Source: Chitinophagaceae bacterium (GTDB taxonomy: Bacteria > Bacteroidota > Bacteroidia > Chitinophagales > Chitinophagaceae). From it: DNA of 64,000 bases. Position numbers and translations under genes: made by a program. The notes beneath the pieces are model-generated. The model saw only the letters and a list, made by a program, of their open reading frames with translations. It ran no database searches and had not been told where the DNA came from. This document shows, in pieces, positions 1-64,000 of this stretch. Every line of letters starts with the position of its first letter. Position 1 is the first letter of the stretch. Location of the stretch: the NCBI GenBank assembly GCA_026415715.1, contig JAOAGO010000001.1:62001-126000 (forward strand). The letters run 5' to 3'.

Positions 1-1
1 C

Positions 2-469
2 AGCACCAACGGGTATAACAATTTTTATCTCGGCGCTTCCATGTATCATATCAACCGTCCGCAGGAGTCGTTTCAGGGGGGACAGTTTCTGCTGCAACCA
101 AGGGTAACGTTTCAGGCCGGCGGAAAACTACCGGTTGGATATAATCATTTTCTCCATTTTTCCGCTATACACAGCCGCCAGGCTAATGCCCTGAATACCG
201 TAGTAGGAGGGGCCTTTTCTTATAATGTGAATCAAAACGAAGAAAATCCCACGAATCTTTATATCGGCTCGTGGTACAGGCTGAATGATGCCGTGATTCC
301 CTACCTTGGTTTTGAGTTCGGCAGCTTGCTGTTTGGCGCAACATATGATATCAATATTTCGGATTTAAGGCCGGCTTCCAACGTGAGAGGAGGGCTTGAA
401 CTTTCGCTTATTTACATTAAAAAACCCACCGACCCGTTTGCCAAAAAACTAAACTGCCCGAAGTTTTAG
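2..469 (+). CDS. PorP/SprF family type IX secretion membrane protein, C-terminal part
   Basis: The reading frame is open from the left edge, so the 5' end lies outside the window; about 155 residues are visible. The segment reads as outer-membrane beta-barrel strands (alternating aromatic/hydrophobic residues; GSWYRLNDAVIPYLGFEFG; GATYDINISDLRPASNVRGG) and ends with a short Lys/Cys-containing tail (CPKF). The strand-plus-NVRGG-ELSL pattern is typical of the PorP/SprF family, whose members sit in the outer membrane and help attach or export type IX secretion substrates in Bacteroidota. Such genes often lie next to a very large adhesin or CHU_C-domain protein, here presumably upstream of the window. 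Assignment to the family is fairly secure; which paralogue it is cannot be said from the fragment. Confidence 0.8.
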   Translation, partial: STNGYNNFYLGASMYHINRPQESFQGGQFLLQPRVTFQAGGKLPVGYNHFLHFSAIHSRQANALNTVVGGAFSYNVNQNEENPTNLYIGSWYRLNDAVIPYLGFEFGSLLFGATYDINISDLRPASNVRGGLELSLIYIKKPTDPFAKKLNCPKF

Positions 470-838
470 TTAGGAGTTTCAGATTTTTTGGTTTCATATC
501 TTGATTTTTTTTTCCGCAATATTCCACTATGGGGCATTAAACCAAACATCCAAATTAAAAAGTAATTAAAAAAAGTGCAAAATTGTTGATTTTTAATGTT
601 TTAAGTTAAAATATTTAATTTCTGAATTATAATACGATTCGTCCTAAAAAGTAATGTTTTGACAATTACAAGTCATTATTATGTTAATTAGCAAAAAATA
701 CATGCCTAATTAGAGTTAAAAGCCAATTAAAAATCTATAAATCAAATATTTATCTTTTTGTAATCAGCAAAATAATTATTGCCAGCTATCATCATTATTT
801 CTCAAAAAAACATCTATAAAAATGCCCTTTTTTGGAAT

Positions 839-871
839 TTAGGTGGCACTTTAGGTGGCATTTAGGTGGCA
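839..871 (+). repeat. Three direct copies of TTAGGTGGCA
   Basis: TTAGGTGGCA occurs at 839-848, 851-860 and 862-871, spaced 11-12 bp, i.e. about one helical turn on the same DNA face. Spacing and location between the prophage left end and the repressor gene suggest binding sites for a phage protein (transposase enhancer or repressor operator); that is inference. Confidence 0.6.
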
Positions 872-880
872 AAACCTATG

Positions 881-905
881 CAAAAAAATGGCCCGAAAAA
901 AGGGC
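881..905 (-). terminator. Putative intrinsic terminator of the repressor transcript
   Basis: Read on the minus strand, GCCC-TTTTTTC-GGGC is followed by CATTTTTTTGC. The stem is only 4-5 bp, but the U-tract is good and it lies about 165 bp downstream of the repressor stop codon with no gene between. Confidence 0.45.
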
Positions 906-1069
906 TTAATTGCAATTTTTTGCAGAGTTGAGAGGGGATAAATGCACTTTTATGCAAGTTCAAAATAGCTTTATTTTATTACAAAAATTTGAAAATCAAA
1001 TTATTAAATGTTTCCGCATGCGTGAAACTATGCGTGTGTGCGCAAAAATGTGGTCTTGTGGAATGAAAA

Positions 1070-1747
1070 TTATATTGTTGAATTAAATCGTAAAGATGCT
1101 TTTACGATAGCGATCGTAATAATATTATCTACATGTATATCTACAGGTTGATGATGTGAATTTTGACTGACAAGTTTGACATACTCTTTTCCGAATTCTG
1201 ATTTTTGCACATATTTTATTGTAATTATTTGATCACCATTTAAATCGATTCCCAATACATACATTTCGCCCCAGAAAATATTTTCTTTGTTAGTGATTTT
1301 GTAAAATATAATATCACCTCCTTTTAAAAGTGGGTGCATAGAATCACCAGTTACTCTTATGGCACCGTCGCACCGAGGGAGACCAGGAATAATAAAATAA
1401 TCTAATGCCTGTAACTTTTGATTTTGCATAAATAATGAAAGTCCGACAGTTGTATCTATATCATAAAATGGAATTAATTGAACTTCAACATTTTTTTCTC
1501 TATTTTTGGAATAATAATGCTGAATTTCTGTCCTTTTTTCTATCGGTCCAACTCCTCTAAAAAACCATTCTGTATTAAGATCATTAAATGTTGAGAGAAA
1601 TTTCATTAAGTTATCTTCAGTAATTCCATTCTTTTGGCTTAAAATACCATTAGATATGCCTGTTAACTTGTAAAACTTTGTTTTGCTAATTCCTTTATAC
1701 TTAATGTATTCTAAAATTCTTTTCTTAAGAGTTGAAAAATCTCTCAT
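1070..1747 (-). CDS. LexA/CI-type phage repressor (HTH plus S24 peptidase)
   Basis: A 225-residue protein with an N-terminal helix-turn-helix (about 8-60) and a C-terminal S24 peptidase-like half. The catalytic pair is visible as Ser136 in GDSMHP and Lys178 in TIKYV. A Val101-Gly102 pair sits 34 residues before Ser136, the same spacing as the LexA cleavage bond Ala84-Gly85 to Ser119, so RecA-stimulated self-cleavage is plausible. Its position at the left end, divergent from the Ner-like gene and transposase, is that of the Mu c repressor, although Mu c itself is not an S24 protein. It presumably maintains lysogeny by binding operators in 1748-1811, and its cleavage would link induction to DNA damage. 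Confidence 0.85.
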   Translation of the reverse strand: MRDFSTLKKRILEYIKYKGISKTKFYKLTGISNGILSQKNGITEDNLMKFLSTFNDLNTEWFFRGVGPIEKRTEIQHYYSKNREKNVEVQLIPFYDIDTTVGLSLFMQNQKLQALDYFIIPGLPRCDGAIRVTGDSMHPLLKGGDIIFYKITNKENIFWGEMYVLGIDLNGDQIITIKYVQKSEFGKEYVKLVSQNSHHQPVDIHVDNIITIAIVKASLRFNSTI

Positions 1748-1752
1748 AAAAA

Positions 1753-1784
1753 TTTGGTTTTAATGAAATATCTCATTTTCTTTG
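1753..1784 (+). promoter_or_regulatory. Predicted early promoter in the repressor/Ner divergent region
   Basis: TTTG (1753-1756), a 20-nt spacer, then TTTCTTTG (1777-1784), one mismatch from the Bacteroidota -7 consensus TAnnTTTG. Transcription would start near 1791 and read into the Ner-like and transposase genes. The 64-bp spacer between the divergent genes is also where operators would be expected. Confidence 0.5.
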
Positions 1785-1811
1785 TTTTTTCTCGGAAAAC
1801 AAAATTTTGAA

Positions 1812-2036
1812 ATGGTTAAAAATACAACAAGAAATAAACAATTACAATACTCAATTGAAAAAAATTCTAAATCCGTCTTTATATGCCAATTGGCTATAAA
1901 GCATAATGTTTCAACAGTTTTTGTACGATACGCCATCAATGGCATACGAAACAGCGAGCTTGCTAAAAAAATCAGGAGAGAATTTTTTGAAAAAATGAAA
2001 AAAAACAACAATGCATCGTTGTTATCAACTCTTTAA
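1812..2036 (+). CDS. Small HTH regulator, Ner-like position
   Basis: From ATG 1812 this encodes 74 residues; the frame also opens at TTG 1782, but ATG 1812 fits the predicted promoter better. It is basic and contains a helix-turn-helix-like segment (FICQLAIKHNVSTVFVRYAI) followed by a charged helix rich in Lys/Arg/Glu. It lies between the divergently transcribed repressor and the transposase, the place occupied in Mu by Ner, which turns down early and repressor promoters. Its 3' end overlaps the transposase start by 26 bp, suggesting translational coupling. Sequence similarity to Ner itself is not evident, so the name rests on context and the HTH. Confidence 0.6.
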   Translation: MVKNTTRNKQLQYSIEKNSKSVFICQLAIKHNVSTVFVRYAINGIRNSELAKKIRREFFEKMKKNNNASLLSTL

Positions 2037-4104
2037 TGAACGAATAGGCATTGAAGCAAAATACATATACGTAGGGCGCAGCTCTAAATTATCCATTCCG
2101 GAAAGTCTACAATTATGCAGTTATGATTCATTGAATTATCGCATTAAAAACGGATATATAAAAGTTCTCCGCCCATCCGGAAGGAACCAATCACTACTAT
2201 TAGATTTTGAAACCTTGCCAGACCAGTGGAAAAAGCTTTGTATAGAACGCTTTGGTAATCCCGAAAGCCCTGTGAAAAAAAGCCTTTTCCAAGAATACTA
2301 CAAAAAAGACCAGGAAGCCTACTTATATTATTTAGGGTATAAAAAAACGAACGGTAAGCGCCTTACCAACGAACAAATAGAGCAATACACATTAAACGCC
2401 AGCTGCCTGAATACATTAAATCGATTGTATAATGTCAGTACCTCACTTCGCCGAAGTCTGAGGGCTGGCATTGGCCCTATAAAAGCCATAAACGGAAAAA
2501 CATATCCGAGTTGCTGGCAGATAGCCGTTGCCGAACTCAACCGAATTCGTGATATAATTCCACACACTTTACCCGAGCATGAAGATAGTCTGAGAAAATT
2601 GCTCAAGAAATACAAACAACAAGGTTACAAGGCATTACTAAGCGGAAAGCTCGGAAATATGAACCGCAGAAAGGTAGATGACGCCGTTATTGAATTACTT
2701 AACGCCTTGTTTGCCGGTCAACACTATAAACCCACTTATTCCGATGTAGTAAAAACGTATCATGCCTTTAAGTCGGGATATATTGAAATATTGAAAAACG
2801 ATGATTCAGGAGAGTGTTATGACCCAAAAGACTATCCCGAAATAAGCGAGGCTACAATATACAGATATTTATCTTCTTGGTATAACCGGGTGGGCAACGA
2901 GCATAAACGACCCAATAACCGACAGGTATTAGTGTGTAAGTATATAACCCCTCACAGCTTTACCCGTCCGAAATATGCGGGCAGCATAATCAGCGTTGAC
3001 GACCGCCAGCCTCCTTTTGCTTACATAGACCGCAACGGAAACCGGCAAAGGCTTTGGGCGTATATGGCGATAGATTTAGCCAGCGAAGCCTTTACAACCT
3101 GGGTATTTGGCGAAAGCAAGGAAGGTATTATCCTGGATTTTTACCGGCAGATGATTCGCAACTATCACCAATGGGGTGTTTCGCTGCCGGCGGAGATAGA
3201 GGGGGAAATCAGCCTTAACAGTAAGTATGTTGAATCTTTTTTGAAAGAAGGAGAGCTGTTTCAGTTTACGCATTTCAGCGCCAACAATGCCCGAAGCAAG
3301 CGGATTGAGCGCTACTTCCGCGACCTTAGATACAACATTGAGAAAATACGTCAGGGATGGCTGGCCCGGCCGGTGGGTATGAGCGAAGCCAATAGTTGGA
3401 ACGATGAAGAACGAATTCCCACCCTACCGAAAGAGCAAATTATACGCCAGTGTTTAGCCGATATAGAGGCCTGGAATAATTCGCCACACAGCGTTATAGA
3501 GGGTAAAACCCGCTGGGAGGTGTTTATAGAGCAACAGAACCCGAAACTATTACCCATCAACTATCATGCCGCGTTGAAGTATTTGGGTTACGAGACCCGC
3601 ACCAGCTGTAATGCGGGCCAGATAAGGCTGAATAACGGAATGTATTTGCTGGGTATGAATGGCAAGCCTTCGTTGGGAGAGGAGCTGATACACTATATGG
3701 AGCAAATAGAGGGGAGAGAAATAACAGTTCGATGGATAGATAACGAGGACGGTTCGGTAATGGCTGCGCAAGTGTATAAAGATGGTGTGTATATATGCGA
3801 TGCCGTACCCAAACCGCTGTACAGCCGCGCCAGAATAGAGCGAGGCCCCGAGGATCGCCATCTGCAACAGGTCATGTGCGCATACGTTGCCACGATAACC
3901 AAATTCATTAAAGACAAAAAGAATGCGGTGCAAAACATTACGATAATTCAACACACAGAAGAGCCGAAAAGAAGAAAGCATGTGTTCAAAATACTGTGCA
4001 GCGAGGAAGGGGTAGAAGAAACCAGAGAAGTGATAGGCAAAACGCCTCCGCATGAACCCAAGCAGGAGTACAAATTTGACTACAACCTTGCTGAAAAATT
4101 TTAA
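2011..4104 (+). CDS. MuA-like DDE transposase
   Basis: This 697-residue protein is close in length to MuA (663). An N-terminal DNA-binding region (about 1-240) is followed by an RNase H-like catalytic core. The first catalytic Asp is in ISVDDRQPP (Asp330 or 331), and the Glu of the last motif is Glu433 in SKRIERYFRDLRY. The second acidic residue appears as Glu397 in PAEIEGEI: it lies 67 residues after Asp330, the MuA D269-D336 spacing, and has 35 residues between it and Glu433 as in other DD35E enzymes. So the triad reads D-E-E. A C-terminal beta-rich domain (about 540-620) and basic tail would match MuA domains II-III. It should bind the prophage ends and carry out strand transfer with the ATPase encoded just downstream. 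Confidence 0.92.
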   Translation: MHRCYQLFNERIGIEAKYIYVGRSSKLSIPESLQLCSYDSLNYRIKNGYIKVLRPSGRNQSLLLDFETLPDQWKKLCIERFGNPESPVKKSLFQEYYKKDQEAYLYYLGYKKTNGKRLTNEQIEQYTLNASCLNTLNRLYNVSTSLRRSLRAGIGPIKAINGKTYPSCWQIAVAELNRIRDIIPHTLPEHEDSLRKLLKKYKQQGYKALLSGKLGNMNRRKVDDAVIELLNALFAGQHYKPTYSDVVKTYHAFKSGYIEILKNDDSGECYDPKDYPEISEATIYRYLSSWYNRVGNEHKRPNNRQVLVCKYITPHSFTRPKYAGSIISVDDRQPPFAYIDRNGNRQRLWAYMAIDLASEAFTTWVFGESKEGIILDFYRQMIRNYHQWGVSLPAEIEGEISLNSKYVESFLKEGELFQFTHFSANNARSKRIERYFRDLRYNIEKIRQGWLARPVGMSEANSWNDEERIPTLPKEQIIRQCLADIEAWNNSPHSVIEGKTRWEVFIEQQNPKLLPINYHAALKYLGYETRTSCNAGQIRLNNGMYLLGMNGKPSLGEELIHYMEQIEGREITVRWIDNEDGSVMAAQVYKDGVYICDAVPKPLYSRARIERGPEDRHLQQVMCAYVATITKFIKDKKNAVQNITIIQHTEEPKRRKHVFKILCSEEGVEETREVIGKTPPHEPKQEYKFDYNLAEKF

Positions 4105-4121
4105 ACATAAAAACTACACTT

Positions 4122-5021
4122 ATGCTGCAACTCACATCCGAATTCAAAAAAAAGGTACTCGAGGCGCTAATGGCGCAGCGGGCTAACTACGACGGCAGCG
4201 ATGCCGCATTCAGTAAAACAATTGGTATTAACCAAGCTGTATTCAGCCAACTCAAAAACGGTAAAACCGAAGGTCTGGTAAAAGACAGCCAATGGCTGAA
4301 CTGGGCCAGAGAATTGGGCATAAGTCTGCACGAAAGAGAGTGGAATATTGCCCGTACAGCCGTGCTTAACGTGATTGAACAGGAAGTAAAGTTTTGCAAA
4401 CGATACGCTAAAAGCAGAATCTGTGTGGACGAATGCGGAATCGGCAAAACATTTACGGCAAAATATTTAAGCCGTACCCTTAAAAACTGCTTTTATGTTG
4501 ATGCCAGTCAATGTAAATCCAAACAACACTTTGTACGAACGCTGGCCAAAACCCTAGGTGTTGACCATACCGGAAAATACAACGAGGTAAAAGCTAACCT
4601 TAAATATTATATCAAAATGCTGCCTTCGCCGGTGATTATTGTTGACGAAGCCGGCGACCTGGAATATCCTGCCTTGCTCGAGCTAAAAGAGTTGTGGAAT
4701 GCCACAGACGGGGCTTGCGGCTGGTATCTGATGGGAGCCGATGGGCTGCGGGCTAAAATAGAGCGCGGTATTGCAAACAAAAAGGTGGGTTTCCGGGAGT
4801 TGTTCAGCCGCTTTAGCGAAAAATTTACATCCATCGTACCGGCAGACAGGCAGGAAAAACTGGCTTTTTACCGGCAGCTGATTACCGATGTATTATCCGC
4901 CAACATGGCCAATAAAGCACAATTAGAAAAAATCGTAAAACGTTGCCTTACCACCGATGAAATTGGCCACATAGGCGGCCTTAGGCGAGCAGAAGCTCTT
5001 TTAATCCTGAACACTCAGTAA
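4122..5021 (+). CDS. MuB-like target-selection ATPase
   Basis: The 299-residue product has an N-terminal helix-turn-helix (about 5-60, including DAAFSKTIGINQAVFSQLKN) and an AAA+ core. Walker A is DECGIGKT (103-110), with the first Gly of the usual GxxxxGKT replaced by Asp, and Walker B is VIIVDEAGD (171-179). Length and layout match MuB (312 residues, HTH plus AAA+), which polymerises on target DNA, delivers it to the transposase and gives target immunity. The gene starts 17 bp after the transposase stop in the same operon. The Walker A change should be kept in mind when assuming ordinary ATP binding, though DNA transposition ATPases often vary here. Confidence 0.88.
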   Translation: MLQLTSEFKKKVLEALMAQRANYDGSDAAFSKTIGINQAVFSQLKNGKTEGLVKDSQWLNWARELGISLHEREWNIARTAVLNVIEQEVKFCKRYAKSRICVDECGIGKTFTAKYLSRTLKNCFYVDASQCKSKQHFVRTLAKTLGVDHTGKYNEVKANLKYYIKMLPSPVIIVDEAGDLEYPALLELKELWNATDGACGWYLMGADGLRAKIERGIANKKVGFRELFSRFSEKFTSIVPADRQEKLAFYRQLITDVLSANMANKAQLEKIVKRCLTTDEIGHIGGLRRAEALLILNTQ

Positions 5022-5026
5022 AAAAC

Positions 5027-5641
5027 ATGAGAGCCATTTCTACTAAAACGCTAATCAATAAAAACATATCAAACATTTTAACTATTGATGATCCAAAGCT
5101 TTCGAGCGCTATTGGAGAGGCGGAAGCGAAGGGTATTTGGTTGATTTATGGGCCGGAAAAAAACGGAAAAACCTGGTTTGCCCTAACTCTTGCCAAATCG
5201 CTATGTAATCATCATAAAGTGGCCTATATAAGCGCCGAGGAAGGAACTGATAAAAGCTTAGTTAATGCTCTGAAAAGAGCTTCATTGAACGGAACAGAAA
5301 ATATAAAATGGTATCCCTATATCGCCATGAACGATATACGGCGTATGATGATAAAACGCAACAGCCCTGATGTGGTGATAGTGGATAACCTTACTGTGTA
5401 CATAGACGAACTAAGGCCTGCGGACATGAAAAACCTGCTGCATAGCCTAAGAGATAAGCTGATAGTGTTTATAGGACATGAGGAGCGGAAAGAGCCCTAC
5501 CCTGCCACGGCGCGAATGGCCCAAAAAATAGCCAAAGTATATGTGCATGTAAAAGGCTTGCAAGCTTTTGTGATAAGCCGCTTCGGCCCCGGCGGCGAGC
5601 TGATCATGGCAGAAAAAAAAGGAAAAATTTTCTGGGGCTAA
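5027..5641 (+). CDS. RecA/DnaB-like P-loop ATPase of the early operon
   Basis: A 204-residue single-domain ATPase with Walker A GPEKNGKT (42-49), a strand with acidic residues (AYISAEEG, 67-73) and Walker B VVIVDN (116-121). The fold order resembles AAA_25/RecA-like proteins found in phage and plasmid replication modules. It starts 5 bp after the MuB-like gene, so it is made with the transposition proteins. Mu has no direct equivalent. A role in replication or in remodelling the transpososome is possible but inferred only from position. The short length argues against a complete replicative helicase. Confidence 0.6.
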   Translation: MRAISTKTLINKNISNILTIDDPKLSSAIGEAEAKGIWLIYGPEKNGKTWFALTLAKSLCNHHKVAYISAEEGTDKSLVNALKRASLNGTENIKWYPYIAMNDIRRMMIKRNSPDVVIVDNLTVYIDELRPADMKNLLHSLRDKLIVFIGHEERKEPYPATARMAQKIAKVYVHVKGLQAFVISRFGPGGELIMAEKKGKIFWG

Positions 5642-5654
5642 AAAATGAAAAAGT

Positions 5655-6074
5655 ATGAAAAATTTAACCAATGCCCAACAAATGATAATCTTCCGCGAGG
5701 AAATTAAACAGGAAATATGCCTTGTATTAAACATTTCCCCAAGGCAGTATCACGAATTCCAAACTGCCGTTGCCAAAAGTTATGTTTTATTAATGACACC
5801 CGAAGGCGCCGAAGCTGTTCACAAAATACTCAACAGCGACATTTATTGGGCATGGTGGAAAATAAACTGGGCCGTACGCGACGAAGATTGGCTGAAAAAT
5901 CATTTCTCGATGGAAATAAACCCTAGAGGAAATCTGATAGGCGGTATGCACACCGATGCATATTATTACTGGCAAATTACGCATGATGTGCATCACCTCG
6001 CCAGTCAGCTATCGGAATACGGCGTCCTCTTCAAAAAAAGCTTTGAGCAATTAAAACGATTTATCCATGTATGA
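5655..6074 (+). CDS. Hypothetical early phage protein
   Basis: 139 residues, mostly helical, rich in aromatic residues in the middle (IYWAWWKINWAVRDEDWL) and with a His-rich stretch near residues 110-120 (THDVHHL). No signal peptide or membrane span. It overlaps the next gene by 8 bp in the early operon. I do not recognise a family; operon membership is the only clue and points to early replication or takeover functions. Confidence 0.55.
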   Translation: MKNLTNAQQMIIFREEIKQEICLVLNISPRQYHEFQTAVAKSYVLLMTPEGAEAVHKILNSDIYWAWWKINWAVRDEDWLKNHFSMEINPRGNLIGGMHTDAYYYWQITHDVHHLASQLSEYGVLFKKSFEQLKRFIHV

Positions 6075-6501
6075 TATGAATACACTGATTGCGATCAAAA
6101 AGGCCGAAAAATATCTCTCACAGGTTATAGGCAAAAGAGTTCTGATTGTCATTAAACAAAACGATTACCGGTGCATAGATATAGCCGACAAAGCTGCCAA
6201 AGAAGCCGTTTGCGCCGTTTACAAATTAACCTGGGATGAAATCAATAAAAAAACACGGTGCAGCCAAGCTGTCATACCAAGACAGGTTTACCAGTATATT
6301 ATGGTAGAAACATTCGGCATTCACAAAAACGAAGTAGCCAAAGAAACCCAACTGCACCGCACCACCGTGTTGCACAACATTAACACCATAAAAGGGTATT
6401 TGAATATTAAAGATCCGTTGGCAGAGAGAATTAAAACGGCCGTTGAGTTCGCTAAATATTTGTTTCAAAAATATTATGAAGATGCGTTTAATGATACTTA
6501 A
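6067..6501 (+). CDS. DnaA domain IV-like DNA-binding protein
   Basis: 144 residues. The C-terminal two-thirds (about 70-115) resembles the DNA-binding domain IV of DnaA: a PRQVYQYIMVETF helix followed by HKNEVAKE and the signature-like LHRTTVLHNINTI, comparable to the DHSTVLHA motif that reads DnaA boxes. No AAA+ domain is present. Such stand-alone domains occur in phages and could act as sequence-specific regulators or replication factors. In this operon it might also take the place of a Mor-type middle activator, but nothing in the sequence decides between these. Confidence 0.6.
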   Translation: MYDMNTLIAIKKAEKYLSQVIGKRVLIVIKQNDYRCIDIADKAAKEAVCAVYKLTWDEINKKTRCSQAVIPRQVYQYIMVETFGIHKNEVAKETQLHRTTVLHNINTIKGYLNIKDPLAERIKTAVEFAKYLFQKYYEDAFNDT

Positions 6502-6796
6502 CCCGACACTTGTGGCGTTGATTCGCCTCATGGATTTAATATTAACAGAGGAGCCGGCCAACGTGCAGGACAGATTGTGGCGTTGCAACCTGTTCGACCT
6601 TTCGCTCAGGCTCAAACAAAAAGCCATCATCCCGAAACGCACTTATACGATGCAGCTCAAAGAAAGCGAAGCGCTTACCCTGCATTTGCTTTGGTTACAC
6701 TGCCTGCAGCATAAAAGTATCATACCGGCAGATTTTTATATACTCAATCAGCTAAACGCATTAAATATGAAGGTTTGTCAAAAAATTGGATTATGA
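6482..6796 (+). CDS. Hypothetical early phage protein
   Basis: From ATG 6482 the product is 104 residues; an upstream ATG at 6443 would overlap the preceding gene by 59 bp, so the later start is preferred (ATG 6491 is also possible). The protein is Leu-rich and helical (EALTLHLLWLHCLQHKSI). No motif is recognised. It overlaps the next small gene by 4 bp, consistent with coupled translation in the early operon. Confidence 0.45.
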   Translation: MRLMILNPTLVALIRLMDLILTEEPANVQDRLWRCNLFDLSLRLKQKAIIPKRTYTMQLKESEALTLHLLWLHCLQHKSIIPADFYILNQLNALNMKVCQKIGL

Positions 6797-6972
6797 AAAC
6801 ACCCTTTTACCTCTTTATCACAATAGCAGCGGCATTTTTGATAAAAAGTCTACTGTACTTCGTTCAGCTCAGAAAATACAAGGCGGCTTTACGCCGCCAT
6901 AAAAAATTCCCCAGAGCTATAAACTTCAACTATAAAAAACCCGTATTTCTTAACGCAAAACGAAAATTATGA
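6793..6972 (+). CDS. Small single-span membrane protein
   Basis: 59 residues from ATG 6793, which overlaps the stop of the preceding gene. Residues 4-25 (FYLFITIAAAFLIKSLLYFV) form one membrane helix; the rest is strongly basic (KYKAALRRHKK, NAKRKL) and should face the cytoplasm. It ends 4 bp into the Gam-like gene. The function is unknown. Small early membrane proteins in temperate phages are often involved in exclusion or host takeover, but that is only a general analogy. Confidence 0.5.
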   Translation: MKTPFYLFITIAAAFLIKSLLYFVQLRKYKAALRRHKKFPRAINFNYKKPVFLNAKRKL

Positions 6973-7469
6973 GACAAAAGAAAAAAATCATAACGTCTGT
7001 TACACAACTTGAAGCCGAACAGGCCCTGGCCGAATTCAGCCAAACCATTGCACGTTTGCAAACGCTTGAAGGAAAAATGAACAGCGAACTCACAAGCATC
7101 AGATCAAAATATGAAAGTCAGATTCAATCCCTACAGGCACAAAAAGAAGAAGCCTTTGAAAAACTGCATGTATTTGCTCTGGAGCACCCCGAACTTTTTG
7201 AAAACAAACGCAGCATAGAGTGGACAATGGGCCGATTTGGCTTCCGCATGGGCACACCCAAACTGAAAACCCGTACCGGATATAAATGGCCCGCAGTGTT
7301 GGAGCTGGTAGAGCAAAAGGCCCCGGAATATATCCGAATTAAAAAAGAAATAGACAAAGAAGCGCTGATAGCCAACCGGGAGCATCTGAACTTGAAAGAG
7401 CTGGGCGTGGAAGTGTCGCAGGAAGATACATTTTATGTGGAGCCGGCATTAGATGTGGTAAGCATGTAG
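6969..7469 (+). CDS. gam: Gam-like host-nuclease inhibitor (DNA end-binding)
   Basis: 166 residues with the Mu Gam family plan: a long N-terminal coiled coil (about 10-75), then the conserved region FENKRSIEWTMGRFGFR and a C-terminal segment with LKELGVEV. Mu Gam (174 residues) is a Ku-like dimer that binds double-strand ends and shields phage DNA from exonucleases such as RecBCD. It is the last gene of the first early block: a gene-free 308-bp stretch with a terminator follows. Family assignment is confident; the activity is by homology. Confidence 0.88.
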   Translation: MRQKKKIITSVTQLEAEQALAEFSQTIARLQTLEGKMNSELTSIRSKYESQIQSLQAQKEEAFEKLHVFALEHPELFENKRSIEWTMGRFGFRMGTPKLKTRTGYKWPAVLELVEQKAPEYIRIKKEIDKEALIANREHLNLKELGVEVSQEDTFYVEPALDVVSM

Positions 7470-7693
7470 TGAGTAGTTTTTACATCAGGCGGGGCGTTTC
7501 TACGCCCGGCATTTCCCGAACCCGTTTATAGTGTCATAAAGCTCCGGACATGCCCCTGTTAAACTTTCGGTGGCATGTGGTTAAAACCGATGACTTCATG
7601 GAAAGAAGCAAGCGACATGACGCGATATGGGGTTTTTCTGAAACAGAAGGCTAATCCGGATAGGCTGGCATACCCGAATGTATGCCACTTTTT
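7470..7693 (+). ncRNA. Candidate structured RNA / 3' leader region ending in a terminator
   Basis: The gene-free stretch after gam holds three consecutive inverted repeats: GGGCG/CGCCC (7492-7507), ACATGCC/GGCATGT (7548-7554 with 7572-7578, 17-nt loop) and TGGCATAC/GTATGCCA (7666-7687), the last followed by CTTTTT. No ORF of note lies here. This could be a processed 3' RNA of the early transcript or an independent small RNA; no consensus promoter was found in front of it, so the call is weak. Confidence 0.3.
7666..7693 (+). terminator. Intrinsic terminator after the gam block
   Basis: Perfect 8-bp stem TGGCATAC/GTATGCCA with loop CCGAAT, followed at once by CTTTTTAT. It separates the transposition/gam block from the DUF4406-HNH-GemA block. 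Confidence 0.75.
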
Positions 7694-7777
7694 ATAAAAT
7701 GTTGGTATACTATGACCATAACACTATTATCCGCAAAAAATTCGTGCGTGTAAAAACTATTTAAACAGCGTATAAAT

Positions 7778-8089
7778 ATGAAACAAAAGCGATTGAAAAT
7801 ATACCTGTCGGGCCGGGTAACGGGAGATGCCCGCGAGGATGTAGAGCTAAAATTTGGCAAAGCAGAAGAGCAGTTAGCGCTAAAGGGCTACGAGGTAATA
7901 AACCCTACCAAACGCGTGCATGCAGATGAGAAATGGGATCTGGCCATGCGGCAATGTATTGCTGATATGATGCAATGCGATGCGCTGCTGATGCTGCCCG
8001 ACTGGAAAACCAGCCGCGGCGCAACCATTGAACACAAACTGGCCGAATGGCTGAACATACCGATATACTATGACGCCAAAGAACTATAA
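7778..8089 (+). CDS. DUF4406 protein (deoxyribosyltransferase-like fold)
   Basis: 103 residues. The start LKIYLSGRVTGD, the middle EVINPTK and the end CDALLMLPDWKTSRGATIE match the DUF4406 family, which shares the fold of nucleoside 2-deoxyribosyltransferases: glycine-rich start, then a D-W-S-x-G-A-x-x-E pattern near the end. DUF4406 genes are common in phages, where a role in nucleotide salvage or base modification is suspected but not shown. It follows the terminator-bearing spacer and overlaps the HNH gene by 20 bp. Confidence 0.8.
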   Translation: MKQKRLKIYLSGRVTGDAREDVELKFGKAEEQLALKGYEVINPTKRVHADEKWDLAMRQCIADMMQCDALLMLPDWKTSRGATIEHKLAEWLNIPIYYDAKEL

Positions 8090-8726
8090 ATACCAAGACA
8101 TAGCAGATCGGGTGCAGGAGCTTTACTTAACGGTGCCGCTAAAAACCCTTGCCCGAAAACTGGGCGTAAGTCAAATAACCGTTAGGCGAAGCCTCAAATA
8201 TTTAAAACTTACCATACCCGAAGCGCTTGCCCAAGAGCGCAAACAAAAGGGCATGTTTCGCAAAGGAATGGCGCCTGCCAACAAAGGAAAAAAAATGAGC
8301 CCCGAATTAAAACAACGCGTGGCACATACATTTTTCCAAAAAGGACACAAGCCCCACAACACCAAATATGACGGCTGCATAACCTTACGCAAAAAGTGGA
8401 ACGGTAAGCAATACTATTTTATACGCATAGGCGAAAAGAAATGGGAGCTGCTGCACCGGCATATATGGGAGCTGAATTACGGAGCTATACCCAAGGGGAT
8501 GAACGTAGTATTTAAAGACGGAAACCCCCTGAATGTACAACTTGATAACCTGGAACTAATCATCAAATCCGAAAACCTGAAACGTAACAGGGCCGCTTTT
8601 CTATCGCAAACCAAAGAAGTGCGCGATGTAAAACAGTTGATTAACAAAATAAACGATACCATTAAAAAAAAACGAAAACTATATGAAAAACAACACACTA
8701 CAAGAGCTGAACAACAACCTGTTTGA
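8070..8726 (+). CDS. HNH endonuclease-like protein with N-terminal HTH
   Basis: 218 residues. Residues 1-45 form a helix-turn-helix (LARKLGVSQITVRRSLKYL). They are followed by a linker with two NUMOD-like motifs (FRKGMAPANKG; FQKGHKPHNTKYDG) and an HNH_3-type core at about 128-162 (LLHRHIWELNYG, FKDGNPLNVQLDNLEL). The usual second His of the VNHxDG motif is Phe (VVFKDG), a variant common in Bacteroidota HNH proteins. The order resembles free-standing homing endonucleases. It may be a selfish insertion in the early operon or a phage gene proper; short overlaps with both neighbours favour integration into the operon. Confidence 0.8.
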   Translation: MTPKNYKYQDIADRVQELYLTVPLKTLARKLGVSQITVRRSLKYLKLTIPEALAQERKQKGMFRKGMAPANKGKKMSPELKQRVAHTFFQKGHKPHNTKYDGCITLRKKWNGKQYYFIRIGEKKWELLHRHIWELNYGAIPKGMNVVFKDGNPLNVQLDNLELIIKSENLKRNRAAFLSQTKEVRDVKQLINKINDTIKKKRKLYEKQHTTRAEQQPV

Positions 8727-8913
8727 CCAACTAAGGCGGCTAAACAGCGATATGAGTGCAGAAGAGTTGAAACAAGAAATAGAGCGCGCCAAAGCCATGA
8801 GCGCATTGGGTACGTTAATAGTAAACAACAGTAAGGTGGTGCTATCGGCCTTAAGGCTGAAAAACAGCGGGCAATCGGATGAGGAAGATACCGAAAAATT
8901 GCTGGGTTTATGA
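8683..8913 (+). CDS. Hypothetical small helical phage protein
   Basis: 76 residues, predicted as two or three helices with an acidic tail (SDEEDTEKLLGL). The core EELKQEIERAKAMSALGTLIVNN resembles small phage proteins often found beside HNH and GemA genes. No known function. It overlaps the HNH gene by 44 bp and ends in an ATGA overlap with the next gene. Confidence 0.6.
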   Translation: MKNNTLQELNNNLFDQLRRLNSDMSAEELKQEIERAKAMSALGTLIVNNSKVVLSALRLKNSGQSDEEDTEKLLGL

Positions 8914-9191
8914 TGAAAAGATACGTGATAACACATGAGGCTATTAGCGGCCGTATAGTGGTGGACTACCTGAACGGCAAAATAGCCGTTATAAGGCTGG
9001 ATGAAGCAGAGATAAACGATAAGGCCGCCGAAAAGTTTTTGCGCACGGTGCCCGTTTTGGAAGAGCAGCTGCCAGCTGCGTTCAGCAGCAAGACGATTAT
9101 TGTACCGGAGGACTACCCGGTAGATTTTGAGTATTTCTGGAAAAGGTATCAGCTGCACCGCAACCGGTACAAGGCGGAGCAGGTTTTTTAA
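8910..9191 (+). CDS. Replication-type small protein, 5' part of a frame-split gene
   Basis: 93 residues in this frame; starts by an ATGA overlap with the previous stop. The C-terminal part PVDFEYFWKRYQLHRNRYKA resembles the start of the replication-protein motif (F-W-x-x-Y, then K and A) that normally continues for some 50 residues more. Here the frame ends at TAA 9189-9191 inside a T6-A5 run (9184-9194). The expected continuation is open in the -1 frame up to 9340. Either the gene carries a frameshift (one T lost from a T7 run), or ribosomal/transcriptional slippage joins the two halves. Confidence 0.7.
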   Translation: MMKRYVITHEAISGRIVVDYLNGKIAVIRLDEAEINDKAAEKFLRTVPVLEEQLPAAFSSKTIIVPEDYPVDFEYFWKRYQLHRNRYKAEQVF

Positions 9192-9340
9192 AAATAGCTA
9201 AGGCCGATCAAATAAAGGCCTGCATAAATGTGGAGCAATATGCCAAATATTGCCATAAAAACCGGGACTGGTATCAGCCGATGCTGGCCGACCGGTACCT
9301 GAGAACCAAAGAATACGAAACCCAATGGCATGCACTATGA
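9185..9340 (+). CDS. -1-frame continuation of the preceding gene
   Basis: The -1 frame across the T6-A5 run reads FLKIAKADQIKACINVEQYA..., then NRDWYQPMLADRYLRTKEYE, and stops at TGA 9338-9340. This completes the usual end of small phage replication proteins (an aromatic NRDWYQP-like segment, then a short basic helix). It has no good start of its own. The stop overlaps the GemA start as ATGA (9337-9340), the same coupling used at 8910, which suggests this frame is or recently was translated. Confidence 0.55.
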   Translation, partial: FLKIAKADQIKACINVEQYAKYCHKNRDWYQPMLADRYLRTKEYETQWHAL

Positions 9341-9741
9341 TAACAACACAACGCAACCGAACACTGCACGCCTTGCTGCACGCCACCTGCCTGATGAGCC
9401 AAAAAGCTAACTTAGTGCTGGGCATAAGCGGCGGCCGCACCGAAAAAAGCAGCGAGCTAACCGATACGGAAGCCAGAGAACTGTGCGACTACCTGCGGCG
9501 GCAGCTGCCGCAAGGCAGTACCCCGGAAAAAGCCAACACCATGCGGCGGAAAATAATAGCCATGGCGCACCAAATGGGATGGAAAACACCCGACGGGCGC
9601 GCCGATATGCAACGCATTAACCACTGGTGCAGCCAGCAGTGGGGCAAAAAACCGCTAAACGGCTACACCCTGCACGAACTGCCCAAGCTGGTAAGCATAT
9701 TTGAAAAGGTATATATCCAATTTTTACACAAAACAAAATAA
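9337..9741 (+). CDS. GemA/Gp16-like regulatory protein
   Basis: 134 residues from ATG 9337, chosen because it overlaps the -1-frame stop as ATGA; ATG 9325 would add four residues. The region KANTMRRKIIAMAHQMGW, a middle ADMQRINHWC and the end NGYTLHELPKLVSIFEK match the GemA/Gp16 family (DUF1018). In Mu, GemA modulates host DNA supercoiling and late-gene expression. It is the last gene before a consensus promoter and the antirepressor unit. Confidence 0.82.
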   Translation: MITTQRNRTLHALLHATCLMSQKANLVLGISGGRTEKSSELTDTEARELCDYLRRQLPQGSTPEKANTMRRKIIAMAHQMGWKTPDGRADMQRINHWCSQQWGKKPLNGYTLHELPKLVSIFEKVYIQFLHKTK

Positions 9742-9773
9742 TTTGGTAAAACCGGAACAAAGCCGTAGATTTG
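9742..9773 (+). promoter_or_regulatory. Consensus promoter of the antirepressor unit
   Basis: TTTG (9742-9745), a 20-nt spacer, and TAGATTTG (9766-9773): an exact match to the Bacteroidota sigma-ABfr form TTTG-N19..21-TAnnTTTG. Transcription should start around 9780, about 45 nt ahead of the structured RNA. The -35-like box begins right after the GemA stop codon. Confidence 0.75.
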
Positions 9774-9818
9774 CTTTTGACAACACCTTTTAGAGCAATG
9801 TTCCGATTATTTACAGCT

Positions 9819-9900
9819 AAAAATAAGGCAGGCATACGGGTGAAAGTCCCGAGACTTCTCATGCTCTATGAGGTTGTTCTCAGTGACCTGCCGATTTTTA
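9819..9900 (+). ncRNA. Structured leader RNA upstream of the antirepressor (c4-like candidate)
   Basis: A three-way arrangement: closing stem GGCAGG (9827-9832) with CCTGCC (9887-9892), extended by AAAAAT/ATTTTT outside; hairpin CGGG-TGAAAGT-CCCG (9837-9851); hairpin CTCAT-GCTCT-ATGAG (9858-9872). The 3' arm runs into GATTTTTATTT, so the closing stem doubles as an intrinsic terminator placed directly before the antirepressor ATG (9904). In phages P1 and P7 a small c4 antisense RNA from the same transcript represses ant. Position and size fit, but I found only weak complementarity (five bases) to the downstream start region, so an attenuator or protein-bound leader is equally possible. Confidence 0.5.
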
Positions 9901-9903
9901 TTT

Positions 9904-10566
9904 ATGACAACATTTCAGTCGAAAGTCCAGCCGACCGCTACTCGGAGCCTGGCGGCAGTCCATGTTGACTTGCCTTTAATTCAGCAGGGTGAAAAATTGT
10001 TAATTTCAGCCTTTTTATTACACAAAAAATTAGGAGTGAAAACCCGGTTCAATGACTGGTTTCAAAGAAGAATTGATAAGTATGGTTTTGAAATCAACAT
10101 TGACTTTTACTCAAATTTGAGTAAATCTAAGACGCGGCCTGTTAGCGATTATTTATTGTCGCTTGATATGGCAAAAGAGCTAGCCATGTTAGAAGAAAAC
10201 GAGATAGGCCGTGCAGTACGGCGCTATTTTATAGAGAAGGAGAAAGAGCTTCGCGGGGTGTTAATGCTACCCGCCGGCAGTGAATTATTGAAAGGCCTTA
10301 AGCCACTTAAAATAAACGGCCGGGTACTGTATCCGTACCGGGAGGTACCGCGTCGCTGCGGCTATAGCGCCAAAAGCAGCGGCAGCCACCGCAAAGCCCG
10401 CTACTGGATGCACTTTGTGCTGTACGATAACCTGCTGTACATTACCAAAGAGTTTGCCCTGCACCTGTACCATCAGATGCAGCTGATGCAAAACCGCAAA
10501 GCGCTGCCGGCTGCTCAGCCGGTGCTGCCTTTGCAATTTGGCGACAATAGTTTGTTAACATTTTAA
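9904..10566 (+). CDS. AntA-domain antirepressor
   Basis: 220 residues from ATG 9904. Residues about 25-105 match the AntA/AntB family: PLIQQGEKLLISAFLLHKKL, RFNDWFQRRIDKYGF, then YLLSLDMAKELAMLEENE and RRYFIEKEKEL. The C-terminal half (about 120-195) is a second basic domain with several Tyr and Trp. Antirepressors of this kind inactivate phage repressors (P1 Ant1/Ant2) and promote lytic growth. The gene has its own consensus promoter and a structured leader, so it is probably controlled separately from the early operon. A longer start (ATG 9868) would lie inside the leader RNA and is less likely. Confidence 0.8.
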   Translation: MTTFQSKVQPTATRSLAAVHVDLPLIQQGEKLLISAFLLHKKLGVKTRFNDWFQRRIDKYGFEINIDFYSNLSKSKTRPVSDYLLSLDMAKELAMLEENEIGRAVRRYFIEKEKELRGVLMLPAGSELLKGLKPLKINGRVLYPYREVPRRCGYSAKSSGSHRKARYWMHFVLYDNLLYITKEFALHLYHQMQLMQNRKALPAAQPVLPLQFGDNSLLTF

Positions 10567-10577
10567 CCCCCCCCCCC
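10567..10577 (+). repeat. Homopolymer of 11 C residues
   Basis: C11 lies one base after the antirepressor TAA and three bases before the ATG of the next gene, where its ribosome-binding region would be. A tract of this length is prone to slippage, so spacing in front of the downstream gene could vary between cells; read error in the assembly is the alternative. Confidence 0.8.
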
Positions 10578-10580
10578 GTT

Positions 10581-10799
10581 ATGAATACGTTCGACTTAAG
10601 GCCCATCATAGAATTTTTCCAAAACGAAATTTCACCTTTGGAAATAGCTAAAATTTTAGACGAGGCCATTATGGCCTACATCAGCAGGATGGCAAAGGAA
10701 GACACGGGTATTGGAAACGAAGATTATGAAAATATATTTTACCTGCGCGCCATGCGAAATGTTTTGCTGGAGGCAGGTCATATAAAGGTGTTTAAATAA
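10581..10799 (+). CDS. Hypothetical small phage protein
   Basis: 72 residues, helical and acidic, from ATG 10581. It begins directly after an 11-C tract and ends before a strong terminator, making it the last gene of the antirepressor transcript. No family recognised. Confidence 0.55.
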   Translation: MNTFDLRPIIEFFQNEISPLEIAKILDEAIMAYISRMAKEDTGIGNEDYENIFYLRAMRNVLLEAGHIKVFK

Positions 10800-10820
10800 A
10801 AGAAGCAACCACAGCCACAT

Positions 10821-10852
10821 AAACCCGGCGCTGCACACGTGCCGGGTTTTTT
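10821..10852 (+). terminator. Strong intrinsic terminator
   Basis: AAACCCGGC (10821-10829) pairs with GCCGGGTTT (10841-10849), followed by a T-run. It ends the antirepressor transcript. Confidence 0.9.
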
Positions 10853-10866
10853 GTTGATAAATGTTG

Positions 10867-10897
10867 TTTCTCTGCTTTAATCATGAAGCTAAATTTG
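10867..10897 (+). promoter_or_regulatory. Predicted promoter
   Basis: TTTC (10867-10870), 19-nt spacer, TAAATTTG (10890-10897). The -7 element is exact and the -33 element has one mismatch. It lies just after the terminator and would give a very short leader for the gene at 10912. Confidence 0.5.
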
Positions 10898-10911
10898 ATA
10901 AACTTTGTAAA

Positions 10912-11205
10912 ATGGCATACTGCAAAAAAAATCAATTGCTCAGGGCGCAGGCGGTGCAGCAGGTGTATCGCCAGTACAAATCAGAGGGGCTGAGCGATAG
11001 TTTTGTTTACCGCAAGTACATTAAAGACCGTTTTTTCATCAGCTATAGTACTTTTTTAAAATACCTGGGCACCCCCGTTGCCCGCGAGTTAAAAGCGCTG
11101 AACGCCAGACAAGCTAATCGCCCTTCTGATGCGGATTATCAATCGGAAGTTCAGCCTCCTCGGCACCCGGTTCGGGTTGGGGTTCATCAACAGGATCGCC
11201 AATAG
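10912..11205 (+). CDS. Hypothetical phage protein, end of rightward early region
   Basis: 97 residues from ATG 10912, where a basic start (MAYCKKNQLL) follows a predicted promoter; ATG 10861 would precede that promoter. The core VYRQYKSEGLSDSFVYRKYI followed by FFISYSTFLKYL recurs, from memory, in Bacteroidota Mu-like prophages at this position. It looks like a small DNA-binding protein, but this is unproven. Its last 92 bp overlap, tail to tail, the gene at 11114-11761, so the final 30 residues may be a readthrough of the opposite strand's coding pattern. Confidence 0.55.
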   Translation: MAYCKKNQLLRAQAVQQVYRQYKSEGLSDSFVYRKYIKDRFFISYSTFLKYLGTPVARELKALNARQANRPSDADYQSEVQPPRHPVRVGVHQQDRQ

Positions 11206-11761
11206 GATTGCCTTCGTCTTGCTCGCCATCAGGTTCGGGTTGGGGGTTATCCGGAGGTTCAGGCTTTATTATTTCGGTAGTAAGATGAAGAGCAGACTTT
11301 TTGGTTTGAGGGTTGGGCATGGCGTCATCGTCTGTTATGGTTACACGGTAGTCTATTTCAAACAGAATAATACCATCTTCTCTGTTGATATTGCGTTGTG
11401 TCTGGCGTGTAAGCGGCCCGCCGTTTGGCACAGGTTTAAAACCATGCAGCAAGGCCTGTATGGCGGCCAGTAGGTCGTAAGCGGGCTTTAAAGCTGCATT
11501 TTGCATGCTTAGCCTGGCGGCCACATTAGGGTTTACCAGCCGCTGGTAACCAATGGTTAGCCTTACGGTAGCATCGGCCAGTTGCACTCCCTGCCCCAAG
11601 TTGCTGTAAGCAGCCTGCGGAATGTTCACCAAAACGCAAGGGTATTTTACCGGGTGTTCATAGCCGAAAAAATCCAGTTGGCCCCAGTTCTCCGAAATGT
11701 ATTTCAGCGCCGCAATTTGGTTCAGCCGCTGCAGAATAGATTGAATAACATCGGCGTACAT
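11114..11761 (-). CDS. Tail-terminator-like phage protein with Pro/Glu-rich tail
   Basis: 215 residues. The first 150 (MYADVIQSILQRLNQI..., VKYPCVLVNIP, then a beta-rich middle ending IILFEIDYRVTITDD) have the plan of head-tail joining or tail terminator proteins, which also suits its position after the gpG-like gene. Residues about 165-205 are low complexity, with PQPEP occurring twice among Asp/Glu/Gly. It is the promoter-distal gene of the leftward head operon and starts 6 bp after the gpG-like stop. Family membership is inferred from context. Confidence 0.6.
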   Translation of the reverse strand: MYADVIQSILQRLNQIAALKYISENWGQLDFFGYEHPVKYPCVLVNIPQAAYSNLGQGVQLADATVRLTIGYQRLVNPNVAARLSMQNAALKPAYDLLAAIQALLHGFKPVPNGGPLTRQTQRNINREDGIILFEIDYRVTITDDDAMPNPQTKKSALHLTTEIIKPEPPDNPQPEPDGEQDEGNPIGDPVDEPQPEPGAEEAELPIDNPHQKGD

Positions 11762-11767
11762 GGCAGA

Positions 11768-12319
11768 TTATTTTTTGGGTTTAAGTATTTCGCGGATATA
11801 TTTTTCCACATCTTTCATATTGTCATCAAAAATTTGGGCAATGGCCTGGCTTATTATGGGGTGGTCGCCAATAAATTGGCGTTGTTTGATATGGATTTTG
11901 CTGCCTGCTTTTTTCAGGGCCATAGCTTTGTAAAAGGCTGCTTGCTGCGAAAGAAGGGCATGGGATTTTTTTTGCCCCGGCGTTGGGGTGTTATTTTTTG
12001 ATGTATTACCGGCGGTTTTGCGGTACATAGCCCAGAAAAACCGTTTCATTTGCGGTGTTACGGTAATGGAGCCGCCTTCGTTGTGTATATTGGCATAAGG
12101 CAGGTGCGAGGAAATGATGATGTTGTGGCCATCTATCCGGTAGCGCAGGCTTCGGGCCAGCTTGCCGGTACGGTACATGGTGGAGCCGATACCTCGCGGA
12201 TGGTAAGACGAAGGCCAGGGCCTTCCGAAAAAGGATTTGGTGGTAAAATTTTGGTCGTACAGTTCGTTAACTTTAACCTTTACGTCGGTGAGTATTTGAT
12301 GAAAAAAATTTTTGCTCAT
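11768..12319 (-). CDS. Virion morphogenesis protein, Mu gpG-like
   Basis: 183 residues. The segment STMYRTGKLARSLRYRIDG followed by IISSHLPYANIHNEGG is the hallmark of the phage virion morphogenesis/gpG family, needed for head completion or head-tail joining. A long basic C-terminal region follows. It lies downstream of the MuF-type gene in the leftward operon, but the two genes are separated by 83 bp that hold a small antisense transcription unit. Confidence 0.85.
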   Translation of the reverse strand: MSKNFFHQILTDVKVKVNELYDQNFTTKSFFGRPWPSSYHPRGIGSTMYRTGKLARSLRYRIDGHNIIISSHLPYANIHNEGGSITVTPQMKRFFWAMYRKTAGNTSKNNTPTPGQKKSHALLSQQAAFYKAMALKKAGSKIHIKQRQFIGDHPIISQAIAQIFDDNMKDVEKYIREILKPKK

Positions 12320-12323
12320 TTTT

Positions 12324-12354
12324 TTTGGTTGTTAATTAAAAAAACTTACATTTG
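12324..12354 (+). promoter_or_regulatory. Consensus promoter opposing the head operon
   Basis: TTTG (12324-12327), 19-nt spacer, TACATTTG (12347-12354). This is an exact match to the Bacteroidota promoter consensus, on the strand opposite to the surrounding genes. The predicted start is about 12361. Confidence 0.75.
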
Positions 12355-12360
12355 CATTAC

Positions 12361-12428
12361 AAAGTGGAGAGACATTGCGTCTCGCCCGCCCCCGATGAGG
12401 AACTAGTCTTCATCGGGCTTTTTTATTT
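12361..12428 (+). ncRNA. Putative antisense small RNA at the MuF/gpG junction
   Basis: About 68 nt between a consensus promoter and a strong terminator. It contains hairpin GAGAC-ATTGC-GTCTC (12369-12383) and terminator stem CCCGATGAGGA/TCTTCATCGGG (12391-12417, one G-U pair, loop ACTAG), followed by CTTTTTTATTTTTT. No ORF fits. The RNA is complementary to the leftward late mRNA: to the last eight codons plus stop of the MuF-type gene (from 12403) and to the leader of the gpG-like gene. It could therefore affect mRNA stability or translation of either. Existence is predicted from sequence only. Confidence 0.6.
12391..12427 (+). terminator. Intrinsic terminator of the antisense unit
   Basis: An 11-bp stem with 5-nt loop followed on the plus strand by CTTTTTTATTTTTT. 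On the minus strand the stem is followed by a GC-rich run without U-tract, so it should stop rightward transcription only. The stop codon of the leftward MuF-type gene lies within the hairpin. Confidence 0.8.
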
Positions 12429-13899
12429 TTTTGATAATAATTTTATTTTTATGCATAAAGTGTACGTATTTTGCGTTCACTTTTTTAACGTCATTACTTT
12501 TAGAAATTCTCTCCACAATATCGTCAAGCCTTTTGAACTGGTCGTCGTTTATTTTAACAACCGCCACGGCTCCCTGGATAGTAGCTTTTTCTACGGCTTT
12601 GTTAAATTGACCTTCGGGCCTTTGCTTTGTATCTATGTAAGATATATCAGGGTGGTTATTTAGTCTTAAATCCGGGTTTTTTAATATATTTTTTAAATCG
12701 GGATATACCCTTTTTTTTAGTTGCAGATGCTCTTTTTTGGTAATTTCAGGATTTATGAATATTTGTTTATCAAAAAAAGTATTGGCATAGGCCTTTGCAA
12801 ATTCCATATTTTTCTTGAATTCGTCATTGCGGTTGACAAGCTTATGTACCAGAATTTTGGATTTTGTTTCCGGATTATGTTCAAATTCTTCCCATTGTTG
12901 TTTTATGGGAAAGCTTAAAATTTCTTTTTCTTTATCTAATTTTTTTCTTTTGTTTTCTGCACTTTTATTTAGATTTTGTGCTACTTTACATCTTTCGCTC
13001 CGGCTGTCCGGGCTGCATTGCGACAGGTCGCCGCGGTACGGATGGTTGGGCGGGAAGATTACTTTTTGTTTGCCCGGATTAAACCGGAAAATTTCCAGTA
13101 CGTTTTCGCCTTTTTTATTGAGCTGTGTGGTAGCTTTATCGGCTATTTTTTCGGCTTCTTTTAAGTCGGTTTCTGGATAATCTTTTTTCAGTACCTGTAC
13201 TACCCGGCATCGGCATCGCCATCCGTTGGGCGGGTAGTATTTATCCCAAAAGGGGCTGTTGGCCGGCAGGGTAATGCCTTCCATGGCGCGGTGGGTGTCG
13301 CGTACTTTATCGTCGTTGGCGGTGCGGTATTGCAGGTTGTAGCGTTTGCCTTCGGGGTCGTCTTCCTCAAACTGCAGCCACTCGTTTACAGCCATAGCGC
13401 TTTGCGTGGCAAAGATGTATTCTGCTTCGAGGTAGTGTTCATTATATGTTTTAATAATGTTTTGAACATCATTTAAAAAACGATAAAAGGGCTTAATGTT
13501 TTTATTTTCATCCAGCAGTAGCAGCGCGGCTTCTTTAAGTTGAGCATAGGTTTTGAAGCCGGAGAAGATGAAAATATCGTTTTCAATGGATTTTACGGCA
13601 GCCTCGGGCATGGTAATTTTAATTTGGTCTTTGGCAGCCTTTCTGAAAATAGCGGCCGTTTCGGTTATGAGTTGCTGTACGGCGGGTTTGTCCAACAGAT
13701 CCGGCGTGCATTTACCTTCTTCATGCAGCGCTTTATAAGCTTTGCGGATGGTTTTGGGTTTAGGTTTTTTGTTTTTGCCTTTGCCTTTGCCCTCCTGGTT
13801 GCTTAGGGTAGTGTGTGGGCAGCATACATCGCCATAGAGCAGCCTTAGCGTATGGTGAAAATAGGCAAGGTTGGTTTGCAGCGCATGATGCCCGCTCAT
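12403..13899 (-). CDS. MuF-type head morphogenesis protein with C-terminal toxin-like extension
   Basis: 498 residues. The SPP1 gp7/Mu F domain is clear at about 155-232: YRTANDDKVRDTHRAMEG, then FWDKYYPPNGWRCRC. The protein continues for some 250 residues. After a Lys-rich linker (about 310-335) comes a separate domain (about 345-498) with KTKSKILVHKLV-like, DISYIDTKQRPEGQFNKAVE and AVAVVKINDDQFKRLDD segments. This resembles the nuclease-fold extensions (PBECR or CdiA tRNase types) found on MuF proteins in temperate phages. Such MuF toxins are thought to be carried with the virion. No obvious immunity gene follows. The head role is firm; the nuclease assignment is tentative. Confidence 0.8.
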   Translation of the reverse strand: MSGHHALQTNLAYFHHTLRLLYGDVCCPHTTLSNQEGKGKGKNKKPKPKTIRKAYKALHEEGKCTPDLLDKPAVQQLITETAAIFRKAAKDQIKITMPEAAVKSIENDIFIFSGFKTYAQLKEAALLLLDENKNIKPFYRFLNDVQNIIKTYNEHYLEAEYIFATQSAMAVNEWLQFEEDDPEGKRYNLQYRTANDDKVRDTHRAMEGITLPANSPFWDKYYPPNGWRCRCRVVQVLKKDYPETDLKEAEKIADKATTQLNKKGENVLEIFRFNPGKQKVIFPPNHPYRGDLSQCSPDSRSERCKVAQNLNKSAENKRKKLDKEKEILSFPIKQQWEEFEHNPETKSKILVHKLVNRNDEFKKNMEFAKAYANTFFDKQIFINPEITKKEHLQLKKRVYPDLKNILKNPDLRLNNHPDISYIDTKQRPEGQFNKAVEKATIQGAVAVVKINDDQFKRLDDIVERISKSNDVKKVNAKYVHFMHKNKIIIKKIKKPDED

Positions 13900-15110
13900 A
13901 CGCTGCGGAAGTCGAAAAAATCGTCATCGGCGCTTGGCCAAACGGCCGATTGGCTGGCCGGTGGCAGGGTTTTATCGGTTACTTCAATGCCGAATTTTTC
14001 TTTGATGTATTCGTTAGGCACGTTTTTATACGGCAGTACTTCCACAACCTTTTTCCACAGGGCTTCCAGGTCTTCCATTTGTTTATAGCGAAGGGAGGCG
14101 CCTTCGGGGGTAATGCCATGACGATGCAAGGCCGGCAAAATCAGAGCGTTCATATATTGCTCTACCATTTTTTTGTCGGCATCAATCAATTCGTACAGCA
14201 GTTGAATGGAGGTTTCTTCTTTTGAACGGTTGCCGTGGCGGGTGTCTTGTCCGATGATAGCCCCCGAAATGAGCAGTGAAATTTCGTTGTTGCAGCGGTC
14301 AATGAGCTGGGCATACACGTCGCCATTGGTGGGTACTCCCTGGGCAAATTCAAAGCTTTCGGTTTCATCTATAATAAACCACGAGGCGGCGCCCATGTCT
14401 TTCATCATTTGTTCGGCGCGTGCCAGCATGGCATTGTCTTGTGTGTTGGTTTTGAGTACCCGGGGCGGTATGCCGTAAATTTCGCAAAGTTCGCTCCAGC
14501 ACGAGGTGGCAAATTTTTTAAACAGTACACAGGGTACGGCTTTGTTGAGCAGCCCCAGTTCGCCGGTGTTGAACTCAAAAAGGTAAAGATTAAATTCGGG
14601 CAGGGTGCGATACAGCAAATGGTTGTCTTTGCTGTAATCGGGAAAAAACCGGCCCAGTTTGGGGTCTATGTTGGCGTGCGGTATTACAACGGCTTCAAAC
14701 CGTTCGGCCGGGTGTGGTAAAAGTTCTACCAGCGTGTATCCGTAAAATTGTGAAAGTATAATTTCTTTAATTAGGGTGATAAACCATTTTGATTTTGAGA
14801 GGACTTGGGTGATTTCGCTTAGTTCGTTACCCTGATTATCTACAACTACAAAAGAACTGCCCAGCGTTTGCAGCAGCCGATTATTGATTTGGCTGGAAAG
14901 CAAAGCGTCGAGCAGGATGTGATGGTAAAGGTTTATGAGTTTGTGCCGTCTGGGGTTTTCGGCCTGTTCGGCAGCCCGCAGCGCGGCTTGCCAGGCGGCA
15001 ATGTCGTGCCGCGTCATGGAAACCGATTTCGGGGCAATGGCAGCCGCATAATTTCGCGGCGGCGAGGGAGCTGATTGTTTCTTCAGAAAAATTTTTTTCA
15101 GAATATTCAT
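13896..15110 (-). CDS. Portal protein, Mu gp29-like (DUF935)
   Basis: 404 residues, slightly shorter than Mu gp29 (512). It matches the DUF935 portal family: an N-terminal basic start, AEQAENPRRHKLINLYHHIL, FYGYTLVELLPH, then GTSC-like region SCWSELCEIYGIPPRVLKT and a helical segment with GTDTR-like GQDTRHGNRSKEETS. The portal forms the dodecameric ring through which DNA enters the head. It overlaps the MuF-type gene by 4 bp in the leftward operon. Confidence 0.88.
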   Translation of the reverse strand: MNILKKIFLKKQSAPSPPRNYAAAIAPKSVSMTRHDIAAWQAALRAAEQAENPRRHKLINLYHHILLDALLSSQINNRLLQTLGSSFVVVDNQGNELSEITQVLSKSKWFITLIKEIILSQFYGYTLVELLPHPAERFEAVVIPHANIDPKLGRFFPDYSKDNHLLYRTLPEFNLYLFEFNTGELGLLNKAVPCVLFKKFATSCWSELCEIYGIPPRVLKTNTQDNAMLARAEQMMKDMGAASWFIIDETESFEFAQGVPTNGDVYAQLIDRCNNEISLLISGAIIGQDTRHGNRSKEETSIQLLYELIDADKKMVEQYMNALILPALHRHGITPEGASLRYKQMEDLEALWKKVVEVLPYKNVPNEYIKEKFGIEVTDKTLPPASQSAVWPSADDDFFDFRSV

Positions 15111-15126
15111 ATTTTATGAGGTTTAA

Positions 15127-15573
15127 TTATATAAAATCATGATTGAATTTCGGCCGGCTGCCGGAGCGGAATGGCTTTCCGGTATCTTCATTGCCGGAGC
15201 CGCTTCCGGTGTTTGACAAACGCGGCAGGCCGAGGGTAATTTTGCCCTGATTTACCTGCTTCATAAAATCAATGGTGCGGTCGTAACGCTCCTTTACGTG
15301 TTCGTAAAGCATATCCACATTGGCCAGGCGCACCAAATAATACACGGCCAGGTTTTTGGTGTGCTCTACGATGAGCGGGTTTCTGTCGTTTCCCGTAGCC
15401 GAGAATATGGCTTCTACATCGTAGTTGGTATATTTATTTGGCATCAGATAACTGCGCATTTCTTCCTCTGCGGCGGCAATGGCCTGCAGGGTAATGGTGT
15501 TGTCGGCTTCGGTAATTTCGTGTCGCTGATAATCGTACAGTACGGTTTTGAGTTCTTGCGGCGTAATAAACAT
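15127..15573 (-). CDS. Mu gp36-like protein (DUF1320)
   Basis: 148 residues with the DUF1320 layout: FITPQELKTVLYDYQRHEIT, a helical AIAAAEEEMRSYLM, then VEHTKNLAVYYLVRLANVDM and ERYDRTIDFMKQVNQGKI. The family is regarded as a head-completion or connector component. The C-terminal tail is Gly/Ser-rich. It sits between portal and terminase genes in the leftward operon, 3 bp after the terminase stop. Confidence 0.82.
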   Translation of the reverse strand: MFITPQELKTVLYDYQRHEITEADNTITLQAIAAAEEEMRSYLMPNKYTNYDVEAIFSATGNDRNPLIVEHTKNLAVYYLVRLANVDMLYEHVKERYDRTIDFMKQVNQGKITLGLPRLSNTGSGSGNEDTGKPFRSGSRPKFNHDFI

Positions 15574-15576
15574 GGC

Positions 15577-17088
15577 TTAATATTTTAGGGATGTTCTTTT
15601 ATGGGTAATATATCGGGCATCTGCGGTACGGGTTCTGTTAGCCAGCAGCCAAATAGCGCCTTCTAAGGCATCGGGGCCGTCGTCGTGGGCGCGGCTGCCT
15701 TTTTCAAAGAGCAGTAGCTGGTCAATGAGCGTTTGCATGTGTTTGTCATTTTTGAGCTGTTCGTTAAAAACAATCAATTTTCTTTCAAAAAGCGGTTGCA
15801 TGGCTTCAATGCGGGCAAATTTGTCGGGCTTTTTTCGGGTATCGGGCCGTATAGCTATTTGATGGCCTCTGATATTTCCTTCTTTACGAAATTCATCAAG
15901 CAATAAATCCTGAATAAAACCGCTTTCCATGTAGTAGAGAACCGGTACGCGGCCGTTTACCCAACGGTCTATATCGTAATGCCACCCTACCATGGCCGAT
16001 ACGGAGGTTTTTTCCAAAAAAGCTTTGAGTACATGATAGGTGCCGTCCGGGGCTTTTCCGGCCAGTATGGTGGCTTTGTAGTCGGCGGTGCTGCTATCCT
16101 TGAATGAGGGGTCGGTGTAGCAAATGAGGGTGTTGTATTTGGGCAGTGGTAAAATGGAGCCAAAGCAAATGTTTTTTTCAGAAAATACAGAACCTTCGTT
16201 TATCGGATTGTTCATGTACTCTTTCTGAAAGAGGCGCTCGCCTTGAAAAGCCCGCAGTTCGGATATTTCGTGCAGGGCATAGTTTTCGGGCCAGGAGGGC
16301 AGGCCTTTACTATCCAGAGCGTTTACCACCGTATGATGTATGCCCCGGCTTTGTGCCATGCGGGCCAGTACGCTGTCTTTGGCAATGCGGTTTCCGACCA
16401 TTACAAATCGGCCGCGGCCCATGGCCATGGCACCCAGCAAAGCGCTTTTACACCATTCCAGTACCTCGCCCACCCGTTTGGGGTTGCGCACCAATTCGTC
16501 ATCGTCTATGTCGTCAATGGCAATGTAATCGGGGCGGTGCGCCCTTTCTTTGATTCCGCGCGGCGATTGGCCCCTTCCTATTGCAATGAACAGGCAGCCG
16601 TCGGCGGTTACGAACTCACCATCGGCCCAGTTGCCTTCTTTTACCTGTGCGCCGAAGTCCTGGATGAAGAGCTGATTATATTGCAGCTCTGCCTGTAAGT
16701 CGCCCAGCAGCCTTATGGCGCTGTCTTGCGATTTGGAGGCTAAGATCATGACGTGAATCCGGCGCGGCGTTTGAATTTTTAGCCAAAGCGGAATAAGCAG
16801 TGAGATGTGCGTAGATTTGGCGTGGCCGCGTGCCCATTCAAATACACAACGGGCATTAGGATGGCGTAACAGGTATTGCGCCGCGGATATATGGAAAGTG
16901 GCACAGGGTTTAGTGGCCAGATGCGGAAAATAGGTTTTTACAAAATAGGCATAATCTTTCTGTGCCCTGGATAGGCGGGCCTGTTTTATCTCAGGGCTGT
17001 CTTCCTGCAGAAAGGTTTGGCTGTTAATCCAGGCCACCCTTTCATTCCAGCGTTCAAGTAATTCTCTCAGGTTTTTATTCAGCGTCAT
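15577..17088 (-). CDS. Terminase large subunit, Mu gp28-like
   Basis: 503 residues with both terminase domains. The ATPase half has Walker A ARGHAKST (86-93) and Walker B YIAIDDIDDDE (188-198); GRGQSPRGI (171-179) lies between. The nuclease half starts with CYTDPSF (Asp326) and ends with HDDGPDALEG near residue 470, the usual metal-binding positions. It packages DNA by cutting and pumping; in Mu-like phages packaging starts inside the phage and includes host flank. It overlaps the small subunit gene by 4 bp. Confidence 0.92.
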   Translation of the reverse strand: MTLNKNLRELLERWNERVAWINSQTFLQEDSPEIKQARLSRAQKDYAYFVKTYFPHLATKPCATFHISAAQYLLRHPNARCVFEWARGHAKSTHISLLIPLWLKIQTPRRIHVMILASKSQDSAIRLLGDLQAELQYNQLFIQDFGAQVKEGNWADGEFVTADGCLFIAIGRGQSPRGIKERAHRPDYIAIDDIDDDELVRNPKRVGEVLEWCKSALLGAMAMGRGRFVMVGNRIAKDSVLARMAQSRGIHHTVVNALDSKGLPSWPENYALHEISELRAFQGERLFQKEYMNNPINEGSVFSEKNICFGSILPLPKYNTLICYTDPSFKDSSTADYKATILAGKAPDGTYHVLKAFLEKTSVSAMVGWHYDIDRWVNGRVPVLYYMESGFIQDLLLDEFRKEGNIRGHQIAIRPDTRKKPDKFARIEAMQPLFERKLIVFNEQLKNDKHMQTLIDQLLLFEKGSRAHDDGPDALEGAIWLLANRTRTADARYITHKRTSLKY

Positions 17089-17567
17089 AGCGAGTAAAAT
17101 TTACCGGATGCTGCAATCCGTTCCTTAATAAAAAGATCCTGGTATTTCGTTACCTTTTTGATAAAATCATCGGTAATGTCGCTGTAATGCACACGGCTTC
17201 GTATCAGCCAGTTGCCGAATCGGGTAAAGGCGTTAATATCTTCATCGGCGGTATTGCCGCTTTTCAAAGTTTTCAAAGGGGCCAGAGCCTTTGCCAAAGC
17301 ATCTGCATTAAAGTTTTCCGGATCGTTGAGAATTTGCTCTGCCTTTTGCAAAATGCCGTTAATCAAACTGTCCACGCTTACCATACGGGACAGCCTTTTG
17401 GCTTCCCAGTTTCCTTTCTCTTTCCATTCGGTGATGGTTTTTGCCGTTACCCCTACACGTTGGGCAATTACATTTTGTGGCACATTTTCCATAAACAGCA
17501 AAAAGGCATGCTCATATTTTTCCGGCTGATTGATGCGGAATGATGTTTTCGTTTTTTTTAATGCCAT
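17085..17567 (-). CDS. Terminase small subunit-like protein
   Basis: 160 residues from the ATG at 17567 (MALKKTKTSF). A longer frame to 17720 would run through the divergent promoter region and across the start of the protease gene, so it is not used. Residues about 20-55 form a helix-turn-helix (VPQNVIAQRVGVTAKTITEWKEKG) typical of terminase small subunits and Mu gp27-type proteins. The rest is helical and basic. It is the first gene of the leftward head operon. Confidence 0.78.
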   Translation of the reverse strand: MALKKTKTSFRINQPEKYEHAFLLFMENVPQNVIAQRVGVTAKTITEWKEKGNWEAKRLSRMVSVDSLINGILQKAEQILNDPENFNADALAKALAPLKTLKSGNTADEDINAFTRFGNWLIRSRVHYSDITDDFIKKVTKYQDLFIKERIAASGKFYSL

Positions 17568-17698
17568 AGCAAAAAAGTATTCTGCAAATTGCTTTTCATT
17601 TACCTGTAAAAGAGAATTTTTGGAAATGCATACATTTTTTTGATAACCAATGAGTTTTTGCGACGAAATTTCATCGGGCATTTTGAATTTTACGTGGT
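17568..17698. promoter_or_regulatory. Divergent late-operon control region
   Basis: This 131-bp AT-rich spacer separates the leftward head operon from the rightward protease-capsid-tail operon. No TTFG/TAnnTTTG-type promoter with correct spacing was found on either strand (the best matches have wrong spacing), which suggests an activator-dependent late promoter pair, as with Mu C-protein-controlled promoters. Confidence 0.4.
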
Positions 17699-18649
17699 AT
17701 GTCCGGGAGTAAACCCTCATTTGTACTCAACGACGAATCGCGAACCAACAGTTACGGCTTTCGCATTGCCAACGCAGGGCTGAACCGGAATCGGTTTGAT
17801 GCCAATCCGGTTTTGTTGTTTGATCACAGAACAAACAGCGTAATCGGGCGGTGGGAAAATCTTCGCATCGAAGGCAGCAAATTAATTGCCGACGCCGATT
17901 TTGACATGAACGACCCCGAAGCGGCCAAAATAGCCGCCAAGGTAGAAAACGGATATCTGAAAGGGTGCAGCATCGGGATGATCATTAACGATGTACACTA
18001 CGTTAACGACGGCAATGGCAACCGGTACCTGGTGGTATCCGATTGGGAACTGCTGGAGGCCAGCATCGTTGCCATTCCCAGCAATGCCGCAGCCATCAAG
18101 CTGTATAACAAAGAAATGAAAGAAATGAAAGTAGAAGACATGATGCAACTGGCTGCTCAACACCAAAATTCTTTTTCCGACAATACAAAAAAATGCATGA
18201 TGAAAAAACAAATAACATTAACCGCCACCATGCTGGCCCTGCTGTTGCTGGACGAAACAGCTACCGAGCAGGAAATCTGCAATGCAATTGAGCGGCTGAA
18301 CAAAGAGCGAAACGACGCATTGAATGAATTATCGGTCCTCAAAGAGCAAAGAGCCGAGGCCCTGGCGGCCGAAGCCGTTAAGCATGGTAAAATTACTGAA
18401 TTGGGCAAGGCTACTTTAAAAGAAATGGCCGTAAAAGATTATGAAGCCGCTAAAAAGTTTGTGGCGCAACTGAGCAGCCGTCAGCCCTTGTCTGCAAGCA
18501 TTGCCCGTACGCAGGCCGGCAATCGTGAAGACTGGGATTTCGGGAAATGGCGCAAAGAAGACCCGGAAGGGCTGGAAAAAATGCGCCTGCAAGAGCCCGA
18601 GCGCTACGAACAACTCAGAACGGACTACGCAGCCAAACTCAAAAAATAA
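17699..18649 (+). CDS. Prohead protease fused to scaffold
   Basis: 316 residues. Residues about 10-140 are an S78/HK97-type prohead protease: VLLFDHRTNSVIGRW with His43, GYLKGCSIGM with Ser91, and LLEASIVAIPSNAAA with Glu120. The remainder contains a coiled-coil, Ala/Glu/Lys-rich stretch (about 195-250) and a C-terminal EDPEGLEKMRLQEPERY region typical of capsid scaffolds. Mu I/Z shows the same protease-scaffold combination. An internal ATG near 18197 could make scaffold alone, as Z is made in Mu. It is the first gene of the rightward late operon, directly before the capsid gene. Confidence 0.85.
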   Translation: MSGSKPSFVLNDESRTNSYGFRIANAGLNRNRFDANPVLLFDHRTNSVIGRWENLRIEGSKLIADADFDMNDPEAAKIAAKVENGYLKGCSIGMIINDVHYVNDGNGNRYLVVSDWELLEASIVAIPSNAAAIKLYNKEMKEMKVEDMMQLAAQHQNSFSDNTKKCMMKKQITLTATMLALLLLDETATEQEICNAIERLNKERNDALNELSVLKEQRAEALAAEAVKHGKITELGKATLKEMAVKDYEAAKKFVAQLSSRQPLSASIARTQAGNREDWDFGKWRKEDPEGLEKMRLQEPERYEQLRTDYAAKLKK

Positions 18650-18673
18650 CAATAACCTGTAAAATGTCAAAAC

Positions 18674-19531
18674 ATGCCTGGTATTTTAAAAGAAATATGG
18701 ATAGAACAAATTAAGGAAAACTTCTATCCCGACGACAGTTTCCTTACCGCTTCGCAGGATATGAGCGAATTGGTGGAGTACAACAAAATCAATCTGGCAG
18801 AGGCCGGCGTTGACCCTAACGTACTGAAAAACAACACTACCTACCCGGTGCCGGTGGCGACCCGCAACGATGCCCCCCTGGAAATTGTACTGAACACATT
18901 TGACACAGAAAATACTGTTGTGCGCAATGTGGAAGAAAAGGAAACTTCTTACAACAAAATGGAAAGCGTAATCCGAAGCCACCGCAATGCCCTGCGACGC
19001 CGCTGCGCCATGGAAGCAGCACACAACTGGGCGCCCAACGCCAACAGCGCCAATACGCCGGTTATTGCTGCCACCGGCCCTATCGTAAACGGTTTTCGAT
19101 CGGCTACTTTCGAAGATTTTCTGATTCTGGAAGAGCAATATCGCGCCTTAGACGCACCGCTCGACCAGCTAAACCTTATTTTATCGCCCCGCCACATGCG
19201 AGACCTCAGAAGCCAGGACTTAAAATTGTACAAAGAAGTGATGGCGGACGGCAAACTCTTTGGCTTTAAAGTGTGGAACTTTAGCCAAACACCTTACTTC
19301 ACCAACACAGGAACAAAAAAACCCTTTGGTTCGGTGCCCGCAACAACCGATAGCCGCGCCAGCATAGCCTGGTTATCTTCAGAAGTCATGCGGGCCGACG
19401 GAGATGTGGAAATGTTTGTAACCCTGAAAAGCCCTACCGAAAGAGGTGATGTTATAGGATTTCAAAAACGGTTTGCAGCCCTGCCGCTGCGAAACAAATA
19501 TATGGGTGCTGTGTATTCACCAACATCATAA
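18674..19531 (+). CDS. Major capsid protein
   Basis: 285 residues, about the size of Mu gpT (296). Recognisable features: an N-terminal helical arm (MPGILKEIWIEQIKENFYPDDSFL), a region with strongly mixed polarity (ETSYNKMESVIRSHRNALRR) and the C-terminal segment GDVIGFQKRFAALPLRNKYM found in HK97-fold capsids of this phage group. It immediately follows the protease-scaffold gene. The family match is from motif and position together. Confidence 0.82.
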   Translation: MPGILKEIWIEQIKENFYPDDSFLTASQDMSELVEYNKINLAEAGVDPNVLKNNTTYPVPVATRNDAPLEIVLNTFDTENTVVRNVEEKETSYNKMESVIRSHRNALRRRCAMEAAHNWAPNANSANTPVIAATGPIVNGFRSATFEDFLILEEQYRALDAPLDQLNLILSPRHMRDLRSQDLKLYKEVMADGKLFGFKVWNFSQTPYFTNTGTKKPFGSVPATTDSRASIAWLSSEVMRADGDVEMFVTLKSPTERGDVIGFQKRFAALPLRNKYMGAVYSPTS

Positions 19532-19534
19532 AGA

Positions 19535-19978
19535 ATGAAAACATTGTATTGGTTATTTTTTCTGGGGTTTATCAAATTTACCTTTTGGCCCGACGCCAAT
19601 TTGCTGGGTTGGATGCTCATTGCCGTAGCCATTGACTTTTTGGTGGGCTTTATGAAAGCCGTTTTTCTGAATCAGAAACGCACCAGCGCCGCCCTGCGCA
19701 AAACCCTTGTAAAATTTTTGCAATATGGCGGAGCTATTGCCGCAGCCCTTATATTACAAAATGCACTGTTCGATAAAAAAGATGAGCGTTTAACCGGATT
19801 ACTTCAATACACCACCGATGTAATCGTGATATTTATCATTTACGTGGAACTGGTGAGCATTTTTGAAAATCTGATAGAAATAGACCCTGAAAATTTTATG
19901 AGCCGGTATTTTTTTAAGCCGGTACATAATGTACTGACGTTGAATATTCAGAATTTGTTTAAACACAAATTAAAGTAA
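19535..19978 (+). CDS. Holin-like membrane protein
   Basis: 147 residues with three likely membrane segments: 2-18, 24-44 and about 63-76, plus a further hydrophobic stretch at 92-112 (DVIVIFIIYVELVSIFENL). The motif DFLVGFMKAVFLNQKRTS and KTLVKFLQYGGAIAAALIL resemble phage holins of the Phage_holin_4 type. It is followed after 3 bp by the endolysin gene, forming a lysis cassette. Confidence 0.75.
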   Translation: MKTLYWLFFLGFIKFTFWPDANLLGWMLIAVAIDFLVGFMKAVFLNQKRTSAALRKTLVKFLQYGGAIAAALILQNALFDKKDERLTGLLQYTTDVIVIFIIYVELVSIFENLIEIDPENFMSRYFFKPVHNVLTLNIQNLFKHKLK

Positions 19979-19981
19979 TGT

Positions 19982-20446
19982 ATGCTGGCACAAAAAGCCC
20001 TTGAAATAGCCGTATCGCAACTGGGTATCAGCGAAGCGCCGCGCAATAGCAACCGCGGGCCGCAGGTAAACAGTTATTTGCGTTCGGTTGGGCTTCCGCC
20101 CGGCAATCCCTGGTGTATGGCTTTTGTGTACTGGTGTGTGCAAAAAGCCTGTGATGAACTAAAACTAAAAAACCCTTTGGTAAAAACAGGGCATGTACTG
20201 ACTCAATGGAACAAAACCACTTTGCGCAAATTGCCTAAAACCAGCAGAGCCGTAAAACCGGGCGACATCTTTATTATGCACTACGGCGGCGGAAAAGGAC
20301 ATACCGGATTTGTGGAAAGCATAAAAGGAGGATTTATTACCACGATAGAAGGCAACACCAACGACGAAGGAAGCCGCGAAGGGTACGAAGTGGCCCGCCG
20401 CACCCGAAGCAAAAGTAGCATGTCAGGATTCATTCAATTACCATAA
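19982..20446 (+). CDS. CHAP-domain endolysin
   Basis: 154 residues, one domain. The CHAP catalytic residues appear as Cys45 in NPWCMAFVYWC, His107 in KGHTGFVES and the acidic/amide residue in EGNTND (Glu123/Asn125). It cleaves peptidoglycan (amidase or peptidase) during lysis. There is no signal peptide, so release through the holin upstream is expected. Confidence 0.88.
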   Translation: MLAQKALEIAVSQLGISEAPRNSNRGPQVNSYLRSVGLPPGNPWCMAFVYWCVQKACDELKLKNPLVKTGHVLTQWNKTTLRKLPKTSRAVKPGDIFIMHYGGGKGHTGFVESIKGGFITTIEGNTNDEGSREGYEVARRTRSKSSMSGFIQLP

Positions 20447-20459
20447 AACATCATGTATT

Positions 20460-20825
20460 ATGAGCCGAAAAAATCAGCCTGCAAGCAAAACCGAAAACGC
20501 TGTCGTGCAGCCGTCGGTAAACCCTGAAGAAACCAAAGAACAAAAAAACCACGAAACCGCTACTAACCCGCAACCGAATGAAACAAATCTGGACGACGAA
20601 CAGAAAAAAGAAGCCGATGCAGCAGAACCGCAGCTACAACCAAACAAAACAGTTCCGGAAGAAGTTGCCTTGAGTGAATCGCACACTCAACCGTCAGCTC
20701 ATGTTCGAAAGCTGTACCAAACAGCCGACGGAATAAAGTTTTACTTGCGCAACGACGCCGAAAATCATGCCCGGCTGCTTCGCGAAAAATATGTGGTTGA
20801 AATAACCGAAGAAACCAGCGAATAA
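20460..20825 (+). CDS. Low-complexity phage protein upstream of the sheath gene
   Basis: 121 residues. The first 75 are low complexity, rich in Glu, Asn, Gln, Pro and Thr. The last 40 form a small ordered part (YQTADGIKFYLRNDAENHARLL, then YVVEITEE). Position just ahead of the sheath gene suggests a minor virion or assembly component. I do not recognise a family. Confidence 0.6.
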   Translation: MSRKNQPASKTENAVVQPSVNPEETKEQKNHETATNPQPNETNLDDEQKKEADAAEPQLQPNKTVPEEVALSESHTQPSAHVRKLYQTADGIKFYLRNDAENHARLLREKYVVEITEETSE

Positions 20826-20835
20826 AATAACAACT

Positions 20836-22059
20836 ATGAGCTTACCCGAAGTAACCATACAATTTCAAAACGGCGCCTTAGGCCGTGTGCAGCCCAACGA
20901 AGACGGGGTGGTGGCATTAATTACCTATTTGCAACCCAATGGTAATTTTAGTACAGATGAACCGTATCTTTTAAAAAATCTGAACGATTTGTACTCATTA
21001 AGCCTTGATCCTGATGAAAGGGAAAGTCATTACAAATTTATAAAAATAATTGAAGATTTCTATTCCGTGGCAGGAAACGGAGCGCCGCTGTATGTAACTT
21101 TTGCAGCAGGTTTTAATTCTTATAACATTGATACGGCATTCCAAAAAACAATCCAAAAAGCTACCGTCAAGCCCAAGCTGATATTTGTTTCGGGAAACAT
21201 CAATGAATCCACATCGCCTGTTGAAAATCAAAACACATTTTATGGAATTTGGTTGCAACAAGTATTATCAGGTGTCGTAAATTCCTCAGCTAATTATGAA
21301 AAAATACCCCTTGCCCTGATTCTTGACTTGTCGTATAACTATGGGGGTAATTTCGTGGCATTGCGAGATTACAGAAGCGGGGCGTATGGCCAATACAACA
21401 GACTGGGCGTTTTTATAGGTTACAAAAAAGAGTTTGTAGCAACTCTTAATCAGTGGGTAAACATATCTCTGATAGGCCGGGTAATGGGCAGGGCAGCCAT
21501 AACGCCAGTGCACCGAAACATTGCCCGGGTAAAAGACGGGCCTATCTTTTCGGGAGACGCTTACATTGCAAATATTCTTGTTGAAAACGCCGTGCAACAA
21601 ACCGTTATTTTAAACCAAAAAGGATACATCACGCTGCGCACATTTCCCAACAAACAGGGATACTATTTAGCTGACGACAATCTTTTGGCGCCCGTAACCA
21701 ACGATTTTTGCCAGCTTAGCTACCGGCGCACGATAGATAAGGCATTTCGAATTGTGAATGATGTGGTTACCGAAGAGTTACTGAACGATGTGCCGGTAAA
21801 TGCCGACGGCACGGTACAGGCGCACTATGCCCGTACGCTAGAATCATTAATTGTGAGCGCCATCTATAACGAAATGACGGCAAAAGGCGAACTGAACGTG
21901 TTGCCTGACAACCCCAACGACAAAGGAGTAGTGGCTACCGTGGATGAAACGTATAACGTACTGAACACCGGCGAAGTAAAGGTAAATGTAGGGGTGCGCC
22001 CTTACGGCTACGCCAGATACATTACTATTAAACTGGGTTTTAAAACAAATAATAACTAA
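20836..22059 (+). CDS. Contractile tail sheath protein (DUF2586-like)
   Basis: 407 residues. The start MSLPEVTIQFQNGALGRVQPNEDGV and the C-terminal LNTGEVKVNVGVRPYGYARYITIKLGF follow the DUF2586 sheath family of Mu-like phages in Bacteroidota. The C-terminal part is the conserved handshake region of sheath proteins. It is followed by tube and chaperone genes in the standard myovirus order. Confidence 0.85.
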   Translation: MSLPEVTIQFQNGALGRVQPNEDGVVALITYLQPNGNFSTDEPYLLKNLNDLYSLSLDPDERESHYKFIKIIEDFYSVAGNGAPLYVTFAAGFNSYNIDTAFQKTIQKATVKPKLIFVSGNINESTSPVENQNTFYGIWLQQVLSGVVNSSANYEKIPLALILDLSYNYGGNFVALRDYRSGAYGQYNRLGVFIGYKKEFVATLNQWVNISLIGRVMGRAAITPVHRNIARVKDGPIFSGDAYIANILVENAVQQTVILNQKGYITLRTFPNKQGYYLADDNLLAPVTNDFCQLSYRRTIDKAFRIVNDVVTEELLNDVPVNADGTVQAHYARTLESLIVSAIYNEMTAKGELNVLPDNPNDKGVVATVDETYNVLNTGEVKVNVGVRPYGYARYITIKLGFKTNNN

Positions 22060-22077
22060 TAACTAAACATCATTCAA

Positions 22078-22494
22078 ATGCCGTTTAACAGCAGACAATA
22101 CGAATGGGCGGATTTAAGGCTTTCGCTGGGCGGTCGCGAAATCACCGCTATCCGCGCAGTAAAATACACCGAAAAAGTAGAGCGGGAAGTAGTGTATGGC
22201 AAAGGCAACAAACCCCTGAGCATTCAAAGCGGTAATTACAGCTACGAAGGCGAAATAACTTTGTTACAAAGCGAATACGAAAGCCTGCAGAAAAGCGCCG
22301 GCCCGAAAGGATTGCTTAGCCTGCAGCTCGATGTCGTGGTGAGTTACGGCAATCCGGCCAACGGCGACGCCATGACTACCGACCGCATTGAAGGTCTGAT
22401 GTTTACCGAAGCCGGCAAAGAATTGAAACAGGGCGATAAATTCATGGAAATTACCCTGCCCTTTATTGCCTTAAATATTGTGAGAAACATTTAA
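22078..22494 (+). CDS. Tail tube protein
   Basis: 138 residues, the size of Mu gpM-type tubes. A beta-rich chain (YEWADLRLSLGGREITAI, SGNYSYEGEITLLQSEYESL, KFMEITLPFIALNIV) with no low-complexity parts. The gene follows the sheath and precedes the frameshifted tail assembly chaperone, the usual tail-tube place. Confidence 0.8.
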   Translation: MPFNSRQYEWADLRLSLGGREITAIRAVKYTEKVEREVVYGKGNKPLSIQSGNYSYEGEITLLQSEYESLQKSAGPKGLLSLQLDVVVSYGNPANGDAMTTDRIEGLMFTEAGKELKQGDKFMEITLPFIALNIVRNI

Positions 22495-22504
22495 ATCGCT
22501 AAGT

Positions 22505-22798
22505 ATGGCCAATGTTACTGAACAACAAATAACCGAATGGAAAAAACAACACGGCGCCGTTTTTGAAATTAAAGTAGAAGACAAAACGGCCTATTTTAAA
22601 AAACCATCCCGCAAAACCTTAATGTATGCCAGCACGGTGCTGCAAAACAACCCGCTTCGCTTCAACGAAATTCTTATGCAGGAATGTTTTCTCGGCGGCG
22701 ACAGGGAATTGATTGAAAACGACGATTACTTTTTGTCGGCCAGCAGCTGTTTGGCCGATATCATTGAAATAAAAACGGCCGAACTAAAAAAGCTATAG
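22505..22798 (+). CDS. Tail assembly chaperone, upstream-frame product
   Basis: 97 residues ending AELKKL. A mixed helix/strand protein with the core KPSRKTLMYASTVLQNNPLRFN. It lies between tube and tape measure, as lambda gpG and similar chaperones do, which coat the tape measure protein and recruit tube subunits. Most ribosomes should finish here; a fraction should shift to the -1 frame at 22786-22792 and make a 155-residue extended form. Confidence 0.85.
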   Translation: MANVTEQQITEWKKQHGAVFEIKVEDKTAYFKKPSRKTLMYASTVLQNNPLRFNEILMQECFLGGDRELIENDDYFLSASSCLADIIEIKTAELKKL

Positions 22799-22826
22799 AC
22801 AATGCCGTATGGAGCGGTACGGCATT
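22786..22826 (+). promoter_or_regulatory. Programmed -1 ribosomal frameshift signal
   Basis: Slippery heptamer A AAA AAG (22786-22792) in the zero frame (codons CTA AAA AAG), an 8-nt spacer (22793-22800), then a perfect 9-bp stem AATGCCGTA/TACGGCATT (22801-22809 with 22818-22826) and 8-nt loop. This is the E. coli dnaX-type heptamer and geometry. The zero-frame stop TAG lies in the spacer, four bases after the heptamer. Confidence 0.92.
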
Positions 22827-22971
22827 GGATGATTTGCGAAAGCTCAATGCCATGATGCGGTATTATTTTAAAGAGAATCCGGACTTGCTGAGCGACGAGG
22901 AGTGGGCTGCCAGGCTGGTAGAACTGGAATGGATCAGAAGCGAAGAAGCCAAAGGAATAACTAACTTGTAA
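22792..22971 (+). CDS. Tail assembly chaperone, -1 frameshift extension (gpGT-like)
   Basis: After the slip the -1 frame continues with AIDNAVWSGTALDDLRKLNA, then MMRYYFKENPDLLSDEEWAA and RLVELEW, and stops at TAA 22969-22971. This adds 59 residues to 96, giving 155 in all. The extension has no start codon of its own in a suitable place and is clearly protein-like (amphipathic helices, no rare patterns). In lambda the equivalent gpGT T-domain binds the tube protein while the G part binds the tape measure. Confidence 0.85.
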   Translation, partial: AIDNAVWSGTALDDLRKLNAMMRYYFKENPDLLSDEEWAARLVELEWIRSEEAKGITNL

Positions 22972-23200
22972 CGGCAAGGCTGACCACCAACGCTAACCCA
23001 AAGCTTAAAAGAACGAGCCAGCCTAATACAAATAAAACCCACCACGTTAGATTCTTTTTTTTGGCATTAGTTTTTAAATAATCGTACACCCGTAAAGGTG
23101 TTTTTGCTAGTTCTGCCAGGCCAAAAACAAAAAAAAGAATCCCTCTGGCGCCAATCAGCAAAAGCCCGAAAACAACCCAAACCAGAAGTATGTCGAACAT
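22961..23200 (-). CDS. Reverse-oriented two-helix membrane protein in the tail operon
   Basis: 79 residues from ATG at 23200; the frame continues upstream but that part is antisense to the tape measure start. Two membrane spans, about 4-26 (ILLVWVVFGLLLIGARGILF) and 53-77 (WWVLFVLGWLVLLSFGLALV), flank a basic loop (LRVYDYLKTNAKKKN). The gene fills the only gap in the rightward tail operon (22972-23189) and its ends overlap both neighbours slightly. Orientation and membrane nature fit a moron, e.g. a superinfection-exclusion factor. No consensus promoter was seen. Coding status is inferred from composition. Confidence 0.55.
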   Translation of the reverse strand: MFDILLVWVVFGLLLIGARGILFFVFGLAELAKTPLRVYDYLKTNAKKKNLTWWVLFVLGWLVLLSFGLALVVSLAVTS

Positions 23201-25112
23201 TTTGGTATATACGTTAAGTCTGCAAGATAAAGTTAGCAATGTACTAAAAAAAATCGGCATACAGAACGACCAGATGCTGCAAAAATTTGCCGGCCTGGAA
23301 AAAAAATCCAAAGAGGTAGCACAGGCTTTTTCCGGTTTGGGCAACAATATTGAAAACCTTCGCAAAAAAATTGAACTGCTCAAGGCTGAAAGAGACGTTC
23401 TTCCGGTAAACGCCATCCACACCATTCGACGCTACAACACAGAAATTTTTAAATTAGAAAACCAGGTCAGAAAACTGGAAACTCTCAACGGCTCTTGGCT
23501 GGGCAATAAACTCAAACAAGCCTTTGCCGGCATACCGCCAATTCTTACCAACCCGGTAACGCTGGTAGGGGCCGGGTTAGGTATTTCCATCCGCAAAGGC
23601 ATGGAAGCGGAAATGCAAAAAATGAATATCACAACCATGCTGAGCGGAGATGCTGCAGCGGCAGAGCAACTATTTAAGGATATAACGAAATACGCCGTAA
23701 AAACACCGTATGAAAAAACCACACTGATAGAAGCGCAAAAAATGATGATGAGTTTTGGCATGAGTGCAGACGAAAGTTTTGCACGGCTAAAACAACTAGG
23801 GGATATTGCTTTGGGCGATGCACAAAAAATGAATACGCTAAGTTTAGCATTAGGTAAACTCATGTCAACCGGTCGCGCCCAAGGCGATGAGATTAATATG
23901 ATGATTGAAGCCGGATTCAACCCGTTGCAAATTATTTCGGAAAAAACAGGGGAAAGTATGGAAAGCCTGCGCGACCGAATGCAAAAGGGGAAACTGTCGG
24001 CTCAAGAGGTAGCAACTGCTTTTGAAACAGCTACATCTGCCGGCGGAAGGTTTTACAAAGGCGCAGAAAACGCAAGTAATTCGCTGGGTGGCAAATGGAG
24101 TAATTTGATAGACAGCCTCAATGTAATGCTTCTGAAAATTTACGAAGCCGTTAGCCCCGTTATTACTCCATTAGTTGAAGCAGCAACATATATTTTTGAA
24201 AAAATCGGCCGAGGCATTAATTGGTTTATAACGGGCCTTAAAACAGCCAGGCCGGTAGTCTGGGGTATCGTAACGGCAATTACCGCACTAACCACCGGCC
24301 TTATAGCCTACCGATCTGCCATTATGCTAACCACCTTGGCCAAAACCAGACTTACGCTGGCTGTTTGGAAAAGCAACTTAGCTTTTCTGTTTTCGCCGGT
24401 AGGTTGGATAACTGCAAGCATTGTGGTATTAATTGCAGTAATCGGTTATTTGATATTAAAATTCAAAAACTGGGGATCGGTATGGACCAAACTGATGAAT
24501 TTACTGAAAGCCAGTTGGGATGTTTTTAAATATAGTTTTATCATTTCATGGCTATGGGTGCAAGACAAGTTTTTAAGCGGCATTGAAATCATGAAAAAAG
24601 GCTGGTATAAACTTAAAAGTTTGTGGGATAAAAAAGGCGCCGAAGAAGGCCTTGAAGTCTTGAAAAAAGAATCCGAAGAGCGGAAAAGAGAGATGGAAGA
24701 AGTGAAAATGAATCTGTCTGAAAGCGCAAAACAGGTACAGGGAAATGTAAATATTTTTTCGGGACTTGAAAAAAATAACAAATCATTAAAAGATGTAATT
24801 AATGAAACAAAAGAAAAGTTAGGGGTATCGCCCAAAAAAAACATTACCAATGCCGCTGAACAAATAGGTTTATTGCATCCAAAAGAAAAGCTGTCGTCAA
24901 CTGAGAAAAACAAAAAATCGGCAATGGCCAATAACATAGTTACCGGCGGCACAAAAAACACGGTCATACATATCCGGTTTAACAATATGGTGGAGCGCAT
25001 GATGATTCAAAGTGCTACAGGACGATTTTCAGAGGCAGCAGCCGATATAAAAGAGCAGGTTGCTGAAGTATTAACCCGGTTACTGGCCGGCGCTGCGGCC
25101 ACTGCCGGATAA
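23190..25112 (+). CDS. Tape measure protein
   Basis: 640 residues. The tape measure domain is at about 150-310 (MNITTMLSGDAAAAEQLFKD, GDAQKMNTLSLALGKLMSTG, EAGFNPLQIISEKTG). An N-terminal coiled coil (about 15-95) comes before it. Two or three hydrophobic stretches follow (about 345-425, including ITAITALTTGLIAYRS and WITASIVVLIAVIGYLIL), then a Lys/Glu-rich helical part. It sets tail length and is probably injected. The length implies a fairly short tail compared with Mu's 760-residue-class protein. Confidence 0.9.
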   Translation: MSNILVYTLSLQDKVSNVLKKIGIQNDQMLQKFAGLEKKSKEVAQAFSGLGNNIENLRKKIELLKAERDVLPVNAIHTIRRYNTEIFKLENQVRKLETLNGSWLGNKLKQAFAGIPPILTNPVTLVGAGLGISIRKGMEAEMQKMNITTMLSGDAAAAEQLFKDITKYAVKTPYEKTTLIEAQKMMMSFGMSADESFARLKQLGDIALGDAQKMNTLSLALGKLMSTGRAQGDEINMMIEAGFNPLQIISEKTGESMESLRDRMQKGKLSAQEVATAFETATSAGGRFYKGAENASNSLGGKWSNLIDSLNVMLLKIYEAVSPVITPLVEAATYIFEKIGRGINWFITGLKTARPVVWGIVTAITALTTGLIAYRSAIMLTTLAKTRLTLAVWKSNLAFLFSPVGWITASIVVLIAVIGYLILKFKNWGSVWTKLMNLLKASWDVFKYSFIISWLWVQDKFLSGIEIMKKGWYKLKSLWDKKGAEEGLEVLKKESEERKREMEEVKMNLSESAKQVQGNVNIFSGLEKNNKSLKDVINETKEKLGVSPKKNITNAAEQIGLLHPKEKLSSTEKNKKSAMANNIVTGGTKNTVIHIRFNNMVERMMIQSATGRFSEAAADIKEQVAEVLTRLLAGAAATAG

Positions 25113-25127
25113 CTTAAATTTTGTTTT

Positions 25128-25667
25128 ATGAGCGATCTGATTAATATTATAAGAAGAAGGGTTATGCCGGTATTCGGTGCGCCGGTGAACGTACGCATCA
25201 AAACCGTTAAAATTCCGGAAATGGAAACCCTGAATCAAACAGCAAATCATCTGAAAGGCGAATGGCCGTTAAAACTCAGTTTGCGAGACGGAAGATTTTT
25301 TCATTTCAAAATAGACCCGATCATTAGCCTCAACGGGGGCAATGTGGTGTCAAAAAGAGAAGTTTCCAAAGGCTACATCAGAGGCACCGTAAAAGAACGT
25401 TTTACTACCGAAGACTGGGAAATTCAGATTTCAGGATTTTTAAAAAGCGATAACGGGCAATATCCGCAACAGGAAGTCAAAAATTTAATTGAAATATTAA
25501 GCGCACCCGAAGCCATAAAGGTAGAAAACCAACTTCTGCTGGCTTTTGATATTCATTACATCGTCGTGGAAAAATACGATTTTCCGCACACGGCCGGCTC
25601 TGACCGGCAGGCCTTTGACATTAAAGCCTTCAGCGATTATGATGTACCACTTTTTGTAAAAAAATGA
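25128..25667 (+). CDS. Baseplate/tail protein (DUF6046-like)
   Basis: 179 residues, beta-rich (WPLKLSLRDGRFFHFKIDPI, VSKGYIRGTVKERFTTEDWE). The arrangement tape measure, this gene, then a hub protein matches tail modules of Bacteroidota contractile phages, where this position is annotated DUF6046. It overlaps the hub gene by 4 bp. Probably it links the tail tube to the hub; that is inference from order. Confidence 0.6.
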   Translation: MSDLINIIRRRVMPVFGAPVNVRIKTVKIPEMETLNQTANHLKGEWPLKLSLRDGRFFHFKIDPIISLNGGNVVSKREVSKGYIRGTVKERFTTEDWEIQISGFLKSDNGQYPQQEVKNLIEILSAPEAIKVENQLLLAFDIHYIVVEKYDFPHTAGSDRQAFDIKAFSDYDVPLFVKK

Positions 25668-26620
25668 AAATTATAAACTGGGACATACAAATAGGCGAAT
25701 TTAAATTGCAACTGCTGGAAAGCCTCGACATTACCCATTCGGTAGAAGAACTAACAGACACGGCCGGTATTAAACTACCCGCCAGTACACTCAATAAAGC
25801 CGAACAGGTTGAAGAAAAAATCAAAAGAGGTGATCCGGTAATAATTCAACTGGGGTATGACGGCCAACTGAGAGATGAATTTTCGGGTTACGTAACCGCC
25901 ATCAATGTTCTGAACGACGGTATCAAAATTCTGTGCGAAGACAATATTTACCTGTACCGAAAGCCGATACCCAATAAACAATTCGGACGCGTACGGTTAA
26001 AAGAAATACTTAACTACATAACCCAACACTGCGGATTAACGCACATTGTTCAATGCGATTTTGAATATACATACGAAAAATTTACCATTTATGAAGCCAA
26101 CGGATATGATGTGTTGAAAAAAATTCAGGAAGACACCAAAGCCAATGTGTATGTAAAAAACAATGAATTGCACTGCCACATGGCATACAGCGAAACTTTT
26201 GGCTATGCCCTCTATGATATGTCGGTAAATGTAGAAAAAAGCGATTTAGAATACAAAATGGCCGAAGACAAAAAAGTACAGGTAGAAGTAACCTGTACCA
26301 ACCAAAAAGGAGAAATTCTAAAAGCTACTGTGGGCAGCGCCGACGGAGAAAAAATCAGCATCATTGCCCCCGGCAACAACAACAAACAAGGATTAACTTT
26401 CATAGCCCTACAGGAACTGGAAAATATAAAACAGTCGGGTTATGTGGGTAGCCTAACCGCTTGGCTGGAACCTTACGTGCAAAGCGGGTATGTGGTAGAA
26501 ATAAAAGATAAAGATTATCCCGCCCGTACGGGAAAATACTATGTAAAAAAAGTAGAAACATCCGTAAGCGCTTCGGGCGCAACCAGAAAAATTGAAATCG
26601 GTAAAAAAATGAGCCTGTGA
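25664..26620 (+). CDS. Baseplate hub protein (late control D / gpP-like)
   Basis: 318 residues with the phage late control D / Mu gp44 plan. Sub-barrel starts (FKLQLLESLDITHSVEELTD, GDPVIIQLGYDGQLRDEFSG) are followed by the conserved AITQHCGL-like region (LNYITQHCGLTH), a YDVLKKIQEDTKANVYVKN segment and a C-terminal strand-rich part. The trimer forms the hub under the tail tube and carries the spike. It ends with a GTGA overlap with the spike gene. Confidence 0.82.
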   Translation: MKIINWDIQIGEFKLQLLESLDITHSVEELTDTAGIKLPASTLNKAEQVEEKIKRGDPVIIQLGYDGQLRDEFSGYVTAINVLNDGIKILCEDNIYLYRKPIPNKQFGRVRLKEILNYITQHCGLTHIVQCDFEYTYEKFTIYEANGYDVLKKIQEDTKANVYVKNNELHCHMAYSETFGYALYDMSVNVEKSDLEYKMAEDKKVQVEVTCTNQKGEILKATVGSADGEKISIIAPGNNNKQGLTFIALQELENIKQSGYVGSLTAWLEPYVQSGYVVEIKDKDYPARTGKYYVKKVETSVSASGATRKIEIGKKMSL

Positions 26621-27138
26621 CCCACGAAAAAAACATAGCGAAACTCATAAAGCAAATCAGTCACGGATACAGAGAACGTCTTCCGGCTGGCCAGGGAAAA
26701 ACCTTTGTTGCCGACGTTGTTAGCGTGGATAACGACACTTGTAAGGTACATTATAACGGGGCTATTTTTGAAAACGTACGTCTGAGAAGCGTAATTGATG
26801 CCGACGATGATAAATTCATTGTAAGGCCCAAACCCGGTAGTAAGGTGATGATAGCCTGCATGGATGGCAACATGGAAAGTTTGTACGTGGTTAAAACGGC
26901 CAAACTGAAAGACCTTGAAATCAAAAACGGCAACTTTGAAATATATATTGACTTAACTACCGGCAAAGTAAAAGTTAGAAACGGAACGGTAAGCCTGAAA
27001 AGCTTGCTTGAAGAAATTATAGAAGAAATATTAAAGCTGAAACTACACACACCGGCCGGGCCCAGCGGCACGGCGCTTCCAGACAATGTAACCGCTTTAA
27101 ATGCGCTTAAAAACAAAATTCAACAGCTTTTAAATTAA
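26617..27138 (+). CDS. Baseplate spike protein (gpV/Mu gp45-like)
   Basis: 173 residues; starts at GTG 26617, overlapping the hub stop as GTGA. An N-terminal OB-fold-like part (TFVADVVSVDNDTCKVHYNG, RPKPGSKVMIACMDG, ESLYVVKTAK) is followed by a narrow beta-stalk (FEIYIDLTTGKVKVRNGTVS) and a short helical end. This is the usual layout of gpV-type membrane-piercing spikes. No His-x-His iron motif at the tip is visible, unlike Mu gp45. Confidence 0.78.
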   Translation: MTHEKNIAKLIKQISHGYRERLPAGQGKTFVADVVSVDNDTCKVHYNGAIFENVRLRSVIDADDDKFIVRPKPGSKVMIACMDGNMESLYVVKTAKLKDLEIKNGNFEIYIDLTTGKVKVRNGTVSLKSLLEEIIEEILKLKLHTPAGPSGTALPDNVTALNALKNKIQQLLN

Positions 27139-27145
27139 AATACTT

Positions 27146-27364
27146 ATGGCGTTGAACAAAGAACAGCTTTCTGCCGAAATAAAAGGAATATTAGACGACA
27201 TGCTAACCAGAACTCAAAACAGTAACGAAGAGTTTGCCAATAGATTGGCCAACGCAATTGATAATTACGTAAAAGGTGCCGACGGCAAATACATTTCCGG
27301 AACATTAGTAGCCGGCAGCACGCCGGTTACATCCATTGCAACCGTAAACGTCAAACTACACTAA
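27146..27364 (+). CDS. Small phage structural protein
   Basis: 72 residues: an amphipathic N-terminal half (KEQLSAEIKGILDDMLTR) and a Gly/Thr/Val-rich C-terminal half. It lies between spike and gp25-like genes, 2 bp from the next start. Function unknown; probably a minor baseplate component. Confidence 0.55.
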   Translation: MALNKEQLSAEIKGILDDMLTRTQNSNEEFANRLANAIDNYVKGADGKYISGTLVAGSTPVTSIATVNVKLH

Positions 27365-27365
27365 C

Positions 27366-27662
27366 GTGAACGATATACTTATTGACAACGAAGGAAAAAT
27401 AAAAACACAGCATGGCGACTTTAGGGTAGGTGAATCGGACGGACAACATATGGCGCTTTTGTTAATGACGCATCCCGGCGAATGGGTAGAACATCCCACT
27501 ACCGGGGTTGGGCTGAGTGATATGGTTCTGGATGACGACCTGTTATATTGGGAGCACGAAATTGCAGATCAGTTCAGGGCCGACGGCGTTATCGTTAGCA
27601 AAATCAAATTAACGCAGGAAAATCTTGACTTAGATGCGCATTATAACGACACAAAAAGGTGA
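27366..27662 (+). CDS. Baseplate wedge protein, gp25/gpW-like
   Basis: 98 residues from GTG 27366. The pattern D-x-x-G-D-F at the start (QHGDFRVGESDGQHMALLLM), then THPGEWVEHPTTGVGLSDMV, and a C-terminal IVSKIKLTQENLDLDAHY is that of T4 gp25 / Mu gp46-type wedge proteins. It overlaps the next gene by 29 bp. Confidence 0.72.
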   Translation: MNDILIDNEGKIKTQHGDFRVGESDGQHMALLLMTHPGEWVEHPTTGVGLSDMVLDDDLLYWEHEIADQFRADGVIVSKIKLTQENLDLDAHYNDTKR

Positions 27663-27888
27663 TACACCTATTGAGGTGGCTATTCGATATTGTGGGGATG
27701 TGGAGCTGAGCTTTCAGGTGGCTTTGGCAAATGATGTTAATCTGACACAAAAATTTAACCCCGGAATAGAAGCCAGGGCGCCTGAAATAGCAAACCTGAA
27801 AGTGGTTCAGTTTTTTGAAAGAAGAAACAAAAAAATCATTATAAACAAAATCAATTATGATTACGATAATCCCTCAAACGCAGAATAA
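27634..27888 (+). CDS. Tail protein X-like / LysM-type protein
   Basis: 84 residues. MRIITTQKGDTPIEVAIRYCGDVEL is LysM-like, as in P2 gpX: the repeated xTxxGDTPxxIA pattern is visible at 3-16. A Pro/Ile-rich middle follows. gpX-type proteins bridge tail tube tip, hub and peptidoglycan. The gene overlaps its 5' neighbour by 29 bp, and its last base coincides with the first base of the next ATG. Confidence 0.65.
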   Translation: MRIITTQKGDTPIEVAIRYCGDVELSFQVALANDVNLTQKFNPGIEARAPEIANLKVVQFFERRNKKIIINKINYDYDNPSNAE

Positions 27889-28712
27889 TGGCAAGAAGTA
27901 TAGAAGAAATATTTAATGATATAATGGTAACCAAACAAAGCTATTCTGAACTAAATGTTTTGAATAGTACCAGTAAAACGGCCATTTACCGGCTGTGGAT
28001 TTACATCATGGCGTTTTGCATCTGGATGATAGAAACTATGATGGAACATTTTAAAAAAGAAATGGAAGATGTGTTGGATAGAAAAAGGCCGCATACATTA
28101 CGCTGGTATGCTGAAAAGGCAAAAGCATTTCAGTATGGGTTTAATTTAGTTGAATTTTCCGATTATTTTGATAATACAGGATATACCGAAGAACAAATTC
28201 AGCAATCTAAAATTGTACGCCATGCCGCAGCCGTTGAAACTCTTTCAGGGGTAAGAATTAAAGTCGCAAAAAACCAAAACGGGCAACTGGCGCCATTAAA
28301 TACTACCGAACTCAACGCACTGAAAGCATATTTCTCAAAAATAAAAGATGCAGGAGTAAAAGTGAATGTAACCAGCGGCCCACCGGACGAATTAAAAATA
28401 TCTTTGAAAGCAATCATAAATCCTTTGGTTTTGAATATAGATGGTTCAAGAATTGACGGGACAGAACCTCAACCGGTTAAAAAGGCTATTAAAAACTATC
28501 TCAGCAATCTTCCGTTTAACGGGATATTTTCCATTCAAAAATTAAGCGATGCTTTGCAAAAGGTAGAAGGTGTAGAAGATTTTGAAATTTTATTATGCCG
28601 AGCAAGATACGGAGTTATGCCTTTTCAGGATGTTGATGTGCAATATCAACCCGACGCAGGTTACATGACTATTTTTGACGATGATTTTAATATTACATAT
28701 CAATTTGGGTGA
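27888..28712 (+). CDS. Baseplate J-like protein (Mu gp47-like)
   Basis: 274 residues, shorter than Mu gp47 (360). An N-terminal helical part (SIEEIFNDIMVTKQSYSELN) is followed by a region rich in beta and ending with the J-type segment PVKKAIKNYLSNLPFNGIFS, LSDALQKVEGVEDFEIL. Gene order hub, spike, gp25-like, J-like, tail I-like is the standard baseplate order. The baseplate J assignment rests on the C-terminal motif and the order. Confidence 0.75.
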   Translation: MARSIEEIFNDIMVTKQSYSELNVLNSTSKTAIYRLWIYIMAFCIWMIETMMEHFKKEMEDVLDRKRPHTLRWYAEKAKAFQYGFNLVEFSDYFDNTGYTEEQIQQSKIVRHAAAVETLSGVRIKVAKNQNGQLAPLNTTELNALKAYFSKIKDAGVKVNVTSGPPDELKISLKAIINPLVLNIDGSRIDGTEPQPVKKAIKNYLSNLPFNGIFSIQKLSDALQKVEGVEDFEILLCRARYGVMPFQDVDVQYQPDAGYMTIFDDDFNITYQFG

Positions 28713-28713
28713 A

Positions 28714-29205
28714 ATGAATTTGAATATTTATGGCATCAACATAGAAAATCTGTTAAAGCGGTTAACGCCCGCTTTTTTATGGAACCCATTTTGGCGTGCC
28801 TGGATGCTTTTATTCGGCCAACATTACATGGACAAACACGAAGAATTTCTCACAGCCATTGAAGAGTATGGATTTTTAAGTGATATTAATTCACAAGTCT
28901 GTTATTTGGAAAAAATTTTAAACTACAAATTTGACTCGGTTTTGAAAAGAATAATTATAACTGATGATTTAAGTCTTGAAAAAAAATATTTTTTTTTGCG
29001 ACCAGAAAATAAACCACATTATTTATACTTAAGAACAGAAACGGGTTTGCCAACTTATATATATAGAAGAGATGAAGTGTCAAACCTAGCGCCCGGCTTC
29101 GTAGTTCACGTTCCAAACTCTTTAAACAACAAAGAGCCACTAATAAAAAAAATTGTACAGAGGTACAAATTAGCAGGCATTAAATTTAAAATTAAATATG
29201 TATGA
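28714..29205 (+). CDS. Tail protein I-like (Mu gp48-like)
   Basis: 163 residues from ATG 28714; ATG 28675 would lie inside the preceding gene and is not used. N-terminal NLLKRLTPAFLWNPFWRAWM followed by a helical segment is typical of tail protein I proteins, which join baseplate and fibres. The C-terminal third (AGIKFKIKYV) ends in a strand. It overlaps the fibre gene by 4 bp. Confidence 0.62.
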   Translation: MNLNIYGINIENLLKRLTPAFLWNPFWRAWMLLFGQHYMDKHEEFLTAIEEYGFLSDINSQVCYLEKILNYKFDSVLKRIIITDDLSLEKKYFFLRPENKPHYLYLRTETGLPTYIYRRDEVSNLAPGFVVHVPNSLNNKEPLIKKIVQRYKLAGIKFKIKYV

Positions 29206-29981
29206 ATCGTTTTGATTATAGCCACACTGGCGGTATGCCTATAGATACAGATCATTTAAATAAAATCCAGATGGCTTATCTGGAAGGATTTAAAGGTTTA
29301 GCTCAGTTGATCGGAAATAACACAATAATCAGCGGGGTTGAACAAAATGGAGGGTTTGTAAACCAGGGTTTTGTAGTGCTTAATGATGAAATATTATATT
29401 TCAAAGATGGGCCAATAACGCCTGAAGTAGGCATTATAGAAGAACCAACCGCTTTGATATTTGAAAACGGACAAAGTAAAAACGTTGAATTTAAAAGATA
29501 CGCCACATGTGTTCCCTCTGGACAAGGAATTGTGTTATTTGTTGACCTTGTAAGATTGGAGTATTTAAAAAATATATGGATGCCCGGGGATATTAAAGAG
29601 AAAATCGTTAATGAGCAATACATTTCTGAAAATTTTGATGTTGATGGTTTTGGCATAAACCGTGAAAAGGGTTGGAGGATATTAAGTAAAGCCATTCCGG
29701 AAACAGCCGGCAGATTTTTTGTCAACTACGACGAAGTAGACCCCGATTATAATACAGTTGGATTAATGGGTGGTGCAAAACAGGTTACTTTAACCGTGGA
29801 GCAAATTCCACCTCACACACACGATTATATTGGGGTAGATACAGTAAATACGGCGGCTGGCGCAAGTTCTACAAGAAGATGCGGGGATTTTCCCAAAACA
29901 ACGCAGCCAACAGGGGGCGGTCAACCCCACGAAAACAGACCGCCTTATTATGTAGTTTTAAAATTAATTAGATTGTATTAA
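29202..29981 (+). CDS. Tail fibre/collar-type receptor-binding protein
   Basis: 259 residues. The first 60 residues look like an attachment domain (MNRFDYSHTGGMPIDTDHLN). The C-terminal 90 are a phage tail collar-like fold: GRFFVNYDEVDPDYNTVG, TLTVEQIPPHTHDY with a HxH metal site, and GGGQPHENRPPYYVVLKLIR. The same PHTH and PHENRPPY motifs occur in phage fibre tips where they bind iron. It ends 4 bp before the likely prophage right end. No fibre assembly chaperone follows. Confidence 0.82.
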   Translation: MNRFDYSHTGGMPIDTDHLNKIQMAYLEGFKGLAQLIGNNTIISGVEQNGGFVNQGFVVLNDEILYFKDGPITPEVGIIEEPTALIFENGQSKNVEFKRYATCVPSGQGIVLFVDLVRLEYLKNIWMPGDIKEKIVNEQYISENFDVDGFGINREKGWRILSKAIPETAGRFFVNYDEVDPDYNTVGLMGGAKQVTLTVEQIPPHTHDYIGVDTVNTAAGASSTRRCGDFPKTTQPTGGGQPHENRPPYYVVLKLIRLY

Positions 29982-29985
29982 AACA

Positions 29986-30424
29986 ATTTCAAATTAGCCT
30001 GTGTTTTTTCGGACGTTTCGAATGAGAATTTTGGATGTTTCGAATTGAGATTAATACCACGCAGGGAATTTTTTGTAACGTTCTAAATTTTTCATTTTGT
30101 TTCCTGCAGAACTGAAATGTAATTTTAAAAAAAGGTACGGCATACGTTCGCTGTTTTTCGGCCGGTTTCCGAAATATGGTTTGCAAACCATCATGCAGAA
30201 TAGAAATTCTTTCGGCGAAGGGCTGCCCCGCCTGAAGGACGAACACAGTGAGGTGCGCAGCGGCCGGCATGGTTGAAGTTGTATGAAGTACCCAAATAAC
30301 CGGGTAACTTTCTTATTGAAACGTGTATTCTACCCGGCCGGCCGCCAGCACGGATACTCCGGAAGGCGGGGGACTGCAGTGGAGCAACGTATCTGCAGAA
30401 CACAGCCCCAAACAAAAAAATTTT
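29986..30424. other. Gene-free host flank right of the prophage
   Basis: Holds the second ATTTC of the possible target duplication (29986-29990), two copies of a GGAYGTTTCGAATKGAGA-like word 22 bp apart (30011-30027, 30033-30050), and one copy of a two-module intergenic repeat (30220-30377). No gene is recognised. Confidence 0.6.
30220..30377 (+). repeat. Two-module intergenic repeat, copy 1
   Basis: Module A (30220-30268, 49 bp) and module B (30337-30377, 41 bp) are separated by a 68-bp variable spacer. Both modules recur in inverted orientation at 39276-39428 in the same relative order: B is identical (41/41), A differs at one position. A related, rearranged copy is at about 62685-62785. 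Confidence 0.85.
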
Positions 30425-31249
30425 TTATTTCAAATCAATACGATTGAATTGCCGGTACACATAAAACCAGATGGCCGACGTGAGCAGAAGTGTGAGCGCA
30501 ACGTGCAGCGGAATGGCATCGAGGTCTTTGCGATACTCTTCGGCATTGGTCAGATACATGAAACCGGGCCGGGGAATTAAACGGTCTGAAATTTCAAGCG
30601 GAAGATAGTTGGCGATTTTCCACTGTTTGAAGCGCAACAACCCGATGATGATATTTTCGAGGATGAGAAAATAAAAAAGAAACACGCCGAGCGCCAGAAA
30701 GGCTTTTTTTAACAGAAAGCCGATGAAAAAGGCGATGCTGAGCTGGGCAAAAGTTTGCAGAAAAAACAAACCGATAAAATGCGTTTTTTCCCGGAATTTT
30801 CCTGAGGCGCCGGTCGAATTCAAACTTCCGGTTACCAAACTGACTATGATGTATAATATGGTGATGATAAGGGTGACGGCAGCCACATCCAGCAGCTTGC
30901 CGGTTATAAATTCGTTGCGGCTCCAGCCGTCAATAATGTTTTGGCGATGTGTTTTGAAACTGTATTCATTGCTGATAAACATGATGACCATTACGGCGGG
31001 AATAAATACAAACCACGACGAAAAATAGGCAACGGTTTGCCACACTTCAGGAAAGGCGAACGGATTTCCCAGCATCATTTTGGCATACTGGCTTGCTTTG
31101 TCGGATTGTTGCGTGAGCTGGCTGTAAACATTGTAGAAAATATAATTAATGCCGGGATAGGATAGGGCCGTTAGCCCCATCATCCACCAGAAGGCGGTAT
31201 ATTTTCTCATTTTCAGCCATTCGGTATAGAGCAGATGCAGCATAGACAA
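30425..31249 (-). CDS. ABC-2 type transporter permease
   Basis: 274 residues with six likely membrane spans, starting with the ABC-2 signature order (LYTEWLKMRKYTAFWWMM, WFVFIPAVMVIMFISNEYSF, LLDVAAVTLIITILYIIVSL). The YSFKTHRQNIIDGWSRNEF segment (about 105-123) is typical of the cytoplasmic loop in NatB/YhfC-like permeases. It pairs with the ATPase gene immediately upstream (1 bp apart). Substrate unknown; similar pairs export peptides, drugs or gliding-related cargo. Confidence 0.85.
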   Translation of the reverse strand: MSMLHLLYTEWLKMRKYTAFWWMMGLTALSYPGINYIFYNVYSQLTQQSDKASQYAKMMLGNPFAFPEVWQTVAYFSSWFVFIPAVMVIMFISNEYSFKTHRQNIIDGWSRNEFITGKLLDVAAVTLIITILYIIVSLVTGSLNSTGASGKFREKTHFIGLFFLQTFAQLSIAFFIGFLLKKAFLALGVFLFYFLILENIIIGLLRFKQWKIANYLPLEISDRLIPRPGFMYLTNAEEYRKDLDAIPLHVALTLLLTSAIWFYVYRQFNRIDLK

Positions 31250-31250
31250 T

Positions 31251-32144
31251 TTATTTTCCCGTGAGTTCGAAAAAGAGCGTTTCTAATTTTTTTCGTTTCA
31301 GTGCAAGGTGTTGCAGAATTATGCCCCGTTCGAAACAGTAGCGGTTGATTTCTTCAGGTCTGATTTTTCCTTTGGGAAATGAAATATGTATGAGACCGTT
31401 TGTATGATGGTTTTCCAGCATTTTTCCTCCCAGGCCGGCAGCCAGTTCTTTGAGCTGAGTTATGTTTTCGGCGCCCAACTCCACAATATCTTCTTCAGAC
31501 AGGATTTCTTCCGTACTTCCGCTGGCAAGTAACTGGCCGTTTTTGAGTATGGCTACATGGGTGCACACTTTCTCCACTTCGTCAAGCAGATGGCTGGCCA
31601 TGATGATGGTATGCCCCCGGCGATACAACTGCACAATCAGTTCCCTGACTTCGGCAATACCGGCCGGGTCGAGACCGTTGGTTGGTTCGTCAAGCACCAG
31701 CACTTTCGGATTACCCAGCAGCGCGGCTGCAATGGCCAATCGCTGTTTCATGCCGAGGCTGTAATTTTTGAAAGGCGCCCAACGCCTGTTGTGCAGGCCA
31801 ACGGTATGCAACACGTCATCAATATCTTTTGCCCGGCCGCGGCCGCTGACGGATTGCGTGATCCTGAGATTTTCGGCGCCGCTCAGATATGAGTAAAAAT
31901 TCGGGGTTTCAAGTAACGATCCGATTTTTTTCCTTATTTCCGCATTTCCGCCCTGGCCAAACCATTGAAAGGTTCCGCTGTCGGGCTTCAGAATATCCAG
32001 CAAAATGCCCAGCAAGGTTGTTTTACCGCTGCCGTTCGGGCCGAGGATGCCGTAAACACAATTTTCGGGTACATCGAAAGATACCTGCTGAAGCGCTCTG
32101 ACGGTTTTATATGATTTGGAAATTTGGCGAATGTTCAGCACCAT
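31251..32144 (-). CDS. ABC transporter ATP-binding protein
   Basis: 297 residues. Walker A GPNGSGKTT (34-42), signature FKNYSLGMKQRLAIA, Walker B VLVLDEPTNGLDP and switch His in IIMASHLLDEV are all present. A C-terminal extension of about 80 residues follows. It forms the transporter with the downstream permease; in the Gld system such pairs (GldA/GldFG) occur in gliding Bacteroidota, but here the permease is a single short protein, so a generic exporter is more likely. Confidence 0.92.
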   Translation of the reverse strand: MVLNIRQISKSYKTVRALQQVSFDVPENCVYGILGPNGSGKTTLLGILLDILKPDSGTFQWFGQGGNAEIRKKIGSLLETPNFYSYLSGAENLRITQSVSGRGRAKDIDDVLHTVGLHNRRWAPFKNYSLGMKQRLAIAAALLGNPKVLVLDEPTNGLDPAGIAEVRELIVQLYRRGHTIIMASHLLDEVEKVCTHVAILKNGQLLASGSTEEILSEEDIVELGAENITQLKELAAGLGGKMLENHHTNGLIHISFPKGKIRPEEINRYCFERGIILQHLALKRKKLETLFFELTGK

Positions 32145-32246
32145 AAAGCCGGTATTGTATATTCGGCTTCAAGATAAAGCGTTTCAGATATATTCACGGC
32201 AACAATGCAGAAGAATTATTGTTAAATTGTAAACACAAACGAATTC

Positions 32247-33173
32247 ATGAAAACCGTAATCATTGCCGGTGGTACGGGGTTGGTGGGGAAATATCTTTCT
32301 TCATTTTTATCGGATAACGGATACCGGGTAATTGTGCTTACACGAAATGCCGGCTTGCAACACAGCAAAGAAAAAGGGATTGAGTATGCACACTGGAATC
32401 CTGAAAAAAAATTGATCAGCACAAGCCTGTTTGACGAAGCGGAATACCTGATTAATTTATCGGGCGCCAATGTAGCTTCGCATCGCTGGACGAAAGCACG
32501 AAAGCAGGAATTGGTAAACAGCCGCGTAAACCCTTCTGCGTTGCTGAGCGATACTTTGCGAATTCATCCCGGGCGCATACGATGTGTGATCAACGCATCA
32601 GCCATAGGCTGGTACGGCGCCGACCCGCAAATTCCGAATCCTCATCCGTTTACGGAAAACAGTCCGAACGACTCCGGTTTTCTGGGTGTAACCTGTAAAT
32701 TGTGGGAATCGGCCATCATGCCTGTAAAAGATATGGGTATTCGTCTCATCATTCTCAGGATCGGCATTGTACTTACCGCACAAGGGGGGATGTTGAAAGC
32801 GTTCATGAAACCTTTACATTTCGGAATAGCCCCGGTTTTTGGCAACGGACGGCAAATGATCAGCTGGATTCATATTCACGATCTGGCCCGTTTATTTCTG
32901 AAATGCATGGAAGAGGAACCATTTCGTGGCATTTACAATGCGGTGTCGCCTCATCCGGTATCTCAAAAAGAGTTCATGAAAAAAATGGCCGGCAAAAAAA
33001 ACCGGTTTTCTGTTCTCGTTCCGGTTCCTTCTTTTTGGCTCAAAATTCTGCAGGGCGAAATGAGCACTGAGATTTTAAAAAGCACAACCGTGAGCAGCCG
33101 CAAACTGCTGGAATCCGGATTTTCATTTCATTATTCCGACATAGATTCGGCGCTGGAAGATCTTGTCAGGTAA
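32247..33173 (+). CDS. TIGR01777 family NAD(P)-dependent epimerase
   Basis: 308 residues. The Rossmann start IAGGTGLVGKYLSSFL, then INLSGANVASHRWTKARKQE, INASAIGWYG and the SWIHIHDLARLFLKCMEE motif are the TIGR01777 (YfcH-like) signatures. The family consists of short-chain dehydrogenase-like proteins of unknown physiological substrate. It is convergent with the metzincin-like gene, overlapping by 8 bp. Confidence 0.88.
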   Translation: MKTVIIAGGTGLVGKYLSSFLSDNGYRVIVLTRNAGLQHSKEKGIEYAHWNPEKKLISTSLFDEAEYLINLSGANVASHRWTKARKQELVNSRVNPSALLSDTLRIHPGRIRCVINASAIGWYGADPQIPNPHPFTENSPNDSGFLGVTCKLWESAIMPVKDMGIRLIILRIGIVLTAQGGMLKAFMKPLHFGIAPVFGNGRQMISWIHIHDLARLFLKCMEEEPFRGIYNAVSPHPVSQKEFMKKMAGKKNRFSVLVPVPSFWLKILQGEMSTEILKSTTVSSRKLLESGFSFHYSDIDSALEDLVR

Positions 33174-33840
33174 GTTTATGATGCTGAGCTAAGTTGGCGT
33201 GATCTTCGTGCCACACATTGGTAAACTCTCCGACAACGGCTTTTCTGTTGGTGAATTGTCGTTTTTCCAGTTTCAGCGAAAGAATATCTTCGGGCAATAC
33301 TTTACGGTACATAGGGTGCATGGTTCCGCCCGGTGCACCGGCCGGCATTGAGGGATTGTATTGGTAAGGCGGGTCAACCAAAGTCCCTCTGGGATACATG
33401 ATGCCGGGTACGCCTTTGCCCCTCAAATCCAGGTTTTCCGGATGATCGAGCCCCAGCGTATGGCCGTATTCATGTGCGGCAGTAGTGGATCCTTTATACA
33501 GGTTTTCCAACTTAAAATATCCGGTATTGCATCCGATGCCGTCCACGAAAGAAATATTTCCTTGGGCAAATTCTTCGATGCGGAAATAATTATTCAGTGG
33601 ATTTACATTTTCCAACACCTCCCTTTCGGTAAGATCGGGACGGTGCTGTGCCGTAGTTTGAAAAATTACTCTGTAGGAATTTCCTTTTATGATGACGGTT
33701 CCCTGCGGTTCATTCCAAAGTGTTTCAATCTCTTCCCTGATCAGTTCGGCCAGTTCGGCAGATGCTTTGTTGCCGTAAATGATAAGGTGAGAAGAGATGC
33801 GAATCGTGTTTTCGGATTCCAGTATTTCAGCAATTCCCAT
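33166..33840 (-). CDS. Metzincin-like zinc protease without signal peptide
   Basis: 224 residues. The zinc motif HEYGHTLGLDH (His123, Glu124, His127, His133) and a Met-turn (GIMYP, Met148) are both present with matrixin/peptidase M10 spacing. The N-terminus (MGIAEILESENTIRISSHLI) has no signal peptide or lipobox. Residues 1-100 form a small alpha/beta prodomain-like part. It may act in the cytoplasm or leave by an unusual route; it could also be a self-processed effector. Operon partners are not evident. Confidence 0.75.
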   Translation of the reverse strand: MGIAEILESENTIRISSHLIIYGNKASAELAELIREEIETLWNEPQGTVIIKGNSYRVIFQTTAQHRPDLTEREVLENVNPLNNYFRIEEFAQGNISFVDGIGCNTGYFKLENLYKGSTTAAHEYGHTLGLDHPENLDLRGKGVPGIMYPRGTLVDPPYQYNPSMPAGAPGGTMHPMYRKVLPEDILSLKLEKRQFTNRKAVVGEFTNVWHEDHANLAQHHKLT

Positions 33841-33895
33841 AAGCTTAGTTAAACAGGTTACTTTTTTTTAGTATGGTGAAGATAATGATCTCATC

Positions 33896-35932
33896 TTATC
33901 GTATCAGCATAACGGTTCCTTTGCGGAAAACAGGCTGACGGTTTTCTTTTCTGATGTAGCGCAATGTCCAGATATAAATGCCTGAGGGCTGTGGCAAGCC
34001 TTTATATGTGCCGTCCCACCCCTGCTGCCAGTTTTTGGTATGAAAAAGTAACTGGCCCCAGCGGTTATAAACGCTGAATTCATAGTTCTCGGCCCTGAGC
34101 GCATTGTAGGGCCTGAAAGTGTCATTCAGGCCGTCGTTGTTGGGCGTAAATCCGGTGGGTACATCAATATAGCAATGATCCAGTACACGAATGATTTTCA
34201 CGGCTGTATCGCTGCAGTTCAGAGTAAGGTTGGTAGCAATTAACCGAACCGTATAAAACACTTCACGGTTCAGCAACGGATATCGGATAAGAGGCGGATC
34301 TTTCAGGTTGCTCTGTATGCCGTTTCCGAAATTCCAGTTCCAGCGATCCACTTCTCCACGACTTGTGTTGACAAACCGAAGTGTATCATCAGGACAGGCA
34401 ACGGATTCGGCGATGAAAGAAGCCTTCACTTCATGATTCAGATTCAGCGTCAGGGAAGAAGTATCGGTACAGGTTCCGTTACTCACAAACAAACGAATCT
34501 GATTGACGCTTGATGCGGGAAAAACAGCCGATGCGTACGAGGTGGTTACCGGCGGCCCTCCGTTTATTGTCCATAGCCATTGATTCACCCCGTTGGCTCC
34601 GTTATGCGTAAACAAGAAAGTGTCTTTCAAACAACCGTATCTGCCCGAAAAAGTAAAATCGGCATTCACGGTATCGGCAGTGATGAAGTTCAGTATCTGA
34701 GGCTGAATGGGTTGGCCGCAGGCATCAAAAACAGGACTGCCGTCTATTCCGGGTTGAATGGTTAAACTATAACTTCCGGCGGTTACAATCGGCGAGGAAA
34801 ATTTGACAATGATATAATCCGTCAAATCGTTCACACATCGCCCTCCGGCCGATACAATGTTTATAGGCGCCGGCCCGTTTACGGAAAAATCGGTGCCTGC
34901 AGCAGAGATGGAAGAACATTTAATTTTTTTCGGAAAATAAACCAGCACCGAATCTGTGGAGCAGGTCGGCCGGCCGATGCTGTCGGCCCTGATGGGAACA
35001 GGCGCCAGATAGGTGAAGACAACTTTTTCGCCTACCGGTATGGCATTGTCGCAATGGTCACGAAGCGTATTACCGTCCGTTCCGTTTTTGAAAATCAATT
35101 CGTAGTTTCCGTTGGTGAGCGGCTGCGACAGCGTCAGTGTAACTTCATCAAAGTCAAAAGCAAAAGTACAGGAATCGGTAACGGCTGAAGTAATTGTTGC
35201 CACGGCCGGGGAAAGAATGAATTCCGTACCACCGGACGTGATGGAGTTGCACTTCATCTTTTTGTTCAGATACAAGGTAATTTTAGAACCATCGCATTCC
35301 GGAACGACGCGTAGGGGTCTGGGTATGGTCGTATCGGTAATCACCGCCGTACCGCCGCTGAAAACGAGGTCGTACCCGATCTGGCTGTTGGTGAAATTAC
35401 TGATCATCAGCAAATAATCACGGCCTGCAATCAGGTTTGGCATTCTGGCAAAAGCATTCAGGTTTTGTGCCGGGTCTGAACAGCATTGAATAAAATTCAC
35501 ACCGTTGGCCGAAGCGCCGGTGGGCCCGAAGGTGCCCGCCCAGTTTCCGGTAACCACCAGCGAATTATCGGTAAAAATATCATTAGGGTTCCGGCCGGTG
35601 ATATCCCAAAGCTGCCAGTCGTAATCTTCATTGGCCGCAAGAGGAGTGATGGTAAAACCTAACGTGCCGGATTGATAACATCTGAATTTATAATAAAAAG
35701 GATTTTTGTCGGAATACACACATTGTCCCCCTGTACATCCCGGAACAAACAAATTTTCTTTGTTGGTACATAAGGGCACCTGATTCTGTCGGAAGACAGA
35801 AGTGCCGCACACCGGAAATGCCGTTGAAGGGGTTTGGCCTAATGTGGTACAGGTCTGGCTGTACAAGGAAAAGGACAAGCCGGAAATTAAAATTGTGATT
35901 GCTATAAGATATGAAAATTGCCCGAACTTCAT
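33896..35932 (-). CDS. Secreted protein with PKD-like and CHU_C/T9SS type B sorting domain
   Basis: 678 residues. A signal peptide (1-25, FSYLIAITILISGLSFSLYS) is followed by Cys-containing repeats (about 200-420: two CDGSKITLYLNKKM/CSTDSVLVYFPKKI repeats) and a PKD-like segment (about 425-590, CLKDTFLFTHNGANG). The CHU_C gliding-motility-associated domain closes the protein (about 590-678, VPTGFTPNNDGLNDTF, VYNRWGQLLF, WDGTYKGLPQPSGIYIW). That C-terminal domain is a type B sorting signal for the type IX system. It is probably exported and bound at the surface. Confidence 0.88.
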   Translation of the reverse strand: MKFGQFSYLIAITILISGLSFSLYSQTCTTLGQTPSTAFPVCGTSVFRQNQVPLCTNKENLFVPGCTGGQCVYSDKNPFYYKFRCYQSGTLGFTITPLAANEDYDWQLWDITGRNPNDIFTDNSLVVTGNWAGTFGPTGASANGVNFIQCCSDPAQNLNAFARMPNLIAGRDYLLMISNFTNSQIGYDLVFSGGTAVITDTTIPRPLRVVPECDGSKITLYLNKKMKCNSITSGGTEFILSPAVATITSAVTDSCTFAFDFDEVTLTLSQPLTNGNYELIFKNGTDGNTLRDHCDNAIPVGEKVVFTYLAPVPIRADSIGRPTCSTDSVLVYFPKKIKCSSISAAGTDFSVNGPAPINIVSAGGRCVNDLTDYIIVKFSSPIVTAGSYSLTIQPGIDGSPVFDACGQPIQPQILNFITADTVNADFTFSGRYGCLKDTFLFTHNGANGVNQWLWTINGGPPVTTSYASAVFPASSVNQIRLFVSNGTCTDTSSLTLNLNHEVKASFIAESVACPDDTLRFVNTSRGEVDRWNWNFGNGIQSNLKDPPLIRYPLLNREVFYTVRLIATNLTLNCSDTAVKIIRVLDHCYIDVPTGFTPNNDGLNDTFRPYNALRAENYEFSVYNRWGQLLFHTKNWQQGWDGTYKGLPQPSGIYIWTLRYIRKENRQPVFRKGTVMLIR

Positions 35933-36009
35933 ATCATCTGCTGCAAACTAATTTAAAAGCATGAATTACATGTATGACGAATATGAAACATCCGGGATTA
36001 AAAGTTTTT

Positions 36010-37110
36010 TTAACAAAGTTTATATAATTTACCGGGTAATGATACGATGATGTTGTTGAGTTCCATATTCAGTAAGGCAGCTGCCACGACGCTGCTGCTG
36101 AGGGCGCTGCGCAAGTGAATTTCATCAATATGAAGGCACTCCTTTTCTTTCAGCAGGGAATAAATCATTTTTTCTTCCGGCGTCAATTCCACGAATAATT
36201 CTTTTTGTACTTTTTTCTTTTTCACATCCGCTATTTTCCAGCCCAGCGTTTCCGCCACATCTGAAGCTTTGGCTAACAGGATAGCTTTATTCTGTCTGAT
36301 CAGATAGTTGGTTCCTTCGCTTTTGGAATCACCGATTCTGCCCGGTATGGCAAATACATCTCTATTATAACCGTTGGCCAGTTCTGCAGTAATCATACTG
36401 CCGCCGCGAATTCCGGTTTCCGCAACGATCACCGCATCGCTTAGGCCGGCCACAATCCGGTTCCGGATGGGGAAGTTGTGTTTGTCGGGTTTAGTACCGC
36501 TTCTGAATTCCGTGAGCAGGCCACCGCCTTCCTTAATCATTTCTTTTGCCAGTGAAGTATTGGCCGGCGGATATATCTGATCCAAACCGTGAGCCAGTAC
36601 GCCAACCGTAGGCAATTTATTTTTTAAGGCATATTTATGCGCCAGCGTATCTATTCCGTAAGCCAGTCCGCTCACAACTAAAACCTGATGCGCCGCTAAT
36701 TCCTGAATCACTTCTTCCACCATTTGTTTACCGTAATCCGTATGCGTACGTGAGCCCACGATGCTGATGATTTTGCTGCAGTTTAGATCGGCCTCGCCTT
36801 TGTAGTAAAGTAAGGTTGGCGGATCATAACAATGTAAAAGCCTTTGCGGATAATCCGGATCGGTAAGAAAGAGCGGTTTGATTTTATATTTTTCAATGAA
36901 TTCTATTTCTCGTTCCGCTTCCGGAAATCCCTTAAACTGATGTATCGAATTGGCCCTGACAGGCCCGATTCCTTCCAGCGATTCTAAAAATTTTTTTTTG
37001 GTCCGAAAGACTTCTTCGGGAGTAAAATGTTGCATCAGAATTCTGGCCTGTACCGCACCGATATTTGGTATCAGAGTAAGGGCAATCTTGTATAGCAGAT
37101 CATCAGCCAT
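36010..37110 (-). CDS. dprA: DNA processing protein DprA
   Basis: 366 residues. An N-terminal helical SAM-like part (about 1-70, with LTLIPNIGAVQARIL) is followed by the DprA Rossmann fold (about 80-290): KIISIVGSRTHTDYGKQM, VVSGLAYGIDTLAHKYAL, FPIRNRIVAGLSDAVIV and GSLITA-like GSMITAELA. A winged-helix end (LTPEEKMIYSLLKEKECLHI) completes it. DprA loads RecA on incoming single strands in natural transformation. It stands alone between CHU_C and PorE-like genes. Confidence 0.93.
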   Translation of the reverse strand: MADDLLYKIALTLIPNIGAVQARILMQHFTPEEVFRTKKKFLESLEGIGPVRANSIHQFKGFPEAEREIEFIEKYKIKPLFLTDPDYPQRLLHCYDPPTLLYYKGEADLNCSKIISIVGSRTHTDYGKQMVEEVIQELAAHQVLVVSGLAYGIDTLAHKYALKNKLPTVGVLAHGLDQIYPPANTSLAKEMIKEGGGLLTEFRSGTKPDKHNFPIRNRIVAGLSDAVIVAETGIRGGSMITAELANGYNRDVFAIPGRIGDSKSEGTNYLIRQNKAILLAKASDVAETLGWKIADVKKKKVQKELFVELTPEEKMIYSLLKEKECLHIDEIHLRSALSSSVVAAALLNMELNNIIVSLPGKLYKLC

Positions 37111-37159
37111 ATGTATTTCCGGAAAGCTTCAAAAATAAGGGCAAGCAAAGCATTCTTTT

Positions 37160-39082
37160 TTAAAAGCCGATAATTTTTAATTCGGTTCTTCGGTTCTGAG
37201 CCCTCCCCGCTTCCGTTTTATTATTGGCAACGGGACGGGTTTCGCCGTAGCCTCTGGCAATCAGGCGGTCGGGCGAGATGCCTTTTGCAGCCAGATAATT
37301 TACGACGGCTCTTGCCCGGTTTTGGCTCAGCTTCATATTATCAGTGGGCCGGCCCACGTTATCGGTATGCCCGCTGATTTCCACTTTCAGTCCCGGATTT
37401 TCCGTGAGCAACGTTACCAGTTGATTCAGTTCTGTTTCCGACTCAGGCCTCAGTTCGGCTTTGTTGAAATCAAAGAAAATGTTTTTCAGAACGATGGCGG
37501 CATCTTTTTCTATTGGTGTAAGCGGAATGTCTTTCTGATATACGGAGTCGGGAGATTTTCCGGCCAGCAGAAACTGATCCGAATAGAATAGATATCCTTT
37601 ACGGCTCACGTTAAACACATAATCTTTTCCAGTCGGAAGAGTTATCAGAAAATGACCTTGCTCATCGGCATTTACCTCGGCCACGGAAAGTCCGGTTTTC
37701 AGTTCCGTGAGTTGCACGGAAGCCGAAAGCCCTTTTTTGGTTTTGCGGTCAAACACCTTTCCTTTTATCCATAATGTTTTTACCGGCCGTATTTGTTGTC
37801 TCAGCTCAAATGTATAAATATCCATTCCTCCGTAACTGTCGCTGCGGTCGCTGGCATAATACGCCGTTTTGCCGTCGGCGGCAATGAATAAAGTACCTTC
37901 TTTATCAATGGTATTAATGGGATAGCCGAGATTCAACGCTTCGCTCCATTTGCCGTCGGGCAGTTTTTTTACCATATACAAATCATCATCGCCGTATCCC
38001 GGTCGGGCGTCAGAGGTAAAATAAAAAGTCTGATTATCGGCGTGCAGAAAAGGGCATTGCTCATCGCCGGCAGTGTTAATGGCAGGCCCCAGATTTTCGG
38101 CAGGGGTGCAGCGGCCGTCGGGCAAAATGCGGGATACATAAATATCGCTGCCGCCCATTCCGCCCGGCCTAGAGCTTACAAAATAAAGATACTTTTTGTC
38201 GGGCGAAAGGCAGGGTTGAGATTCCCAGAATTCGGTATTCACGTTGCGCCCCAGGTTAACAGGCGCCGACCATCCGCCCGGTGTTTTATACGAAATATAA
38301 ATATCGCACGACCCCATGCCGTCTTTCCGGTAGCAGGCCGTGAAAACCAGCCATAACCCATCCGACGAAATAAACTGTGCGCCTTCGTTCAGAGGCGTAT
38401 TCACACCCTGTAGCGGCTGTGCCGTATTCCATTCGCCGTTGGCTGATTTCACACACCCGAAGAAGTCTTCATTTTTGCCACCCAGATTCCGGGTAAAGAC
38501 CAACTGCGAACCGTCAAGCGTAAGCGAAGGAAAATATTCAGATTCGGAACTGTTAACTTTCGGCCCGAGATTGCGGGGAGCAAACACATATCCCTTGTCG
38601 GGATTTGCCGCAGCATAATGCAGTGCAAACTCGTAAGATTTTCTTCGGGCCTCTGCCTCTTTCAGCTTTTCGGGATTTTTGGGTTTTGTGATCTCACGCC
38701 ATCTGTTCAGATACTGCAACGCCCTGTCAAAAGCGCCCAGCCCGGCCTGATAGTGAGCATAATTATAATAATACGGATAACAATATTGCGAGTCAATCCG
38801 GAAAGCCTGTTCCAGGTGTTCTGCTGCCAGTTTGTAATTTTTCATTTTTCCGTACAAGGTACCCATGGCCAGCCAGGCATCGGCAAAACGATTGTCGGTT
38901 TCGGTGGCTTTTTTCAGCAGCTGAAGCGATTTTTGATAATCTTCATTTTCGGCCTGCTGCAATGCCTGCTGATACAGTTGCATGGCTTTTTTGCTGACGG
39001 CATTCGGGTTGAAGCGTTGGGCGGCAGCAGAAAAAGCAACCAGCATCAGCGCAAACAATACCTTGCAGGAAACACGCTTCAT
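37160..39082 (-). CDS. PorE-like TPR-propeller-OmpA protein
   Basis: 640 residues. Signal peptide (1-22, ALMLVAFSAAAQ), TPR repeats (about 30-130: LYQQALQQAENEDYQKSLQLL, LAAEHLEQAFRID), a PD40-type beta-propeller (about 175-430, repeats of SDIYVS/DDLYMV type), a carboxypeptidase-regulatory-like domain (about 455-535, IKGKVFDRKTKKGL), and an OmpA C-terminal domain (about 545-640: NIFFDFNKAELRPES, SGHTDNVGRPTDN, NRRTELKI). This order is that of PorE, a peptidoglycan-linked part of type IX secretion. Other Bacteroidota TPR-PD40-OmpA proteins exist, so PorE itself is not certain. Confidence 0.8.
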   Translation of the reverse strand: MKRVSCKVLFALMLVAFSAAAQRFNPNAVSKKAMQLYQQALQQAENEDYQKSLQLLKKATETDNRFADAWLAMGTLYGKMKNYKLAAEHLEQAFRIDSQYCYPYYYNYAHYQAGLGAFDRALQYLNRWREITKPKNPEKLKEAEARRKSYEFALHYAAANPDKGYVFAPRNLGPKVNSSESEYFPSLTLDGSQLVFTRNLGGKNEDFFGCVKSANGEWNTAQPLQGVNTPLNEGAQFISSDGLWLVFTACYRKDGMGSCDIYISYKTPGGWSAPVNLGRNVNTEFWESQPCLSPDKKYLYFVSSRPGGMGGSDIYVSRILPDGRCTPAENLGPAINTAGDEQCPFLHADNQTFYFTSDARPGYGDDDLYMVKKLPDGKWSEALNLGYPINTIDKEGTLFIAADGKTAYYASDRSDSYGGMDIYTFELRQQIRPVKTLWIKGKVFDRKTKKGLSASVQLTELKTGLSVAEVNADEQGHFLITLPTGKDYVFNVSRKGYLFYSDQFLLAGKSPDSVYQKDIPLTPIEKDAAIVLKNIFFDFNKAELRPESETELNQLVTLLTENPGLKVEISGHTDNVGRPTDNMKLSQNRARAVVNYLAAKGISPDRLIARGYGETRPVANNKTEAGRAQNRRTELKIIGF

Positions 39083-39847
39083 GGCAGACGTTCAGAAATC
39101 TAATGTAAAAGTGTGCAATTTATTCCATTCTTTTTTTCATGCATCCGCGCCAAAATATTCCAGGCTTTTCCTTCGCGTTTTATTATTTTTCATACCGACT
39201 GTTCAGTGATTTAATTTTTTCATGATTCGGGGCTTTCACCGTCCCGTCTGCGGCGGGCAGGTTCGCTACTCAGCAGCAGTCCCCCGCCTTCCGGAGTATC
39301 CGTGCTGGCGGCCGGCTGCTTTCAACACTCTGTTCAAAAAGTTGTTATCAGTTTTGTTAGAACTTGCAACTTCACCGTCGCCGGCCGCTGCGCACCTCAC
39401 TGCGTTCGTCCTTCAGGCGGGGCAGCCCGTCAACTGCAGAATAACATTCATCTTGTAAACTTTAATTTCATACTCTGGTTCCTGATGTATCTGTTGAAGC
39501 TCTGCAGTTATGGTTTTAATACTGAAGTGCACTCTGTTTTTCGCCACTCCGCTCCGATATTCTGCACGTTTCAGTCAGAAAATTTTTGTCAGCATAAAAA
39601 AATAACACCATTCCATTTTTCCATTTAGTAAAAAAGAAAAATTATTACCGAAAACGGTTTAATACCGTTCTTTGTTGAGAATTCAACAGAAAAACACGGA
39701 ATGAATCAAAACAAAAAAGCAAGAATTCAAACTACCTCATCGGGTAATGAATCCTTGCCTTTGAAAAATTTTTTTGAGTTTTCCCGCAAATCGTTTGCCC
39801 TGTTGGGGAAACGTTTATCTAAAGAAAAGGCTTACTTCATTTTTATC
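39083..39847. other. Long gene-free stretch between PorE-like and gldJ genes
   Basis: This 765-bp stretch contains repeat copy 2 (39276-39428) and small inverted repeats near 39645-39690 (ACCG-AAAA-CGGT; TTGA-GAAT-TCAA). A frame of 85 codons at 39701-39955 is not credible because it runs into the gldJ coding region on the opposite strand. Confidence 0.6.
39276..39428 (-). repeat. Two-module intergenic repeat, copy 2 (inverted)
   Basis: On the minus strand: module A at 39428-39380 and module B at 39316-39276 with a 63-bp unrelated spacer between. Same order as copy 1 but opposite orientation, so the 9 kb between the copies is bracketed by an inverted repeat pair. Confidence 0.85.
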
Positions 39848-41407
39848 TTATCTGCGCTGACGTCTTGTTTTGAAATATTGTCCGGTTTTGCGCTTGTTGC
39901 CTTCGGGACTGCCCATGCGGTTCATGGCGCAGCGGAAGCCCAGCGTGCTGAGTGACTGGTCTTCTTCAAGGAAACGACGGGTGCCGGGACTCAGCCAGTA
40001 AGGTAAATCATTCCAGCTACCGCCTTTATACACTTTTGATTTTTCGGGATGAATCAGCGTGGTTACGCCATAACCGTAATAGGCCTGAGAAAGTGAGTCG
40101 CCGTCCAGGTAATCAATCACATTGCCGCGCTGATAATTCCGGCGGTGACGGCTTTCTTCATCGGTTACGTCAACCATCTTCATCCGGCCAAGGCTGTCTT
40201 TTTCATATCGGGTTGCCGGATCCATGGAGGTAGGATCGGCCAGATATAATTTTTTATAGCGGTTTCCGCGGAAGGGGGCAGGCATATCATCAAAATCCAG
40301 TAATGAAAGGGGCCGGTAGGTGTCTTCCACCCACTCGCTTACATTTCCGGCCATGTTGTACAAGCCGAATCCGTTCGGATAGAAAGATTGAACCGGCGCC
40401 GTGTAAAAGGCACGGTCGTTTAAGCCCCCGGCCACACCGGCATTGTCGCCTGAATGTCTTTTAAAGTTGGCCAGAAAAGTTCCCTGCCAGCTGCCTCTGC
40501 GGGTATCTCTCAGGCCGTTTACATTTTGAGACCAGGGATAAACCTGACGGTTAGAAATCAACTCTTCACCGCGTTTTCCTTCTTTGGAACTGGGACGCGG
40601 ATTCTGATAAATCAAACCGTAGGCAGCATATTCCCATTCGGCTTCAAAAGGCAAACGATAATCCGGCAACAACAACCCCGACTCAATGGAAGCAATTGTA
40701 GATCGGGGCTCATTTTTCTTGGTTTTAATTTTTCCGGGCGGCGCCGTATAATGACCGAATAAATACGACTTGGTGGTAAAATTATTATCGCCTTGTTGTG
40801 CGCCGGGTTTGAGTGTATTTTTATTTATATATCCGGCCTGAATCAGCAATTTTTCATTTACGCGGTCCGTTCGCCACAGGCAGAAATCTTTGGCTTGCCG
40901 CCACGATACGCCCACAACCGGATAATCATTGAATCCGGGATGACGGAAATAATATTCTACCAACGGTTCGTTGTAGCTCAGCTCGCTTCTCCAGCAAAGC
41001 GTATCGGGTAGGGCGCCTTCCAGCACTTTGGCATATTGCGGATCCATAGGGTCAAAAACCCTGTACAGCCAGTGCAGATATTCGCGGTAGTGAACGTTTG
41101 CTACTTCCGTTTTGTCTATGTAGAATGAAGGAACAGATACGCGGCGCGGAATATTGTTCCAATCGCCCATCACATCTTCTTCGGTTTGTCCCATCGTAAA
41201 TGTTCCGCCCTGAACAAAAACCAGTCCGGGACCGGTACCTTGTTCTTTGGCTCTGGCTACTTTAAAGCCGCCTTCATTTTTGTCGTTGTAATTCCACCCT
41301 GTTACAGATGACTTGTCTTTCTTTTTGGAAAATAAACCCCCATTTTTACAGGAGCCCAGCAGGAAAATCAAGGATATCAGAAAAAACAGCTGTTTCATTC
41401 GTCGCAA
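39848..41407 (-). CDS. gldJ: Gliding motility lipoprotein GldJ
   Basis: 519 residues. A lipoprotein signal peptide ends in LGSC with Cys20. The remainder is a formylglycine-generating-enzyme-like fold: GPGLVFVQGGTFTMGQTEED, YIDKTEVANVHYREYLHWLY, YPVVGVSWRQAKDFCLW, AGNVSEWVEDTY, KVYKGGSWNDLPYWL, STLGFRCAMN. The start TGWNYNDKNEGGF and SUMF1-like architecture are typical of GldJ; GldK is similar but has a different N-terminus. Divergent porU and the following porV make the synteny known from Flavobacterium johnsoniae, supporting GldJ. It forms part of the periplasmic ring of the type IX system. Confidence 0.9.
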   Translation of the reverse strand: MRRMKQLFFLISLIFLLGSCKNGGLFSKKKDKSSVTGWNYNDKNEGGFKVARAKEQGTGPGLVFVQGGTFTMGQTEEDVMGDWNNIPRRVSVPSFYIDKTEVANVHYREYLHWLYRVFDPMDPQYAKVLEGALPDTLCWRSELSYNEPLVEYYFRHPGFNDYPVVGVSWRQAKDFCLWRTDRVNEKLLIQAGYINKNTLKPGAQQGDNNFTTKSYLFGHYTAPPGKIKTKKNEPRSTIASIESGLLLPDYRLPFEAEWEYAAYGLIYQNPRPSSKEGKRGEELISNRQVYPWSQNVNGLRDTRRGSWQGTFLANFKRHSGDNAGVAGGLNDRAFYTAPVQSFYPNGFGLYNMAGNVSEWVEDTYRPLSLLDFDDMPAPFRGNRYKKLYLADPTSMDPATRYEKDSLGRMKMVDVTDEESRHRRNYQRGNVIDYLDGDSLSQAYYGYGVTTLIHPEKSKVYKGGSWNDLPYWLSPGTRRFLEEDQSLSTLGFRCAMNRMGSPEGNKRKTGQYFKTRRQRR

Positions 41408-41566
41408 TTTTTTATAAAATGATGATTTGGAATAATTTTAACGGTAACTTTTATGATTTATTGTTTAAAATCCGGCCAAAAATTGGATAACCGAACAGCG
41501 AAAATACAGAGTTTTGGTTTAAAATGGGGAATTTACGTTTTTTTAAGAACTGATTACCGGAGAAAA

Positions 41567-44500
41567 ATGCTGAAAACAGCAGCGTTTCTCTTTGCTTACT
41601 TATGCCTGATAGTATCAGAAAAAATTGAAGCCCAACGCCAGTATGCGGCTTCATCGGTTCTGGCTTCGGGCCGGTGGTACAAAATCAGTGTGCAAAAACC
41701 GGGCATTTACAAGATTGATGTCGGTTTTTTACGCAGCATGGGAATTTCGGGTGCCGTTTCATCATCCTCAATTAGGCTTTTCGGAAACGGGGGCTTTATG
41801 TTGCCCGAGGCCAATTCAGTGCCACGCCCTGATGATTTAACCGAAAATGCCATTCTGGTGGCCGATGGGGGAGACGGAATCTTAAACGGAAACGATTATT
41901 TTTTGTTTTTTGCGCACGGCCCCGACAGGTGGTTTTATGATTCGTCGGCCGGCACGTTTCGATTCAGAAAAAACCTGTACGAAACAAAATCATACTATTT
42001 CATTACGCTTGGCGGGTCAGGTAAGCGAATAAATCAGCTTCCGTTGCAGTCAGGTCCGGCCGTGACGGTTCAGGAATTTTCTGAACGGTTTTGCCATGAG
42101 CTGGATTCGGTAAATTTTTTATCCAGCGGAAAAGAATGGTATGGCGAAGAACTCTCTAACCTTCCGGGCCGCAGCCCGTCCCGTACATTTTCATTTTCTT
42201 TTGGAAATGTTGACGGTTCCTCACCCCTTCAACTCCGCCTTACGGCGGCAGGCCGATCCGTTAACCAACCCGGGCATATTGATGTATCAGTAAACAATCA
42301 ACCGGCAGGGCGGTTAACTTACCCGGCTACGGGGCCGGGGCCTTATGATTTTTTTGCCCGTGAAGTAACCGGATTTTTTAGCCATCCCAATCCGCAATCT
42401 ACCCAAATCATACGCCTTACTCATACCTCAGGCGGAATAAATGCCCAGGCATGGATTAACCGGATTGAATTGTTTTTCAGGCGCCGGCTTTCCATGTCGG
42501 GTACAAATCAGCTTCTGTTTCGGGATGTGAACACGGTAGGAAATATCCGGGCTGAATTCCGTATAGCAGATGCCTTGCCGGAAATCGAGGTATGGAATGT
42601 AACAAACCCGGTTGAACCGGTAAGAGTAACGGGAACATATCAGCAACGGGAATTTCGCTTTGTAGCCAATGCAGAGCAGCTTCGGGAATATGTTGCCTTT
42701 CATCCGCAACAATTTTTAACGCCCGTCTTTGAAGGAACTGTTGCAAATCAGAATCTTCACGGCCTGCCCCCTGCCGATTATATTATAATTACGCATCCGC
42801 TGTTTCGGCAACTTGCAGAACGCCTCGCCGAATTTCACCGGCAAAAAAGTTTACTAAGGGTAGTGGTGGTCTCAACAGAGCAGGTTTATAATGAATTCGG
42901 AAGCGGCAGCGCCGACCCTGCGGCTATTCGGGATTTTGTGAAGATGTTCTGGGATAAATATCAGGGAAACAACAGGCCGGAATTTCTCCTTCTGTTCGGA
43001 GACGCCTCTTTTGATTACAAAAACAGAATCAGCGGAAACACGCATCTGGTGCCGTGCTGGCAAAGCAAAGAATCACTTTCGCCTTTAGCTACTTTTGTTT
43101 CCGATGATTTTTTTGCTCTGCTGGACGATCACGAAGACCTCGAATCGGCCAATCCGGCACACGATCTGGATATCGGAATCGGAAGAATACCGGTTCGAAA
43201 TGCGGAAGAGGCTGCCCGTTTTGTGGATAAAATCATTTCTTATCATTCATCAAAAGCATTCGGTAACTGGCGTATGCAAAAAGCCATCATTGCCGATGAC
43301 GAAGATGCCAACCTTCATGTGCAGGATGCCGAACTGATCAGCCAGTACATTGATGCAAATTTTTCACTTTTAAACCTGAATAAAATTTATCTGGATGCGT
43401 TTCCTCAGCAAATCGGGCAATCCGGAACCCGTTATCCGGCCGCCGTTCAGGCTATTCAAAATCAGGTATTGAAAGGCGCTCTCTTTATGAATTATATCGG
43501 CCATGGGGGGCCTTATCGCCTGGCCGAAGAAACCGTTCTTGAAAAAAAACAAATTGAAGCCTGGAAAAACGGCGACCGCCTTCCGGTTTTCATTACGGCC
43601 ACTTGTGATTTTGCTCCTTTTGATAATCCTTCCGTGGCTTCACTGGGCGAGTTTTTGTTGTTGGCTTCGGGAAAAGGCGCCATTGCCCTGGTCACCACCA
43701 CCCGCCTGGTTTTTGCATCCAGCAACCGGAATATGAATTATCATTTTATGCGCCTTGCCACTGCAAAAGATGCTTCGGGGAATTATAAAGCGCTGGGCGC
43801 CTCTTTACGGGAAACCAAAAATTTTGTGATTCAGAATACAGGCGATATAGAAAATGCCAGAAAGTTTACGCTGCTTGGCGATCCGGGTCTGATTCCCGCA
43901 TTTCCAAAGCATGAAATCAAAGTCACGGCTATTAACGGACGTAACACATCGCTGGAGGATACGCTGAGTGCTTCGGAATTCGTAAGAATAGAAGGTGAAA
44001 TCAGGGATAGCAGAGGGCAGCTGATGAATCAATTCAACGGCCGGGCCAGTACCGTAATTTATGAAAAAGAACAAACTTTGTCCACCTTGGGAAATGATCC
44101 GGGCAGCCAACCCATGCATTATCCGGCTCGTCAGGTTGTGGTTTTTCAGGGCAAAGCGGCTGTGCAGAACGGAAAATTTTTCATTGAATTCAAAATTCCG
44201 AAAGATATTGATTATCGTTACGGAAAAGGCAAAATCAGCGTTTATGCCTCCAACGAAGAAACCGATGCAGGAGGTTCGTTCGGAGACTTTCTGATTGGTG
44301 GAACGACGGCCGATTCGTCGGGCGACAAAGAAGGGCCGATTGTACGATTATATCTGAATGACGAAAAATTCATTAACGGGGGAATTACCAATGAAACCCC
44401 GGTTTTTGTTGCCACACTGGAAGACAGTTCCGGTATCAATACCACAGGCATCGGTATCGGACATGATATTTTATTGACCCTGGATAACGACAACAACAAA

Positions 44501-44983
44501 ACTTTTGTATTAAACTCATTTTATGAAAGCGATCTCAACAACTTCCGGAAAGGAATGATCCGGTATCAGCTTCCGCCGCTGGAACCCGGTGAGCATTCCC
44601 TCAAACTGAAAGTATGGGATGCGCTCAATAACTCGTCAGAGGCCGAACTTCATTTTATTGTGCAGAAAGAGGAACAATTACAGATTCGAAGGGTACTCAA
44701 TTATCCCAACCCTTTTACCACATCCACCTGTTTCTGGTTTGAACACAACCAGCCCAGCATACTTATGCAGGCAACCATAGAAGTGATGACCATAACGGGT
44801 AAAATCGTAAAGACACTGAAGAAAGCATTTGTTGCAGTGGGCAATCGTTCAGATGATATTCAATGGGACGGAAGAGATGAATGGGGTAACCGGATAGGCA
44901 GGGGTGTATATTTATATCGCCTAAAGGTCAGTACTGAGACGGGTAAGAGTAAAGAAGTCATTGAAAAATTAGTTATTTTTTGA
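41567..44983 (+). CDS. porU: Type IX secretion sortase PorU
   Basis: 1138 residues from ATG 41567, selected because a signal peptide follows (LKTAAFLFAYLCLIVSEKIEAQ). An in-frame ATG at 41453 lies upstream without a signal sequence. The C25 gingipain-like domain contains DYIIITHPLFRQLAERLA, RDFVKMFWDKYQ, YIGHGGPYRL with the catalytic His, and TATCDFAPFD with the catalytic Cys. Ig-like domains follow (about 830-1040), with a FlgD/T9SS-type C-terminal segment (WDGRDEWGNRIGRGVYLYRL). PorU removes C-terminal signals of cargo and attaches them to A-LPS-like lipid; it works with PorV encoded next. Confidence 0.92.
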   Translation: MLKTAAFLFAYLCLIVSEKIEAQRQYAASSVLASGRWYKISVQKPGIYKIDVGFLRSMGISGAVSSSSIRLFGNGGFMLPEANSVPRPDDLTENAILVADGGDGILNGNDYFLFFAHGPDRWFYDSSAGTFRFRKNLYETKSYYFITLGGSGKRINQLPLQSGPAVTVQEFSERFCHELDSVNFLSSGKEWYGEELSNLPGRSPSRTFSFSFGNVDGSSPLQLRLTAAGRSVNQPGHIDVSVNNQPAGRLTYPATGPGPYDFFAREVTGFFSHPNPQSTQIIRLTHTSGGINAQAWINRIELFFRRRLSMSGTNQLLFRDVNTVGNIRAEFRIADALPEIEVWNVTNPVEPVRVTGTYQQREFRFVANAEQLREYVAFHPQQFLTPVFEGTVANQNLHGLPPADYIIITHPLFRQLAERLAEFHRQKSLLRVVVVSTEQVYNEFGSGSADPAAIRDFVKMFWDKYQGNNRPEFLLLFGDASFDYKNRISGNTHLVPCWQSKESLSPLATFVSDDFFALLDDHEDLESANPAHDLDIGIGRIPVRNAEEAARFVDKIISYHSSKAFGNWRMQKAIIADDEDANLHVQDAELISQYIDANFSLLNLNKIYLDAFPQQIGQSGTRYPAAVQAIQNQVLKGALFMNYIGHGGPYRLAEETVLEKKQIEAWKNGDRLPVFITATCDFAPFDNPSVASLGEFLLLASGKGAIALVTTTRLVFASSNRNMNYHFMRLATAKDASGNYKALGASLRETKNFVIQNTGDIENARKFTLLGDPGLIPAFPKHEIKVTAINGRNTSLEDTLSASEFVRIEGEIRDSRGQLMNQFNGRASTVIYEKEQTLSTLGNDPGSQPMHYPARQVVVFQGKAAVQNGKFFIEFKIPKDIDYRYGKGKISVYASNEETDAGGSFGDFLIGGTTADSSGDKEGPIVRLYLNDEKFINGGITNETPVFVATLEDSSGINTTGIGIGHDILLTLDNDNNKTFVLNSFYESDLNNFRKGMIRYQLPPLEPGEHSLKLKVWDALNNSSEAELHFIVQKEEQLQIRRVLNYPNPFTTSTCFWFEHNQPSILMQATIEVMTITGKIVKTLKKAFVAVGNRSDDIQWDGRDEWGNRIGRGVYLYRLKVSTETGKSKEVIEKLVIF

Positions 44984-45219
44984 ATGTTTGGATAAAAAAA
45001 ATATTTTTTTTAAAAAAAATGGATACAATATGTGGAAAATTCAATCGTTTTATTATCTTGCCGGCTGTGAAGGATGTTGATGTGAGACGTAAAATCAATA
45101 GTCAATACCTCAATTCAATATAAAACATTAACGCTATCGAGTAAATTCTACGCTTTTAAACTTTGTATTACTGATTATTAAAAATCTATTTTTACATTTA
45201 ATTATTAAACTCACAAGTG

Positions 45220-46362
45220 ATGAAACAAACTGCTTTCAAACTAACTGCTATTGCCCTGCTAACAGGAATTCTTTCTTCAAATGTATTCTCGCAGGCAAAA
45301 ATTAATGTGGTCACAACTGCTGTGCCCTTTTTGCGTATTTCACCCGATGCCCGTTCCGGCGGTATGGGAGAACTCGGTATTGCCACCTCGCCGGATGCTT
45401 ACTCCGGCGCCTGGAACGTCGGTAAAGTGGCTTTTAACGAGCAAAAAGGAGGAATCGGCCTTACTTATGTTCCCTGGTTAAGAGATGTGGTGAACGATGT
45501 ATTTCTGATGACTGCCGGCGGATTTTATAAGTTTCAGGATAACCAGGCTATCCATGCCAATATTCGTTACTTTAATCTGGGCGATATTCAATTTACCGAT
45601 GCATTGGGTAATGATTTGTCTTCCTTCAGACCCCGTGAATTCGGCGTGGAAGTCGGCTATTCCCGTAAGCTGAACAACAGGCATGGCGTGGGTATTAACC
45701 TGAAATATATCAATTCAAATCTGGCCAGCGGATTTAACGCCGGAGGCACTACTTATAAAACCGGTAGCGCCGTTGCGGCTGATTTAGGTTATTACGGAAA
45801 TGCCATGAAATCAAACGGCGACGGTTGGGCCTGGGGCGTGGTTTTATCAAATCTGGGTTCAAAAATTGCCTATACCGATAATGCCGATGCCAAGGATTTC
45901 ATTCCGGCGAATCTCGGATTCGGCGCTAACTACACGAAAAAAATCAATGCCCAGAATCAGATTTCCTTCGGCCTTGAGTTTAATAAGCTCATGGTTCCCA
46001 CACCTCCCGCCGATTCTGCAGGTCTGGTAAATTATCGTAACAAAAGCGTAATCGGAAGCTGGTTCAGTTCATTCGGCGATGCTCCAGATGGCTTTGGAGA
46101 AGAAATGAAAGAATTCAATATTTCGCTCGGAGCCGAATACTGGTACAACAATCAGTTTTGCCTGAGGGCCGGTTATCATTATGAAAATAAATTTAAAGGA
46201 AACCGTCGCTATTTCACTGCCGGACTCGGCCTGAAATACAACGTATTCGGTTTCAACTTTGCTTACCTTGTTCCCCAGGGAAGCGGCGTTACACGAAATC
46301 CCCTTTCCAACACGCTTCGTTTCTCTGCCTTGTTTGATTTGGGAACCGGAAGTAAAAAATAA
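45220..46362 (+). CDS. porV: Type IX secretion outer-membrane shuttle protein PorV
   Basis: 380 residues from ATG 45220 (the frame also has GTG at 45217). A signal peptide (LTAIALLTGILSSNVFSQ) is followed by a 14-strand FadL-like barrel. The motif LRISPDARSGGMGELGIATS and SPDAYSGAWNVGKVAF are characteristic of PorV/LptO, which shuttles cargo from translocon to PorU. It follows porU after 236 bp and ends at a strong terminator, so it is the last gene of this unit. Confidence 0.9.
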   Translation: MKQTAFKLTAIALLTGILSSNVFSQAKINVVTTAVPFLRISPDARSGGMGELGIATSPDAYSGAWNVGKVAFNEQKGGIGLTYVPWLRDVVNDVFLMTAGGFYKFQDNQAIHANIRYFNLGDIQFTDALGNDLSSFRPREFGVEVGYSRKLNNRHGVGINLKYINSNLASGFNAGGTTYKTGSAVAADLGYYGNAMKSNGDGWAWGVVLSNLGSKIAYTDNADAKDFIPANLGFGANYTKKINAQNQISFGLEFNKLMVPTPPADSAGLVNYRNKSVIGSWFSSFGDAPDGFGEEMKEFNISLGAEYWYNNQFCLRAGYHYENKFKGNRRYFTAGLGLKYNVFGFNFAYLVPQGSGVTRNPLSNTLRFSALFDLGTGSKK

Positions 46363-46399
46363 TTCATACAAACCAAAACCAAATAGTATTTTACCTAAG

Positions 46400-46420
46400 C
46401 CCCGCTCTGCGGGGTTTTTT
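46400..46420 (+). terminator. Intrinsic terminator after porV
   Basis: CCCCGC-TCT-GCGGGG (46400-46414) followed by TTTTTT: a 6-bp GC stem with 3-nt loop. It ends the porU-porV unit. Confidence 0.9.
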
Positions 46421-46645
46421 GTTTTTCGTATCATTACAAAACAAAGTATTTTGCGACCCAGGAAATATGAATCAGAAAAAGATTCGGAGCCGGCTGAGTA
46501 AACGTAATATGAGCATTTTCCTGAGAAATATTTGAAGAGGACCGGCCTGGAAAAGAGTGCCATTGAAATGGCAAAACACAAAAAGACATCAATTCAACAC
46601 AGCTAAAGAGTTTTTGAAAGCATATAATGAAATAAAATTCTCGGT

Positions 46646-47122
46646 ATGAATTTCCGCATAGGTTCCGGAATAGATTTTCACCGGTTAACCGAAGGCAGAG
46701 ACCTTTGGATTGGCGGCGTAAACATACCGCATACAAAAGGAGCCGAAGGGCACAGCGATGCAGATGTATTGTTGCATGCCATATGCGATGCCATACTCGG
46801 GGCTGTTTCGCTGGGAGATATCGGAACACATTTTCCCGACACGGATCCGGCCTATAAAAATATAGACAGCAAAATTTTACTCAGAAAAACGGTAGCATTG
46901 CTGCACGAGAAAGGATTTCAAATTGTTAATATTGACAGTACGCTTTGTTTGCAAAAGCCGAAAATCAAAGCGTATATCCCTCAAATGAAAGAAATCATTT
47001 CCGGAGTTTGCAGGATAGAACCCGATAATGTTTCCATTAAAGCTACTACCACAGAGCAGCTGGGATTTATAGGCCGTGAAGAAGGCGTTATGGCTTTTGC
47101 AACGGTACTGGTAAAGAAATAA
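46646..47122 (+). CDS. ispF: 2-C-methyl-D-erythritol 2,4-cyclodiphosphate synthase
   Basis: 158 residues, the usual size. The metal site GSGIDFHRL, then [29 protein letters not shown] and [17 protein letters not shown] are IspF signatures. It makes the cyclodiphosphate in the non-mevalonate isoprenoid pathway. It is followed after 29 bp by dut, with which it may be co-transcribed. Confidence 0.95.
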
Positions 47123-47151
47123 AAAATGAAAAATTTCATCAAGCGAATTTT

Positions 47152-47592
47152 ATGGAAGAAGTAAAAATAAAAATCATCAATCTTTCCGATAATCCATTGC
47201 CGGAGTATGCCACAAGCGGTTCTTCAGGTATGGACATCAGAGCCTACTTACCGGAAGATATTACATTGGAGCCCTTACAAAGAGCATTAATACCTACCGG
47301 TTTGTATATTGAATTGCCGGAAGGGTATGAAGTGCAGATACGACCCCGAAGCGGAATGGCCATAAAACAGGGCATAACCTGCCTGAATACGCCGGGTACC
47401 ATAGATGCCGATTACAGGGGAGAAATTAAAATAATTTTAATCAACCTTTCTTCCGAAAAACAAGTCATTCATTCCGGCGACCGGATAGCGCAGATGGTGG
47501 TACAAAAAGTGGAAAAGGTGAAATGGCAACCAGCAGTGGTACTGGAAAAAACACAACGCAATGAAGGCGGATTTGGTCATACCGGTAAATAA
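47152..47592 (+). CDS. dut: dUTP diphosphatase
   Basis: 146 residues with the five dUTPase motifs in order: [42 protein letters not shown] and the C-terminal [10 protein letters not shown]. It forms a trimer that hydrolyses dUTP, keeping uracil out of DNA and supplying dUMP. It overlaps the next gene by 32 bp if that gene starts at its first ATG. Confidence 0.96.
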
Positions 47593-48445
47593 ATATGTTC
47601 AGTTGAATATAAGGTACTTCACATTAGTGCTTTCGATTTTATTCAGCATTTCTCTTTTTTTTACTTCCTGCTGTGCATCGAAAAAAACGGCTGTTTCAGG
47701 TATTCCCGAAGATAAATCAGTACAAGATACAACCCGTAAGGAACCGGAAAGTGTAACAACGGAAGATGCTGTAGGTTCGGTACAAGCGCTTTTAAAAAAA
47801 ATCAGGGAGCATTCCATTGCCTATCATACATTTTCGGGAAAGGCAGAAGTGGATTATTTTGATACGCAAGGAAACAAATATGGCTTTCAGGCGAACATCA
47901 GAATGATGAAAGATAGTGTTTTGTGGATTTCGTTGAATGCTGTACTGGGAATTGAAGTGGCGCGAATCATGCTCACTTCCGACTCTGTGAAAATTCTGGA
48001 CAAACAAAACAAAGTTGTTATACAACGTACACAGGAGCAACTGAAAGAAATTTTTGGTCTGCCACTCAATTTACAAATACTGCAAGGCTGGCTCACCGCT
48101 ACACCACTCTCTGATGAAGCGGGAATAAACATTATTCAAAATGCTTCAGATGTAGCTATACTTCAGTTTTCGGATATGGGAAAAACACACACTTTAATTT
48201 ATGATGTTACCGGAAATTTCTGGCGGTCTGAAGAATTGAATTTCGGCACAGGGAGAAACAGTATCCGATGGATTGTGGATTATTCAGGGTATGAAAATAA
48301 AAACAATTTTTATTTCCCCCTTGATCGCAATGTCAGCATTACAGAGAATTTTCAGCGAACAATAAAAATTCGATTTAAATCATACGTTTTTAACGAAAAA
48401 TTAAGCTTCCCTTTTTCCATACCCAAAAATTATGAGAAAAATTAA
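47561..48445 (+). CDS. DUF4292 lipoprotein
   Basis: 294 residues from ATG 47561; TTG 47603 would avoid overlap with dut and give a better signal peptide. A hydrophobic stretch and lipobox precede the Cys in [10 protein letters not shown]. The mature part contains [48 protein letters not shown]: a LolB/DUF4292-like lipid-binding fold. A role in lipoprotein or LPS handling at the outer membrane is possible. The start codon is uncertain. Confidence 0.75.
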
Positions 48446-48515
48446 GGGAATATAATTTAATTTGCATCACATCGTTAAATAACAATTGTTCCGTTGTGAT
48501 CAATAATTTAGTTAA

Positions 48516-49865
48516 ATGGTAAAGGAATGTTTATTCTTTTTTTTCATTGCCTTGCCGCTAATGAATCCCGTTTTTTCACAATCTGCGGATAAAGCGAAAC
48601 TGGAACAGGAGCGTAAGGAAATTCAAAAAGAACTTCAGGAAATTCAGAATATATATAATAAAATTAAAGGACAATCTAAGCAAACCCTGGGGCAATTGAA
48701 TGTACTCAACCGAAAAATTCAGCTGCAGGAACAATATCTGAATAACATAAACAGAGAAATTCACTCCATAGATGATGAAATTTACCTCACCAATCTTGAA
48801 ATTTACCGATTACAAAATCAACTGGACACTCTGAAGGCAGAATATGCCCGTTCTGTAGTTTATGCTTATAAAAACAGAAGTAACTACGACTATTTGAATT
48901 TTATTTTTTCAGCAAATAGTTTTAACGATTTCATCCGACGAATCAGTTATTTAAAAAATTACAGAGCCTACCGTCAAAAGCAAATTCAAAACATTCTGGA
49001 AACCCGTGATTTAATTGAAAAACGTAAAGAACTTCAACTGAAGAAAAGACAGGAAAAGAATCAGGTTTTGGAAAAACAAACCAAGGAAGTGGAAGAATTG
49101 GAAAAGCAGAAAAAAGAAAAAGCTGCCGTTATGGCCCGTTTAAAAGCCATGGAAAAAGATTTGAGCCAGCAGATTGCAGCCAAAAAGAAAAGAGACCGTA
49201 TGCTTCAAAATGCCATCAATGCCATTATACGACGAGAAATTGAAGCAGCACGTGCCAAAGCAAAAGCCGAAGCGGAAGCCGGACGAAAAGCAGAGGAAGA
49301 GCGAAGAAAAGCTGAAGCCAATAAAGCTGCTTCTAATACGGAGGCCGGTAATGCAACTACAACAGAAAATGCCGAAGAGAAAACCACCAAAAGATCAGGA
49401 TTAGAGAAAAAACCTGATAGCTATCTGAATCTGAATGCACGGGATGTGGAACTGAATAACAGTTTTGCCGCCAATCGTTCCCGGTTGCCCTGGCCTGTAG
49501 ATAACGGAATTGTTACGCTTCGCTACGGTTTCAATAAAATTGAAAACACATTGCTCACCTTTGATAACCCCGGAATTACAATAGCCACGCCTGCTCCCGG
49601 TGTACCCGTTAAAGCCGTGTTTGACGGAGAAGTGGTTGCCGTTTACAGTTTGGGCGACGGAAGCGTGGTTACTCTCCGACACGGAAAATATTTCACGACA
49701 TACAGTAATCTGAGCAGCGTAATGGTATCTAAAGGAATGACTGTAAAAACCGGTCAACAAATCGGCAAAGCGGGAAGAGATGATGAGGGAACCGGAGGGC
49801 AAATTGATTTTATTTTGATGATTGAAACCCGGAATGTAGATCCATTGCCCTGGCTGCGACGTTAA
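48516..49865 (+). CDS. EnvC/NlpD-like coiled-coil protein with degenerate LytM domain
   Basis: 449 residues. Signal peptide (1-22), then two long coiled coils (about 25-115 and 155-290) with a short helical break, an Ala/Lys/Glu-rich linker and a LytM/M23-like end (about 325-449, APGVPVKAVFDGEVVAVY, SLGDGSVVTLRHGKYFTTYS, SVMVSKGMTVKTGQQIGKAG). The metal motifs are changed: the GxDIA position reads GITIA, and HxH reads GQIDF. Like E. coli EnvC it should therefore activate a murein amidase rather than cut peptidoglycan. It may act in cell division. Confidence 0.82.
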   Translation: MVKECLFFFFIALPLMNPVFSQSADKAKLEQERKEIQKELQEIQNIYNKIKGQSKQTLGQLNVLNRKIQLQEQYLNNINREIHSIDDEIYLTNLEIYRLQNQLDTLKAEYARSVVYAYKNRSNYDYLNFIFSANSFNDFIRRISYLKNYRAYRQKQIQNILETRDLIEKRKELQLKKRQEKNQVLEKQTKEVEELEKQKKEKAAVMARLKAMEKDLSQQIAAKKKRDRMLQNAINAIIRREIEAARAKAKAEAEAGRKAEEERRKAEANKAASNTEAGNATTTENAEEKTTKRSGLEKKPDSYLNLNARDVELNNSFAANRSRLPWPVDNGIVTLRYGFNKIENTLLTFDNPGITIATPAPGVPVKAVFDGEVVAVYSLGDGSVVTLRHGKYFTTYSNLSSVMVSKGMTVKTGQQIGKAGRDDEGTGGQIDFILMIETRNVDPLPWLRR

Positions 49866-51017
49866 TCAGGATTTCAGAGAATGTGAAAATACCTCGCCCT
49901 GAATAATTTCCCGATAGGTTTCTTCGTAAAGAGGAACAATTTTCCGAATATCAAATTTCTGTGCATGTGCCAACACGTTTTCTTTTACTTTTTTTAGTTC
50001 ATTTTCATCCGATAACAGATTGACGGCGTAACGAGCCATGGCTTCAGTATCACCCACATCTGCCAGAAATCCCGTTACACCATGTATATTAATTTCAGGC
50101 AAACCTCCTGCGTTGGTTGAAATAACGGGCAAGCCGGCAGCCATGGCTTCCAGAGCGGCTAATCCGAAACTTTCATATTCAGATGTCAGAATAAAGAGAT
50201 CTCCCAAAGGTAGAATTTCTTCTATCTGGTCCTGCTTGCCCAGAAATCGGATGTCACGGCAAAGATCCAATTCCCTGGCCAGGTCTTCGGCCGTGATACG
50301 CTCAGGGCCGTCTCCGATAAACAACAGCTTCGCCGGAATTTGCCGATTGACTTCCGAAAAAATCTTTACCACATCCTGCACCCTTTTTATTTTCCGGAAA
50401 TTTGAGGCATGTATTAAAATCTTTTCATCATGAGGCGCTATCAGTTTTCTGAAGGCGTCAACCGTTTTTTTTCTGAAACGCCCGGTATCTACAAAATTGT
50501 AGATGACTTTAATGTCTTTTTCGATGTGGAAATGACGATATGTTTCCTCTTTCAGGTTTTGCGAAACAGCGGTGATTACGTCGCTGTGATTAATGGAAAA
50601 TGCCACCACGGGTGCAAAGGTTTTGTCCCGCCCCACCAGGGTGATATCCGTACCGTGAAGTGTGGTGATGACCGGAATGTCTATTCCTTCATCACGTAAA
50701 ATTTGTTTGGCCATATAAGCGGCCGAGGCATGCGGAATGGCATAATGTACATGAAGCAGTTCGAGGCGGCTGTTTTTAATTACATCTACCATGGCGCTGG
50801 CCAATGCTGTTTCGTACGGCGGATATTCAAACAGCGGATATGAGGGAACATGCACTTCGTGAAAAAAAATATTCGGAATAAATCCATGAAGACGTACCGG
50901 CTGCTTATAGGTAATAAAATGAACCTGATGGCCGTTTTGCGCAAGCGCTTTTCCCAGCTCTGTAGCCAGCACACCGGAGCCGCCGAATGTGGGATAACAA
51001 ACAATACCGATTTTCAT
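49866..51017 (-). CDS. bshA: N-acetyl-alpha-D-glucosaminyl L-malate synthase BshA
   Basis: 383 residues, a GT4 glycosyltransferase. The start KIGIVCYPTFGGSGVLATEL and later LLHVHYAIPHASAAYMAKQIL are the BshA signature. ITAVSQNLKEETYRHFHIEK, ILIHASNFRKIKRVQDV, ILPLGDLFILTSEYESFGLAALEAMA and EINIHGVTGFL follow. It starts bacillithiol biosynthesis by joining UDP-GlcNAc to L-malate. The gene stands alone, and its stop is 1 bp from the end of the convergent EnvC-like gene. Confidence 0.9.
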   Translation of the reverse strand: MKIGIVCYPTFGGSGVLATELGKALAQNGHQVHFITYKQPVRLHGFIPNIFFHEVHVPSYPLFEYPPYETALASAMVDVIKNSRLELLHVHYAIPHASAAYMAKQILRDEGIDIPVITTLHGTDITLVGRDKTFAPVVAFSINHSDVITAVSQNLKEETYRHFHIEKDIKVIYNFVDTGRFRKKTVDAFRKLIAPHDEKILIHASNFRKIKRVQDVVKIFSEVNRQIPAKLLFIGDGPERITAEDLARELDLCRDIRFLGKQDQIEEILPLGDLFILTSEYESFGLAALEAMAAGLPVISTNAGGLPEINIHGVTGFLADVGDTEAMARYAVNLLSDENELKKVKENVLAHAQKFDIRKIVPLYEETYREIIQGEVFSHSLKS

Positions 51018-51127
51018 GTTAAAAATTCAACTCTAAGGTAATTTTTTTCAATCAGTTTCCTTAATTCCTTATAGTAACTTTTTGTATGAACAAATTGTTT
51101 ACTTTTAAAAAATCAAACTTATTCAAT

Positions 51128-52525
51128 ATGCGGAGCAGCCTTACTCTTGCTTTAGTATGCTTTGCAATGCTTACCTGTTTTGCGCAGGATTCAGCTTTTA
51201 TTCGCAAAATTTCGGATGAGATGCTGCGCAACGGACAGGCGTATGAAAATCTTCGCGTCTTAACCAAACAAATCGGCGGAAGACTGGCCGGTTCGCCACA
51301 GATGTACAAAGCAGAATCCTGGGCTTTTGAATTGCTGCAAAAAAGCGGAGCCGATACGGTTTGGAAACAATCCTGTAGAGTGCCCCGTTGGGTCAGAGGA
51401 GGAAAAGATGAGATGTGGAGCAGCGAAATCGTTTCTTCAAACAATCCTTCCAGGCCGGATGCAAGGCTTATTAAAGTGCCCTACGATGTAGTGGCTTTGG
51501 GCAACACCATCGGAACCGGTCCGGCCGGTGTAAGCGGCGAACTGGTGATGATCCGGAGTTTTGAAGAACTGGAAAAGCGAAAAGATGAAGTAAAAAATAA
51601 AATCGTTTTTTATAATGTTCCTTTCAACCCCACTTATATCAATACCTTTTTAGCCTATCGTGATGCGGGGAGTTACAGAACACAGGGCCCGGCCAGAGCG
51701 GCCCGATACGGGGCTAAAGCCGTTGTCGTCAGAAGCCTGACCCATGCCGAAGATAATCATCCGCATACCGGAGTCACCAATTATGATACGGCTTATCCCA
51801 GAGTTCCGGCCGTAGCCGTGGGGATAAAAGATGCGGATAAATTAGCCCTTCTGTTGGAAAAGGGGAAAAAAGTAATTGTTACCATGAAAACCTATGGATA
51901 TTTTCTTCCCGATACAACAGGTCACAACATCATCGGCGAGCTGCGGGGAACCCGTTACCCCGATGAAATCATCACTGTCGGCGCTCATTTGGATAGTTGG
52001 GATAACGGCGAAGGCGCTCACGATGACGGGGCCGGATGTGTTCAGACCATTGAAGTGCTCAGAACCTTTAAAGCCATAGGGTATAAACCCCAACGCACCA
52101 TTCGTTTTGTGTTATTTGCCAATGAAGAAAACGGTTTGCGTGGCGGAAATAAATATGCAGAGGAAGCCGTAAATAAAAAGGAAAAACACATTTTTGCGCT
52201 GGAAAGTGATGCCGGCGGATTTACGCCCCGCTCTTTCGGATTTACCGGAAGCCCGGAACAGTATCAGAAGGTTGCTGCCTGGCAGAAACTGCTGGCTCCT
52301 TACGGATGTGCCGAAATTACAAGGGGTGGAGGAGGCGCCGATATAGGCCCGCTGCACCGTGCGCTGAATACACCGATGGCCGGGCTGATGCCCGACTCCC
52401 AACGCTACTTTGACGTACATCATGCCCGAAGCGATGTGTTTGAAGCCGTAAACAAAAGGGAACTGCTGCTCGGCGCCGTGAATATGGCCGCTTTGATTTA
52501 TCTTATTGATCAGTATGGATTGTAA
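51128..52525 (+). CDS. Secreted M28-family zinc aminopeptidase
   Basis: 465 residues from ATG 51128, chosen because a signal peptide follows directly (MRSSLTLALVCFAMLTCFAQ); an in-frame ATG at 51086 is upstream. A PA-like insert (about 130-230) interrupts the catalytic domain. Metal ligands appear in VGAHLDSWDNGEGAHDDGAG, NEENGLRGG and ALESDAGG, with the final His in YFDVHHARSDV. M28 peptidases remove N-terminal residues from peptides; here secreted to the periplasm or outside. Confidence 0.88.
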   Translation: MRSSLTLALVCFAMLTCFAQDSAFIRKISDEMLRNGQAYENLRVLTKQIGGRLAGSPQMYKAESWAFELLQKSGADTVWKQSCRVPRWVRGGKDEMWSSEIVSSNNPSRPDARLIKVPYDVVALGNTIGTGPAGVSGELVMIRSFEELEKRKDEVKNKIVFYNVPFNPTYINTFLAYRDAGSYRTQGPARAARYGAKAVVVRSLTHAEDNHPHTGVTNYDTAYPRVPAVAVGIKDADKLALLLEKGKKVIVTMKTYGYFLPDTTGHNIIGELRGTRYPDEIITVGAHLDSWDNGEGAHDDGAGCVQTIEVLRTFKAIGYKPQRTIRFVLFANEENGLRGGNKYAEEAVNKKEKHIFALESDAGGFTPRSFGFTGSPEQYQKVAAWQKLLAPYGCAEITRGGGGADIGPLHRALNTPMAGLMPDSQRYFDVHHARSDVFEAVNKRELLLGAVNMAALIYLIDQYGL

Positions 52526-52528
52526 CCT

Positions 52529-53863
52529 TTAGTCCTGCACTAAGGCCTGCAAAGCATTTCTTACTTTCTCAAAAGGAAAAGAAGCGAAAACCTGTTGCAT
52601 GCTCTTTCTGATTTCTTCGTTACACAATTGCCCTATACTGCCTTCGTGCGTATGGGTGAGCTTTTTATTGTAAATAAAACGGCCCGATGCAATATCCTCT
52701 CCAACTTTTTTGTAAGCGTCGCGGAACGGCACGCCTTCCTTTACCAGTTGATTCACAACTTCCACGCTGAACAGATATCTGTACTTTTCATCGTTCAGAA
52801 TATCTTTTCTGACTTCAATTTCAGAAAGCATCTGTTCGGCCATGTGCAGGCATTGGTTCAAGGATTGAAATGCGGGGAAGAGGTGTTCTTTCAGCAACTG
52901 AAAATCACGATGGTAACCCGAAGGGAGATTGGACGTCATCAATGTGATTTCGTTTGGCAGCGCTTTTATGCGGTTACAATAACTTCGGATCAACTCAAAA
53001 ACATCGGGATTTTTTTTGTGCGGCATAATACTGCTGCCGGTGGTCAGTTCTTCGGGAAAAGAAATAAATCCGAAATCAGGATTTACATAAAGGCAAACAT
53101 CATAACTCAGCCGTGCCAACGTATCGGCTACGGCCGCCAGCGCCTGCGCAACAATTCGTTCCGTTTTGCCCCGGCTCATCTGAGCATATACCGAATTATA
53201 ATGTAAGGTTTCAAACCCCAGCAAGCGGGTTGTCATGCTGCGGTCAATCGGGAAAGAACTGCCGAAACCGGCAGCCGAACCTAAGGGATTTTTATTGACG
53301 ATATCATAAGCAGAACGGATAACGATCAAATCATCTGCGAGACTTTCTGCATAAGCGCCGAACCACAACCCGAACGAAGAAGGCATGGCCGGCTGAAGAT
53401 GAGTATAGCCCGGCAGAAGGTATTCTTTATATTTTTCACTCAGTTGTTGTAAGAAATTAAAAAAACGAACTGCGGAATGAACCAGAACTTCGAGTTCATT
53501 TCGAAGAAAAAGTTTCAGGTCGAGCAGTACCTGGTCGTTGCGGCTACGGGCGGTATGAATTTTTTTTCCCGTATCACCCAGTGCTACTGTAAGTAAATAC
53601 TCTATCTGCGAATGGATATCTTCCATGTTGAGGTCTATGGAAAAATGATTCGCTGCAATCTGACTGTAAATGTTCCGGAGTTCTTTTACCAAATCCTCTT
53701 TTTCACGTTTCGTGAGCAAGCCAACGCTTTCCAGCATCATTACATGGGCTATGCTGCCCAGCACGTCATAAGGCGCTAACAAAAGATCAAAATTTCTGTC
53801 GTTGCCGACAGTAAAATCAATCACTTCATTTTTTGTTGCTTTATTTTTTTCCCATAGTTTCAT
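52529..53863 (-). CDS. argH: Argininosuccinate lyase
   Basis: 444 residues, the usual size. Family motifs: EDIHSQIEYLL, THLQPAMPSSFGLWFGAY, GSSIMPHKKNPDVFELIR, LTMTSNLPSGYHRDFQ-like LMTSNLPSGYHRDFQLLKE, and KKVGEDIASGRF. It cleaves argininosuccinate to arginine and fumarate, the last step of the pathway. It is the last gene of the operon and overlaps argE' by 4 bp. Confidence 0.94.
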   Translation of the reverse strand: MKLWEKNKATKNEVIDFTVGNDRNFDLLLAPYDVLGSIAHVMMLESVGLLTKREKEDLVKELRNIYSQIAANHFSIDLNMEDIHSQIEYLLTVALGDTGKKIHTARSRNDQVLLDLKLFLRNELEVLVHSAVRFFNFLQQLSEKYKEYLLPGYTHLQPAMPSSFGLWFGAYAESLADDLIVIRSAYDIVNKNPLGSAAGFGSSFPIDRSMTTRLLGFETLHYNSVYAQMSRGKTERIVAQALAAVADTLARLSYDVCLYVNPDFGFISFPEELTTGSSIMPHKKNPDVFELIRSYCNRIKALPNEITLMTSNLPSGYHRDFQLLKEHLFPAFQSLNQCLHMAEQMLSEIEVRKDILNDEKYRYLFSVEVVNQLVKEGVPFRDAYKKVGEDIASGRFIYNKKLTHTHEGSIGQLCNEEIRKSMQQVFASFPFEKVRNALQALVQD

Positions 53864-54927
53864 AACAACTCGTTTAACAGTTGCACATAAACTGCGATTC
53901 CGTTCTTCAACTCATCCAGAAATATAAATTCATCGGCTGTATGGCTTCGGGCGCTGTCGCCGGGCCCGATTTTCAGGGCAGGAAAAGGCATCAGCGCTTT
54001 GTCGCTGGTAGTGGGCGAACCATAGTACGGCAGCCCGAGCTTCAGTCCGGCTTTTACCAACGGATGATCCATGGCAATAAAGGTGGAACGAAGCCGGGTG
54101 CTGCGGGGTTTTACTTCGCTACGCACATGCGATGTTATGATGTGCAGTACTTCTTCAAAATCGTAAAGTTCATTTATTCTGCAATCCACTACAAAGTGGC
54201 AAAGGGCGGGAATGATGTTGTGCGCTTTGTTTTCCGTTTCCATCACCGTTACCGTCATCTTGTTTTCTCCCAACAGGGTTGACACCTTATCGAAGCGATA
54301 TCCGGAAAACCATTCTATATCCCTTATGGCCTCATAGATAGCGTTAACACCTTCATTTCGTGCGGCATGTCCTGCTTTGCCGTGACTGTAACAATCCAGC
54401 ACCAGTAAGCCTTTTTCGGCAACGGCCATTTGCATCAACGTAGGCTCTCCGACAATGGCGCACGAAACGGGTGGCAGGTACTGCAAAGCATATTCAATGC
54501 CTCCGTTTCCGCTGATTTCTTCTTCGGCGGTGGCGGCAAATACCAGATTGTATTTCAAATCCGGTTTTTCATAAAAATGCAGGAAAGTAACCAAAAGAGC
54601 GGCCAGGCTGCCCCCGGCATCGGTACTGCCCAGACCAAATAGTTTTCCGTCCTCAATCTCGGCTGAAAAAGGATTACGGGTGTATTGCGGGTTTGGCTTT
54701 ACCGTATCATGATGCGAGTTTAACAGAAGGGTGGGTTTTGAGGGGTCGAAATATTTATTCAGGGCAAAAATATTGTTGCCCACCCGGCTGGCCGGTATTT
54801 GTTTTTGGGCAAGATACAATCCCAGAAAGGAGGCGGTTTGTTCCTCTTCTTTACTGAAGGATGGAATGGAAATCAGTTGTTTTAACAGCTGAATGGCTTC
54901 ATCCAGCATTACCGAAATCTCTTTCAT
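53860..54927 (-). CDS. argE: Acyl-citrulline/acetylornithine deacylase (M20)
   Basis: 355 residues, M20 fold. Metal-binding and catalytic segments: LLLNSHHDTVKPN, GLGSTDAGGSLAALL, TAEEEISGNGG and VGEPTLMQMAVAEKG. In Bacteroidota arginine operons with an ArgF'-type transcarbamylase, this enzyme removes the acyl group from N-acyl-citrulline. Whether the acyl group is acetyl or succinyl is not settled here. It overlaps argH and argB by 4 bp each. Confidence 0.88.
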   Translation of the reverse strand: MKEISVMLDEAIQLLKQLISIPSFSKEEEQTASFLGLYLAQKQIPASRVGNNIFALNKYFDPSKPTLLLNSHHDTVKPNPQYTRNPFSAEIEDGKLFGLGSTDAGGSLAALLVTFLHFYEKPDLKYNLVFAATAEEEISGNGGIEYALQYLPPVSCAIVGEPTLMQMAVAEKGLLVLDCYSHGKAGHAARNEGVNAIYEAIRDIEWFSGYRFDKVSTLLGENKMTVTVMETENKAHNIIPALCHFVVDCRINELYDFEEVLHIITSHVRSEVKPRSTRLRSTFIAMDHPLVKAGLKLGLPYYGSPTTSDKALMPFPALKIGPGDSARSHTADEFIFLDELKNGIAVYVQLLNELL

Positions 54928-55712
54928 ATTGTTATTGTTGTACCGGTTTTTTGTTGAATCAGGCTCTGCAGTTGGTTTGCTGCACCAATCATTACTTTAT
55001 TTACTCCGCTTTTCAGCGCCGTGAATGCATTTTCCAGTTTCGGCAACATGCCCTCGAAAATTTTGTTTCCGGATTTTAGTTTTTCATAAGATCCGGTATT
55101 GATTGAGGGAATGACCGAATGCTCGTCGTGAATATCCCACAATACTCCGTTTTTTTCAAAAAGGTAAATCAGCGAGGTTTGAAATGTTTTGCTGAGCGCC
55201 ACGGCAATTTCCCGGGCAATCGTGTCGGCATTCGTATTCAGCAGGCTGCCGTTTTTGTCGTGGGTTACGGGGGCTATGACGGGTACACATCCCTCCCGCA
55301 GCAGCAAATTCCAGTATCGTGTTTCAATTGTTTCGCTTTGGATATCGCCTACCCAACCAAAATCCACCTCTTTCACTTCTCTTTTCTGAGCGGGAATCAG
55401 ATTGGCGTCTGCGCCGGTAAGTCCGATGGCATTGCAATGGAGAGCCTGCAGGGCAGCAACTATTTTTTTATTGATCAATCCAGCATACACCATGGTAATC
55501 AGGTCAAGAGTTTGTTCGTCTGTAATGCGCCTGCCGTTAATGTATTGACTTTTAATGCCCAGTTTTTCTCCGATTCGGGTAGCGATTTTTCCTCCGCCAT
55601 GTACCAGTATTTTGAATTCCCTGATGGCAGAAAAATCTTCCAGCACCTGACGCAACAGCTGTTCGTCGTCCAGTACATGACCGCCGATTTTTATAATAAA
55701 CAATTTATCCAT
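54924..55712 (-). CDS. argB: N-acylglutamate kinase
   Basis: 262 residues. The amino acid kinase motifs IIKIGGHVLDDEQ, ILVHGGGKIATRI, GLTGADANLIPA and NTNADTIAREIAVALS are present. It phosphorylates N-acylglutamate, the second step. It overlaps argF' by 8 bp. Succinyl versus acetyl specificity would follow that of the neighbouring enzymes. Confidence 0.93.
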   Translation of the reverse strand: MDKLFIIKIGGHVLDDEQLLRQVLEDFSAIREFKILVHGGGKIATRIGEKLGIKSQYINGRRITDEQTLDLITMVYAGLINKKIVAALQALHCNAIGLTGADANLIPAQKREVKEVDFGWVGDIQSETIETRYWNLLLREGCVPVIAPVTHDKNGSLLNTNADTIAREIAVALSKTFQTSLIYLFEKNGVLWDIHDEHSVIPSINTGSYEKLKSGNKIFEGMLPKLENAFTALKSGVNKVMIGAANQLQSLIQQKTGTTITI

Positions 55713-56670
55713 TGGTATTCAATATCTCGCTGATGACTGCCTGAGCCGCCCAGATTCTGTTGGCTGCCTGTTGAGTAACTATGCTGTGACCGCTGTCTAA
55801 TACTTCATCGCTAAGCTCCACATTCCGGCGCACCGGAAGGCAGTGCATGACGTTTGCCTCACGGGTCAGCTTCATTTTCTGCAATGTCAGCATCCAGCGC
55901 GGATCACTTTCATAAACTTTTCCGTAATCGTGAAAAGTACTCCAGTTTTTTACATAAACAAAATCTGCGCCTTCCAGGGCTTCATCCTGATTATAGGTTA
56001 CGGCAGCGCCGCGGGTAAATGATTCATGAAGATCATAATCTTCAGGATGCGTGATGACAAATTCGGCTTTGCCCCATGCATTCATCCATTGCGCAAAACT
56101 GTTGGCTACGCAATGCGGAATAGGTTTAACATGAGGCGCCCAGGTTAAAACCACTTTGGGTTTATGTTTTTTTGCCCGGGCTTCCCAGATTTCCGAAATG
56201 GTTAAAATATCCGTTAATGACTGAAGGGGATGAAGTGTTGCGCTTTCCAGGCTGATTACGGGTACGCCGGCATAGCGGATAAACTGATTCAGGTACAACT
56301 CGCTGTAATCTTCTTCTTTGTTTTTCAGCGAAGGAAAAGTGCGAAGCGCCAGAATATCAAAATATTTTCCCAGCACGGGTGCGGCATCTTTCACATGCTC
56401 AACGGTGTTTCCGCTCATGATAGTTTCTTCTTCAAATTCCAGCGCCCAGCCTTCGCTGCCCACGTTAAATACCAGACATTCCATGCCGAGATGCTGTGCG
56501 GCTATTTGCGTGCTGATGCGTGTTCGCAGGCTGGGGTTCAGAAAAATGCACCCTATTCTTTTCCCGGCGCCCAGGTCTTTATCTTTCAGCGGTTGCTTTT
56601 TATATTGCCTGGCCTTTTCAAGTAACGCATCAATATCCTTTACATCATGAACTGACGTAAACTGTTTCAT
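55705..56670 (-). CDS. argF': N-acylornithine transcarbamylase (ArgF' type)
   Basis: 321 residues. The carbamoyl-phosphate motif is FLNPSLRTR (43-51), rather than the STRTR of ordinary ornithine transcarbamylase, which places it in the ArgF' group. Further motifs are PVISLESATLHPLQSLTD, VLTWAPHVKPIP and NVMHCLPVRRNVEL. In this group residue 90 (B. fragilis numbering) separates N-succinyl (Pro) from N-acetyl (Glu92 in Xanthomonas) specificity. Here the residue is Val90, closer to the succinyl side. It produces N-acyl-citrulline. Confidence 0.9.
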   Translation of the reverse strand: MKQFTSVHDVKDIDALLEKARQYKKQPLKDKDLGAGKRIGCIFLNPSLRTRISTQIAAQHLGMECLVFNVGSEGWALEFEEETIMSGNTVEHVKDAAPVLGKYFDILALRTFPSLKNKEEDYSELYLNQFIRYAGVPVISLESATLHPLQSLTDILTISEIWEARAKKHKPKVVLTWAPHVKPIPHCVANSFAQWMNAWGKAEFVITHPEDYDLHESFTRGAAVTYNQDEALEGADFVYVKNWSTFHDYGKVYESDPRWMLTLQKMKLTREANVMHCLPVRRNVELSDEVLDSGHSIVTQQAANRIWAAQAVISEILNTNG

Positions 56671-57827
56671 TGTATGGGTTGATTTTGTTGTGTCAGTATG
56701 TCAACACTTTCCTGTACTGCCTGAATAAATTGCTCTGTTTCTTCGCGGGTAACGGCCAGCGAGGGCAAAAGCCGGATGACGTTTGGTCTGGCTTCGCCGG
56801 TAAAAACGGAATAATCATACAGCAGTTTGTTTCTGAGCGAAGCCAGTTTTTCATCAGCATCAAATCCGATCATGAGGCCGCGGCCGCGGATGTTTTTTAA
56901 TCCGGAAATTTGTTTTAGTTTATCCATAAGGTGTTGGCCGGCAGTAAGCGCCTGTTGCATCAGGTTTTCTTTTTCGATGACTTCTAAAACCGCCAGCGCC
57001 GCCGCACAGGCCAGATGATTTCCGCCAAAGGTTGTACCCAGCTGAAACAGTTTGGGCCTGATGTGAGGGGCAATAAGAAGTCCGGCTACCGGAAACCCGT
57101 TGCCCATGCCTTTGGCCATGGTGTAAATATCGGCGGGAACCCCCGCATAATCGTGACTGAAAAATTTTCCGCTTCGGCCATATCCGCACTGCACACCATC
57201 GGCAATGTAGATCGCTCCGTATTTGTCGCACAATTTTCGGATCAGCTGCAGAAAACTTTCTTCGGCAACGTTAATGCCGCCCACGCCCTGAATACCTTCA
57301 ATGATCACCGATGAAACGGTATCGCCGTGCTTTTTGAAATAATCTTCCAGCACATCATGATCATTAAAAGGAAGGAACGTGACGTTTTCGGTTTCATTAA
57401 CCGGCGCCACATAATTTTTATTATCAGTTGCGGCTACGGCCAGTGAAGTGCGCCCATGAAATGCCCGGGAAAATGCTATAATTTTTTTTCTTTGATTGTA
57501 GAAAGAAGCCAGCTTTAATGCATTTTCATTGGCTTCGGCTCCGCTGTTGCATAAAAAAAGCTGATAATGATCTTTTCCGCTGACCCGGCCCAGCGCATCT
57601 GCCAATTCTTCCTGCACAGCTATTTTTACCGAGTTGGAATAAAATGAAATACGATCCAATTGGGTTTTGATGCGATGAACCCAATGCGGATGATTATGGC
57701 CTATGCTGATGACGGCATGGCCGCCGTAAAAATCCAGATAACAGCGACCCGTTTCATCCCAAAGTCTGCTTCCGGCCGCTTTTACAATGGAAATATCATA
57801 AATCTGATAAACCTTAAACAATTCCAT
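56667..57827 (-). CDS. argD: N-acylornithine aminotransferase
   Basis: 386 residues, class III PLP aminotransferase. GHAVISIGHNHPHWV, FLCNSGAEANENALKLA, FSRAFHGRTSLAVAAT, VIIEGIQGVGGINVAEESFL and the PLP lysine in YTMAKGMGNGFPVAGLL are visible. It transfers the amino group from glutamate to N-acylglutamate semialdehyde. It overlaps argF' by 4 bp and follows the DUF1343 gene with no gap. Confidence 0.93.
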   Translation of the reverse strand: MELFKVYQIYDISIVKAAGSRLWDETGRCYLDFYGGHAVISIGHNHPHWVHRIKTQLDRISFYSNSVKIAVQEELADALGRVSGKDHYQLFLCNSGAEANENALKLASFYNQRKKIIAFSRAFHGRTSLAVAATDNKNYVAPVNETENVTFLPFNDHDVLEDYFKKHGDTVSSVIIEGIQGVGGINVAEESFLQLIRKLCDKYGAIYIADGVQCGYGRSGKFFSHDYAGVPADIYTMAKGMGNGFPVAGLLIAPHIRPKLFQLGTTFGGNHLACAAALAVLEVIEKENLMQQALTAGQHLMDKLKQISGLKNIRGRGLMIGFDADEKLASLRNKLLYDYSVFTGEARPNVIRLLPSLAVTREETEQFIQAVQESVDILTQQNQPIQ

Positions 57828-58997
57828 TTACCCGTTGATTGTTTTTAGCTTTGTTTTATAAAGTAAAAAGTTTTTGGCAAAAGCAATCCACTGTTTTTCA
57901 TGTTCGGTCATTTTCTCTTTCACTTCTTTATAACCGGCAAAGCCGTTGAGATAGGAAAGGATTAAATCGTCGCCCGCCAGCAGTTCTATCGCTGTTTTAT
58001 CATTGAAGGCTTCATAATTCCCTTTTCGCCAACTGAATTCTGCTGTCATTTCTTTGACGTACCGGATAAGCCGGAGTGAATGCAGAAGCGAGTGATAAGG
58101 TTTTTTGTTTTCGGGTATCAGATGCAGCCCGTAACAGAGAGTTCCGGCGTATTTATGAAAACAGGGTGTAAAGCATATCGGTTTGATGCTGCAGTTGGGG
58201 TGATATGCAGGATGTGATTTATGGTTCCAGTTATCATTAAAAACACGGCTCAGGAACGGGGCTCCTATCATTCTGAACGGTAATGTGGTGCCGCGGCCTT
58301 CGCTGATGTTGGTGCCTTCCCACAGGCACTGACCGCTGTACACATTACAGGTTTCGCGGTTTGGAATGTTCGGAGACGGAGGAATAAACGTATAATTTTT
58401 TTCATTTGCCGGCACGATTTTCAATTTCCATTTTGCCTGAAGCTGATGTTTGAAAATGAGGGTGAGCTCGCCGAGGGTGAGTCCGTGACGATGGGGTAGT
58501 CCTTCCCATCCGATAAAAGAAGAATACGCTTTGCTCAGCAAGGTGCCTTCCACCTGTCGTCCGGCAGGATTGGGTTTGTCGTTTATAATTACGGTAATAT
58601 CCCGTTTTAATTCGGTTATCTTTTTCAGCAGCAAATAAAGGCTGGTGATAAAAGTATAGTATCTGCAACCCACGTCCTGGATGTCTACAACTAACGTATC
58701 CAGATCCTTCAGGTGTTCTTCCTGCGGCGTTCGTTCAGGGTGCCGGCTGGTGTATAATGAAACACATTCTATATCTGAGAGGAAATGACGATAAAGAGAT
58801 GTGTCATCGAGTGTTACCTGGTCCTGCAGCTCTCCGAACAATCCGTGTTCGGGAATGAAAATACGTTTTAATTTTTTTGTTTTCCGTAAAAGAGAGAATG
58901 TGTAGTCGCCGCGGCGAAAAGACCAGGCGGTATGGTTTCCAAAAAAACCAACAGACTCGCTTTTTTTTATGCTATGCAGTAGATCCTTCATGTTCAA
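57828..58997 (-). CDS. DUF1343 (NamZ-like) protein inside the arginine operon
   Basis: 389 residues. The DUF1343/GH171 motifs are clear: RIFIPEHGLFGELQDQ, TLVVDIQDVGCRYYTFITSL, INDKPNPAGRQVEGTLL, GLPHRHGLTLGEL and SEGRGTTLPF. NamZ in B. subtilis is an exo-beta-N-acetylmuramidase of peptidoglycan recycling. There is no signal peptide (MNMKDLLHSIKKSESVGFF), so it should be cytoplasmic, unlike most relatives. It sits between argC (4-bp overlap) and argD without any spacing, so it is co-transcribed with arginine genes. Why is unclear. Confidence 0.85.
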   Translation of the reverse strand: MNMKDLLHSIKKSESVGFFGNHTAWSFRRGDYTFSLLRKTKKLKRIFIPEHGLFGELQDQVTLDDTSLYRHFLSDIECVSLYTSRHPERTPQEEHLKDLDTLVVDIQDVGCRYYTFITSLYLLLKKITELKRDITVIINDKPNPAGRQVEGTLLSKAYSSFIGWEGLPHRHGLTLGELTLIFKHQLQAKWKLKIVPANEKNYTFIPPSPNIPNRETCNVYSGQCLWEGTNISEGRGTTLPFRMIGAPFLSRVFNDNWNHKSHPAYHPNCSIKPICFTPCFHKYAGTLCYGLHLIPENKKPYHSLLHSLRLIRYVKEMTAEFSWRKGNYEAFNDKTAIELLAGDDLILSYLNGFAGYKEVKEKMTEHEKQWIAFAKNFLLYKTKLKTING

Positions 58998-59989
58998 AAG
59001 CCAACGGGTTTAAGCTTCAGACCTGTGGTTTCTTCAAGTCCAAACATCAGGTTCATATTCTGAACGGCCTGACCGGATGCGCCTTTCAGCAAATTATCAA
59101 TGGCGGCATGAATAACCAGTTGATCATCCTTTTTTTCGAGTTGAATCAGGCATTTGTTTGTATTGATGACCTGCTTGAGCGAAACGGGTTCGTGGCACAC
59201 CAGGGTAAAGGGATGAGATGCATAATAAGACCGGTACAGTTCATACAGTTGTTCCGCATTTTCCTCAGTTTTCAACTGCGAACCGGCAAAGATGCCGCGG
59301 GTGAAATTTCCGCGCCAGGGGATAAAATGTACTACATTCTGCAGCGGTAATCCGGGTTGCAGTTGATGAAGCGACTGATGAATTTCGCCGAGGTGCTGAT
59401 GCGTCAGCGTTTTGTATGCCTGAATGTTTCCGTAACGCCAGCTGAAGTGCGATGTTTCGGATAAGGTTTGCCCGGCGCCGGTGCTTCCGGTAATTGCCGT
59501 GGTATAAACCTGACTCAGTTTTCCTGCTTTGGCCAGCGGCAGCAAAGATAACTGGATGGCGGTAGCAAAGCATCCGGGATTGGCTACGTTTTTTGATTTT
59601 CTGATTTCATCGCGGTTCAGTTCGGGCAGGCCGTAAATAAATTTCCGGTGTTGAAATGAAGCGTTTTCTTTTAAACGGAAATCATGGGCCAGATCTATGA
59701 TGGCTACTTCATCATGAGGCTGATGTTGTTGTAAAAATGCCAGTGATTCGCCGTGGCCGAGACAGAGAAAAAGTACGTCTATGTCTTTTTTATGAAGAGC
59801 AAGATCCCGGGTGAATTGCAGCGGGGTTTCGCCCGTCAGATCGGTATGAACGGAAGCAACAGGTTTTCCGGCCTGGCTGCGGCTGTGGGCAAATACAATT
59901 TCGGCGGCGGGATGGAAAATCAGCAGGCGGATGAGTTCTCCGCCGGTATAGCCTGCCGCCCCTACAATGCCGACTCTAATTTTTTTCAT
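58994..59989 (-). CDS. argC: N-acyl-gamma-glutamyl-phosphate reductase
   Basis: 331 residues. GIVGAAGYTGGELIRLL at the start binds NADPH, the catalytic Cys is in NVANPGCFATAIQLSLLP, and TAITGSTGAGQTLSETSHFS is the family-specific loop. It reduces N-acylglutamyl phosphate to the semialdehyde. It overlaps argG by 14 bp and the DUF1343 gene by 4 bp. Confidence 0.94.
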   Translation of the reverse strand: MKKIRVGIVGAAGYTGGELIRLLIFHPAAEIVFAHSRSQAGKPVASVHTDLTGETPLQFTRDLALHKKDIDVLFLCLGHGESLAFLQQHQPHDEVAIIDLAHDFRLKENASFQHRKFIYGLPELNRDEIRKSKNVANPGCFATAIQLSLLPLAKAGKLSQVYTTAITGSTGAGQTLSETSHFSWRYGNIQAYKTLTHQHLGEIHQSLHQLQPGLPLQNVVHFIPWRGNFTRGIFAGSQLKTEENAEQLYELYRSYYASHPFTLVCHEPVSLKQVINTNKCLIQLEKKDDQLVIHAAIDNLLKGASGQAVQNMNLMFGLEETTGLKLKPVGF

Positions 59990-61181
59990 GCGCTCGGGAT
60001 TTTAAAAGATGATACATCTTTATCTGATTTCCGAATATTCGGGTAAAGCCTTTCACGTCGTCGGCTGTCCAGCCGGTATTCATTTCACCATATTTTCCGA
60101 ATTCGCTTTTCATGAGATCGTGAGGGGATTCTATGCCGAGAATCTGATAGCGGAAGGGCAACAGTTGTATGAACACATCGCCGCTTACATGCTGCTGACT
60201 GCTTTCCAGAAAATGTTCAATATCTGTCATTACGGGGTCGAGTATTTGTCCTTCGTGCAGCCAGTTTCCGTAAAACTGAGAAAGAATATCTTTCCACTGC
60301 AGTTGCCATTTGGTGAGTACATGTTTTTCCAGCGTATGATGCGCTTTAATGATGATCAGCGGCGCGGCGGCTTCAAAGCCCACGCGGCCTTTGATGCCGA
60401 TGATGGTGTCGCCCACATGAATGTCGCGGCCAATGCCGTAGGGTGCAGCAATTTCGTGCAGTGTTTTGATGAGTTCGGAAGGATGCGAAAAAACTTTATC
60501 GTTCAGTTTTACCGGCTCGCCTTTGAAGAAGCTGAGCTTTATTTCTTCGCTGCCTTGCCGGGTAGCTTTTACCGGCCAGGCTTCCTCCGGCAAAACACCT
60601 TTTGAGGCAAGGGTTTCTTTTCCTCCCACGCTGGTTCCCCAAAGTCCTTTGTTTACGGAATATGCCGCTTTTTCAAAATTCATGTTTATGCCCTTGTTTT
60701 TCAGGTATTCCACTTCTTCTTCGCGGCTGAGGCGCAAATCACGTATGGGTGTAAGAATTTCCGTATCGGGAATCATAATCTGAAAAATCAGATCGAAGCG
60801 CACCTGGTCATTACCGGCGCCTGTACTGCCATGGGCTACGGCGTGCGCCCCCGACTGGCGTGCATATTCGGCTATATGTAGCGCCTGCATCAATCGTTCG
60901 GCGCTGACGCTGAGCGGGTAGGTGTTATTTTTCAGAACATTTCCGAAAATCAGATAGCGGATAATCCGGTCGTAATATGATTTGACTGCATCAACATTTT
61001 TATGTGAACGTGCGCCGAGGCAGATTGCATGTTCCTCTATTTGCTTCAGTTCTTCTTCCGAAAAACCGCCCGTATTGACGGTAAGGGTATGCACTTCATA
61101 GCCTTTTTCTTCGCTCAGATACTTTACGCAGAAAGAAGTGTCTAATCCGCCGCTGAAGCCGAGTACAACTTTTTTGGACAT
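59976..61181 (-). CDS. argG: Argininosuccinate synthase
   Basis: 401 residues. The PP-loop VLGFSGGLDTSFCVKYL (5-21), AHGSTGAGNDQVRFD and IRDLRLSREEEVEYL are the main signatures. It condenses citrulline and aspartate using ATP. It is the second gene of the operon, 15 bp after the GNAT gene. Confidence 0.95.
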   Translation of the reverse strand: MSKKVVLGFSGGLDTSFCVKYLSEEKGYEVHTLTVNTGGFSEEELKQIEEHAICLGARSHKNVDAVKSYYDRIIRYLIFGNVLKNNTYPLSVSAERLMQALHIAEYARQSGAHAVAHGSTGAGNDQVRFDLIFQIMIPDTEILTPIRDLRLSREEEVEYLKNKGINMNFEKAAYSVNKGLWGTSVGGKETLASKGVLPEEAWPVKATRQGSEEIKLSFFKGEPVKLNDKVFSHPSELIKTLHEIAAPYGIGRDIHVGDTIIGIKGRVGFEAAAPLIIIKAHHTLEKHVLTKWQLQWKDILSQFYGNWLHEGQILDPVMTDIEHFLESSQQHVSGDVFIQLLPFRYQILGIESPHDLMKSEFGKYGEMNTGWTADDVKGFTRIFGNQIKMYHLLKSRAHEKN

Positions 61182-61196
61182 ATTATCATGATTTTA

Positions 61197-61940
61197 TTAA
61201 AACAACCCGCTCAGAAAGGCCTGTAATGTATTTTTTTTGCTTTCCGTTTTTTTGTCGTCCTTTTTTTTCAGAAAAGGTTTCAGCAGTTTCCATTGTTTTA
61301 ACCGCAGCAGCCGCTCAAAGCCTTTTTTGTTTTCTTCAAAATATTTTATGGTTTCTTCAGGCTCGTAGTGGTCTTTCGGGTCGTACAGCATGGCTGTACA
61401 CAAACAGTTTTTTCGCTGTTTGCTCATGAGAATATCGTAATTCACGCAGCTCTTGCACCCTTCCCAGAACGCTTCGTCCTGTGTGAGCTCAGAGTAGGTA
61501 ACGGGTTCATAGCCTAATTCGCTGTTGATTTTCATGACGGCCAGTGTGGTAGTAAGTCCGAAAATTTTAGCGTCGGGATATTTTTCCCTTGAAAGGTCAA
61601 AAATTCTTTTTTTGATAGCCTTGGCGACTCCGCTTTTACGAAACGGCGGGGCTACAATCAGTCCGCTGTTGGCCACATATTCTCCGTGGCTCCAGGTTTC
61701 AATGTAGCAAAAGCCCACCCATTCGCCGGAATCGGTGAGTGCAATAACAGCTTTGCCTTCTGCCATTTTCTGACGGATATATTCCGGCGAGCGGCGTGCA
61801 ATGCCGGTACCCCGGGCTTTGGCAGAGGATTCAATTTCCTGTGAGATGATGTCGGCGTAACGTACGTCATCCTGAGTAGCTACGCGTATAACAATATGTT
61901 GATTGTTCACGGTTATAATTTTTTGAAATGAGTGGTTCAC
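61197..61940 (-). CDS. GNAT acyltransferase, probable N-acylglutamate synthase
   Basis: 247 residues. The GNAT core (about 15-165) has the acyl-CoA loop NSGLIVAPPFRKSGVAKAI and LTTTLAVMKINSELGYEPVT. A C-terminal Cys/Lys-rich extension (about 165-247, CKSCVNYDILMSKQRKNCLC) is characteristic of the Bacteroidota proteins found first in arginine operons. By position it would make N-acetyl- or N-succinyl-glutamate, the first intermediate. No argA or argJ is otherwise present. Donor specificity is unknown. Confidence 0.8.
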   Translation of the reverse strand: MNHSFQKIITVNNQHIVIRVATQDDVRYADIISQEIESSAKARGTGIARRSPEYIRQKMAEGKAVIALTDSGEWVGFCYIETWSHGEYVANSGLIVAPPFRKSGVAKAIKKRIFDLSREKYPDAKIFGLTTTLAVMKINSELGYEPVTYSELTQDEAFWEGCKSCVNYDILMSKQRKNCLCTAMLYDPKDHYEPEETIKYFEENKKGFERLLRLKQWKLLKPFLKKKDDKKTESKKNTLQAFLSGLF

Positions 61941-61980
61941 CAGACCTTAATGAGAAAAATTTGATTCCGGGGGAAGTTCA

Positions 61981-62016
61981 CTGACAGGGGCCGTGGTGAG
62001 TGGCTCGTCCTGTCAG
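61981..62016. promoter_or_regulatory. 8-bp inverted repeat upstream of the arginine operon
   Basis: CTGACAGG (61981-61988) and CCTGTCAG (62009-62016) with 20 nt between, 41 bp upstream of the operon's first start codon. It could form a leader hairpin in the leftward mRNA or bind a dimeric regulator. A looser inverted repeat, ATGTGTCA/TGACATGT, is at about 62115-62137. Confidence 0.45.
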
Positions 62017-62219
62017 CATACGGGGCGACGTCGCGGATGAGAGAAAAGATAAATATCAAAACCCACCGCATACACTCCCTTGTTGATGCAGGGATGGAAG
62101 GCGAATTGTTTTGTATGTGTCAGTAAATTTGACATGTTTGTTTTACAAACAATTTGTAATTTGACCCCAAAAGTAAAATAATCTTTCTGTTATTTCATAA
62201 AAATTTTCAAAAAAAATTT

Positions 62220-62663
62220 ATGGCGTTACAAAATCAAATTGCCGGCGAAGGCGCAGAAGCAAATCAAAAAGTACTGTCAACCGGAAAAAAAAGTTTCAGA
62301 AAATGGAAGCGTAATTTTTTATTGATTGCTTTTTTGCTTTTATGCGGATATGTGTACTGGAAATATTTTTTTACTTACAGCGAAGGCAACCGTACCGGAT
62401 TGTTACAGAAATTTTCTTACAAAGGAACTTTGTTTAAAACCTACGAAGGTGAGCTGATATTAAGCAGTATCCGCTCTCAGGCCAATGTGGCGATTGCGTC
62501 GGAAAAATTTTTCTTTTCGGTGACGGATAAAAAAGTGGCCAGACAACTGGAAAACCTGCAGGGGCAGTTTGTGACGTTGCATTATAAAATGAAAAACGGA
62601 ACGCTGCCCTGGCGGGGCGACAGCCGCTATATTGTGGACAGCGTGAGGGCTGAGCCGCGCTGA
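62220..62663 (+). CDS. Small membrane-anchored hypothetical protein
   Basis: 147 residues. Basic N-terminus (about 1-35), one membrane span (about 36-53, NFLLIAFLLLCGYVYWKYFF), then a conserved-looking periplasmic part: SEGNRTGLLQKFSYKGTLFK, TYEGELILSS, FSVTDKKVARQLENLQGQFV. Similar Bacteroidota proteins are common and of unknown role (sometimes wrongly called 6-phosphogluconate dehydrogenase). It is divergent from the arginine operon. Confidence 0.7.
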   Translation: MALQNQIAGEGAEANQKVLSTGKKSFRKWKRNFLLIAFLLLCGYVYWKYFFTYSEGNRTGLLQKFSYKGTLFKTYEGELILSSIRSQANVAIASEKFFFSVTDKKVARQLENLQGQFVTLHYKMKNGTLPWRGDSRYIVDSVRAEPR

Positions 62664-62684
62664 GAGGTGATGAACAGCGATATG

Positions 62685-62785
62685 AAGGCGAAGGGCTGCC
62701 CCGACCGGAAGGCGAACGAAGTGAGGCCGGTTTGCCTGCGGCGGACCGGCCGAAGCGACAGCGTAGCCTGAAGGACGGGGGACAA
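62685..62785 (+). repeat. Diverged copy of the two-module intergenic repeat
   Basis: GGCGAAGGGCTGCCCCG is shared with copy 1 near 30214-30230. GCCTGAAGGAC and a CGGGGGAC word also recur, but in a different order. It occupies the gap between the small membrane protein gene and the RsmI-like gene. Confidence 0.65.
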
Positions 62786-62843
62786 AAGCTGATAAGAAGG
62801 CGGGACGATGAGAGCCCCAAAAACAAATCTGAACCTTCTGCAA

Positions 62844-63554
62844 TTAAGCGGATATACCGAGGCAGAAAATACAGGGTTGTTTGTGCAGATCGGGCGGATT
62901 TTTTTTCCATTCGGCAATGGTCCGTGTGGTGATGTTTTCGTTTGGCGCCGTGAGGTTGCAGGCGATACACAGAAGGGTGTGCGGCTTACCATGCCGCAGA
63001 ATGTCGTTGAGCAGTTGATTGTTCCGGTATGGTGTTTCCATAAAAATCTGAGTGCATTTTTTTTGAAGCGCTTCGGTTTCTAGTTCCTTTATTTTCTGAA
63101 CGCGTTGTTTGGTGTTTACCGGAAGATATCCCGAGAAGCGAAAATGCTGGCCATTGAGTCCGGAAGCCATGAGCGCCAGAAAAACCGAGCCGGGGCCGAC
63201 GAGGGGCTTTACCGGTATGTTCATTTTATGCGCCAGCAATACGAGAGGATGCCCTGGGTCGGCAATGCAGGGGCAACCGGCTTCGCTGAGCAGCGCAACG
63301 TTTTTTTCTTCTTTTATTTTTTTCAGGAAGAGGGATTCGTTATCGTTTGACAGGGTAAACCATTCCCAGTGGTTCAAATCGGATGGCTTTCCGGGAAAAA
63401 GAAATTTGTACAGTTGATAAACGAAGCGACGCGCCGTTTTTTCATTTTCGGCAAAGATGGCCCGGCACTCCTGTAATGCGTTTGCGGCATAAGGCGGAAT
63501 GGTATGAAATGCTTCAGCATTCAGCGTAACCGGAATGAGATAGAGGGTTGACAT
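62844..63554 (-). CDS. RsmI-like SAM-dependent methyltransferase
   Basis: 236 residues, tetrapyrrole methylase fold. Motifs: LYLIPVTLNAEAFHTIPPYA, FAENEKTARRF, ALLSEAGCPCIADPGHPLVLLA, LVGPGSVFLALMASGLNGQ and FMETPYRNNQLL. It is shorter than E. coli RsmI (286), which 2'-O-methylates C1402 of 16S rRNA. Bacteroidota often have two RsmI-family genes, and this shorter type may have another target. It ends about 60 bp from the repeat copy. Confidence 0.85.
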   Translation of the reverse strand: MSTLYLIPVTLNAEAFHTIPPYAANALQECRAIFAENEKTARRFVYQLYKFLFPGKPSDLNHWEWFTLSNDNESLFLKKIKEEKNVALLSEAGCPCIADPGHPLVLLAHKMNIPVKPLVGPGSVFLALMASGLNGQHFRFSGYLPVNTKQRVQKIKELETEALQKKCTQIFMETPYRNNQLLNDILRHGKPHTLLCIACNLTAPNENITTRTIAEWKKNPPDLHKQPCIFCLGISA

Positions 63555-63555
63555 A

Positions 63556-63999
63556 TCAGGATGCGCTTTTGTATTTGTGAATGCTGAGCGCTGCCGCCAC
63601 TACGGCATAGGATGGCGCCAGAATGATAAAGATGTGCATCAGATAAAAAAGCAGTCCGTGCCCTATGGCAAGGCCATTGTGTTCGCCGATAAAGGTTGAA
63701 CTATCTTCGGCAGAAAGTCCGGCGCGGGCCAGGCTATAGTCAAGCATGGAAAAACCGAAATAATAACATTCCAACACTACGGCAATAATGGGTGTAATCC
63801 ATCCGGCTACAGGCACAATGGCCAGCAGGATGAGAGCCAGGAGATAGAGGGTTTGTCTGCCGCAGTTGCGAAGGTCGAGGCGGATGCTTCGCCATGCATT
63901 TTTTTTTACGGCACTCCAGTCGGCAGGTTCGTTTTTCCCTTCCAGGGCGGCTTCGGTTTTTTCGTTTAGATAAGCAAATACCGGGGCGCCGATGATGAG
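63556..63999 (-). CDS. EI24/CysZ-like membrane protein, C-terminal part
   Basis: The frame is open to the right edge, so the 5' end is missing; about 147 residues are visible. Segments include LEGKNEPADW, RSIRLDLRNCGRQTLYLLAL, AIVPVAGWITPIIAVVLECY and NGLAIGHGLLFYLMHIFIIL. The LDLRN...Y...L region, PVAG and GPGL-like spacing resemble the EI24/CysZ family of sulfate-transport-related membrane proteins. At least three hydrophobic stretches are seen. It ends 1 bp before the RsmI-like start, so the two may be co-transcribed. Confidence 0.75.
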   Translation of the reverse strand, partial: LIIGAPVFAYLNEKTEAALEGKNEPADWSAVKKNAWRSIRLDLRNCGRQTLYLLALILLAIVPVAGWITPIIAVVLECYYFGFSMLDYSLARAGLSAEDSSTFIGEHNGLAIGHGLLFYLMHIFIILAPSYAVVAAALSIHKYKSAS

Positions 64000-64000
64000 G

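Follow-up and report, generated by a model that had tools for sequence, protein, structure and literature searches.

The window, as we call the whole 64-kb stretch of DNA analysed here, is part of a Chitinophagaceae genome and contains a Mu-like prophage, identified by its S24 repressor, MuB-type AAA protein, GemA-like gene, Mu F-like protein, and Portal_Mu. The early region ends with the GemA-like gene (9325-9741, forward strand; PF06252, E 1e-4, under the curated cut-off). Downstream on the same strand lies ant (9904-10566), whose 220-aa product is an AntA-domain antirepressor (PF08346, E 6e-21; phrog_5817 anti-repressor, E 2e-33). Its presumed target is the S24-type phage repressor encoded on the reverse strand at 1070-1747 (PF00717, E 4e-12; phrog_4 transcriptional repressor). 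These assignments bear out the first-pass annotation, which had placed a structured leader ahead of an antirepressor in a Mu-like phage. When the Ant protein was searched for among 59 near relatives of the host genome, the window's own genome was the sole match.

The leader between these two genes opens with a Bacteroidota promoter (9742-9773, forward strand), made up of the -33 element TTTG at 9742-9745 and the -7 element TAGATTTG at 9766-9773. As had been claimed, TTTG-N20-TAGATTTG reproduces the -33/-7 consensus TTTG-N20-TAnnTTTG exactly, and the form TTTG-N19-21-TAnnTTTG occurs at 3 sites on both strands of the whole 64 kb. A sigma-70 reading of TTGACA at 9777 was discarded, since no TATAAT lies at the proper distance and the Bacteroidota consensus is exact. 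The segment named a1 (9778-9796, forward strand) begins 4 nt after the -7 element; this gap is 2-4 nt, mostly 3, in 18 of the 20 cases compared. Since a1 sits 2-4 nt past the -7 element, transcripts probably start with it, and a1 is the predicted 5' end of the leader RNA. A 7-bp inverted repeat (CGGAACA/TGTTCCG, at 9753-9759 and 9799-9805) flanks the window's -7 element, and no further copy was found near the repressor gene. By eye, many AntA relatives (L163 1351-1390, L144 1827-1872, L244 1313-1360, L167 1268-1312, and others) have a1 enclosed in a DNA dyad such as ATTTGCCC..GGGCAAAT, which also overlaps the -7 element and could possibly serve as a repressor operator.

The promoter is followed by a three-stem RNA domain (9825-9903, forward strand), delimited by comparison with locus L250, by 17 relatives, and by matches to models R1 and R2. 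The outer stem pairs 9827-9835 with 9883-9885 and 9887-9892 around a bulged A at 9886, and it encloses P2 (9837-9840/9848-9851, loop UGAAAGU) and P3 (9857-9862/9868-9873). The 3' arm of the outer stem and a U5 run at 9895-9899 form an element that looks terminator-like from its sequence (9887-9899), so that the closing stem and U-run end just ahead of the ATG at 9904, and the hairpins lie where they had first been drawn. Folding energy was set aside as proof of this structure: the stretch as a whole is unremarkable (z -1.5), and the hairpin domain of the window is moderate (z -2.5, with 4 of 200 shuffles equally good), while hairpin-domain values are negative in 17/17 class members (-1.2 to -3.6). 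It is covariation that places the stems above chance. In an alignment built without structure, all 19 pairs of the window are kept in L250, with 8 double compensatory changes spread over all three helices; L250/L418 is the nearest relative and comes from another genus of the same family. Over 17 sequences, standard pairs fill 94.4% of the pair cells, and covariation scores 0.62 where slid structures score 0.06-0.13, although this alignment was fitted to the model and is therefore biased towards its structure. Neither P3 nor the four outermost pairs of the outer stem entered the DNA pattern used in the search, and those four pairs are formed in all 17 sequences, with 3 or 4 pair types each. A MAFFT alignment of the first four leaders misaligned P2 and P3 and was left out of the counts. 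The P2 hairpin (CGGGUGMAAGUCCCG; 9837-9851 in the window, and in relatives) looks like a tRNA T-arm, and its UGMAA loop follows the general T-loop pattern.

A covariance model built from the window and L250, as the first-pass annotation had suggested, retrieved five family loci outside the window, L250 among them, plus weaker ones. The DNA pattern, which fixed the P2 region and the inner portion of the outer stem and nothing else, matched eleven viral contigs. Among 396 family genomes, 5 gave strong RNA matches (E < 1e-7), that of the window included; in a phylum-wide sample of 345 they occurred in the window's genome and three others, and just those three were accepted on reading. Low-scoring R2 matches in other genomes proved to be tRNA-Leu genes or non-homologous stretches and were discarded. 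AntA proteins of the window's kind are encoded in 8 of the 396 family genomes (locus L083 belongs to one genome, G836, of Chitinophagaceae UBA7600). On reading, the leader was not seen before other AntA genes, in Flavobacterium covae and Spirosoma.

The most informative feature of the leader, absent from the first-pass annotation, is an antisense triplet. It consists of a1 at the predicted 5' end of the RNA, a complement a' inside the RNA, and a2, a copy of a1, at the following gene's start codon. The position of a' in the AntA relatives is after P3 and before the closing arm. The sequence of the triplet varies by system and still fits its own partners, as seen in L083 (ATGCCAAACGTTCAACAC), L163 (ATGCTAAACTCACAACACG), and L144 (ATGCGAAACACAACACAG). 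This match was measured by swapping partners among 24 AntA systems, which mix several stem architectures and include few that look like the window's RNA. The a':a2 duplex averages -21.4 kcal/mol with its own partner and -12.3 kcal/mol with permuted ones (0 of 20,000 permutations, z -12.8), the ant-start segment being taken without the 3' arm of the outer stem. For a1 and the RNA the corresponding means are -28.2 and -14.5 kcal/mol (0 of 20,000, z -15.8). As the systems share kinship, these permutation counts are not strict probabilities; the partner sequences nonetheless differ between systems. In the window's own RNA class (17 members), the match of a' reaches z 9.8 for a2 and z 10.4 for a1. 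Most relatives match a2 with a' at at least 9 of 10-13 positions, and in L250 this pairing is near-perfect; among the 17 members, L437 has no clear a2 and none was recognised in L441. The two copies depart from full complementarity to a' in different ways. The a1 copies show 24 G-U wobbles (mostly C-to-T) and 14 mismatches, whereas the a2 copies show 7 wobbles and 47 mismatches, the latter mainly at the far end. This asymmetry fits competition between two RNA-RNA pairings, with a2 as the putative stronger binder in the core.

Before AntA, L003, L004, L084, L086, L105, L138, L047, and L339 carry another leader architecture, a longer one (GGCAGCCTAACCCCGT..ACGGGAAGTGGGCTGCC), that follows the same triplet logic; the longer leaders of L003 and L004 were scanned against Rfam and gave no match. 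Repeat-complement-repeat triplets also precede AntA outside Bacteroidota, in Bartonella and others (L051/L037, L126, L201, L143).

In the window itself, the core of a1 (TGACAACA, 9778-9785) repeats the ant start region, and a1 can pair with 9863-9884 in the hairpin domain, the P3 loop included. This a1:RNA duplex (-22.7 kcal/mol) is the best of 24 both ways, with a shuffle p of 0.01. The start codon region a2 (ATGACAACA, 9904-9912, forward strand) is an 8-nt repeat of a1 and corresponds to the a2 of relatives. The antisense segment a' (GTTGTTCTCA, 9873-9882, forward strand), set between P3 and the outer stem's 3' arm, matches a2 at 7 of 9 positions and has diverged from the GTGTTGTCA expected from a1 and a2, which is exactly what is found in L420, where a1 and a2 are the same as in the window. 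At -9.3 kcal/mol, the resulting a':a2 duplex is weak: a bulge splits it into 5+3 bp, its shuffle p is 0.70, and it is no better than with swapped partners; the a' of the window is the outlier of its class (score 4, against about 8-10). Since its own a':a2 pairing cannot be told from shuffles, a C4-like function of this copy is deduced from the class, and because a' has drifted, repression may be weaker here than in relatives.

The genes that follow the RNA are mutually non-homologous, and a' tracks the start codon of whichever comes next. AntA follows in the window and L250, and P22_AR_N in L421 (PF10547, E 4e-19). By reading rather than by family search, L428, L438, and L429 carry BRO-like and P22_AR-like antirepressors, and L433 a RadC-like protein. 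Further class members precede small proteins of about 58-104 aa. Known antirepressors are thus not the sole targets, since many members stand before small ORFs or a RadC-like gene.

The textbook example of an antirepressor controlled by C4 comes from phages P1 and P7, and the window class can be compared with it point by point. The order promoter, a1, RNA, a2, (icd), ant is common to both (C4, RF01695; c4-a1b1, RF03163), the P1 record listing promoters, a1, b1, C4 RNA, a2, b2, icd, and ant. In the Rfam structure of P1 C4, as in the window class, two hairpins lie within an outer stem and a single-stranded a' comes ahead of its closing arm, and in both a second copy of the target, a1, precedes the RNA in one transcript. 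C4 folds into three stem-loops and is cut by RNase P, its a' conferring specificity and its b' partly covering the ribosome binding site (PMC5320573). Its complementarity to the start of the controlled gene (PMC5320573) is shared by the class and is weak in the window itself. There are also differences. The P2 loop is UGMAAGU rather than a UUCG-type tetraloop, the target is the ant start codon itself rather than a site before icd, and a1 sits at the predicted transcript start, unlike in P1/P7. No b'/b2 pair has so far been recognised in the window class. The hosts are Bacteroidota, whereas the published range of C4 is Proteobacteria and phages (PMC2864571). The search with the Rfam C4 model that the first-pass annotation had proposed gave no match in the window at the gathering score (45 bits) and none up to E 10 in 9720-9930; the 16 class relatives did not match either, and P1 itself scores 68.8 bits. 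Membership of Rfam C4 by score is thus ruled out for the window and these relatives, and conversely model R2 does not retrieve P1 C4. On present evidence, the window RNA would work like C4 without being a member of the C4 family by score. No Rfam 15 family matches the window or the 16 class relatives at the leader position. No earlier description of a C4-like antirepressor RNA in Bacteroidota was found in Rfam 15 or the open-access literature, in line with the novelty first supposed, and the RNA is most likely a C4-type antisense RNA acting on start codons, a kind new to this phylum.

Two other known systems offer partial parallels. In the plasmid antisense attenuators of the pT181/pIP501 type the leader, like the window RNA, has a terminator-like stem and alternative pairings that exclude each other, but their antisense RNA comes from the opposite strand and the window RNA from the target's own strand. 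A closer likeness is found in L028, where sRNA-Xcc1 (RF02221, 63 bits, 2808-2894) stands directly before an AntA gene with the same stem order, although it is a sequence family separate from the window RNA. There, an GTGTAGTGAC repeat lies on both sides, with its complement GTCACTA inside the RNA in a single-stranded stretch. sRNA-Xcc1 came from a Xanthomonas library screen and its function is not known (PMC2996969); from this arrangement, it may itself be a C4-type antirepressor RNA.

The reading that we consider quite probable is a C4-type antisense RNA that silences the antirepressor, and a model can be proposed for it. The leader would be transcribed from its own promoter, starting with a1 as a mimic of the ant start codon region, and would fold into three stems that expose the short a'. 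With a' paired to a2, which comprises the AUG and opening codons of ant, ribosomes would be unable to start. Bacteroidota rely little on Shine-Dalgarno sequences, and the start codon itself would therefore be targeted. Once separated from the leader, either by processing or because transcription stops at the U-run, the RNA would act in trans on other ant transcripts, and this silencing would keep the lysogen quiet and confer immunity. In the unprocessed transcript, a1 could occupy a' and parts of P3; as this pairing is G-U wobbled in many relatives where a2 is Watson-Crick, it may act as a weaker, tunable intramolecular lock. That a1 departs from complementarity mostly by G-U wobble is what RNA pairing predicts, and argues for the C4-type reading, as does the presence of the same RNA ahead of the unrelated AntA, P22_AR_N, and (by reading) BRO-like antirepressors.

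The first-pass annotation had left the choice between a C4-like and an attenuator switch. With attenuation, the outer stem and U-run would be an intrinsic terminator with which a1:a' pairing competes, the leader choosing between stopping and reading into ant. The window does have a GC stem and U5 right ahead of the ATG, and its a1 pairs with P3 and a' within the outer stem, so that it must compete with this stem or form a pseudoknot. However, a T run of at least five follows the closing stem in just 9 of the 17 relatives, and attenuation alone leaves the match of a' to the next start codon unexplained; we hold it to be unlikely, although it may coexist with antisense control. For the RNA class the C4-like half has strong support, through its P1 gene order, stem layout, covariation, and an a' that fits the next start in almost every system. 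The claim as a whole is only partly supported, because a':a2 pairing in the window is weak and not significant alone, and because the signs of an attenuator are mixed.

That weakness could also mean that the window holds a decayed copy, whose fold and promoter stay while its antisense arm no longer recognises ant, leaving ant free or otherwise controlled. Such decay would account for the outlying a' and its non-significant duplex, but the stems, promoter, a1/a2 identity, and a1:RNA pairing are intact and 5+3 bp of a':a2 remain, which makes it rather improbable. More improbable still is that the triplet is mainly a DNA feature, with repeats around the promoter and ant start bound by the phage repressor or Ant and the hairpins incidental. 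The dyad that, by eye, encloses a1 and overlaps the -7 element in several AntA relatives speaks for this. On the other side, the stems covary, a1 deviates chiefly by G-U wobbles, the triplet is free to vary between systems while its partners match, and the window has no strong dyad except the 7 bp at 9753/9799.

Beyond the window, C4-type control by the class would amount to an undescribed family of Bacteroidota phage antisense RNAs, a proposal that we find reasonably probable. It would be a portable same-strand module: its transcript would open with a copy, weakened by wobbles, of the region around the following start codon, its a' would be re-tailored for each gene, and its targets would include several small ORFs and no fewer than three unrelated families of antirepressors. 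The C4 architecture appears here without detectable sequence similarity, in Bacteroidota phages and before unrelated antirepressors, which suggests that same-strand antisense silencing of an antirepressor is a solution of general use, one that may have arisen on more than one occasion. The complement of a' provides a simple rule for predicting targets, and the co-varying partner sets found in nature are suited to testing the specificity of immunity. Small genes of unassigned role in the same position become candidate regulators of lysis and lysogeny. In L419, L420, and L427 (about 1500-1800), all on Chitinophagaceae chromosomes, a conserved orphan protein of about 73 aa (..KIAEALRSVILRHYIVEEAINSHQDLKQL..) is encoded after the RNA, and the copy in L427 has PIN-domain genes on its flanks.
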